NCBI GenBank assembly: GCA_024277595.1
Contig: JAJRUV010000144.1
Location: 1 to 33,123 of the forward strand
DNA length: 33,123 bases
Reading direction: 5' to 3'
From: Gammaproteobacteria bacterium
Lineage (GTDB): Bacteria; Pseudomonadota; Gammaproteobacteria; Thiohalospirales; Thiohalospiraceae
Numbering within the stretch: position 1 is the stretch's first letter; each line of letters opens with the position of its first letter. Under the pieces are notes generated by a model. That model searched no databases and had not been told where the DNA came from. It saw only the letters and a list, made by a program, of their open reading frames with translations. Made by a program: the position numbers and the translations under genes. Below, piece after piece: positions 1-33,123 of the stretch.

Positions 1-770
1 ACAAGTGGCTCTTCATGCTCGCGCCGGGGTTGGCGGCAGTGACTGCCCTGCTGACTTTTGTCGTGGTGCCCTTTGGCCCACCTTTGACCCTTTTCGGTCA
101 CGAAATGCCCCTGGTGGTCATCGACCTGAATATCGGGGTGCTCTTTTTTCTCGGCTTATCGTCGCTGGCCGTCTATGGCATGGCTCTGGGGGGCTGGGCC
201 TCAAACTCGAAATATTCGCTGCTTGGTGCGATTCGTGGATTATCACAGCTGATCAGCTACGAGTTGGCGATGGGGCTGGCAGTCGTTCCGGTGGTGATGC
301 TGGCACGTTCCTTTTCGCTGACCGATATTGTCATGGCTCAGTCTGAGGTGCCTTTTGCTCTGGTGAACCCGTTGGCCTTTCTGATTTTTCTGATCAGCAT
401 CGTTGCTGAAAGCAAGCGGATTCCCTTTGATCTGCCCGAGGCCGAGAATTAACTGGTCGGTGGTTTCCATACCGAGTATTCAGGAATGAGGTTCGGGCTT
501 TTCTTCGTCGGCGAATATATCAATCTGGTCATTCTGGGGTCGATGCTGACGGTCTTTTTTCTTGGCGGCTGGATGGGCCCCTGGTTGCCGGGTGTCGTCT
601 GGTTCAGTATCAAGGTTCTGCTGGTCTGTTTCTTCTTTATCTGGGTGCGCGGCACCCTGCCGCGATTGCGCTATGATCAGTTGATGCACTTTGGCTGGAA
701 AATTCTGCTGCCCCTGGCTCTGCTCAACGTGATTTTGACCGGTGCGGTCTTGCTCTGGAGGCAAGGATGA
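1..770 (+). pseudogene. nuoH: NADH-quinone oxidoreductase subunit H (NuoH), 5'-partial and interrupted by an in-frame stop
   Basis: NuoH is the membrane subunit of complex I that forms the quinone chamber next to the hydrophilic arm. The window opens inside the gene: frame 3 reads without a break from base 3 (KWLFMLAPG...) to a TAA at 450-452, then continues in the same frame to the TGA at 768-770. The residues on both sides of the TAA, LPEAEN and LVGGFHTEYSGMRFG, belong to one continuous and highly conserved NuoH loop (usual form PEAE-x-ELV-x-G-[FY]-H-x-EYSGM). The TAA stands exactly where the conserved Glu codon is expected, so a single GAA-to-TAA change explains it. No base is gained or lost. 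The end overlaps nuoI by ATGA. It is a nonsense mutant or a sequence error; the Met at 486 lacks a credible ribosome binding site for a restart. Confidence 0.88.
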
Positions 771-1297
771 GTCTCTGGCGCGATATCAAAGGAACACTGG
801 AGCCTTTCTGGATCACCCTGCGCAATATGCTGCGCAAGCCGGTGACCATTCAGTATCCGGAAGAACGCCCTGAAATTGCCCCACGTTATCGGGGGCGTTT
901 GATATTGACCCGTGATCCCGATGGTCAGGAGCGTTGTGTGGCCTGCCATCTGTGCAGCGGAATCTGCCCGGTCGATTGTATTTCGATGCAGGCAGTTGAG
1001 GGTGAAGATGGTCGTCGCTATGCGGCCTGGTTTCGGATCAATTTCAGCCGTTGTATTTTCTGTGGGCTCTGTACCGAAGCCTGTCCGACCCTGGCCATTC
1101 AGGTTACAGGTGATTTTGAGCTGGCCAATCGCAATCCGCTGGAAACGGTGTGGGAAAAGGAAGATCTGCTGGTCGATCACTGTGGCCAGGAGCCCGGCTA
1201 TAATTTCTACCGTCATGCCGGGATCGGAGTGGCGGCAAAACGTGGAGAAAACCCCGGTGAAGACAAGCCGGTTGATGTGAAGGATTTGTTACCGTGA
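767..1297 (+). CDS. nuoI: NADH-quinone oxidoreductase subunit I (NuoI), 2x[4Fe-4S] ferredoxin-like subunit
   Basis: NuoI carries the two tetranuclear clusters N6a and N6b that pass electrons along the peripheral arm of complex I towards quinone. The 176-residue protein shows both CxxCxxCxxxCP motifs: Cys57, 60, 63, 67 and Cys96, 99, 102, 106. Length and motif spacing are normal for the family. The N-terminal amphipathic stretch ([14 protein letters not shown]) is the usual membrane-surface helix. The ATG overlaps the nuoH stop (ATGA at 767-770), so translation is probably coupled to nuoH. The premature stop in nuoH could therefore have a polar effect here. Confidence 0.97.
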
Positions 1298-1320
1298 GGC
1301 CTGAGATGAGAAGGTTTTCC

Positions 1321-1350
1321 GCCTTACTCCTTACGCCTCACTCCTCACGA
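1321..1350. repeat. Degenerate heptamer repeat in the nuoI-nuoJ gap
   Basis: Read on the minus strand this stretch breaks into 7-base units of the type aggagtg / aggcgta / aggagta / aggcg. These are variants of the aggcgtg and gggcgtt units at 4054-4158. About four degenerate copies are visible. It lies in a 70-base gap (1298-1367) of an otherwise tightly packed operon and codes for nothing. Confidence 0.6.
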
Positions 1351-1367
1351 TCCTGAAGGTGTACACA

Positions 1368-1892
1368 ATGGCAACCTGGATCTTCTACATACTCGGTGCC
1401 GTCGCAGTGATTGCGACAGCGATGGCAGTCACCCGGCGTAACCCGGTACATGCGGTTATCTATCTGGTTAACAGCTTCTTTGCTCTGGCCCTGATCTTCT
1501 ACCTGCTCGGGGCACCACTGGTGGCAGCCTGGGAGGTGATTATCTATGCCGGGGCGATCATGGTGCTTTTCCTTTTCATCATCATGATGCTTGAACTCTC
1601 ACCCGGTGAAGATGCGGATCGCAAAGGGCCGGGCCCTTTACAGTGGTTGCCGGTTCTGCTGATCGGGGGTTCCTTGCTGGCCTGTACCCTGCTGATGTTA
1701 CAGCTTGATCCGGGTGGTGGACAGGAGCTGCCACACTGGTACGCGTCTCCACGCGATTTTGGTTATGCTCTTTTTCACGAGTATGCACTGGCGGTCGAGG
1801 TTGTCTCTTTTCAATTACTGTTTGCTGCCGTTGGCGCTTTTTACGTTGGTCGTGCCGATGAGCGTAAAGAAAAGATGGGAGACGCGACATGA
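1368..1892 (+). CDS. nuoJ: NADH-quinone oxidoreductase subunit J (NuoJ)
   Basis: NuoJ is a five-helix membrane subunit of complex I, involved in coupling the quinone site to the antiporter-like subunits. The 174-residue product is strongly hydrophobic, starts with a helix (WIFYILGAVAVIATAMAV) followed by the typical RRNPVHAVIYLV segment, and contains the conserved YAGAIMVLFLFIIMMLE helix. The ATG at 1368 is preferred over the in-frame GTG at 1359 because AAGG at 1355-1358 lies 9 bases upstream of it. The stop overlaps the nuoK start. The heptamer repeat lies just upstream. Confidence 0.96.
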   Translation: MATWIFYILGAVAVIATAMAVTRRNPVHAVIYLVNSFFALALIFYLLGAPLVAAWEVIIYAGAIMVLFLFIIMMLELSPGEDADRKGPGPLQWLPVLLIGGSLLACTLLMLQLDPGGGQELPHWYASPRDFGYALFHEYALAVEVVSFQLLFAAVGAFYVGRADERKEKMGDAT

Positions 1893-2194
1893 TCGTGCCT
1901 TTTCATCATCTGCTGGTGCTGGCAACCCTGCTTTTTCTGCTCGGGTTGATGGCTGTGCTGGTGCGGCGCAACCTGATCATGATTCTGATCGGAGTCGAGA
2001 TCATGCTCAACGCCGCAGGGCTGGTTCTGGTCGGAGCCAGTGCTCTCTGGCAGCAGATCGATGGTCAGGTCCTGGTGATTTTTCTGATGGCTTTGACTTC
2101 GGCGGAGGTTTCAATCTCGCTGGCGATGGTTGTCTATCTGAATCGACGCAAGAAAACGGTTGATGTGCGTGCTTTTGACGAGTTGAGGGGCTGA
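1889..2194 (+). CDS. nuoK: NADH-quinone oxidoreductase subunit K (NuoK)
   Basis: A 101-residue protein with three membrane helices, the normal NuoK size and the MrpC-like part of the complex I proton path. The conserved glutamate helix is seen as IMILIGVEIMLNAAGLVLV, and a second acidic helix as LMALTSAEVSISLAMVVYL. ATGA overlap with nuoJ at 1889-1892; the last base of its stop is the first base of the nuoL ATG, so the three genes are probably translationally coupled. Confidence 0.97.
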   Translation: MIVPFHHLLVLATLLFLLGLMAVLVRRNLIMILIGVEIMLNAAGLVLVGASALWQQIDGQVLVIFLMALTSAEVSISLAMVVYLNRRKKTVDVRAFDELRG

Positions 2195-4053
2195 TGGATT
2201 CTCGACTGCTGCTGTTACTGATTATTTTGCCGCTGACTGGTGGGGTTCTCAACGCCTGCTTTGGTTGTCGTTTGCCGCGTCAGATGCGAGCACTTCTGGC
2301 GATCAGCAGTGTTCTGGCCAGTTTTGTCCTGACTCTGATCTGTTGGCCATTGGCCGCTGATGGTGGAACCCAGGTAACCCTCTTTACCTGGCTGAAAAGC
2401 AGTGGTCTTCAGGCTGATATCGGTCTGTTCTTCGATCCTCTGGCGGCAAGCATGACCCTGATGGTGACCGGGGTTGCCAGTTTGATCCATATCTATGCCG
2501 CCGGTTATATGGAGTATGAAGAAGATCAGGCGCGCTTTTTTGCTCTGCTCAACCTTTTTGTCTTTGCCATGCTCTGCATTTTGCTGGCCGACAACCTGCT
2601 GTTGCTGTTTCTAGGCTGGGAAGGTGTTGGTTTCTGTAGCTACGGGCTGATCGGTTTCTGGTACCAGAAAAAGGAAAATGCTCTGGCCGGGCGCAAGGCT
2701 TTTATTGTTACCCGGATCGGCGATCTTTTCTTTACCATCGCTCTGTTGTGGCTGTTTGCTCTGCTCGGTACGGTTAATATTGCCGAAATCAATTTGCGCG
2801 CGACAGAGCTTGACCCGTTGTTGATTACGCCACTGGTTCTGCTGCTGCTCGGTGGCGCCTGTGGCAAAAGTGCCCAGTTGCCATTAATGACCTGGCTGCC
2901 AGATGCCATGGCCGGGCCGACTCCGGTTTCGGCATTGATTCATGCCGCGACCATGGTTACCGCCGGGGTCTATCTGCTTTGTCGCCTTTTTCCGCTGGTT
3001 TCCCTCTCAAGTGTCGGGATGGCGACCATCGCCTGTATCGGGGCGGCAACCGCGCTCTATGCCGCCAGCTGTGCGCTGGAGCAGCGTGAAATCAAGCGGG
3101 TACTGGCCTATTCGACCATGAGCCAGATCGGTTACATGTTTATGGCCGTCGGGGTTGGCAGCGTTGCCGCGGCAATCAATCATCTGCTGGTCCATGCATT
3201 TTTCAAAGCCTTACTGTTTATGGGGGCTGGTGCTCTGATTCACCTTGCCGGAGGTGAGAATGATATTTTTAAAATGGGTGGCCTGAAACAGAAGAATCCT
3301 TTTCTGTTCTGGTTGTTCCTGATCGGTATCCTCTGTCTGGCAGGAGCCCCCCTGACGGGTGGTTTCTTCTCCAAGGACGCAATCCTGTTGACCGCTTTTT
3401 CACGAGGTGATGGTCTCTCGGCAATCCTCTGGGGAGTCGGTGTCTTTACCGCCGGGTTGACATCTTTTTACAGTTTCCGGCTGCTTTATCTGGTGTTCTT
3501 TGGTGACTATCGTGGAGATAAATCGGCCCATCATCTTTCACCTCTGCTGATCTGGACCCTGCCATTGCTGGCATTATTGGGGCTGTTCGGCGGGTTGATC
3601 AATCTGCCGCATTTCTATGGTGGCAGTGAGATGCTCAGTCACTGGCTGGGGGTCGCACCTGCTCTGGAGCTGCCACTGCCGACTGAAATCGGGCTGTTGG
3701 CCCTGATGACGCTCTTTTTTGTCGCGGGCTGGTTGCCTGCGCACCTGTTTTATCGAAAGTACCAGCCGGAAGCGGAGACTCCCTGGCGACGTTTTCTTCT
3801 GCAGGGTTGGCGTTTCGATGCTCTGTACGAACGGGTCATTCTGCAACCCTATCGTTTTGTTGCCAATTTTTGCTGGATCGGTGGTGACAAGGCGTTGATC
3901 GACGGTGTGATTGAGGGGATCGGTCGTACCCTGTTGCACTGGGGTGGTTATTTCCGCCAGTTGGCTACCGGACAAGTTTCGTTCTATCTGCAAGGTTTTG
4001 CCTGGGGGCTGCTGCTGATGCTGGGCTGGCTGCTGCTTAAGGCTGTGACTTAG
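2194..4053 (+). CDS. nuoL: NADH-quinone oxidoreductase subunit L (NuoL), distal antiporter-like subunit
   Basis: NuoL is the outermost proton-pumping subunit of complex I, related to Mrp antiporters. The 619-residue polytopic protein contains the hallmark core (LGWEGVGFCSYGLIGFWY; GKSAQLPLMTWLPDAMAGPTPVSALIHAATMVTAGVYL; KRVLAYSTMSQIGYM). The key Glu of the WEGVG helix and the Lys of GKSAQLP are present. A long C-terminal extension ending in a further hydrophobic helix (LQGFAWGLLLMLGWLLLKAV) fits the lateral helix and last membrane segment of NuoL. Length is normal. It is followed directly by the heptamer repeat. Confidence 0.98.
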   Translation: MDSRLLLLLIILPLTGGVLNACFGCRLPRQMRALLAISSVLASFVLTLICWPLAADGGTQVTLFTWLKSSGLQADIGLFFDPLAASMTLMVTGVASLIHIYAAGYMEYEEDQARFFALLNLFVFAMLCILLADNLLLLFLGWEGVGFCSYGLIGFWYQKKENALAGRKAFIVTRIGDLFFTIALLWLFALLGTVNIAEINLRATELDPLLITPLVLLLLGGACGKSAQLPLMTWLPDAMAGPTPVSALIHAATMVTAGVYLLCRLFPLVSLSSVGMATIACIGAATALYAASCALEQREIKRVLAYSTMSQIGYMFMAVGVGSVAAAINHLLVHAFFKALLFMGAGALIHLAGGENDIFKMGGLKQKNPFLFWLFLIGILCLAGAPLTGGFFSKDAILLTAFSRGDGLSAILWGVGVFTAGLTSFYSFRLLYLVFFGDYRGDKSAHHLSPLLIWTLPLLALLGLFGGLINLPHFYGGSEMLSHWLGVAPALELPLPTEIGLLALMTLFFVAGWLPAHLFYRKYQPEAETPWRRFLLQGWRFDALYERVILQPYRFVANFCWIGGDKALIDGVIEGIGRTLLHWGGYFRQLATGQVSFYLQGFAWGLLLMLGWLLLKAVT

Positions 4054-4158
4054 AGGCGTTGGGCGTTGGGCGTTGGGCGTTGGGCGTTGGGCGTTGGGCG
4101 TTGGGCGTTGGGCGTTGGGCGTGAGGCGTGAGGCGTGAGGCGTGAGGCGTTGGGTGTG
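4054..4158. repeat. Perfect-register heptamer tandem repeat, 15 units, between nuoL and nuoM
   Basis: Fifteen consecutive 7-base units without register loss (105 bases): one aggcgtt, eight identical gggcgtt (4061-4116), one gggcgtg, three aggcgtg, one aggcgtt and one gggtgtg. The array begins directly after the nuoL stop. It is a short-sequence tandem repeat that splits an otherwise overlapping operon, and is likely to vary in length by slippage. The minus strand reads through it as an open frame with the period PTPNAQR, which is a by-product of the 7-base period, not a gene. Confidence 0.97.
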
Positions 4159-4200
4159 AAGGCTGCACTTGCAGGTTTATAATAAAGGATAGATGGATCC

Positions 4201-5709
4201 ATGACATTTGTGTCGTTAACAGAATTGCCGATTCTCAGCCTGATTTTGTGGTTGCCACTTGCTGGCACTCTGCTGTGTCTGCTGTTTCGGCATTCCAACT
4301 TTGCCTGTCGCTGGCTGGCCCTGTTAACGACCGGTGCCGTTCTGGTTCTGGCCATCTGTTTATTTGTTGGCTTGCCCACGGCACCAGGTTGGCTGATCAG
4401 GGAAGATTATGCCTGGATTCCGACCTTTGGGATCCGTTACAGTCTGGCGTTGGATGGTATTTCCCTGTTGCTGGTCTCTTTAACGGCCGTACTTCAGGTG
4501 GCAGCGGTGTTGATCAGCTGGAAACAGAAAGAGCATCCGGCCCTGTTTTATGCTCTGGTTTTGTTGCTTGAAACCGGAATTATCGGGGTTTTTCTGGCGA
4601 CAGACCTGATTCTGTTCTACCTTTTCTGGGAACTGATGCTGATCCCGATGCTTTTCCTGATCGGTGTTTGGGGGCATGGAAATCGGGTTTATGCCGCCCT
4701 CAAGTTTTTCTTTTTTACCCTTGCGGGCAGTCTTTGTATGCTGCTGGCAATTATTACTCTCTACCTGATCCATGGCGAGCAGAGTGGCATTTACAGCTTT
4801 GCCCTGGAAAGCCTGATGCAGACACAGTTGTCGCCCGGCATCGAAATGTTGCTCTATGGCGGTTTTCTGCTTGCTTTTGTTGTCAAGGTACCGCTTTTTC
4901 CCTTTCATACCTGGTTGCCTGATGCGCACACTGAAGCACCTGCTGCCGGTTCTGTTGATCTGGCCGGATTACTGCTCAAGACCGGTATCTATGGCCTGAT
5001 CCGTTTTGCTTTTCCGCTTTTCCCCCATGCCGCACAACAGAGCTTGCCATTATTGGCCGTTCTGGCCCTGATCGGTATTTTCTATGCAGCCTGGATCGCT
5101 TATGTGCAGACCGATGTCAAACGGGTTGTTGCTTATTCGTCGGTTGCCCATATGGGCTTCGTTATTCTGGGGTTGGCTGCCTGGAACCAACTGGCCTGGG
5201 AAGGGGCCTTGCTGCTGATGGTCAATCATGGGGTAACGACTGGTGGGTTGTTTATTTTGATTGCCATGCTCCAGGATCGTACGGGTTCGCGTGATCTGCG
5301 GGCCCTGGGAGGAATGTGGAAAACCCTGCCCTTCTTCAGTGCTTTCTTCCTGCTTTTTTGCCTGGCTTCGCTGGGGCTGCCGGGGCTTTCCAACTTTGCC
5401 GGTGAGATTCTGGTGCTGCTGGGAGCCTTCGGACGTTGGCCTGTTTTTGCGGCCCTGGCTGCTGCGGGGGTTATCTTTTCAGCGGCGTATATGTTGCGGG
5501 TGGTGCAGGGCGTTCTTTGGGGACCGCTTGGCCAGTTATGTAAAATCGGCGACAAGGATTGCTTGCATGAAGATCTCGACCGGCGGGAATGGCTGTTGTT
5601 GATTCCGTTGGCGTTGCTGGTTGTTTGGCTCGGGATCTACCCGACTACGATTTTGGAGCCCTTACGCGGGCCGATCAGTCTGTTGTTGCAAGGGGGTGGT
5701 CTGCCATGA
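4201..5709 (+). CDS. nuoM: NADH-quinone oxidoreductase subunit M (NuoM), antiporter-like subunit
   Basis: NuoM is the middle antiporter-like proton-pumping subunit. The 502-residue polytopic protein has the diagnostic helices YLFWELMLIPMLFLIGVWG (pumping Glu), VKVPLFPFHTWLPDAHTEAP (Lys and the discontinuous helix) and TDVKRVVAYSSVAHMGFVILG. The start at 4201 follows AAAGGA (4184-4189) at 11 bases; an ATG at 4193 is out of frame. The stop overlaps the nuoN ATG. The 147-base gap upstream, mostly the heptamer repeat, breaks the overlap pattern seen elsewhere in the operon. Confidence 0.97.
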   Translation: MTFVSLTELPILSLILWLPLAGTLLCLLFRHSNFACRWLALLTTGAVLVLAICLFVGLPTAPGWLIREDYAWIPTFGIRYSLALDGISLLLVSLTAVLQVAAVLISWKQKEHPALFYALVLLLETGIIGVFLATDLILFYLFWELMLIPMLFLIGVWGHGNRVYAALKFFFFTLAGSLCMLLAIITLYLIHGEQSGIYSFALESLMQTQLSPGIEMLLYGGFLLAFVVKVPLFPFHTWLPDAHTEAPAAGSVDLAGLLLKTGIYGLIRFAFPLFPHAAQQSLPLLAVLALIGIFYAAWIAYVQTDVKRVVAYSSVAHMGFVILGLAAWNQLAWEGALLLMVNHGVTTGGLFILIAMLQDRTGSRDLRALGGMWKTLPFFSAFFLLFCLASLGLPGLSNFAGEILVLLGAFGRWPVFAALAAAGVIFSAAYMLRVVQGVLWGPLGQLCKIGDKDCLHEDLDRREWLLLIPLALLVVWLGIYPTTILEPLRGPISLLLQGGGLP

Positions 5710-7121
5710 GTTTGCTTGAGCTTCAGGCCTTGCTGCCGCAGATTATTCTGGCCCTCGGGGCAACAGCGATCCTGATGCTGGGGGCCTGGTACCCGTCACG
5801 TAAATGGATTCTGGCAGGGGTGGGTATTGCTCTGGTGGCAGCCCTTTGTGCCGGATTTGTTTCGCCAGCGGTGGCAGAAGTCGCCGGGCTGTACAGTACT
5901 GGTCGTTATGCATGTTTTTTTGTGATTGTCTGGTCACTGCTCGGGGCATTCAGCTTGCTCCTGTCTTTGCGTTATGCGGAGATTCACGATCTTCCTGGGA
6001 GTGAGTACTCGTCGCTGGTTCTGTTTGCAGCCTGCGGGATGGGATTATTGTCAGCAGCAACCTCGCTGATTGGTTTGTTTCTTGGTCTTGAGGCGTTTAC
6101 CCTGGTTTTCTACGTTTTGATTGCCTTCAAGCGCGAAGATCCGCGAGGTGCCGAAGCCGGACTCAAATATCTGGTGATGGGCGCGGTTGCAACCGGATTT
6201 CTGGCCTTTGGAATTTCATTGATCTATGCGGCCAGTGGCAGCTTTCACCTGCCTGAAGCCTTTGTCGGGTTACAGCAGACTGCTGGCGGTATGCGAACAA
6301 TCGGGCTGGTCGGCTGGGCGTTGATTCTTGTGGCAATCGGCTTCAAGGTTTCGCTGGCGCCATTTCATCTCTGGACCCCCGATGTCTATCAGGGTGCTCC
6401 GGCTCCGGTGACGGCTCTGTTGGCGACGGGTTCCAAGGGGGCAGTGTTTGCCGCCCTGGTCCCTTTGTTTACGGCCCTTGGGCCGCTAAAAGCGGATTTG
6501 GAAGTGATTCTCTGGGTTCTGGCCGCCTTGTCGATGCTGGTTGGAACCTTGGCGGCCTTGCCACAACGTAATTTGAAGCGGATGCTTGCCTATTCTTCGG
6601 TTGTCCATATGGGCTATCTGTTGACCGGCTTGCTGGTCGGTGGACGTGTTGGAAACCGTGCTCTTCTCTTCTATCTGCTGGCCTACTCGATAGCGACCCT
6701 GGGGGCTTTCGGGGTGCTGAGTTCGTTTTCGCGGGTTGATGATGAACCACAGGAGTACACTGATTTTCGTGGTCTCGGTTATCTCCATCCACGGCGGAGT
6801 AGTGTTCTGGCGGCTTGTTTACTGTCGTTGGCCGGGATCCCCCCTCTGGTCGGATTTTTTGCCAAATTCGGTATTTTTTCTGCGGCTCTCAAGGGCGGAT
6901 ATCCCGGGCTGGCCCTGATTGGCATCCTGACCGCTCTGGCCTCTCTCTACTATTACCTGTCACCGATTGTTGTCCTCTTTATGCAGCAACGCGATGCCAG
7001 GCAGCTACGTCGTGGCGGCCGCCACGAGTATATCGTTCTGGCCTGCTGTTTTGCGGCAATCCTGTTACTGGGGATTTACCCTGCGCCGTTACTCGACCTG
7101 CTCGGTAGTCTGCTGCCCTGA
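5706..7121 (+). CDS. nuoN: NADH-quinone oxidoreductase subunit N (NuoN), antiporter-like subunit
   Basis: NuoN is the third antiporter-like subunit, next to NuoK/J in the membrane arm. The 471-residue polytopic protein contains VSLAPFHLWTPDVYQGAPAP with the following TGSKGAVFAALVPL, and LKRMLAYSSVVHMGYLLTGL, all typical of NuoN. The ATG at 5706 is chosen because it overlaps the nuoM stop (ATGA). The reading frame is open further upstream to 5589, but that would overlap conserved nuoM sequence. It is the last gene of the operon; no hairpin terminator follows before the next gene 33 bases on. Confidence 0.97.
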   Translation: MSLLELQALLPQIILALGATAILMLGAWYPSRKWILAGVGIALVAALCAGFVSPAVAEVAGLYSTGRYACFFVIVWSLLGAFSLLLSLRYAEIHDLPGSEYSSLVLFAACGMGLLSAATSLIGLFLGLEAFTLVFYVLIAFKREDPRGAEAGLKYLVMGAVATGFLAFGISLIYAASGSFHLPEAFVGLQQTAGGMRTIGLVGWALILVAIGFKVSLAPFHLWTPDVYQGAPAPVTALLATGSKGAVFAALVPLFTALGPLKADLEVILWVLAALSMLVGTLAALPQRNLKRMLAYSSVVHMGYLLTGLLVGGRVGNRALLFYLLAYSIATLGAFGVLSSFSRVDDEPQEYTDFRGLGYLHPRRSSVLAACLLSLAGIPPLVGFFAKFGIFSAALKGGYPGLALIGILTALASLYYYLSPIVVLFMQQRDARQLRRGGRHEYIVLACCFAAILLLGIYPAPLLDLLGSLLP

Positions 7122-7154
7122 TCAGAATCGCTCCAAAGTTACTGGAGGTAAAAA

Positions 7155-7790
7155 ATGAAAATACTTTACGGTATGCCGAATACGCGTTCTTTTCGTGCCC
7201 TCTGGGCGCTTGAGGAGGTGGGAGCCGAGTATCGTTATCAGCTGGTTGATCTTGGTAAGGGGGCGGGGCAGACTCCTGAATTTCGTGCCATGAATCCGGC
7301 GGGAAAGCTGCCGGTGCTGGTTGACGGTAAACTGGTTCTCAGTGAATCGGCCGCTATCTGCAGCTACCTGGCTGAATGTTATCCGCATACGGGGTTGATT
7401 CCTGAGCCGGGGACCGCTGACCGTGCCCGTTATAATCAGTGGTGTTTTTTTGCCCTGACAGAATTGGAGCAGCCGTTGTGGACCATGGCAAAACATAAGT
7501 TTGCCTTGCCGAAAGAATATCGGGTACGTGATGTTCTTGAAACGGCAGCTTTTGAGTTTAAACGTGCAGCACAGGTTCTGGACGCAGGACTTGCTGATCG
7601 TTATTTTCTGGTTGGTGATCGTTTCAGTATGGCCGATCTGCTGGTCGTTCATATTTTGAGTTGGGCCAGAGTTTCCAGAGTCAAGCATGGCTTTTCCCGG
7701 CTTGATGACTATCGGGAAAGGATGATTCAACGTCAGGCCTGGCAGCGAGCCGTTGCGATTGAGAGTGAGAAAACAGGAGGAACAGAGTGA
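7155..7790 (+). CDS. Glutathione S-transferase family protein
   Basis: A 211-residue cytosolic protein with a thioredoxin-fold N-terminal half (MKILYGMPNTRSFRALWALEE, then NPAGKLPVLVDG and SESAAICSYL, the usual cis-Pro and Ser-containing glutathione-site segments) and an alpha-helical C-terminal half with the N-capping/Asp motif near FSMADLLVVHIL. This is the canonical GST layout and length. The substrate cannot be read from the sequence; such proteins conjugate or isomerise electrophiles or act as peroxidases, and many anaerobes lack glutathione, so the true thiol is open. The start has TGGAGG nearby upstream. Its stop overlaps the next gene's GTG, indicating coupling. Confidence 0.9.
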   Translation: MKILYGMPNTRSFRALWALEEVGAEYRYQLVDLGKGAGQTPEFRAMNPAGKLPVLVDGKLVLSESAAICSYLAECYPHTGLIPEPGTADRARYNQWCFFALTELEQPLWTMAKHKFALPKEYRVRDVLETAAFEFKRAAQVLDAGLADRYFLVGDRFSMADLLVVHILSWARVSRVKHGFSRLDDYRERMIQRQAWQRAVAIESEKTGGTE

Positions 7791-8194
7791 GTATAGCGCA
7801 GCAGATTGAACAGTTTTTGACCAGTAGCGCATTCGGTGTGGTCGGTGCGTCAAGCCGTCGTCACAAGTATGGCAACAAGGCGTTGCGGTGCTATCAGCAA
7901 AATGGACGGCGAGCAATCCCGGTCAATCCGGTTGAAAAGGAAATAGAGGGTGAGACCGTTGTGGCTTCAGTCAGTGATCTGCCTGATGAGGTCCAGAGTA
8001 TTTCTCTGATTACCCCGCCGGCGGTGACCGAGAAAGTTGTTGAACAGGCTGCGGCACGGGGGATTAAGAATGTCTGGATGCAGCCTGGTGCCGAGAGTCC
8101 GGCAGCGATTGAGTTTTGTCAGCAGCAGGGGATGAATTTGATTGCTGACGGTAGTTGTGTGTTGGTGGTGCTTGGTTACAGTGAGCCGCATTGA
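7787..8194 (+). CDS. CoA-binding protein (YccU-like, Rossmann fold)
   Basis: A 135-residue single-domain protein of the CoA_binding type: an N-terminal Rossmann strand-loop (FGVVGASSRRHKYGNK) followed by alternating strands and helices (IPVNPVEKEIEG; VQSISLITPPAVTEKVVEQAAARGIKNVWMQPGAES) and the terminal DGSCVLV strand. It resembles the N-terminal domain of succinyl-CoA synthetase alpha and NDP-forming acyl-CoA synthetases but has no catalytic partner domain here. A GTG start at 7787 overlaps the GST stop (GTGA) and follows a strong AGGAGG. Function beyond nucleotide or CoA binding is not known to me. Confidence 0.9.
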   Translation: MSIAQQIEQFLTSSAFGVVGASSRRHKYGNKALRCYQQNGRRAIPVNPVEKEIEGETVVASVSDLPDEVQSISLITPPAVTEKVVEQAAARGIKNVWMQPGAESPAAIEFCQQQGMNLIADGSCVLVVLGYSEPH

Positions 8195-8225
8195 TTTTTC
8201 TTTTTGCGGATAGTTTTTAGGCAAA

Positions 8226-8734
8226 ACCGTCGGATCTCGGCCCGACAGCCGCCTTCATTTTCTTTGAATCGCAAAGAAAACGAAGCAAAAGAAACTCTTT
8301 TTATTTCTGTCGCCTGATTTCGGTACTGCGTTGCAGCTGAGGGTGTCGGATAATACAACGACCTTCTGAGTGTTGATGTGCCAAAAGGCAGAAGGGCACC
8401 GACGAGCAAAAAGCCGCTCGAACGGGCTGAACGGTAAGTGCCGTGGGAATAATGGAAAATCATTCCGGGATCTGCCGGTTAAGGCTGTTTTTTGTTCCCG
8501 TGTGACGCAGCCGGAGCTTTACCCTGATTTTGAGGAATTCGAACAAGGATGTTTGAGCCGCAGGCGAGTTTCCGAGCGAGCTCAAAACCGGGATAAAGCG
8601 CAGGGAACCCGCCTAAGGCGGGCAAGGAGTTCGGGCGCATTTCTTTGCTTCGTTTCTTTGGGCGCCCAAAGAAATGAAGGTGCCGTGCGGGGGCGCAACC
8701 CCGCTTAACTCCTGTCGGGGCGCAACCCGACGGT
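8226..8734. repeat. About 0.5 kb non-coding element with long imperfect inverted-repeat ends and internal hairpins
   Basis: The outer ends are inverted copies. The left arm (8226-8295) and right arm (8641-8733) share, outer to inner, an accgtcgg...cccgacag hairpin, then cttcat, then ttctttg...caaagaaa followed by cgaagcaaa(a)gaaa. The right arm has an extra block of about 25 bases holding a second GC-rich hairpin (8686-8704). Inside are further stems: TTTGAGC 8552-8558 with GCTCAAA 8580-8586, CCCGCC 8608-8613 with GGCGGG 8617-8622, and GCTTTACCC/GGGATAAAGC. Open frames across it have no family character. It fits a dispersed non-autonomous element (MITE-like) or a large structured RNA; I cannot identify a family. 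It fills the gap between 8194 and 8782. Confidence 0.72.
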
Positions 8735-8781
8735 CCTGACCTTGACCTCAAATTATTCAAAAAGAAGAAAAGGTAAAATAG

Positions 8782-9828
8782 ATGATCGACAAAAACATGT
8801 TCGCCAGTGACAATTACAGCGGCATCTGCCCCAGTGCCTGGAAAGCACTCGAAGAAGCCAATCATGGATTTGGTTGTGCTTATGGTGATGACGACTGGAC
8901 ACATCGTGCCTGCGATGCCCTGCGAGATTTTTTCGAAACTGATTGTCAGGTTTTCTTTGTTTTCAATGGAACCGCTGCCAACAGTTTAGCCCTGGCTTCT
9001 CTCTGCCGTTCCTATCACAGCATTATCTGCCATGAACTGGCTCATGTTGAGACCGACGAGTGTGGTGCCTGTGAATTTTTTTCCAATGGGACCAAGGTTC
9101 TCCTGGTTCCCGGTGCCGATGGCAAAGTGGACCTTGATGCCGTGCGCCATACGGTAGAACGTCGGACAGATATCCACTACCCCAAACCCAAAGCCCTGAG
9201 TCTGACCCAGGCAACAGAGGTCGGAACTCTCTATACCGTTGCTGAAATGGCGGCGATTGGCGGGTTGGCCAAGGGGCTGGGGCTCAAGTTGCATGTTGAT
9301 GGTGCTCGCTTTGCCAATGCTCTGGCTTCTCTCAATGTGGCCCCGGCTGAACTCAGTTGGCGAGCCGGTGTCGATGTTCTGACCTTTGGCGGGACCAAGA
9401 ATGGGATGCCGGTTGGAGAGGCGGTTGTCTTTTTCGATCACAAGCTGGCGGAAGAATTCGATTTTCGTTGTAAACAGGCGGGTCAGCTGGCATCTAAAAT
9501 GCGTTTTCTGGCGGCACCCTGGGCCGGAATGCTCGAAGCAGGAGCCTTGCTCGACAACGCTGACCATGCCAACAGCATGGCGCGTCTGCTGGCGACGCAA
9601 CTGACCGGGATTGAGGGGATCAGCCTGGTTCATCCGGTTGAGGCCAGTGCTGTTTTTGTGCGACTGCCCGAACCTCTGATTGATGCCCTGCATGATGCCG
9701 GCTGGCATTTCTATACTTTTATCGGCAGCGGCCATGCACGTTTCATGTGCTCCTGGCAGACCACCGCAGCTGATGTTGGCTATTTTGTTGCCGAGGTCAA
9801 ACGTCTGGCCGACTTGCAAAAGATTTAA
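8782..9828 (+). CDS. Low-specificity L-threonine aldolase family PLP enzyme
   Basis: A 348-residue fold-type I PLP enzyme of the beta-eliminating lyase/threonine aldolase family, which cleaves L-threonine or allo-threonine to glycine and acetaldehyde. Visible motifs: FNGTAANSLAL (phosphate-binding region), HELAHVETDECGA, the cofactor aspartate in HVDGARFANAL (Asp173), and the Schiff-base lysine in FGGTKNG (Lys206). Length is typical. AAAAGG lies about 9 bases before the ATG. The gene follows the inverted-repeat element and no clear promoter was seen. The family is sure; exact stereospecificity is not. Confidence 0.92.
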   Translation: MIDKNMFASDNYSGICPSAWKALEEANHGFGCAYGDDDWTHRACDALRDFFETDCQVFFVFNGTAANSLALASLCRSYHSIICHELAHVETDECGACEFFSNGTKVLLVPGADGKVDLDAVRHTVERRTDIHYPKPKALSLTQATEVGTLYTVAEMAAIGGLAKGLGLKLHVDGARFANALASLNVAPAELSWRAGVDVLTFGGTKNGMPVGEAVVFFDHKLAEEFDFRCKQAGQLASKMRFLAAPWAGMLEAGALLDNADHANSMARLLATQLTGIEGISLVHPVEASAVFVRLPEPLIDALHDAGWHFYTFIGSGHARFMCSWQTTAADVGYFVAEVKRLADLQKI

Positions 9829-9882
9829 AGTTGTTCATAATTGACGGGCGGGAGGGGTTGTTTTATCTCAGGGATACTTTGT

Positions 9883-10740
9883 ATGGCCCGTTATCAGGAT
9901 TTTTCCACCATCGTCAGTACCATGGGAGATCTGCCTCCTTCCCCTCTGGTTGCGACCAAGTTGCTCGAATTGTTGCGTAAAGCCGATACCGAAACCCGTG
10001 AACTGGTGACCACCCTTTCGCTTGACCCGGCAGTTTCGGCGCGGGTTCTCAAAATGGCAAATTCTGTCTACTACGACCAGCAACGTCAGATCACAACCGT
10101 TGAGCGCGCGATTATCGTTATCGGGCAGAACACCTTGCGTAACATGGTGCTCGACAGCAGTTTACGAAATGCCAAGCGAACCTATGGATTGCTGGAGCGG
10201 CGGCTGTGGGAAAATTCAATTGCCAGTGCTGTGGCCTGCCGGATGATTGCGCGGACAACTGGCGGTTACGATCCTGAAGAGGCCTATCTTGCCGGGCTGT
10301 TACACCAGATTGGCAAAACGGTAATGATCAACAGGGATAAAAATCTTTACCTGGAAGTGCAGAGAATTGTTGATGCCGGTGAAGGCGAGTTGATTGATGT
10401 TGAACGGGGTCTTTTTGCCTATTCGCATGAAATGGTCGGTGCAGCGTTGCTCGATTACTGGAATTTTCCTGAACAACTGATTTCTTCAACCCATCATCAC
10501 CATGATTTTGAGGGCTTGGCTGATGAGGAGCCGGAGTTGTATACTCTCTGTGCAATCATAAATCTGGCGGATGGATTCTGTCGTTATTTCGGTGTAGGTT
10601 ATCCACATCTTGACGAGGAGCTTGACCTGTCTTTATTGCCAGGTGCTTTGATCCTTAAATTGAATCCGGTCCAGATTGAAGCGTTGCTACCGCAGTTCAG
10701 AGAGGCGTTTTCGCGTGAGCGGGGACTTTTTCTCTCCTGA
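9883..10740 (+). CDS. HDOD-domain signalling protein
   Basis: A 285-residue protein consisting essentially of one HDOD domain (a catalytically degenerate HD relative found with chemotaxis and c-di-GMP genes). It begins with the usual LPPSPLVATKLLELL helix, has DPAVSARVLKMANS, and the HD-like remnant LAGLLHQIGKTVM where a true HD pair is not kept, plus STHHHHDF. The ATG at 9883 follows AGGGAT at 8 bases; an in-frame TTG at 9841 lacks a binding site. It has no REC, EAL or GGDEF domain. It is probably a protein-interaction module; the partner is unknown. It reads in the same direction as the DRTGG gene. Confidence 0.88.
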   Translation: MARYQDFSTIVSTMGDLPPSPLVATKLLELLRKADTETRELVTTLSLDPAVSARVLKMANSVYYDQQRQITTVERAIIVIGQNTLRNMVLDSSLRNAKRTYGLLERRLWENSIASAVACRMIARTTGGYDPEEAYLAGLLHQIGKTVMINRDKNLYLEVQRIVDAGEGELIDVERGLFAYSHEMVGAALLDYWNFPEQLISSTHHHHDFEGLADEEPELYTLCAIINLADGFCRYFGVGYPHLDEELDLSLLPGALILKLNPVQIEALLPQFREAFSRERGLFLS

Positions 10741-10768
10741 AAGACTCATCTTTTTTGGAGCCCTTTGA

Positions 10769-11860
10769 GTGTCGAAAAAAATCTTTATTGCCGCCACAGG
10801 TCAGGATTGTGGCAAGACGACGACCAGCCTGTCGCTGATCCATCTCGCCCGAAAAAAATATCAACGGGTCGGTTTTATCAAACCCTTCGGTCCCAAACTG
10901 ATCGAGTATAAAGGTCGCCAGATCGATATGGATGCAGCGTTGATTTCGCACATCTACGGTCTGGATGATGATCTTGAATACATGTCGCCGGTGGTGGTTG
11001 AAAAGCAGACAACTCGTCGCTATCTCGATGGCAAGATCAGTCGTGATGATCTTCTGGCCTCTCTGGACCGTGCTATTGCCGCCCTTGAAAAAAAATGTGA
11101 TTTTCTGATTGTTGAAGGAGCAGGACATGCTGGCGTTGGTGCGGTCGTTGGACTGAGCAATGCCGAGGTTGCTGCGCGTTATCAGGCACCCGTTTTACTG
11201 GTGACTGGTGGGGGAGTCGGTCATGTTATCGATTCGGTCCATCTGAACCTGGCCCTGTTCCGAGAGGCCGGGGCTGAGGTCCGAATGCTGGTTCCGAACA
11301 AATTGATCCCGGCCAAGCGTAAAGCGACGCTGGAATATCTTGAAAAAGCCTTCGCGTCACAACCTTTTAAGGTGATTGGCGGGTTCAACTATTCACCGAT
11401 TCTGGCTGATCCGACCCTGCGTCATATTGCCCGGTTACTCGGTTTGCAACTGCATGCCCGAGATGATCAGTCTTTGCGTATTGCCCACCATTTACAGATG
11501 GGGGCAGCATCGACACAACGGGTTGTCGATCTGTTGCAGCCTTCAACCTTACTGGTGGTAACCAGCAGTCGCGATGAACTGTTGGTGATGTTGGCATCGC
11601 TCTATCATATTCCTGAGTTTAAAGAAAAAATTGCCGGGCTGGTGATTCCCGGTCTTGCCCCGGTGGCCGATATTGTTCAGCGAATTCTTAACGATGCGGG
11701 CATTCCCTACATGCGCAGTACTGCAACCACAGCAGAGGTTTTTTCCCGAATCAGCGAAGATGTTTCGAAAATTGGTCCTGAAGATTGTGAGAAAATATCC
11801 CTGATTCAAAAACTGGCCGAGAGTGAGCTCTGTTTTGATACGATTGATGCCTTGCTCTGA
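10769..11860 (+). CDS. BioD-like P-loop / DRTGG-domain protein (Pta N-terminal-like)
   Basis: A 363-residue cytosolic protein. Residues 1 to about 205 form a dethiobiotin-synthetase-like P-loop domain with Walker A ATGQDCGKTT and the FLIVEGAGHAGVGAVV strand. Residues about 215-335 match a DRTGG domain (QMGAAST near its start; LLVVTSSRDELLV; GLVIPG). This pairing is the same as the N-terminal part of long phosphotransacetylases, here without the catalytic acetyltransferase. A regulatory or nucleotide-sensing role is likely but the ligand is unknown. A GTG start at 10769 follows TTGGAG at 8 bases. Confidence 0.87.
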   Translation: MSKKIFIAATGQDCGKTTTSLSLIHLARKKYQRVGFIKPFGPKLIEYKGRQIDMDAALISHIYGLDDDLEYMSPVVVEKQTTRRYLDGKISRDDLLASLDRAIAALEKKCDFLIVEGAGHAGVGAVVGLSNAEVAARYQAPVLLVTGGGVGHVIDSVHLNLALFREAGAEVRMLVPNKLIPAKRKATLEYLEKAFASQPFKVIGGFNYSPILADPTLRHIARLLGLQLHARDDQSLRIAHHLQMGAASTQRVVDLLQPSTLLVVTSSRDELLVMLASLYHIPEFKEKIAGLVIPGLAPVADIVQRILNDAGIPYMRSTATTAEVFSRISEDVSKIGPEDCEKISLIQKLAESELCFDTIDALL

Positions 11861-11918
11861 AAGGCTGTCCTGATGGTCCTGGTTGTCAATTCTTCAATAA
11901 AATAGGATGAGGTGAAAT

Positions 11919-13178
11919 ATGGGTTTTCTGGGGAAACTGTTCGGGTCTGGACCCGATATCGCAAAGCTGCGTCAGGCGCTGGAACAAAACCGCTATGCCG
12001 ATGCTGTTCACCTGGCGGAGGATCTGGTAGACGCAGGCGACACGAGTGATGATCTTGCTGCCTTGCAGGAGCTTGCTCTGGATGGTTTGGCCCGCCTGAA
12101 CCTTGAAGAAGGGCAACGATTGCTGGCTGTCGATGATCTAACGCGAGCGATGGAACACCTTCACCTGGCGCGCTCTCAAGCAAAGGCTTCCGATCTGATC
12201 GCCAGTATCGAAGCGGTCCTGACAACGCTGAGAGAGGGGGCCGAACCTCATAGTGAAAGTCCTGCTGCGGAACCGGTTCCTGCAACCCGGTCAAGTTGCG
12301 CTGATTGTGCGACGCTTCCTGCTGCGGGATCAGAAACCCAAATCAGCATGCCTGACCAGCAGATCCAGCTGGAGTTGATTCTTGCGGCCTATCCGCCCGA
12401 GTTGCAGCAACGCTATCTGGCCCAATCAGATCAGTTTCTGCAGGCATTTATTCTGGGTCATGAGGGACAAGATCAACCTGCGTTGGACCTTTGGCTTCAG
12501 TTGCCAGAAAATGAACAGAATGATCTGTATCTGTTTGAACTCGGATGTCTTTATGGTCGGACGGGTAAAATAGCCGAGGGTGTAAAGTTGCTCCGGCAAG
12601 CCCTGGATCTTGAACAGGGCAATCTGCTGTTTCTCGATAGTTTGCTGGATCTGATGCTGTCGCAGGATGATCTGCAAAAGGCGCTGGAGTTGTTGCAACA
12701 GCAACTTGCGGATGGGGCTGATCCAGCTTTTTGTCATGCTCGGATAGCGGCACTGCAATATCGGCTGCAAAAGCCAGATGCTGCTTTTACCTCAGCTGTC
12801 CATGCACTTGAAGGCGGCTTTTCAGAACCTGATTTTATGGTTCTGGCAGCAGAACTGTTTGAGCGGGCTGGCCAGATTCAGGAAGCAGAACAACTGCTTG
12901 CCAGTTTGCCTGGCGGAGGTTGTGGTGGGGGGATAAATCTGTATCTGGCCGAATTCTGGTTACGGCAAAAACGTGAACTCGGCAAGGTGCTGGATGCTTT
13001 TAATGATGCTTGTCGTCAGGAACCCGATAATCCACGCTGGCAATTACGTGTTGCGCAGACATATCTGGCCCGCAACTGGCGCAAGCAGGGGGTCGAGTTG
13101 TTACAGCGTGTGGTGGGAGATCCACGCCTTGACGAGGTGTTGCGAAGTGAAGCAAAACAACTGTTAGCTGGAGGATGA
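11919..13178 (+). CDS. Tetratricopeptide-repeat-like protein
   Basis: A 419-residue soluble protein with no signal peptide. The N-terminal 110 residues form helical pairs (DIAKLRQALEQNRYADAVHLAEDLV). A low-complexity linker with two close cysteines (SCADC) follows at about 118-145. Residues about 180-415 are TPR/Sel1-like helical repeats (LYLFELGCLYGRTGKIAEGVKLLRQALDLE; NLLFLDSLLDLMLSQDDLQKALELLQQQ; WQLRVAQTYLARNWRKQGVELLQRV). Such proteins are scaffolds; the partner is unknown. It starts with a normal binding site and ends 9 bases before the YbaK gene. Confidence 0.8.
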   Translation: MGFLGKLFGSGPDIAKLRQALEQNRYADAVHLAEDLVDAGDTSDDLAALQELALDGLARLNLEEGQRLLAVDDLTRAMEHLHLARSQAKASDLIASIEAVLTTLREGAEPHSESPAAEPVPATRSSCADCATLPAAGSETQISMPDQQIQLELILAAYPPELQQRYLAQSDQFLQAFILGHEGQDQPALDLWLQLPENEQNDLYLFELGCLYGRTGKIAEGVKLLRQALDLEQGNLLFLDSLLDLMLSQDDLQKALELLQQQLADGADPAFCHARIAALQYRLQKPDAAFTSAVHALEGGFSEPDFMVLAAELFERAGQIQEAEQLLASLPGGGCGGGINLYLAEFWLRQKRELGKVLDAFNDACRQEPDNPRWQLRVAQTYLARNWRKQGVELLQRVVGDPRLDEVLRSEAKQLLAGG

Positions 13179-13187
13179 AAGACCAAT

Positions 13188-13658
13188 ATGCCTGATATTG
13201 AAGAAGTGAAGGCCTGGCTTGAAAAGCGTGGGATCGAAGTCTGGCAGTATGATCAGCCAACGCCGACCGCTGCGACTGCAGCGCAGGCCGTAGGTTGCAG
13301 CGTTGCCGAAATTGCCAAAACGCTCCTTTTTATTGTTGGTGGTGATCCTTTGGTTGTTGTGACCTGTGGTGATATGAAGGTCAAAAGTTCATTGCTCAAG
13401 CGGGAAACGGGCCGGACCGGCAAGGTCAAGTTACCCCAGGCCGATGAGGTGAAAAAACTTACCGGATACGCTCCGGGCGGGGTTTGTCCCTTTTTGCTGC
13501 CCTCGACTTTGCCGGTATTTCTTGACCGTTCCCTTAAGCGTTTTGAGAAGACATATGCCGCCGCAGGAGATGATGCCTCTGCTGTCCCGGTTTCAGCTGC
13601 TGATCTTGAAGCCATATGTGCCGGGACCTGGGTCGATGCTTGTGAGCTTATGGCGTAG
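13188..13658 (+). CDS. YbaK/EbsC-family aminoacyl-tRNA deacylase
   Basis: A 156-residue protein of the YbaK/ProX family that hydrolyses mischarged tRNA (for example Cys-tRNAPro or Ala-tRNAPro). Family features seen: TAATAAQAVGCSVAEIAKTLLF, the lysine of that KTLLF strand, the D-x-KVKSSLLKR segment, and the TGYAPGGVCPFLLP loop with the conserved GGV-P. Length is normal. It sits 9 bases after the TPR gene and is followed by a strong terminator, so it ends this transcription unit. Which mischarged tRNA is edited cannot be told. Confidence 0.9.
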   Translation: MPDIEEVKAWLEKRGIEVWQYDQPTPTAATAAQAVGCSVAEIAKTLLFIVGGDPLVVVTCGDMKVKSSLLKRETGRTGKVKLPQADEVKKLTGYAPGGVCPFLLPSTLPVFLDRSLKRFEKTYAAAGDDASAVPVSAADLEAICAGTWVDACELMA

Positions 13659-13691
13659 TTACTGCTTCGGGTAAAACAACATTTATTTATG

Positions 13692-13734
13692 CGCCCTGAC
13701 ATGAGTCATTCTGTCAGGGCGTTTTGTTTTTTTT
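13692..13734 (+). terminator. Rho-independent terminator after the YbaK gene
   Basis: A perfect 10-bp stem CGCCCTGACA (13692-13701) / TGTCAGGGCG (13712-13721) with a 10-base loop, followed by a run of T (13722-13734, one G). It closes the 8782-13658 gene group. Confidence 0.95.
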
Positions 13735-13816
13735 ATTCGTCCACTAGATGCACGGATTTTTTAGCTAATGTACTGAAATTAAATAATTAAAAGTGGGAGC
13801 AAGATAATTTTTTGAT

Positions 13817-13923
13817 ACATAAAAGGTATTTTTATGTGATAAGGTACCTGTGGTTTAATGTTCTTTCTTAAATATTTCAGTCGAGAATCTTTGCTTGAAG
13901 ATTGTGTTTCGATAAAATATAAT
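13817..13923 (+). promoter_or_regulatory. Promoter of the signalling operon, with an upstream AT-rich palindrome
   Basis: TTGAAG (13895-13900) and a perfect TATAAT (13918-13923) are separated by 17 bases, a good sigma-70-type promoter about 40 bases before the kinase start at 13966. About 60 bases upstream lies a perfect inverted repeat ACATAAAA (13817-13824) / TTTTATGT (13830-13837), a possible regulator site. The whole 13735-13965 gap is AT-rich compared with the genes around it. Confidence 0.72.
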
Positions 13924-13965
13924 GCCGTTTTAAAACTATTGAAGAATTGCTGGATTGCTTGAACG

Positions 13966-15081
13966 ATGAAATTAAGACGCGGATTCCATTTTCTGGGTGA
14001 CCGAATGCGTGCAGGTCATCAGCAGTCGCCATTAGCGTCGTCCCGTAGTGAACGCGATCCACACTGGGAATTTGGCCAGATTCTTGACAATATCGATGTC
14101 GGGGTACTGGTCCTTGATCTTGAAGCCCGGCGCATCGACTATCGTAATCCCGTTTTTTGTACCGTTTTGCAGGACACCCGGCTTTGTAACAGCTTTGAAC
14201 GGTTGAATGAGCTGATTCTGTCTGGTCAGACCATGCCCAGGTCTGGTCCGGCATCGGTCCTGATTCCTTATCGTGATCGTACCCTTGGTTGTTCGATCTA
14301 TGAAATCGGGGAACGGTATCGCTGCATATTTATCCGGGATATCAGTGAAAAGATGCGACTTGAGTCGATCGCTCAAGCGGTCAACACCATGGACAATATC
14401 GGATTCATTTTTTCTGGTGTTCGTCACGAGATTGGTAATCCACTCAACTCGCTCAAAATGGCTCTAAGCGTACTGAGAACAAACCTTGACAGTTTCAGTC
14501 GCGAAACGGTTCTCGAATATATCGACCGGGGGCTGGCTGATATCGGACGGGTCGAGTTCTTGCTCAAGTCGATGAAGAGCTTTGCCGTTTTTGAACGCAT
14601 GGAACTGAAGGATGTCGAGCTTGGGGAGTTTATGCGCCGTTTTATGGCGTTGGTGGGTCGCGAGTTCAGCGAGCGAGGCATTTCTCTTGTATTTGCCGAT
14701 CCGATAGATATCGCCCGGGTGCATATCGATGGGCGGGCTTTGCATCAGGCATTGCTGAACTTGCTGGCGAATGCTGCTGATGCCCTTGAAGGGGTGGCTG
14801 ATCCCGAGATTCATATTTTTGCTGAAGAACGGGAGCAATTGGTCCGACTGGTGGTTTCGGATAACGGCTGTGGTATTTCTGATGCGCAAAAACGCCATCT
14901 GTTTAAACCGTTCAATACCAGCAAGCCAGAAGGAAATGGCTTGGGCCTGGTTATTACCCGAAAACTGTTAGCTCAGATGAATGCCGACATCGAAATAGAG
15001 AGCAGCCCGGGGAACGGAACCCTGGCGATTATCAGTCTGCCCCTTAGTTCGGCAGAGAACAAAGCCAGAGACGATTCCTAA
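13966..15081 (+). CDS. Cytosolic PAS-type sensor histidine kinase
   Basis: A 371-residue kinase without membrane segments. Residues about 36-130 look like a PAS domain (FGQILDNIDVGVLVLDLEARRIDYRNPVF). The H-box VRHEIGNPLNSLKMAL contains phospho-acceptor His154. The ATPase domain has N-box LLNLLANAADALEG, G1 DNGCGI and G2 GNGLGL. All catalytic boxes are complete. It is first in an operon and directly precedes a REC-containing protein, so the two are a probable pair. With no membrane anchor, the signal must be intracellular or relayed from the membrane sensor at the operon's end. The ATG at 13966 lacks a strong binding site, so the exact start is less certain. Confidence 0.92.
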   Translation: MKLRRGFHFLGDRMRAGHQQSPLASSRSERDPHWEFGQILDNIDVGVLVLDLEARRIDYRNPVFCTVLQDTRLCNSFERLNELILSGQTMPRSGPASVLIPYRDRTLGCSIYEIGERYRCIFIRDISEKMRLESIAQAVNTMDNIGFIFSGVRHEIGNPLNSLKMALSVLRTNLDSFSRETVLEYIDRGLADIGRVEFLLKSMKSFAVFERMELKDVELGEFMRRFMALVGREFSERGISLVFADPIDIARVHIDGRALHQALLNLLANAADALEGVADPEIHIFAEEREQLVRLVVSDNGCGISDAQKRHLFKPFNTSKPEGNGLGLVITRKLLAQMNADIEIESSPGNGTLAIISLPLSSAENKARDDS

Positions 15082-15105
15082 GTCGTCAGACACACAGGAT
15101 AGACT

Positions 15106-16224
15106 ATGACTGACAATACCGGCCTTGAAACGGTCCTGATTGTTGATGATGAAAAAACATTTTTGTTGTCCCTCAAGGATGGGTTGAAAATCCATGAGGA
15201 CAAGTTTCGCGTTCTGACGGCGGAAAGTGGCAAAGAGGCCGTTTCCCTGTTGCGAGCCCTGCCGGTCGACCTGCTGGTTACTGACCTCAAGATGCCGGAA
15301 ATGGACGGCTTTGAATTGTTGGCCTGGACGACACGGGAAAGACCGGATCTGCCGGTGATCGTGATGACGGCATTCGGAACCTCCGATATCGAAGCCCAGC
15401 TGGCAGAAATCGAAACCCTGCAGTATCTGGAAAAACCCCTGGCTCTGGCTGATCTTGAAAACGCCATTTTTACGACCTTAAAGGCCAAGGCTCGCAGTTA
15501 TATCCGTGGTATCGCGCTGGCAACCTTTCTTCAGCTGATGCACATGGAAAAAAAGACCTGCACTCTCAAAATTGCTCAGGGACAACGTAATGGCTATCTT
15601 TACCTGAAAAGGGGAGAGTTGCTGGATGCCGAGTGTGGGGAACTGCACGGTGAGAGTGCTGCCTATGAGATCATGGCCTGGGAAGATGCTGAAATAGAAA
15701 TGGATTCGGTCTGTCGTCGCCAGGAGCAGGTGATTACCACCGGGCTTGAACATCTGCTCATTGATGCGTTCAGGCGTAAGGATGAAGACAGTCGAGACAA
15801 TTCAGCATCATCTTTTGCTGAACCGCCTCCTGTGTCGGGGGAGGAGACAGAAGTATTCCCAGGGGTTGTAGGCGCAGGAGAGAGCTCACCCGAGGTTGTT
15901 GCACGACAAAAGCTGGTAGAGGTTCTTACCCGTCATCCGGGAGTGCAGGAGTTCGCCCTGTTTGATTCGACCGGTTTTCTTGAGAACTGTAACGAGGGAA
16001 AATGCAGCCTTGAAGATTTCGATCCGGTTCTTTTTCTGCAACAGGTAGAACGTCTCGATGACGTGTTGAGTTTTGGATCTTTCAGTCATATGTCGATTAC
16101 GACGGCCAGCAGATTTCATTGCCTGTTTTTTCGTTTTCAACAGCATCGGGTTGTGGTCAAGCTGGCCAGAGGGCAGCGGCCCTCTGCTGTTATGAAGCAG
16201 GTTAAACAATATCTGTGTCGATAG
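15106..16224 (+). CDS. Response regulator: REC + DUF4388/PATAN-like domain + C-terminal roadblock-like region
   Basis: A 372-residue protein. Residues 7-122 form a receiver domain with DD acidic pair, phospho-acceptor Asp60 (LLVTDLKMPEMDGFE) and Lys110 (LEKPL). Residues about 125-230 resemble DUF4388/PATAN (SYIRGIALATFLQLMHMEKKTCTLKI ... GYLYLKRGELLDAECGELHGESAAYEIMAWE). After an acidic Ser/Pro/Glu linker, residues about 262-372 form another alpha/beta domain (VEVLTRHPGVQEFALFDSTGFLENCNEG) similar in pattern to the two downstream roadblock-like proteins. There is no DNA-binding domain, so output is probably by protein contact. It lies 24 bases after the kinase. Confidence 0.88.
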   Translation: MTDNTGLETVLIVDDEKTFLLSLKDGLKIHEDKFRVLTAESGKEAVSLLRALPVDLLVTDLKMPEMDGFELLAWTTRERPDLPVIVMTAFGTSDIEAQLAEIETLQYLEKPLALADLENAIFTTLKAKARSYIRGIALATFLQLMHMEKKTCTLKIAQGQRNGYLYLKRGELLDAECGELHGESAAYEIMAWEDAEIEMDSVCRRQEQVITTGLEHLLIDAFRRKDEDSRDNSASSFAEPPPVSGEETEVFPGVVGAGESSPEVVARQKLVEVLTRHPGVQEFALFDSTGFLENCNEGKCSLEDFDPVLFLQQVERLDDVLSFGSFSHMSITTASRFHCLFFRFQQHRVVVKLARGQRPSAVMKQVKQYLCR

Positions 16225-16287
16225 TTCACCAGACGACGTTCAGGGACTATTCAGTTTCGAGCTGCGATCAGCGAAAAGGAGAAGAGC

Positions 16288-16902
16288 ATGAAGCAGGCAA
16301 TTGATGAACTCAAGGCCATCCCGGGTGTGGTTGGTGCCTGCCTGTTCAGTACCCAGAGTGGACTGCAACAGAGCAATCTTCCGGGGATTTTCAAGCCGGA
16401 AAAACTGACCGAGGTTGGTAAGCAGTTGAGTAAGCTGTTGACCGCCGGGCGGATGAGTTTCAGTGATATCAATGACCTGGCCTTGCACTATGATGAGTCG
16501 GTGGTGATTGCCCGTGAGCTGCGTAAGGGGCTGACAGTCTTTGCTATTTGCGATCCTTCATTCAATCACAATCTGCTGACAATGTCGCTCAATCTGCTGC
16601 AGGAGGAGTTGCGCGACCAGCCGGAGTCCTTGCAGGCATCTGGCCCGGCAGTCGCTGCTTCGGGTCCGGCTCCGGTCGGGGCTGAACTTGAGCCTGTCGT
16701 CACAGAACTCAAAGAATTGCTGGCAAAAATTCTTGGGCCGATGGCCGGGATTATTTTTGAAGAAATCCAGCAGGAATGGGCGCAGCAGGGGGCGACAGCG
16801 GCACGGTTGCCCGAACTGATTGAGATGCTCAATAAAGAGATTGGTGACCCGGAAAAAATAGCGGCTTACGAATCTTTGACCGCACCGTTGCTTCAGGTAT
16901 AA
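16288..16902 (+). CDS. Roadblock/LC7-like protein with a helical C-terminal domain
   Basis: A 204-residue soluble protein. Residues 1 to about 100 show the roadblock pattern (IDELKAIPGVVGACLFSTQSGLQQSNLPG, then VVIARELRKGLTVFAICDPSFNHNLLTMSLNLL). An Ala/Pro-rich linker at about 113-132 leads to a helical domain (ELKELLAKILGPMAGIIFEEIQQEWAQQG). Roadblock proteins such as MglB usually act on Ras-like GTPases or as dimeric scaffolds, but no such GTPase lies in this window. A strong AAAAGGAG precedes the ATG. Assignment is by pattern. Confidence 0.68.
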   Translation: MKQAIDELKAIPGVVGACLFSTQSGLQQSNLPGIFKPEKLTEVGKQLSKLLTAGRMSFSDINDLALHYDESVVIARELRKGLTVFAICDPSFNHNLLTMSLNLLQEELRDQPESLQASGPAVAASGPAPVGAELEPVVTELKELLAKILGPMAGIIFEEIQQEWAQQGATAARLPELIEMLNKEIGDPEKIAAYESLTAPLLQV

Positions 16903-16913
16903 GGGAGGGGCAT

Positions 16914-17273
16914 ATGGCAACAGCCAAAGAATTTGTAGCCAGAATTACCGAGATTGACGGTGTGTCAGGCTGTGTTCTGGTCAGGGAAGATGGCGAAATA
17001 ATTGGTCGCAGTCTGGAGGACCCGGACCTTTACGCATCGCTGATGATTCTTGGTGGAACCTCGGCGCGTGGAATTATGGATAAGGTCGGGTTCAGTTACT
17101 GCCGCTATCTCAGTTTTAATCGGGAAGGCAAGCAGCACTTTCACCTGTTTCCGATCGACAAGTTCTATCTTGGGGTTGTCCAGACCCCCGAATGCTATGT
17201 CCCCGATATGTTGCAGGCTGTCCTGCGGCTTATCGGGCGGGTAACAACAGGGACATCGCCGGAAGAGGAATGA
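16914..17273 (+). CDS. Roadblock/LC7-like small protein
   Basis: A 119-residue single-domain protein with the roadblock pattern FVARITEIDGVSGCVLVREDGEIIGRSLED, a middle helix (DLYASLMILGGTSARGIMDKVG), a strand pair (QHFHLFPIDKFYLGVVQTP) and a final helix (MLQAVLRLIGRV). It starts 11 bases after the previous roadblock-like gene with a good GGGAGGGG site. Two different roadblock-like proteins in a row suggest a heteromeric scaffold tied to the preceding two-component pair. No GTPase partner is seen. Confidence 0.7.
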   Translation: MATAKEFVARITEIDGVSGCVLVREDGEIIGRSLEDPDLYASLMILGGTSARGIMDKVGFSYCRYLSFNREGKQHFHLFPIDKFYLGVVQTPECYVPDMLQAVLRLIGRVTTGTSPEEE

Positions 17274-17337
17274 TTCGGGTGGTGACCCAATGGAGAGAGG
17301 GGGAAGGTTCGACTGATATCCAGGGAGGATGATGCTC

Positions 17338-17916
17338 ATGCGTTTGATCCAGCTGTTGATGTTGTTCATGTTGCTGCCTGCCCCGTTACAGGCTCTTGAA
17401 TTGAACGCTTTTGATCAGAAGGTAAAGGGGTGGGCAGAAGACTGTCGCGATGAAATCAGGACCCAGTTTGATCTCTTGCTGACCTCGGGAAAACTTTCTG
17501 TTCCCCAGCTTTTTGATACTTTCTATATTCCGATTCCCAATACATCGCCACAAAAATTTCATACCCAGTATGATCGGGTGACCGATGGTGTCATCAGGCC
17601 GATTATCGATAAATATCTTGCGCTGGACAAACGTCTGGTTTTTGTTGTGCCGGTCGATGTTAATGGTTATCTGCCGACACATAACAGCCGTTACTCGCGC
17701 CCCCTTACCGGTGATAGTGATGTCGATGCCAAATGGAATCGCACCAAAAGGCTTTTCAGCGATCGAACCGGCCTGGCTGCCGCCCACAATAAAAAACCAT
17801 TTTTACTGCAACGTTACAGCCGGGATACGGGCGAAGTTATGAGTGATCTTTCTGTGCCGATCATCATCCAGAACCGCCACTGGGGTGCTGTCAGGATCGG
17901 CTATCGGCAGAAATAA
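17338..17916 (+). CDS. Exported stand-alone sensory-domain protein (paralogue of the next gene's periplasmic domain)
   Basis: A 192-residue protein with a signal peptide (MRLIQLLMLFMLLPAPLQA) and no later membrane segment, so it should be free in the periplasm. The mature part shares a clear pattern with the next gene: FY-IPIP, HT-YD, VDVNGYLPTHN-RY, TGD, NRTKR-F-D--G--AA-NK-P-L-----RDTGE, D-S-PI, HWG--RIG. The VDVNGYLPTHN...HWG signature is, as I recall, found as a module in some chemoreceptors; the ligand is unknown. Three ATGs are possible (17329, 17332, 17338); 17338 gives the best distance (9) to GGAGG at 17324-17328. Confidence 0.82.
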   Translation: MRLIQLLMLFMLLPAPLQALELNAFDQKVKGWAEDCRDEIRTQFDLLLTSGKLSVPQLFDTFYIPIPNTSPQKFHTQYDRVTDGVIRPIIDKYLALDKRLVFVVPVDVNGYLPTHNSRYSRPLTGDSDVDAKWNRTKRLFSDRTGLAAAHNKKPFLLQRYSRDTGEVMSDLSVPIIIQNRHWGAVRIGYRQK

Positions 17917-17954
17917 TCCTGCCGTTTTATTTGCATAAAGTTCAGGAGGTAAAT

Positions 17955-18848
17955 GTGTTCAAGAAAGTTGGAGTCAAGGTGGCCGTTATGGCCAATCTGG
18001 TACTACTGGTCGTCATGTCTGCGGGGACCTGGTACATCGTGGATCAGCAGGGGAAAAGTTTGGAAAACCAATTGCTCGAACGGGGGCGGATCGAAGCGTT
18101 GGTTGGAGCCAAGCTGATTGGCAAGGTCATGGATGAGGCGATCGATAACGGGGTTTTCTCGGTCAAAGATGCGTTTGATCAGGCCTATGTGCCAATTCCC
18201 GGTTTCGAGCCGGAAAAGTATCACACCAAGTATGATGCTTATCTCGATAAAGCGATATTGGCAATGGAGGATGAGTTTTTACGTGATGACTCAGTCGTTT
18301 TTGCAGTTGCGGTTGACGTTAATGGATATCTGCCGACGCACAATACCCGTTATCAAAAACCGATTACCGGTGACAGACAAAAGGATCTGGTCGGCAATCG
18401 CACCAAGCGGATTTTCAATGACCCGGTTGGTATTCGGGCGGCACAAAATAAAGAACCGGTTTTGCGCCAGGTTTATCATCGGGATACCGGAGAGACGATG
18501 TGGGACATTTCGTCGCCAATTATGGTCAAGGGTAAGCACTGGGGTGGGTTCCGGATCGGATTTTCCCTCAACAAAACCCAGCAGGCCAAGTCTGATCTCA
18601 CGGTCAAGCTGGGGGCGATTATGGTCGGGATTTTGTTGCTGTCGACTATCCTGGTCTTCATTATCGTTAATGGCGCACTGGCTCCCCTGTCCAAACTGAC
18701 AAGTATCGCCGGTAATCTTGCCGATGGCCGGGTCGATGAAAAGATTGAAAAGCACAGTGATGATGAAATCGGTCAGCTGGCCGATGTGCTGGAGCGTCTG
18801 CGTGTCAGCCTGAAAGCTGCGATGGATAGATTGTCCCGGTCAAGGTAG
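17955..18848 (+). CDS. Membrane sensor with periplasmic ligand domain and HAMP, no output domain
   Basis: A 297-residue protein: membrane segment at about 9-28 (VAVMANLVLLVVMSAGTWYIV), a periplasmic domain at about 30-210 paralogous to the previous gene (VDVNGYLPTHN, KHWGGFRIGF), a second membrane segment at about 216-238 (LGAIMVGILLLSTILVFIIV), and a HAMP-like region (APLSKLTSIAGNLADGR ... SDDEIGQLADVLERLRVSL). It ends soon after HAMP with no methyl-accepting, kinase or cyclase domain. A GTG start at 17955 with AGGAGG (17944-17949) five bases before is better supported than the TTG at 17931. It probably passes its signal to the cytosolic kinase or roadblock proteins by contact. Last gene before a hairpin terminator. 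Confidence 0.86.
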   Translation: MFKKVGVKVAVMANLVLLVVMSAGTWYIVDQQGKSLENQLLERGRIEALVGAKLIGKVMDEAIDNGVFSVKDAFDQAYVPIPGFEPEKYHTKYDAYLDKAILAMEDEFLRDDSVVFAVAVDVNGYLPTHNTRYQKPITGDRQKDLVGNRTKRIFNDPVGIRAAQNKEPVLRQVYHRDTGETMWDISSPIMVKGKHWGGFRIGFSLNKTQQAKSDLTVKLGAIMVGILLLSTILVFIIVNGALAPLSKLTSIAGNLADGRVDEKIEKHSDDEIGQLADVLERLRVSLKAAMDRLSRSR

Positions 18849-18873
18849 TTATTGGCTGTGATTACAGAATAAG

Positions 18874-18911
18874 CAAAGAGCAGGTTCGGTACATACCGGA
18901 CCTGCTCTTTG
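18874..18911. terminator. Long hairpin between the sensor operon and nikR
   Basis: A 17-bp stem (18874-18890 with 18895-18911, one G-T pair) around a 4-base loop lies between two convergent genes. There is no good T run on the plus-strand side, so it is a probable bidirectional stop or mRNA 3' hairpin rather than a classical terminator. Confidence 0.7.
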
Positions 18912-18944
18912 TCGTTGAAGGAAAACTCGCTAAGTCTATACTAC

Positions 18945-18958
18945 CTCACGCCTCACGC
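18945..18958. repeat. Two-unit trace of the heptamer repeat family
   Basis: ctcacgc repeated twice; on the minus strand this is gcgtgag twice, the same unit as aggcgtg in the 4054-4158 array. It lies just after the nikR stop. Too short alone, but it is the third intergenic place in this window with the motif. Confidence 0.5.
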
Positions 18959-18960
18959 TG

Positions 18961-19377
18961 TCAAAGATCCTGCCCGGTTGTTGTTGCCACCAGTTTGCCA
19001 TGTTTGACTCCCTTGGTACCGATCAGTTCGTCAGCAATTCGGCGCACCTGATCAGAGCGTCCCTTGATGACCACGACTTCAAGGCAATGGTGAGAATCGA
19101 GGTGAATGTGCAGGGTTGAAATAATTTCTTCATGGTGAGAATGCTGGTGTTCAGTCAGTTTGTCAGCCAGATCACGGGTGTGATGATCGTAGACCAGCGT
19201 CACCGTTGCGACAGTTTCTCGCGCCTGATCCCCCCATTCCTGTTCTACCAGGGCATTGCGGATCAGATCCCGGATTGCTTCAGAGCGGTTATTGTAACCC
19301 TTGCCGTCAATCAGTTGATCAAACTGTTCAAGCAGTCGGGCATCAATCGAGATACCAAAACGGGTCAAATCAGCCAT
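18961..19377 (-). CDS. nikR: Nickel-responsive transcriptional regulator NikR
   Basis: A 138-residue protein with an N-terminal ribbon-helix-helix DNA-binding domain ([19 protein letters not shown] ... [15 protein letters not shown]) and a C-terminal ACT-like metal domain. The four high-affinity nickel ligands are present with family spacing: His79, His90, His92 and Cys98 (HSHH..., [13 protein letters not shown]). The family represses nickel-uptake genes when nickel is present. No nickel transporter lies in this window and I saw no GTATGA-type palindrome nearby, so the targets must be elsewhere. GGAGCTCC-type sequence precedes the ATG. Convergent with the sensor operon, divergent from nrdD. 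Confidence 0.95.
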
Positions 19378-19491
19378 GGGAGCTCCTTCAAAAAAAAGGT
19401 GTCAAGAGGGTAGTCATCTGTTTAGCACAGTCCCTTGCCAACGACAAGAAACCTGACGTATTTACTGAAACTTAGGCATTTTAATCCACAG

Positions 19492-19554
19492 CTTACACAC
19501 AGATGTCTAACAAGATATAGTGCATGGTGCTAAAAAAAACTCTAGATATTGTGT
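19492..19554 (+). promoter_or_regulatory. Pair of NrdR boxes over the nrdD promoter
   Basis: Two 16-base sites match the NrdR box consensus (ACAC-W-ATATAT-W-GTGT type): 19508-19523 (12 of 16) and 19539-19554 (14 of 16). Their starts are 31 bases apart, about three helical turns, the standard spacing of NrdR box pairs. A plausible promoter, CTTACA (19492-19497), 18-base spacer and TATAGT (19516-19521), places the -10 inside the first box, which fits repression by NrdR when dATP is high. Confidence 0.85.
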
Positions 19555-19706
19555 TTTCTCCCTTTTAATTTTTGGCAAAATCATGGTAGATTTTGTCTCG
19601 TTGCTGCAGTTGCCGAGAAGCGATTGCCGCGAGTTGCTTATGCTGTCCGGTCCTGCGCGGGATTCGGACTTATTCAAGAGATCCTGTCATCTCTGGAGGG
19701 AGGCAC

Positions 19707-21695
19707 ATGATCGATTTTATCCGCAAGCGTGATGGTCGACTGGTTCCGTTTGAAGAAGAAAAAATCTCCCATGCCATCGTCAAAGCAGTTGAAGCCGTCG
19801 GGGGTACCGATTTTACCCGGGCGGTAGATATCAGTCGACAGATTTGCGGCATTCTGAGTGTTTTGTATAAGGATGGCCGGGTTCCAACGGTCGAAAATGT
19901 TCAGGATCTGGTAGAAAAAATTCTGATCGAAAATGGCCATGCTCAAACCGCCAAGGCCTATATTATCTACCGCAAGCAGCGTGAAGGTCTGCGCGAGACT
20001 CGTGAATTCATGAAAGAGTCGATCGAGGCGATCGATTCCTATCTGGTTCAGGAAGATTGGCGAGTCAATGAGAATGCCAATATGGGGTATTCACTCCAGG
20101 GACTCAACAACCATATCGCGGCCAATATTACCAGCAACTACTGGTTGAACAAGATTTATCCTGCCGATGTTGCCGACGGTCATCGCGAGGGTGATTATCA
20201 TATCCATGATCTGGGGATGCTGTCGGTTTACTGTTGTGGCTGGGATCTGAAAGACCTGCTGCTTAAAGGGTTTACCGGTGCTTATGGCAAGGTCCAGAGT
20301 GGTCCGGCTCGCCATTTTCGTACCGCACTTGGGCAGGCGGTCAACTTTTTCTACACGCTTCAGGGCGAGGCAGCGGGTGCCCAGGCCTTTGCCAACTTTG
20401 ATACCTTGCTTGCCCCCTTTATTGCTCGTGATGGGTTGAGCTACGCAGAAGTCAAACAGTGTCTGCAAGAGTTTGTCTTCAATATGAATGTCCCGACACG
20501 GGTTGGTTTTCAAACGCCCTTCACAAATATCACCATGGATATGGTGGTGCCGAACAACATGGCAAACGAAGCTGTGGTGATTGGTGGTGAGCTTCAGGAA
20601 CAAACCTATGGTGAGTTCCAGGCCGAGATGGATCTGCTCAACCGGGCCTTTTGTGAAGTGATGATGGACGGAGATTCTTCGGGGCGGATTTTTTCTTTTC
20701 CGATTCCAACGTACAATATTACCGCCGGTTTTGATTGGGAAGACCCCCGCTTTGAGCCTATTTGGGAGATGACAGCCCGCTACGGAATCCCGTATTTCAG
20801 CAACTTCATGAATTCAGACATGGATCCAGAAGATGCCCGTTCAATGTGCTGTCGGTTGCGGCTTGATAATCGTGAACTGCGTCGTCGTGGAGGGGGGTTG
20901 TTTGGGTCAAACCCACTGACAGGGTCAATTGGCGTGGTGACCATCAACTTGCCTCGGGCCGCCTACATTGCCAACAGCATGACCGAGTTTTTCGAGCGAA
21001 TTGGTCGGTTGATGAAGCTTGCTTTCGAATCGCTGGAAATCAAGCGGAAACAACTGGAACGTTTTACTGAAGATGGACTTTATCCTTTCAGTAAGTTTTA
21101 TCTGGCAGGAATTCGCGAACGAAGTGGCCATTTCTGGGACAATCACTTTTCAACCATTGGTCTGATTGGAATGAACGAGGCTTCGCTCAACCTGATCGGA
21201 ACCGGGATTGACAGTGATGAAGGTCAATCTCTGGCCAAGGCAACGCTCGATTTTATGCGCAAACAACTTGAGGCTTTTCAGGAAGAAACCGGCCATCTCT
21301 ACAATCTCGAAGCGACTCCGGCTGAGGGGACCAGTTATCGACTGGCCAATCGTGACCGTAAACGTTTTCCAGACATCATCACCGCGGGGAGTGACGAGCC
21401 CTATTATACCAATTCGACCCAGTTGCCGGTGGGAACGACTGAGGATATCTTTTCTGCCTTGCAACATCAGGATGATCTTCAGACTCTTTACACTGGCGGG
21501 ACGGTCTTTCACGGCTTTCTTGGCGAGCGCCTGGAGGATTGGCGCAGTGCGCGCCTGCTGGTGCGCAGAATTGCCGAAAACTTCCATCTGCCATATTTCA
21601 CTCTGAGCCCGACTTTTACGATCTGCCCGGAGCATGGCTATATCAGCGGTGAACATTTCTCCTGCCCCTACCATCAGGATGGGCAGGCGGCCTGA
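19707..21695 (+). CDS. nrdD: Anaerobic (class III) ribonucleoside-triphosphate reductase, catalytic chain lacking the glycyl-radical segment
   Basis: NrdD reduces ribonucleotides to deoxyribonucleotides under anaerobic conditions using a glycyl radical. The 662-residue product has an N-terminal ATP-cone (1 to about 95, IRKRDGRLVPFEEEKISHAI) and the ten-stranded barrel core with the active-site cysteine pair in SMCCRLRLD (Cys381/382). It ends with FTICPEHGYISGEHFSCPYH, half of the usual C-terminal zinc ribbon (Cys640, His643, Cys653, His656), then stops. The RVxGY radical loop, normally about 40-50 residues further in the same chain, is absent. It is found in the next small gene. The ATG at 19707 follows GGAGGGAGG; the frame is open from 19593 but without a binding site. 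First gene of a three-gene operon behind two NrdR boxes. Confidence 0.93.
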   Translation: MIDFIRKRDGRLVPFEEEKISHAIVKAVEAVGGTDFTRAVDISRQICGILSVLYKDGRVPTVENVQDLVEKILIENGHAQTAKAYIIYRKQREGLRETREFMKESIEAIDSYLVQEDWRVNENANMGYSLQGLNNHIAANITSNYWLNKIYPADVADGHREGDYHIHDLGMLSVYCCGWDLKDLLLKGFTGAYGKVQSGPARHFRTALGQAVNFFYTLQGEAAGAQAFANFDTLLAPFIARDGLSYAEVKQCLQEFVFNMNVPTRVGFQTPFTNITMDMVVPNNMANEAVVIGGELQEQTYGEFQAEMDLLNRAFCEVMMDGDSSGRIFSFPIPTYNITAGFDWEDPRFEPIWEMTARYGIPYFSNFMNSDMDPEDARSMCCRLRLDNRELRRRGGGLFGSNPLTGSIGVVTINLPRAAYIANSMTEFFERIGRLMKLAFESLEIKRKQLERFTEDGLYPFSKFYLAGIRERSGHFWDNHFSTIGLIGMNEASLNLIGTGIDSDEGQSLAKATLDFMRKQLEAFQEETGHLYNLEATPAEGTSYRLANRDRKRFPDIITAGSDEPYYTNSTQLPVGTTEDIFSALQHQDDLQTLYTGGTVFHGFLGERLEDWRSARLLVRRIAENFHLPYFTLSPTFTICPEHGYISGEHFSCPYHQDGQAA

Positions 21696-21761
21696 TTTTT
21701 CAAACGGTACGGCAGTGGTTCTTTTTGGCCTCTGCTTTCATAACGACAAGGAGGTATTAAC

Positions 21762-21905
21762 GTGGCAACCAAGTGTGATGCAAAAACCGAGGTTTATTCA
21801 CGTGTCTGTGGTTTCTTCCGTCCGGTTCAGCAGTGGAACCGCGGGAAAAAGGAAGAATTTCGTGATCGTTCCGAATATGTTGTCGCCGGAGAGAAAAAGG
21901 ACTGA
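21762..21905 (+). CDS. Free-standing glycyl-radical domain of class III ribonucleotide reductase (split NrdD C-terminus)
   Basis: A 47-residue protein from a GTG start: MATKCDAKTEVYSRVCGF followed by FRPVQQWNRGKKEEF and RDRSEYVVAGEKKD. This is the standard C-terminal segment of NrdD: KTEVYSRV-x-G-[YF]-FRPVQ-WN-GKKEEF-DR. The radical-bearing glycine is Gly17 (RVCGF). Its Cys5 (KCDAKTEV) takes the place of the fourth zinc-ribbon cysteine of fused NrdD. AAGGAGG at 21748-21754, 7 bases before the GTG, is a near-ideal binding site. Between the large chain's TGA and this start the frame has a second stop (TAA 21741-21743), so a single point mutation or frameshift does not explain the split. It probably docks into the NrdD barrel like YfiD/GrcA does on pyruvate formate-lyase. 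Followed 5 bases later by nrdG. Confidence 0.9.
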   Translation: MATKCDAKTEVYSRVCGFFRPVQQWNRGKKEEFRDRSEYVVAGEKKD

Positions 21906-21910
21906 ACTGC

Positions 21911-22603
21911 GTGCGTATCAAGGGGTTTCAGGGGACCAGCCTGCTTGATTTCCCCGGACGGGTTGCTTCGTTGGTCTTTACCGGGGGCTGTAACCTCAGC
22001 TGTTCCTTTTGTCATAATCCGGGACTGGTGCTTGATCCGGATCAATATCCGGATTACCCGCTTGATCAGCTGCTGGAAGATTTGCAACAGCGTAGTTCAT
22101 TTATCGACGGAGTTGTTGTTTCTGGCGGCGAGCCCACGCTGGCCCCGGGGCTGGAAGATTTTCTTCGCCAGATAAAGGCTTTGGGGTTGCAGGTCAAGCT
22201 GGACACCAATGGCTTGCAGCCGCAAGTTCTTGAGCGTCTGTTTGCCGATGCGCTGGTGGATTACCTGGCAATTGATGTTAAAACGGCCCCGGCTCGCTAT
22301 GCAGAACTTCATGACCGGCCCGTAGATATCAGTGCGTTGCAAGCCAGTTGCCGACTGGCCATTGAGGTCGCTCCTGAGTACGAGTTTCGGACAACCTGTG
22401 TTCCGGGGCTGGTTGGGGACGACGAGTTAGTCGCCATAGGTGAGCAGATAAGGGGAGCTCGTCGGTGGATTTTGCAGCAGTATATTCCACGGCAGGAGAT
22501 GCTTGGCAGTGCGCCGCAGCAAGCCTACGCGGCCCCGGATTTTAACCGGTTTCGCCAGTTGGCTGAACCTTTTGCTGAACAGGTTGAGGGGCGTGGCTGG
22601 TAA
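21911..22603 (+). CDS. nrdG: Anaerobic ribonucleotide reductase activating protein, radical SAM (NrdG2-like)
   Basis: NrdG uses a [4Fe-4S] cluster and S-adenosylmethionine to put the radical on the NrdD glycine. The 230-residue protein has KGFQGTSLLDFPGRVASLVFTGGCNLSCSFCHNP-type sequence (Cys27, Cys31, Cys34, the CxxxCxxC cluster motif), VVSGGEPTL and KLDTNG, matching the longer NrdG2-type activases rather than the short E. coli NrdG. A GTG start at 21911 follows AAAAAGGA. It lies 5 bases after the small glycyl-radical gene, so enzyme, radical subunit and activase are made from one mRNA. Confidence 0.93.
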   Translation: MRIKGFQGTSLLDFPGRVASLVFTGGCNLSCSFCHNPGLVLDPDQYPDYPLDQLLEDLQQRSSFIDGVVVSGGEPTLAPGLEDFLRQIKALGLQVKLDTNGLQPQVLERLFADALVDYLAIDVKTAPARYAELHDRPVDISALQASCRLAIEVAPEYEFRTTCVPGLVGDDELVAIGEQIRGARRWILQQYIPRQEMLGSAPQQAYAAPDFNRFRQLAEPFAEQVEGRGW

Positions 22604-22643
22604 CAGCTATCGAGATACAATGTTCAGGAGGAATTGATAAGAT

Positions 22644-22673
22644 GCCGTACCCTTTTGCAGGGTGCGGCTTTTT
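22644..22673 (+). terminator. Rho-independent terminator of the nrd operon
   Basis: GCCGTACCC (22644-22652) pairs with GGGTGCGGC (22660-22668; one T-G pair) around a 7-base loop, followed by TTTTT (22669-22673). It lies 40 bases after nrdG. Confidence 0.88.
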
Positions 22674-22701
22674 CTGTGTTCGTGATCTGCTGAGGACTGT
22701 T

Positions 22702-22815
22702 TCAGAAAGTCAGCCAAAGCAGGGCACTGAAGCAAAGAGTACCGATGACAGCACCGGCCATAATATAGAGCAGGTAGTCAAGGGCGCTGCGATTTTTGTG
22801 TGACGAGACAGGCAT
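22702..22815 (-). CDS. Small one-TM membrane protein (hypothetical)
   Basis: A 37-residue open frame: a short basic N-terminus (MPVSSHKNRSALDY) followed by one hydrophobic helix (LLYIMAGAVIGTLCFSALLW) and LTF. The positive N-terminus plus single helix is typical of small bacterial inner-membrane proteins. The ribosome binding site is weak. It is antisense to a 53-codon plus-strand frame that starts in the nrd terminator. No family recognised; real gene status is uncertain. Confidence 0.4.
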   Translation of the reverse strand: MPVSSHKNRSALDYLLYIMAGAVIGTLCFSALLWLTF

Positions 22816-22964
22816 TGTGATCAATAAATCTCGCTGTTGAAAAGTTCAATCTTTGCTGAGTGTTTAAATACGAAAGTGCAAAAGCAATGCCTGACTTCTG
22901 CTGAAGGCCTCATTAAAATGAAAACTCTATTATTATTAATTGGTTGGCAAGGGTCGTTCTGCTG

Positions 22965-23011
22965 GCAGGCAAGCCATCACTCTGGAGAGTGGTGACTTGC
23001 CTGCGTTTTTT
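22965..23011 (+). terminator. Orphan rho-independent terminator hairpin
   Basis: GCAGGCAAG (22965-22973) pairs with CTTGCCTGC (22996-23004), with an inner ATCACTCT/AGAGTGGT-type stem, followed by GTTTTTT (to 23011). The T run lies on the plus-strand side, yet no plus-strand gene ends just upstream after the nrd terminator. It may end a short unannotated transcript from 22674-22964. The rest of 22816-23058 shows nothing coding. Confidence 0.75.
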
Positions 23012-23058
23012 GACGGGATTGATCGCAGTTTGAAAAAGAAAATGTTTCTGCCTGATAA

Positions 23059-23313
23059 TCAGTTGTCGAGTTTATGGCAGAAAATACAACGAAACTTTGG
23101 CGGGTGATTTTCCGGAAAAGGCATCTGTTCCTTATTGTGGCAATCCTGACAAAACTTTTCTGCCGCTTTTTTCCCATCTTTATGAACGATAGAATAGAAT
23201 TTTTGATGAATAGTGTCTTTAGGAAGGTGTTTGGTGGTTTCGTCCGGGGCCATCCAGAGGATTGTCAGGATAACCAACCCTCCGATCAGGACCAGAATAT
23301 CACGTTTTTTCAT
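23059..23313 (-). CDS. Small membrane-anchored diheme c-type cytochrome
   Basis: An 84-residue protein: an uncleaved N-terminal helix (ILVLIGGLVILTILWMA) and a short periplasmic part with two CxxCH haem-binding motifs, CQDCH and CIFCH, the last five residues after the second Cys pair being KLDN. Histidines between them (VHKDGKK, ENHPP) could be distal ligands. It should sit on the periplasmic face of the inner membrane and carry electrons. AAGGAG precedes the ATG (minus strand). No partner oxidoreductase is adjacent; the next minus-strand gene is a membrane protein. Confidence 0.9.
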   Translation of the reverse strand: MKKRDILVLIGGLVILTILWMAPDETTKHLPKDTIHQKFYSIVHKDGKKAAEKFCQDCHNKEQMPFPENHPPKFRCIFCHKLDN

Positions 23314-23435
23314 GGGGGCTCCTTCGGGTGTATGGCCTGTCAGTAAAAAAGTGTATCTTGAACCAATCGACCGCTTCAGGTCAATTCGACGTGTGCTGAT
23401 GGATGGTCAATTCTACAGAGATGTCTGGGGTTTTA

Positions 23436-23768
23436 TTATTCTGAACGGATAAAAAGCAGATAGATAAACAGAATGACGGCGACTCCTCCTCCGCCTACCA
23501 GGACCCAGATCCCGCCCCCGGCCAGTCCTTCGGTGCCAGTGCCCTGAGAAACTGCATAGGATAGCGCGTAGCTGAAACCTCCGATGCCGGCGATAAATCC
23601 CGATATAGCCTTCCATCCCAGGAAATAGGCGATCGCAATCACAACGGCCAGGCCTGCCAGAACATAAGGGTTCTGGCTGAGATGGCCGACGTTCCAGGCT
23701 GCCAGTTGTTCCATGATGCGATCCGTGCGGAAGTTCGTCATGAAATCGAGAAAATCCTGCCAGTTCAT
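23436..23768 (-). CDS. Small integral membrane protein (hypothetical)
   Basis: A 110-residue protein starting at the ATG at 23768 (MNWQDFLDFM), which follows AAAGGAGCG; the frame is open further upstream but without a binding site or membrane-protein character. After a soluble N-terminus of about 40 residues come a helix (VLAGLAVVIAIAYFLGW), a Gly/Ala/Ser-rich stretch (ISGFIAGIGGFSYALSYAV), a Gly-rich turn, and a last helix (WVLVGGGGVAVILFIYLLFI). No family recognised. It lies upstream of the diheme cytochrome on the same strand with a 122-base gap, so co-transcription is possible. Confidence 0.7.
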   Translation of the reverse strand: MNWQDFLDFMTNFRTDRIMEQLAAWNVGHLSQNPYVLAGLAVVIAIAYFLGWKAISGFIAGIGGFSYALSYAVSQGTGTEGLAGGGIWVLVGGGGVAVILFIYLLFIRSE

Positions 23769-23881
23769 CGTCGCTCCTTTGTTGCGGTGGGTCTGGTCGT
23801 TATCGATATGATGCACAACCCGATTGCCAGAGATTAACAGGTTTTTTGTGAAGTTGAAAGCTCTGGCGTGAGGGCAAAATC

Positions 23882-23942
23882 TTGACTTCATTCGGTGGCT
23901 TATCTACCATGACTCTTTATCTCGGTTGGCAGGACGCTTGCT
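23882..23942 (+). promoter_or_regulatory. Candidate tandem promoters (sigma-70 and sigma-54) upstream of murI
   Basis: TTGACT (23882-23887), 17 bases, TACCAT (23905-23910) is a plausible sigma-70 promoter. Just downstream, TGGCAGG-ACGC-TTGCT (23927-23942) has the GG (23928-23929) and GC (23940-23941) pairs exactly 10 bases apart and fits the -24/-12 sigma-54 consensus with one main mismatch. Either would start transcription before murI. The sigma-54 match may be chance. Confidence 0.5.
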
Positions 23943-23996
23943 CGGACTGAACCGGGATTTTTTTTGGCAAGGAGGGACTCTGGGTCCAGTCTGGTT

Positions 23997-24791
23997 ATGA
24001 GACACTCTGCAATAGGAATATTTGATTCCGGAGTTGGGGGATTGACGGTTTGCCATGCACTGATTCAGCGGTTACCGCACGAGAGGTTGCTGTATCTGGG
24101 GGATACGGCTCGTGTGCCCTATGGAACCAAGAGTCCTGCGACTGTGACCCAGTATGCTCTGGAGGCGGCCCGCTTTCTTCAGGCACAGGGAATCAAGCTG
24201 TTGGTTGTTGCGTGCAATACCGCATCGGCAGTTGCTCTGCCAATATTACGTGAACAGCTGAGATTGCCTGTTATCGGAGTTTTGGAGCCGGGAGCCCGTG
24301 CGGCGATTGCTGCAGGAGGTGACCGAATCGGAGTGGTTGGAACGGAGGGGACGGTCAATAGTGGTTCTTACGAACGGGCTTTACAGGTTTTGCGCCCGGA
24401 GACGGTGGTTTTTTCCCGAGCTTGTCCGCTTTTTGTTCCCTTGGCTGAGGAGGGCTGGGCAGATCACGCTGTTACCCGTACGATTGTCGGGGAATATCTT
24501 GCTTCGTTGCTGGATGAAGAGATTGATACCCTGGTGCTTGGTTGCACTCACTATCCATTGTTGAAAAGTGCGATTCGTTCTGTTGTTGGCCCCGACATGA
24601 CGCTCATCGATTCTGCGGATGCAACGGCAGAAGAAGTGGAAGAGCTGCTGCGTTCCGAAGATCTTCTGAGCGATCGTGAGCAGGGGGGGCAAGAATTTTT
24701 TGTCACAGATGTTCCGACCCGTTTTCAAACGATTGGCCGAGGCTTTTTGGGTGAAAATCTCCAGCTTGTCACTCAGGTCCAGATAGGTTGA
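23997..24791 (+). CDS. murI: Glutamate racemase
   Basis: MurI makes D-glutamate for peptidoglycan. The 264-residue cytosolic protein carries the family's N-terminal IGIFDSGVGGLTV (catalytic Asp10/Ser11), YLGDTARVPYG, the first catalytic cysteine in VACNTAS (Cys73), and the second in LGCTHYPLL (Cys183). Length is normal. The ATG at 23997 gives the usual start just before IGIFDSG, but the only strong Shine-Dalgarno (AAGGAGGG, 23969-23976) is 20 bases upstream, unusually far; an in-frame TTG at 23964 lies before it. The next gene follows after 7 bases. Confidence 0.95.
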   Translation: MRHSAIGIFDSGVGGLTVCHALIQRLPHERLLYLGDTARVPYGTKSPATVTQYALEAARFLQAQGIKLLVVACNTASAVALPILREQLRLPVIGVLEPGARAAIAAGGDRIGVVGTEGTVNSGSYERALQVLRPETVVFSRACPLFVPLAEEGWADHAVTRTIVGEYLASLLDEEIDTLVLGCTHYPLLKSAIRSVVGPDMTLIDSADATAEEVEELLRSEDLLSDREQGGQEFFVTDVPTRFQTIGRGFLGENLQLVTQVQIG

Positions 24792-24798
24792 AATCCAA

Positions 24799-25446
24799 AT
24801 GAATAGATTAATTTTATTAATTGGTGCCTTTGCCGTTGTCCTGGCTCTGATCCTTTGGATGGTCTGGCCAGATAGCAATGAAAAAGGGTCTGCCGTTGTT
24901 GTTCCTCAGGCGACATATGAACCGCGTGACGTGGTTTTATATTTTGCCGATCCTTTGGGGCTGTATCTGGTTTCAGAAGAACGACAGATCGCAGGTTGTA
25001 ATGATGAAAGGCAGTGTATTGCCCAGACAATCGAAGCGCTGGCGGCTGGTTCGCTGCGGTTGCAGCCGGTGATTCCTGCACGAACACGGGTTCTTGGTGC
25101 CGAAATTGAGGATGATCTGGCGCGGGTTAATTTTAGCCGCGAGCTGGTTGATTTGCACCCGGGGGGAAGTTTGTCCGAGCTTTTAACTGTTTATGGCCTG
25201 ACCAATACTCTGGCCGTTAATTTTCCCTACCTTCGACGTTTGCAAATAATGATAGATGGTAAAAAGGAAGAAACACTCAAGGGCCATGTCGATATTTCTC
25301 ATCCGATCAAGGCCGAATTTCGTTATAGTCGTACCTCGGTTACGAGAGACCAGGAGGTTGAAACCCCGGTAGCTCAACCCCTTGAACCCCCTCCTTCTGT
25401 CTCTGAAGAGATCCAGGGGGAATTGCCGAAAAAAGAGTCTTTTTGA
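24799..25446 (+). CDS. Membrane-anchored GerMN-domain protein
   Basis: A 215-residue protein with an N-terminal membrane anchor (LILLIGAFAVVLALILWMVW, no lipobox cysteine) and an extracytoplasmic GerMN domain at about 40-165 (VVLYFADPLGLYLVSEERQI, IEALAAGSLRLQPVIP, ARVNFSRELVDLHPGGSLSELLTVYGLTNTLA, LQIMIDGKKEETLKGHVDIS). A charged, Pro-rich tail follows. GerMN domains occur in spore-germination GerM and in many non-spore-formers as cell-envelope proteins. Placement 7 bases after murI suggests a cell-wall role, as inference only. Confidence 0.87.
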   Translation: MNRLILLIGAFAVVLALILWMVWPDSNEKGSAVVVPQATYEPRDVVLYFADPLGLYLVSEERQIAGCNDERQCIAQTIEALAAGSLRLQPVIPARTRVLGAEIEDDLARVNFSRELVDLHPGGSLSELLTVYGLTNTLAVNFPYLRRLQIMIDGKKEETLKGHVDISHPIKAEFRYSRTSVTRDQEVETPVAQPLEPPPSVSEEIQGELPKKESF

Positions 25447-25483
25447 GAAAAACTCTTTGCCCGGGTACCGAATAAAGCTAATG

Positions 25484-25650
25484 GGTTATCCACTTGACTC
25501 AACCTGAACAAAAGATGAGTTTGCGTGTGCCATTGGAAGGGTGACTGTCGTCCGGATGGCGACAGTCAAGCCCCATGGATGGGTTCATGCGTCTCTGGAA
25601 GTGGCGTGCGTGAACTCATCGTGGCCCCAAGTGGAGCGAAATGGATAACC
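25484..25650 (+). ncRNA. Candidate structured RNA with several GGA motifs (free sRNA or mRNA leader)
   Basis: The 326-base gap 25447-25772 has no gene. Within it, GGTTATCC (25484-25491) pairs with GGATAACC (25643-25650) and ACTTG (25492-25496) with CAAGT (25628-25632). A 19-bp helix forms between 25514-25532 and 25602-25620; all mismatches to perfect complement are G-U type, so it works in RNA but not as a DNA cruciform. GACTGTCG (25543-25550) / CGACAGTC (25560-25567) is an inner hairpin with GGA in its loop; CCCA-TGGA-TGGG (25572-25583) is another. GGA occurs at 25535, 25554, 25577, 25597, 25633 and 25643. No promoter or T-run terminator is clear, so a long 5' leader of the gene at 25773 is equally possible. 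No known family was recognised. Confidence 0.5.
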
Positions 25651-25734
25651 AGATAAATCTATTAGTTATTTCAGTGGGATAAATGATTCATTGCGTCATA
25701 TGGCGGAACGTGATATTTACTTTCTTTAAGAATT

Positions 25735-25759
25735 GAGGTGTAAGACCTCTATGTCTTAC
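25735..25759 (+). promoter_or_regulatory. Leader with two mutually exclusive hairpins before the gene at 25773
   Basis: GAGGT (25735-25739) / ACCTC (25745-25749) overlaps GTAAGAC (25740-25746) / GTCTTAC (25753-25759); only one can form at a time. The second ends two bases before the AGGGGA ribosome binding site (25761-25766) of the gene at 25773. It could control translation. Short stems, so chance is possible. Confidence 0.45.
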
Positions 25760-25772
25760 TAGGGGAAGTCGC

Positions 25773-26456
25773 ATGATTGTCGGTTTTAACCATAATGTGC
25801 TGTATCTGGGGGTCAGTTTTCACGTCCAGACCGAGGATGGCGGGTTGAAAAGCCCGAGCCTGGTGACGCTGCTGTACCACGGCGGGATCATTGTTTCGTC
25901 TCAGAAGACGTCTTATGCCGACATCCTGGGAGTCGATAATCTCAATCAGGTGGTTGAAGATCTGGCCAAGGAACAACATAAAGGTATGCTGCGTCGTTTA
26001 ACCAGGGGGGAATTTGACGAGCGCATTCGTAAGTTTGGAATCAAGATCGAGGGAGAACCGTCGGAGACGACAGCGGAAGAGCCGACTGTGGATGCTGCGG
26101 ATGAGGCTTCTGCCGTGGCACAGGATTCAGAGGAGGTTATCTCCGCGCCGGTCGAGGCAGAAACTCCTGCGGAACCTGTGGCGGCGGAAGCGACTGAGGA
26201 GCCACTGCTGGGTGAAGAAATCGAAGAACTTGAAGCTGTCCCGCTGGATCTGCCTGCGACTGATGAGGATCAGTCTCAAGAGGCACCGGTGGTTGCCGAT
26301 GAGGTTTCTCCGCCGGTGGTTGAGGAGCTTCAGGTAGCGATCGAGCCGGCATTTGATCCTCCCAGTGCTGAAGATCGAAATTCACATCAGGATGTTTCAG
26401 AGGCTCTTGACGACCTTATCTTTTCTTATCTGACGGAGGGCAATGAAAAAGGCTGA
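25773..26456 (+). CDS. Conserved hypothetical protein with basic/globular N-terminus and long acidic Ala-Glu-Pro tail
   Basis: A 227-residue soluble protein. The first 90 residues (MIVGFNHNVLYLGVSFHVQTEDGG, HGGIIVSSQKTSYADILG, EEQ-like VVEDLAKEQHKGMLRRLTRGEFDERI) look like a conserved small domain that, from memory, is shared among Desulfuromonadia and Myxococcota, with no known function. Residues about 95-205 are low-complexity, very rich in Glu, Ala, Pro and Val, probably disordered. A short helix (DVSEALDDLIFSYLTEG) ends it. ATG at 25773 with AGGGGA before it. Its end overlaps the next gene by 14 bases, and a kinase/regulator pair follows, so it may belong to that system. Confidence 0.82.
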   Translation: MIVGFNHNVLYLGVSFHVQTEDGGLKSPSLVTLLYHGGIIVSSQKTSYADILGVDNLNQVVEDLAKEQHKGMLRRLTRGEFDERIRKFGIKIEGEPSETTAEEPTVDAADEASAVAQDSEEVISAPVEAETPAEPVAAEATEEPLLGEEIEELEAVPLDLPATDEDQSQEAPVVADEVSPPVVEELQVAIEPAFDPPSAEDRNSHQDVSEALDDLIFSYLTEGNEKG

Positions 26457-27030
26457 GCCTGTCATGTCTGTGGGTTTTTGGGGACAGATACTCAAAAAAG
26501 AATCCGGGTTTTCCCTGGTTCTGGTTTTGGTTGTGATGACAATTCTCGGCCTTTCTGCGGGGATTGCCGGGTCAACCTGGAGCACGATAACCCGGCGTGC
26601 TCGTGAGGCCGATTTACTGTGGAAGGGGGCACAGATCCGCAAGGCGATCGGTTCCTACTATCGTGCATCACATGGTCAGGGAGCTCCTAATATTTTTCCT
26701 TCCAGGCTGGAATACCTGCTGAAGGATCCGCGTTTCCTGCAAACCAGAAGACACTTGCGTCGTCTTTACCCTGATCCGATGACGGGTGAGGACTGGGTTC
26801 TGATCAAGGACCCGGGAGGGCGGATCAAGGGGGTCCATTCATCGTTGCAGAAGACCCCTTTTAAACAGGGCAATTTTTCTGTCGATAACCAGGACTTCGA
26901 GGGGCGAGAATCCTACAGTGAGTGGGAGTTTGTTTACGTCCCGAAAACAAAATCTACAACAACCCAGAAAGAATCTGGAACCTCACCGTCATCTCCTCAG
27001 ATCGGTCATGGTGAATCACCGCAGGGCTGA
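26443..27030 (+). CDS. Type II secretion/type IV pilin-like pseudopilin
   Basis: A 195-residue protein with a prepilin-type N-terminus: a charged leader ending in KKESG, cleavage before Phe (G/FSLVLVLVVMTILGLSAGIAG), then the hydrophobic alpha-helix. Position +5 of the mature chain, normally Glu, is Leu. The periplasmic part (LLWKGAQIRKAIGSYYRASHG, PSRLEYLLKDPRFLQTRRHLRRLYPDPMTGEDWVLI) resembles GspG-like pseudopilins. The C-terminus is Ser/Thr/Lys-rich. ATG at 26443 (GGAGGG very close, 2-4 bases) or 26464 are both possible. It overlaps the previous gene by 14 bases; no other secretion genes are near. Confidence 0.82.
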   Translation: MKKAEPVMSVGFWGQILKKESGFSLVLVLVVMTILGLSAGIAGSTWSTITRRAREADLLWKGAQIRKAIGSYYRASHGQGAPNIFPSRLEYLLKDPRFLQTRRHLRRLYPDPMTGEDWVLIKDPGGRIKGVHSSLQKTPFKQGNFSVDNQDFEGRESYSEWEFVYVPKTKSTTTQKESGTSPSSPQIGHGESPQG

Positions 27031-27078
27031 TAGCTTTGACTGTCGGTTCTTTATTTGTTGCCCGGAGGGCGTTCGCAC

Positions 27079-28557
27079 ATGTTTAAAAGTTTGATCAGTC
27101 GTATCATCCTATTCAATGTGCTGCTCCTTGCCCTTGGGGTTGGTATCTTTACGTTGTTCCACCTTTATCGCGAACAAACCCACCTGATTACCACCACCCG
27201 TCACCATGCCAATATGCTGCTTGGGACAATCGAAAAGTCGATATTCAATTCGATGCGTCTGGGAAATACTTCAGAAGTTCAGGCCATTCTCGAAACAGTC
27301 GGTCACGGGCACGGGATGACCGGAGTTCGGATTTTCAGCCCTGAGGGGATTATTCTGAAGTCGGCAAATCCCAGTGAAATCGGTACGCGGATCGATCCGC
27401 ATGACTACGCCCTGTTTAAAAATAAAACCTCAGAAGGGGTGATTCAAAATCAGGGTGGAGGCCGTGTTCTGGCGATGGTGCGTCCCATCGTTTCTGATGA
27501 GCGCTGCTTTCGCTGTCACGGAAATGGTCGAAGGGTGATCGGCGTTCTGAACATGAACTTTTCCCTGGCTGAAATGTATCTGCAGTTACGGGAAACCAGC
27601 CAGTTATTTATAGTTTCGACCTTGCTCATTCTTGGCTCGCTTGCTGCGGGTATTTCTGTGGTAATGATTCGTTTTTTGAGGCGGCCACTTGAGAAAATTA
27701 CCCAATGTATGGCGCAGGTCGAAGAGGGAGATTTGACTGTGCGGATGCAGCCGGTCCAGGACGATGAAATCGGCCAGTTGATGACCGGTTTCAATTCGAT
27801 GGTCGATCATCTGGCCAGGGCGAAGAATGAACTTGAACGCTATCATTATCAGCAGATGGAAAGGGTCGATCGTCTTGCCTCTGTTGGTGAGATGGCCGCC
27901 GGATTGGCTCATGAAATCAAGAATCCACTGGCGGGAATCAGTGGAGCAATTTCAGTTCTTTCTGATGACTATCCTGAAGGTGATCAGCGGCGAGAGATTA
28001 TGTTGCAGATCCAGGGTCAGATTGGACGACTCGATAAAACAGTCAATGATCTTCTCTATTTTGGCAAACCAGGAAAACCCGAATTCGCTTTCGCTGATAT
28101 TAATGAATTACTCAAACAAACCCTGCTTTTTGTCGCTCAGCACCCTGAGGCCAAAAAGGTCAACCGGGTCGACGAGCTGACACGTGACCTGCCCGCCGTC
28201 TGGATCGACCATAAACAGATTCAGCAGGTAATTCTCAATATTGCTCTCAACGCGATGCAGGCCATGACTGAAGGGGGAGTTCTGACCGTCCAGACCGATC
28301 GTATCCACCAGGATAAGAGTGATTGGGTGCAGATCTGTATCTCGGATACCGGGCCGGGAATGAGCGCCGAGATATTGGCCAAAATATTTACCCCGTTTTT
28401 TACCACCAAAACGCAAGGGACAGGACTTGGCCTGCCGATTTGCCGACAATTGATGGAAAACAACGGTGGAAGCCTGGAGGTTGAGAGTGAGCCGGGCCAG
28501 GGGACACGGTTTGTTTTGTTGCTGCCGGTACTGGATGAACAGCCAGGTAAGAGTTAG
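27079..28557 (+). CDS. Membrane histidine kinase with a c-type-haem motif in its periplasmic sensor domain
   Basis: A 492-residue kinase: TM1 at about 9-29, a periplasmic domain at about 30-175, TM2 at about 176-200, HAMP (RRPLEKITQCMAQVEEGDLTVR ... DEIGQLMTGFN), H-box GLAHEIKNPLAGISGA (His278), and an ATPase domain with NIALNAMQAM, DTGPGM and GTGLGL. The periplasmic domain contains CFRCHGNG (Cys143, Cys146, His147), a CxxCH haem-attachment motif, so it probably senses redox state, NO or O2 through covalent haem. The ATG at 27079 has GGAGGG (27064-27069) 9 bases upstream; the frame is open from 27055 but that start is poor. A regulator of NtrC type follows 169 bases on. Confidence 0.93.
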   Translation: MFKSLISRIILFNVLLLALGVGIFTLFHLYREQTHLITTTRHHANMLLGTIEKSIFNSMRLGNTSEVQAILETVGHGHGMTGVRIFSPEGIILKSANPSEIGTRIDPHDYALFKNKTSEGVIQNQGGGRVLAMVRPIVSDERCFRCHGNGRRVIGVLNMNFSLAEMYLQLRETSQLFIVSTLLILGSLAAGISVVMIRFLRRPLEKITQCMAQVEEGDLTVRMQPVQDDEIGQLMTGFNSMVDHLARAKNELERYHYQQMERVDRLASVGEMAAGLAHEIKNPLAGISGAISVLSDDYPEGDQRREIMLQIQGQIGRLDKTVNDLLYFGKPGKPEFAFADINELLKQTLLFVAQHPEAKKVNRVDELTRDLPAVWIDHKQIQQVILNIALNAMQAMTEGGVLTVQTDRIHQDKSDWVQICISDTGPGMSAEILAKIFTPFFTTKTQGTGLGLPICRQLMENNGGSLEVESEPGQGTRFVLLLPVLDEQPGKS

Positions 28558-28561
28558 ACTT

Positions 28562-28650
28562 AAGCTCTTTCTTGAATGGTCATTGAACAGTGATGATCTG
28601 CGGTTTTGGTTTTAGCCACAAGGTCACGAAGCTGTAGACGAAAAGAGCTT
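28562..28650 (+). promoter_or_regulatory. Long-range stem in the kinase-regulator gap
   Basis: AAGCTCTTT (28562-28570) is the exact inverse complement of AAAGAGCTT (28642-28650), closing a 71-base loop in the 169-base gap between the kinase and its regulator. It may set different expression levels for the two genes. No T run follows; no promoter is clear in the gap. TAAGGAG at 28714-28720 serves the regulator's GTG. Confidence 0.4.
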
Positions 28651-28726
28651 GCAGTTAAAAAAAGAATTATCGCAGGGGGGTACAACTTGTAACGCACTTC
28701 CTTTGTGCCGGGGTAAGGAGATTATT

Positions 28727-30097
28727 GTGACAAAAAGCAAGATCCTTGTTGTTGATGATGAACATCTGATTCGCTGGTCGCTTGAGCAGAACCTGAAGAA
28801 GCAGGGCTATGAGGTGAGTACTGCCGGATCGGGGGAGGATGCCCTGCGCCTGCTGCAGGAGGAGCCTCCTGACCTGATGCTGCTGGATATTCAGTTGCCA
28901 GGGATGAACGGCATGGAGGTTCTTGAGAAGGTTAAAGAGCTTGAAGAAGATGTGATCGTTATCATGGTAACGGCTTTGGGGGTGCTTGAAACGGCTGTTA
29001 AGGCGATGCGGCTTGGTGCCTATGATTACATAAACAAGCCATTCAACCTGGATGAGCTGGCCATCGTGATCAAGAAAGCCCTGGAAACGCGGGAGCTTAA
29101 ACGCGAAGTGGCTCACTTGCGTGCGGTTCAACCCAAGAGATTCAGTATTGACAGTATTATCGGGACCAGCAGTGATTTGCAGCATGTTTTAACCATGGTG
29201 CGAAAGATTGCCCAAAGTGATGCCGGTACCGTTTTGATTCAGGGCGAGAGTGGTACCGGAAAGGAGTTGATCGCCAAGGCACTGCATTACGAAAGTGGCC
29301 GTGCTGACAAGCCTTTTATGGCGATCAACTGTGCGGCGGTTCCGGAAACGCTGCTTGAAAGTGAGTTGATGGGGCACGAAAAAGGGGCTTTTACTGACGC
29401 CAAGAGTCAGAAAAAAGGCCTTTTTGAGATGGCAAATGGCGGCACAGTTTTTCTTGATGAAATCGGTGATATGCCGATGGCGATTCAGGCCAAACTGCTG
29501 AGGGTTCTCGAGGATCGAACCTTTCGCCGTGTCGGAGGGACCAGGGATATTCATGTCGACATCAGAATTGTTTCGGCAACAAACAGGGATCTGTTGCAGG
29601 CGATTGAAGAGAAAGCCTTTCGCAATGATCTCTACTATCGTTTGCAGGTCATACCGATCTTTTTGCCTCCCTTGCGCGAGCGGCGCAATGATATTCTGGT
29701 TCTGGCCAAAAGCTTCATCGAGACCTTCAACCGTGAGTTTGGCAAGAATGTTCGGGAGATCTCACCTGCAGCCGAAAAAATTCTTGTCGAGTATGATTGG
29801 CCGGGAAATATTCGGGAATTGCGCAATGTGATAGAGCGAGCGGTCATTCTGGAGGACGATGAGGTGATGGAGCCTGAACATCTGCCCCGTGAGCTGGTGT
29901 CGCGTTGTGCACCATCAGGCGGGAGCCCGCTTATCTTTGCTCTGCCGCCAGATGGGATTGATATTGAGGACGTTGAACGCGAGTTGATTCGGCAGGCTCT
30001 TGAGTCCTCAGACGGAAATCAGTCAAAGGCCGCGAAAAAACTGAATCTAGGAATCGATGCTTTTCGTTACCGGATGAAAAAATTCAAGTTTTTGTAA
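28727..30097 (+). CDS. NtrC-type sigma-54-dependent response regulator
   Basis: A 456-residue regulator that remodels sigma-54 RNA polymerase by ATP hydrolysis. Receiver domain 1-120 with Asp54 (LMLLDIQLPGMNG) and the NKPF Lys104. AAA+ domain about 143-380 with Walker A GESGTGKE (173-180), Walker B VFLDEIGD (241-248) and the sigma-54 loop as GAFTDA (220-225) instead of GAFTGA. C-terminal Fis-type helix-turn-helix (ELIRQALESSDGNQSKAAKKLNLGIDAFRYRMKKF). The GTG at 28727 fits TAAGGAG at 6 bases; the frame is open from 28649 but that adds 26 unlikely residues. It is the probable partner of the haem kinase. Its sites may include the candidate sigma-54 promoter near 23927. Confidence 0.95.
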   Translation: MTKSKILVVDDEHLIRWSLEQNLKKQGYEVSTAGSGEDALRLLQEEPPDLMLLDIQLPGMNGMEVLEKVKELEEDVIVIMVTALGVLETAVKAMRLGAYDYINKPFNLDELAIVIKKALETRELKREVAHLRAVQPKRFSIDSIIGTSSDLQHVLTMVRKIAQSDAGTVLIQGESGTGKELIAKALHYESGRADKPFMAINCAAVPETLLESELMGHEKGAFTDAKSQKKGLFEMANGGTVFLDEIGDMPMAIQAKLLRVLEDRTFRRVGGTRDIHVDIRIVSATNRDLLQAIEEKAFRNDLYYRLQVIPIFLPPLRERRNDILVLAKSFIETFNREFGKNVREISPAAEKILVEYDWPGNIRELRNVIERAVILEDDEVMEPEHLPRELVSRCAPSGGSPLIFALPPDGIDIEDVERELIRQALESSDGNQSKAAKKLNLGIDAFRYRMKKFKFL

Positions 30098-30132
30098 GCT
30101 TAACTGAGTAGTCCAGCATTTATTTCCCTCTT

Positions 30133-30174
30133 AAATGGCCGTAAACTCTAGAGTTCTACGGCCATTTGTTTGTG
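30133..30174 (+). terminator. Rho-independent terminator after the NtrC-type regulator
   Basis: AAATGGCCGTA (30133-30143) pairs with TACGGCCATTT (30157-30167), with the inner palindrome AACTCTAGAGTT (30144-30155) extending the stem, followed by a broken T run (TTTGTTTGTG). Confidence 0.88.
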
Positions 30175-30195
30175 CTGATAGTGATGATTTTGAGT

Positions 30196-30277
30196 CTGGC
30201 AAGTTGCTGGTACCATCTTTGCAAATATGGTGGTCAGGAAATCAGACACTCAGAGTGCCAGGGGCCACGAAAGGCCC
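30196..30277 (+). promoter_or_regulatory. Structured 5' leader of the secreted NHL protein
   Basis: CTGGCA (30196-30201) pairs with TGCCAG (30256-30261), enclosing ACCAT (30212-30216) / ATGGT (30227-30231); a separate hairpin GGGCC (30262-30266) / GGCCC (30273-30277) with an ACGAAA loop follows. CACT (30247-30250) / AGTG (30254-30257) competes with the outer stem. The AGGAGG of the gene (30294-30299) is downstream. I compared it by eye with c-di-GMP/cGAMP riboswitches and did not find their conserved core. Confidence 0.42.
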
Positions 30278-30306
30278 ACGACTCTTTATTTTCAGGAGGC
30301 ATCACT

Positions 30307-33102
30307 ATGACCCGGTCCTGCATCAATATCTGCCTGCTTGCGGTGATATCACTGTTGTTTGGAGTGATATGGCAAGGCTCTGCTTTAGCTGCCATGCCAG
30401 TGGTTCAGCCATTGGGTCAGATTACGGATAGTTTACAGGGGCCCAGCCGGGTTGCTGTTGATGCTGCGGGCAATCTCTATGTGGCAAACATCTCCGGCAA
30501 GAACATTGTCAAGTTCGATAAATATGGAAATCGTACGGCAGTTTTTGGCAGCGTTGCGGTATCCGGTTATGGTTTGGCGGTCAGGCCTGATGGCAGCGCA
30601 ATTTATGCCGCGACGGGAACCGGGGTTGTGGTTCTTGATGCCGCTGGTATTTCGCAGGGTTATCTGGGGGCTGGCCCCGGTGAATTTCAGGATGCTGGAG
30701 CCATTGCTGTTGCGTTGAATGGCGATGTTCTGGTTGCTGATACTGTGACTCGACAGGTCAAGGTTTTTTCGGCGGCCGGTGGCTCTTTTGTGCTGTCCGG
30801 TGTCGGTTTTGGTGGGATTTCCAGTATTGCTGTTGACCCGGTTCAGGGTGACATCTATATCGCTGACCCGATTTTTGAAGGGACACAAACTCCGCAACTC
30901 TATGTTTTTCATTCCGACTATACGTTGAAGTCTCAGCTTGATGCGGCAACGGCTTTTGGTTCACGACTTCAATACTTTGGGGGTTTAACTTTTGATGCCG
31001 CCAACCGTCTTTATGCGGCCGATTCAGAATCTGGCAATATTCGCATTCTTGAACTTCCAGCAACCCTTCTGGGTACTTACGGAAGCGGTTCAACAATTAT
31101 CCGCCCCAATTCAATTGCATTTGATGCTGTGACGGGGCGTCTGTTTGTGATCTGGGCGGGAAATCGTGTCGACGTTTTTGGTGTCGATGGGGGAAGTACT
31201 CCAGTTCAGGTCAATACGGCGCCAGGTGTTCCGCAGCCAATTACCGTTGGTGAGGTTGGCAGTCTGACTCCCGGACTTCAGTTTGCTAATTCTGTCGATG
31301 CCGAGCATGATGCTCTGACCTATAACGTGCGGGTTTTTGATGCAGCTGGCAGCCCTGTTGCGGCATTCAGCGTTGCAGAAGGATCGGGCCCGACTGTTGC
31401 CACGGTTGGTTCAGCACTGGTCGAGAATGCTGAGTATACCTGGCAGGTTCAGGCTGATGATGGCCAGGCAACGTCCAGCTGGTCGGCAGCAACCACGATT
31501 GCCATAAATGCCGTGGAAGAGCCCCCGACTGCGCCTGTGCTGGATTCATTTTTAGCCGGTGAAACAGCCGGTAGCTCTGCGACTCTTACCTGGGTCGCCT
31601 CGAGTGACGCTGATCCCAACGCGACACTTAGCTATCGTACCGAAGTTTTTGAGGGGACGGCCCTGGTGGCCAGTAAGACGACTTCGGTTGCCAGTGTTGG
31701 CTTGAGTGATCTTTCGTCCGGATTGATCCCTGGTGCGACTTACAGCTGGCGGGTTGTCGCGGTAGATAACACTTCGCTTGAAACGATTTCGACCAATAAT
31801 GGCAGTTTTGTTTTTCAACCCTCTGCTCTCAAGATTACGTCCAGTGTCGCTGGATCCAAGGTCTATCTTGGTGGCCACCATGGCTATGCGGGCCGTGCTT
31901 TGGGAGTTGTTCCTGTAGAGGTGCGTGACTTGCCTGCAGGGAGCTACTCTATTGTGGTTGAAGCGGCAGGGTTTGAACCCTATGTTGCGACAGTGGCTCT
32001 TGATCAGGATGCCACTGTTGAGGTCGTCGCTGATCTGAAGGGAGCACGTCTGGCAACAGGTTTTGCCACACATGGCCTTGATCTGGCTGGGCAGGCAGTG
32101 GCCGGAGTTGATGTTGCGCCGATTGTTGTTGACCTGAACAAAGACGGTGTTCTCGATTTGCTGCTGGCCAACAATGGCACTCTTGCCTTTTATGCCGGTT
32201 CGGTTGTTCAGGATCCGCTGACAAACGAGACAATTGAGAACCTGGCCAATAGAAATTCTGGTTTGAATACGCCGAGCCGGGTTGTTTTCTCGACAACAGG
32301 ACAACCACTGGCATTGCCGCAGATCGCCGGTGCCACTCCCTGTCTGGTTGACTGGAACAATGACGACCAATTTGACTTGCTGGTTGGTGGCGCGGATGGC
32401 TCTGTGAATCTTTTCCTGGGTGATGGCAGTGCCAACTACTTTGCGGTTTCCGGGCAATGGCTGGTTTCCGTCGGTTCACAGGCAATTCCTGTAGTAGCAG
32501 ATCTGGATGGTGATGGAGACAAGGATCTGATTGTTGGTTCGGGGAATGACCTGTTGCTGTTTAACAATGTTGGAACGGATGACCAACCGGTTCTGGATAC
32601 CCAGTCGGCTCTCGGCACACTGACCGCACCCGTTGTTCCGCTTTTCACAGACTGGAATGCTGATGGAACACGCGAGTTGATGGTGCTTGTTCAGGGTGAA
32701 CTGTTCGAGGCTCTTATGAGCAACGGTCAGGTAACTTCCCTGGCAACCACAGGGCTGAGTGTCGCAGGGGCCGATCGTGTATTCGCTCTGAATTTTGCGG
32801 ACAGTCACTACAACGATCTTGTTTTCGGAACATCTGCGGGCTCTCTGGTGGTAGCAAACAGCCAGCAGGGCGGGTTCTCTCCTGCCTATAAGGAGGCTCT
32901 GCTGGTCAAACTTGCAGATGTTGAGCAGCTGGTTCTGTCTCAGGCTCCTGGTCTGATCGGTCGGGTTGCAAATATTGCCAGTCGTATCGGGCGTGGAAAA
33001 TATGCCTCTGCTCAAAAACGGGCGGAGCAATTACGAATCATGCTTGGTACCGGGACACCTGCTGCCGTGGCCATAAATGAGCTTGCTAACATTTTGAATT
33101 GA
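30307..33102 (+). CDS. Large secreted protein: NHL beta-propeller, FnIII-like domains, PEGA, FG-GAP/VCBS repeats
   Basis: A 931-residue exported protein. Signal peptide at 1 to about 29 (INICLLAVISLLFGVIWQGSALA). Residues about 35-310 are NHL/SMP-30-like propeller blades (GPSRVAVDAAGNLYVANISGKNIVKFD; GAIAVALNGDVLVADTVTRQVKVF). About 320-520 are two FnIII-like domains (TPGLQFANSVDAEHDALTYNVRVFD; YTWQVQADDGQA; YSWRVVAVDN). About 525-595 is a PEGA domain (GVVPVEVRDLPAGSYSIVVEAAGFEPY). About 610-830 are FG-GAP/VCBS-like Ca-binding repeats (DLNKDGVLDLLLANNG; DWNNDDQFDLLVGG; DLDGDGDKDLIVGSG; DWNADGTRELM). A helical tail closes it. Probably an extracellular or surface adhesion/scaffold protein. ATG at 30307 with AGGAGG (30294-30299); the frame is open from 30166 but the signal peptide sets the start. 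Confidence 0.9.
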   Translation: MTRSCINICLLAVISLLFGVIWQGSALAAMPVVQPLGQITDSLQGPSRVAVDAAGNLYVANISGKNIVKFDKYGNRTAVFGSVAVSGYGLAVRPDGSAIYAATGTGVVVLDAAGISQGYLGAGPGEFQDAGAIAVALNGDVLVADTVTRQVKVFSAAGGSFVLSGVGFGGISSIAVDPVQGDIYIADPIFEGTQTPQLYVFHSDYTLKSQLDAATAFGSRLQYFGGLTFDAANRLYAADSESGNIRILELPATLLGTYGSGSTIIRPNSIAFDAVTGRLFVIWAGNRVDVFGVDGGSTPVQVNTAPGVPQPITVGEVGSLTPGLQFANSVDAEHDALTYNVRVFDAAGSPVAAFSVAEGSGPTVATVGSALVENAEYTWQVQADDGQATSSWSAATTIAINAVEEPPTAPVLDSFLAGETAGSSATLTWVASSDADPNATLSYRTEVFEGTALVASKTTSVASVGLSDLSSGLIPGATYSWRVVAVDNTSLETISTNNGSFVFQPSALKITSSVAGSKVYLGGHHGYAGRALGVVPVEVRDLPAGSYSIVVEAAGFEPYVATVALDQDATVEVVADLKGARLATGFATHGLDLAGQAVAGVDVAPIVVDLNKDGVLDLLLANNGTLAFYAGSVVQDPLTNETIENLANRNSGLNTPSRVVFSTTGQPLALPQIAGATPCLVDWNNDDQFDLLVGGADGSVNLFLGDGSANYFAVSGQWLVSVGSQAIPVVADLDGDGDKDLIVGSGNDLLLFNNVGTDDQPVLDTQSALGTLTAPVVPLFTDWNADGTRELMVLVQGELFEALMSNGQVTSLATTGLSVAGADRVFALNFADSHYNDLVFGTSAGSLVVANSQQGGFSPAYKEALLVKLADVEQLVLSQAPGLIGRVANIASRIGRGKYASAQKRAEQLRIMLGTGTPAAVAINELANILN

Positions 33103-33123
33103 ACTATAATTAGCGAATATTAA

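Follow-up and report, generated by a model that had tools for sequence, protein, structure and literature searches.

The 33,123-nucleotide stretch of DNA analysed here (the window) carries a six-gene operon coding, in this order, for a soluble PAS histidine kinase (HK), a REC-DUF4388 response regulator (RR), two roadblock proteins (R1 and R2), a free periplasmic sensor (S1) and a HAMP-only membrane sensor (S2). R1, which combines a roadblock domain with a domain resembling STAC, is the constant partner of HAMP-only receptors across locus types. We propose that these proteins form a split receptor relay, in which a STAC-roadblock adaptor would take the signal from the HAMP-only receptor and link it to a phosphorelay with a PATAN regulator; in our judgement, the chances that this reading is right are even. 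HAMP is a standard relay element in bacterial receptors, with Af1503 of Archaeoglobus fulgidus as a main structural model; to our knowledge, Af1503 has no recognizable effector. Here, bacterial counterparts of Af1503 are found in operons that also encode a complete phosphorelay and a constant partner, an apparent fusion of STAC and roadblock domains, so that the target of a HAMP-only receptor can be tested directly on soluble proteins. Roadblock proteins, whose known roles otherwise lie in GTPase control, are thereby tied to transmembrane sensing in an operon without a GTPase, and the R1 fusion suggests what the “unfinished” receptors of marine sulfur- and iron-reducing bacteria signal to.

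Table 1. Features of the operon and its boundaries, with positions in the window.
Feature	Positions	Strand	Basis
Sigma-70-like promoter, TTGAAG-17-TATAAT	13895..13923	+	TTGNAG...TATAATGC kept in L017, L019, L021
HK, soluble PAS histidine kinase, 371 aa; PAS 38-80, HisKA with H154, HATPase_c	13966..15081	+	Pfam
RR, REC - DUF4388/PATAN - roadblock, 372 aa, phosphoacceptor D60	15106..16224	+	Pfam
RR C-terminal roadblock-like domain, residues ~265-372	15898..16221	+	hhalign against R2, Robl_LC7 in orthologs
R1, roadblock fused to STAC-like domain, 204 aa	16288..16902	+	AlphaFold2 model, Foldseek
R1C, STAC-like four-helix C-domain of R1, LGPMA motif	16681..16899	+	Alignments, isolated-domain model, Af1502 likeness
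R2, stand-alone roadblock/LC7 protein, 119 aa	16914..17273	+	Robl_LC7 in orthologs
S1, free periplasmic sensor with signal sequence, sCache_3-like, 195 aa	17329..17916	+	sCache_3_2 in orthologs
S2, TM - sensor - TM - HAMP receptor without output domain, 297 aa	17955..18848	+	HAMP E 5e-8
Conserved HAMP end of S2, ERLRVSLKAAMDRL, typical of HAMP-only receptors	18792..18833	+	Motif count
Terminator hairpin ending the operon, convergent with nikR	18875..18910		Read from sequence

The operon is real. All six genes lie on the + strand at 13966-18848, with intergenic gaps of 11-63 bases, and both the promoter and the 3' hairpin are conserved in close relatives, the latter with equal shape and another sequence in L017, L019, L021 and L116. 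The original prediction of a single transcription unit was thus borne out, as was, by gene and domain reading, its view that kinase, regulator, roadblock proteins and sensors are each on separate chains. Another terminator-like hairpin is found between the S1 and S2 genes (17905-17924) and is retained only in some close relatives. The flanking genes, nikR/nrdD and nitroreductase/FKBP/dinB, vary by lineage, and a RomY-type gene is present 7 kb downstream. A search for relatives in the window's own genome was uninformative, because the genome set holding the window looks like a different class.

The residues of HK and RR point to a complete phosphorelay of the two-component type, phosphoacceptor histidine and aspartate and catalytic residues being kept. 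In HK, H154 and E155 are invariant (48/48), as are N269, D299 and G325 in the 47 sequences with letters at these positions; in RR, D60 and K110 are invariant wherever aligned (45/45 with letters there). RR also has the domain content of PATAN regulators, a receiver followed by PATAN/DUF4388 (Pfam E 9e-15, present in 22/22 orthologs). The REC and DUF4388 domains had been correctly named in the original prediction, and Pfam recovers both, but a third roadblock domain at the C-terminus of RR had been overlooked. This domain matches R2 by hhalign (E 1e-9), and Robl_LC7 is detected in it in 3 of 22 orthologs (best 1.9e-5).

The two other proteins described as roadblock-like are indeed so, R2 by its orthologs and R1 by the model of its N-domain. 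R2 of the window itself misses the Pfam cut-off (Robl_LC7 E 0.036), and 17 of its 21 orthologs have the domain at E <= 0.1 (best 6.2e-6). For the R1 N-domain, likeness by hhalign was weak and the matter was settled by the full-length AlphaFold2 model (pLDDT 88.9), in which this domain adopts the roadblock fold. Foldseek retrieved the Roadblock/LC7 structure 3kye (E 4.9e-7) and MglB 6hjm (E 1e-5), the R1 model being only ~10% identical to MglB in the structural alignment. Roadblock/LC7 identity is thus established for R2 by orthologs, for the R1 N-domain by model and for the RR C-domain by profile.

What had been missed in R1 is its second part, a separate helical C-terminal domain (R1C). No family in Pfam or NCBIfam corresponds to R1 or to R1C. 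Residues G150, P151 and A153, which form a GPxA motif, are invariant in the 25 aligned sequences (25/25); some divergent R1 proteins do not have the exact pattern. Modelled in isolation (pLDDT 92.2), R1C consists of four helices, with GPM between H4-21 and H25-38, and it fits the STAC hallmark, an LGPx(x)A motif that connects the first two helices. These are separated only in this isolated-domain model, and form a single run (135-166) in that of full-length R1. When R1C was compared by Foldseek with 350,542 PDB chains, Af1502 (5A1Q) ranked first, with TM scores of 0.57/0.62 and an rmsd of 2.9, yet an E value of 2.6. A profile search of 177,635 sequences also returned Af1502 among 11 matches, with a weak E value of 0.77. 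Fold score and profile score are each non-significant alone; the STAC idea had been recorded before either Af1502 match was obtained, and we regard R1C as STAC-like. Profile comparison of R1C with STAC-like regions of SLC5 fusion proteins from the same class gave no match.

The last sensor had been said to stop after HAMP, and this held true: S2 and its orthologs stop about 10 residues past HAMP, with a common end in 20/20 alignment rows. The start of S2 is the GTG at 17955, behind AGGAGG, and not the TTG at 17931. The motif R[LM][RG].S[LIM] was found at the end of 39 of 42 HAMP-only proteins versus 0/7 HAMP proteins with output. This ending is also absent from the output-bearing HAMP proteins of D. 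kysingii among those listed, and related sensor-HAMP proteins that lack ERLR carry fused MCP or kinase modules. S1 and the sensor domain of S2 are paralogous, with 51% identity, and sCache_3_2 is detected in 5 of 18 S1 orthologs (best 2.7e-4). A sequence comparison of the sensor domain with solved structures returned only TlpB, at E 0.53.

We examined how the genes are associated in other genomes. The full order HK/RR/R1/R2/S1/S2 was found in L017, L019-L022, L040, L116-L121, L123 and L124, and the part from RR to S2 alone is kept in further loci. The order recurs in many Desulfuromonadia, and therefore a lack of conservation can no longer be held against the original prediction. Named relatives belong to Desulfuromonadales and Desulfobulbales. 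In Desulfuromusa-type loci, HK-RR-R1-R2 is present with no adjoining sensor, so that the sensors may lie elsewhere or different ones may serve. In a third locus type (L122, L126, L131-L133, L143, L146, L147 and L151), a HAMP-only receptor stands with a roadblock protein and R1, the PATAN regulator is absent and the kinase, if any, lies beyond another gene. R1 also adjoins the receptor, with no PATAN regulator, in L137 and L138.

The C-domain of R1 is associated with the receptors. Among 33 + 7 loci picked by R1 similarity, a HAMP-only receptor is nearby in 32 of the 33 whose R1 has the STAC-like C-domain, the 33rd having a frameshifted one, and in 0/7 whose R1-like protein is without it (table 32/1/0/7 by profile span, p 4e-7, phylogeny ignored). 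Scoring the domain by a GPxA regex gave a weaker result (26/1/6/7, p 6e-4), because divergent R1 proteins, such as those of L118, L125, L140, L142, L149 and L150, do not have the exact GPxA, though the profile spans their C-domain. The receptors accompanying R1 have five different input domains: sCache_3-like, dCache_1, Cache_3-Cache_2, Tll0287-like and dCache_3. At the genome level, HAMP-only proteins of the S2 type occur in 31 genomes, each of which has an R1-family match (31/31); the match is strong in 29 of them, versus 13 of 159 other genomes.

The relay that we propose is built on observed elements: gene order, domain content, phosphorelay residues and the association of HAMP-only receptors with STAC-like R1. 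S2 would be a membrane receptor, presumably dimeric, sensing a small molecule through its sCache-like periplasmic domain, and S1, a free copy of this domain, may tune S2 or compete with it. By analogy with Af1503/Af1502, whose genes are coupled, the specialised terminal helix of the S2 HAMP (ERLRxSLKxAM) would contact R1 at its STAC-like domain; we infer this receptor-adaptor step from the association. The R1 roadblock domain would likewise pair with R2 and/or the roadblock domain of RR, which could gather receptor, kinase and REC-PATAN regulator in one complex. Such a complex might control how active the PAS kinase is, or the state or location of RR. HK would phosphorylate D60 of RR, whose PATAN domain would most likely target the motor of type IV pili or the polarity machinery of MglA, a motility or polarity output being our guess from the presence of this domain.

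Signal transfer could take a shorter route, the S2 HAMP touching the PAS of HK in trans, with the roadblock proteins as scaffold only or on the output side. HAMP-PAS contact is thought to occur in the aerotaxis receptor Aer; HK is soluble, with an N-terminal PAS and intact catalytic residues, and a relative of the S2 sensor is fused to a PAS-HK in L262, others being fused to MCP modules. We nevertheless find this route improbable, since the third locus type and L137/L138 keep R1 by the receptor without the PATAN regulator, R1 being the constant element. It is also conceivable that S1-S2 is a separate two-gene cassette beside a complete HK-RR-R1-R2 unit, the shared position reflecting history and not function. 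Indeed, genomes of the Geothermobacter and Desulfuromusa types have S1-S2 by itself at other sites (L250-L256), and in many loci HK-RR-R1-R2 occurs without this pair. However, the presence of an R1-family protein in every genome with a HAMP-only S2, and the other HAMP-only receptors that occupy the same place by R1, make this very unlikely.

As regards output, R1, R2 and RR might together act on MglA polarity as a GAP-like or GEF-like input under sensor control, comparable to RomR/RomX and MglB/RomY in Myxococcus, a reading that overlaps the output step of the split relay. The small GTPase reported as missing in the original prediction is indeed absent from the operon, but not from the cell: of the module-bearing genomes, 11 were searched and all have an MglA-like GTPase, which in most loci read adjoins a roadblock gene of the MglB type. 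The MglB-like fold of the R1 N-domain and the downstream RomY-type gene agree with such an input, and PATAN genes lie near some Group 1 and 5 MglA genes (PMC4316618). Yet MglA is near-universal in the class (179/190 genomes) and therefore gives no specific link to the operon, so that its co-occurrence was dropped as evidence; given also the absence of a GTPase gene from the operon and the low identity of R1 to MglB, we regard this input as rather unlikely. Still less probable, and in our eyes the faintest of the alternatives, is that the unit gates or reports a transporter instead of acting on motility. STAC domains are elsewhere tied to solute carriers, linking SLC5 transporters to kinases, and Af1503-like receptors are often near transport genes (PMC4834066; PMC13022988). 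Against this, the flanking genes change with lineage, and in the locus types viewed, with a minority of the unlabelled neighbours annotated, we recognised no gene for a transporter within the conserved unit.

The closest known system to the split relay is Af1503/Af1502. As in Af1503, the receptor has an extracytoplasmic sensor, TM helices and HAMP as its sole cytosolic part; the HAMP of Af1503 is the closest PDB match to that of S2, with ERLRxSLKxAM in both, and in each case a small four-helix domain with LGPx(x)A is encoded near the receptor, Af1502 being the closest fold to R1C (at E 2.6), so that the receptor gene would here too be coupled to a STAC protein if R1C is a STAC domain. In contrast, the present system is bacterial and uses no fewer than five input domains; its STAC-like domain shares a chain with a roadblock domain, and the operon adds a PAS kinase, a PATAN regulator and a second roadblock protein. 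As the relatives of S2 are bacterial and the Af1503 family is described as archaeal, we consider S2 Af1503-like in its working and do not file it in that family. More tentatively, and with somewhat less than even confidence, we suggest that HAMP-only receptors form a general bacterial and archaeal class with output in trans, in which any input domain joined to an ERLRxSL-ended HAMP would dock a STAC-type adaptor; in Desulfobacterota, the STAC-roadblock fusion would pass the signal to roadblock assemblies and the PATAN regulator.

Other systems share single traits with the operon. In the SLC5-STAC histidine kinases CbrA, CrbS and RpuS, a STAC-type domain also lies between an input at the membrane and a pathway with a PAS histidine kinase, but here a HAMP receptor takes the place of the transporter as input, and each domain has a chain of its own. 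Actinobacterial conservons (CvnA-D) likewise have a kinase-type membrane sensor working with a roadblock protein; unlike this operon with its REC-PATAN regulator, they encode CvnC and a GTPase of their own but lack a response regulator, and neither a Ras-like GTPase nor CvnC was found in the six-gene unit. The MglA/MglB/RomR/RomX/RomY module of Myxococcus resembles it, from genes alone, in combining roadblock proteins with a receiver protein without DNA binding, whereas the GTPase is here encoded elsewhere and the receiver architecture is another. Finally, the Synechocystis PATAN-CheY regulators PixG, PixE and LsiR also join a receiver to PATAN/DUF4388 without a DNA-binding domain; in RR, by contrast, PATAN stands between a leading REC and a roadblock domain, and the operon has no pilus gene. 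PATAN regulators of Synechocystis bind PilB (PMC10519157).

The unit consists of six genes, coding in order for a PAS histidine kinase (HK), a REC-DUF4388/PATAN regulator (RR), a roadblock protein with a STAC-like C-terminal domain (R1, domain R1C), a stand-alone roadblock protein (R2), a free periplasmic sensor (S1) and a membrane sensor ending after HAMP (S2). A scan of named genomes for HK gave 48 loci. The order HK-RR-R1-R2 is found across Desulfuromonadales, at nearly all loci whose contig extends far enough, and HK-RR-R1 is present in Desulfobulbales. In the Desulfobulbales loci L041-L053, the system's kinase has its own membrane helices and a GAF/PAS-like front part. The R1 profile matched in 75 of the 194 genomes of the class, and 40 R1-matching places were read together with their flanks. 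When the gene order was sought in other Desulfuromonadia, as the original prediction proposed, it was indeed recovered complete in L116-L121, L123 and L124, and further loci keep the RR-to-S2 part.

Features in and around the six-gene unit
Feature	Position	Strand	Remarks
Proposed promoter	13895	+	matches 10/12
Six-gene unit HK/RR/R1/R2/S1/S2	13966-18848	+	intergenic gaps 11-63 bases
Terminator-like hairpin	17905-17924		between S1 and S2
S2 start codon	17955	+	GTG; last gene of unit
Closing hairpin	18875-18910		3' of S2 end
Protein with RomY N-terminal domain	25773-26456		NF053858, E 6e-34; 7 kb downstream of operon

The prediction of a single transcription unit was upheld by signals at both ends. 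TTGNAG and TATAATGC boxes also precede the kinase gene in L017, L019 and L021, where they come after the terminator of the upstream gene, and hairpins of different sequence occupy the position of the closing hairpin in these loci and in L116. We regard the unit and its domain content as real with high confidence. The hairpin between S1 and S2, seen too in L017 and L019 and not in L020, L022 or L116, may reduce S2 relative to S1 in the window's lineage.

Pfam describes HK as PAS-HisKA-HATPase, and its H154 is invariant among orthologs. RR does carry the REC and DUF4388 (PATAN) domains first ascribed to it, together with a C-terminal roadblock-like domain that had been missed: the profile of this region aligns with R2 over 112 columns (E 1e-9), and Robl_LC7 is matched by 3 of 22 RR orthologs. 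R2 is a roadblock protein (17/21 orthologs match). S1 is paralogous to the outer part of S2 (51%), and both are sCache_3-like.

No Pfam family was found for R1. In its AlphaFold2 model (pLDDT 88.9), the N-domain matches Roadblock/LC7 3kye (E 5e-7) and Myxococcus MglB (E 1e-5). In the last ~73 residues of R1, a GPxA motif is invariant across 25 aligned orthologs. Among PDB entries, Af1503 of Archaeoglobus fulgidus matches the S2 HAMP most closely. Archaeal HAMP-only receptors of this type, in which HAMP is the sole cytosolic part, have STAC proteins coupled to them; these, Af1502 for one, carry an LGPx(x)A motif (PMC4834066). The hypothesis that R1C is a STAC domain was written before its tests, with Af1502 as the single protein named in advance. 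Against 177,635 PDB sequences, the R1C profile gave 11 matches at E ≤ 10, Af1502 among them (E 0.77). The isolated R1C model (pLDDT 92.2) has four helices, with GPM between helices 1 and 2, and in a fold search it placed Af1502 first of 350,542 chains (TM 0.57/0.62). Neither score is significant alone, but they carry weight because Af1502 had been named beforehand. Counting against the assignment, profile comparison of R1C with SLC5-fusion proteins was negative, and the full-length R1 model shows a continuous helix. On balance, we consider it likely that R1C is a STAC-type domain.

Association with receptors was examined at loci chosen by R1 similarity, not via the receptor. At 32 of the 33 loci whose R1 match extends across the C-domain, the fetched stretch contains a HAMP-only receptor (at the 33rd, L146, it is present in a shifted frame), against 0 of 7 loci whose match does not reach across it (Fisher's test, 4e-7, relatedness ignored and the division by profile span decided after the loci had been seen). 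With the GPxA pattern as criterion, the table becomes 26/1/6/7 (p 6e-4). Among 190 genomes, 31 have a HAMP-only S2, and all 31 have an R1-family match, strong in 29. The end of HAMP is also distinctive: within fetched loci, R[LM][RG].S[LIM] occurs in 39/42 HAMP-only proteins versus 0/7 with outputs, the three exceptions being one protein truncated at a contig end and two with [KR]IRISM. Desulfobulbales proteins vary more (RMQTSL, RLRIST), and most of the S2 relatives read that are fused to MCP or kinase modules have FN.M instead. In long open frames, most profile matches end near position 281-288.

The receptor itself differs between loci. A dCache_1-type HAMP-only protein occupies the S1-S2 place in L115, L125 and L142, and Geothermobacter has one as well (L039); L137 and L138 have a dCache_3 version, and in L041 and L042 a Cache_3-Cache_2 version lies ~4-5 kb upstream of R1. 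In a third locus type (L122, L126, L131-L133, L143, L147, L151), R1 and a roadblock protein are accompanied by a TPR-OmpA protein and a Tll0287-like HAMP-only protein. Of this type, L131 was run through Pfam; at L131:7897-10677 the Tll0287-like receptor has CxxCH and the PATAN regulator is absent, and the locus looks like a heme-binding version of the system. Desulfuromusa-type loci have no receptor beside R1; D. kysingii encodes at least two HAMP-only proteins away from that locus, one adjoining a second R1 (L131), and in several Desulfuromusa-type genomes S1-S2 stands alone. In L135, L136, L141 and L152-L154, a PATAN-roadblock gene is followed by an R1-like roadblock protein with a different C-terminal region, and no HAMP-only receptor was found nearby.

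In the mechanism we propose, the HAMP-only receptor would signal to the STAC-roadblock adaptor, which would act on a roadblock assembly containing HK and RR; the PATAN domain of RR would form the effector side. We lean only slightly towards HAMP-to-STAC signalling over its absence, and give a pilus or polarity output somewhat less than even odds. Synechocystis PATAN regulators bind the pilus motor PilB (PMC10519157; PMC7690835), and some MglA genes have PATAN genes nearby (PMC4316618). The small GTPase thought to be missing is encoded elsewhere in all 11 genomes searched, and is near-universal in the class. Taken singly, three elements are already known: the pairing of HAMP-only receptors with STAC, the presence of roadblock proteins near PATAN, and two-component operons. 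In the literature searched, we found neither their combination, nor the apparent roadblock-STAC fusion, nor the exchange of five inputs on HAMP-only receptors, any of which the original STAC description may mention.

Judging from its genes, the contig (1-33123, C118 of assembly G000) is probably misbinned, because its NrdD is 97% identical to that of a deltaproteobacterial MAG (L017) and ~52% to same-genus genomes, R2 was found in none of the latter, and a different G000 contig, with an rpoS-like gene adjoining a roadblock/GTPase-like operon, is gammaproteobacterial in look. The family NF053858, matched downstream of the operon, takes its name from RomY, partner of MglB. Finally, ~1080-aa proteins in L215-L218, apparent transceptors of Desulfuromonadia, join an SLC5 transporter part to a STAC-like stretch and, by eye, GAF-like and PP2C-like phosphatase-type ends.
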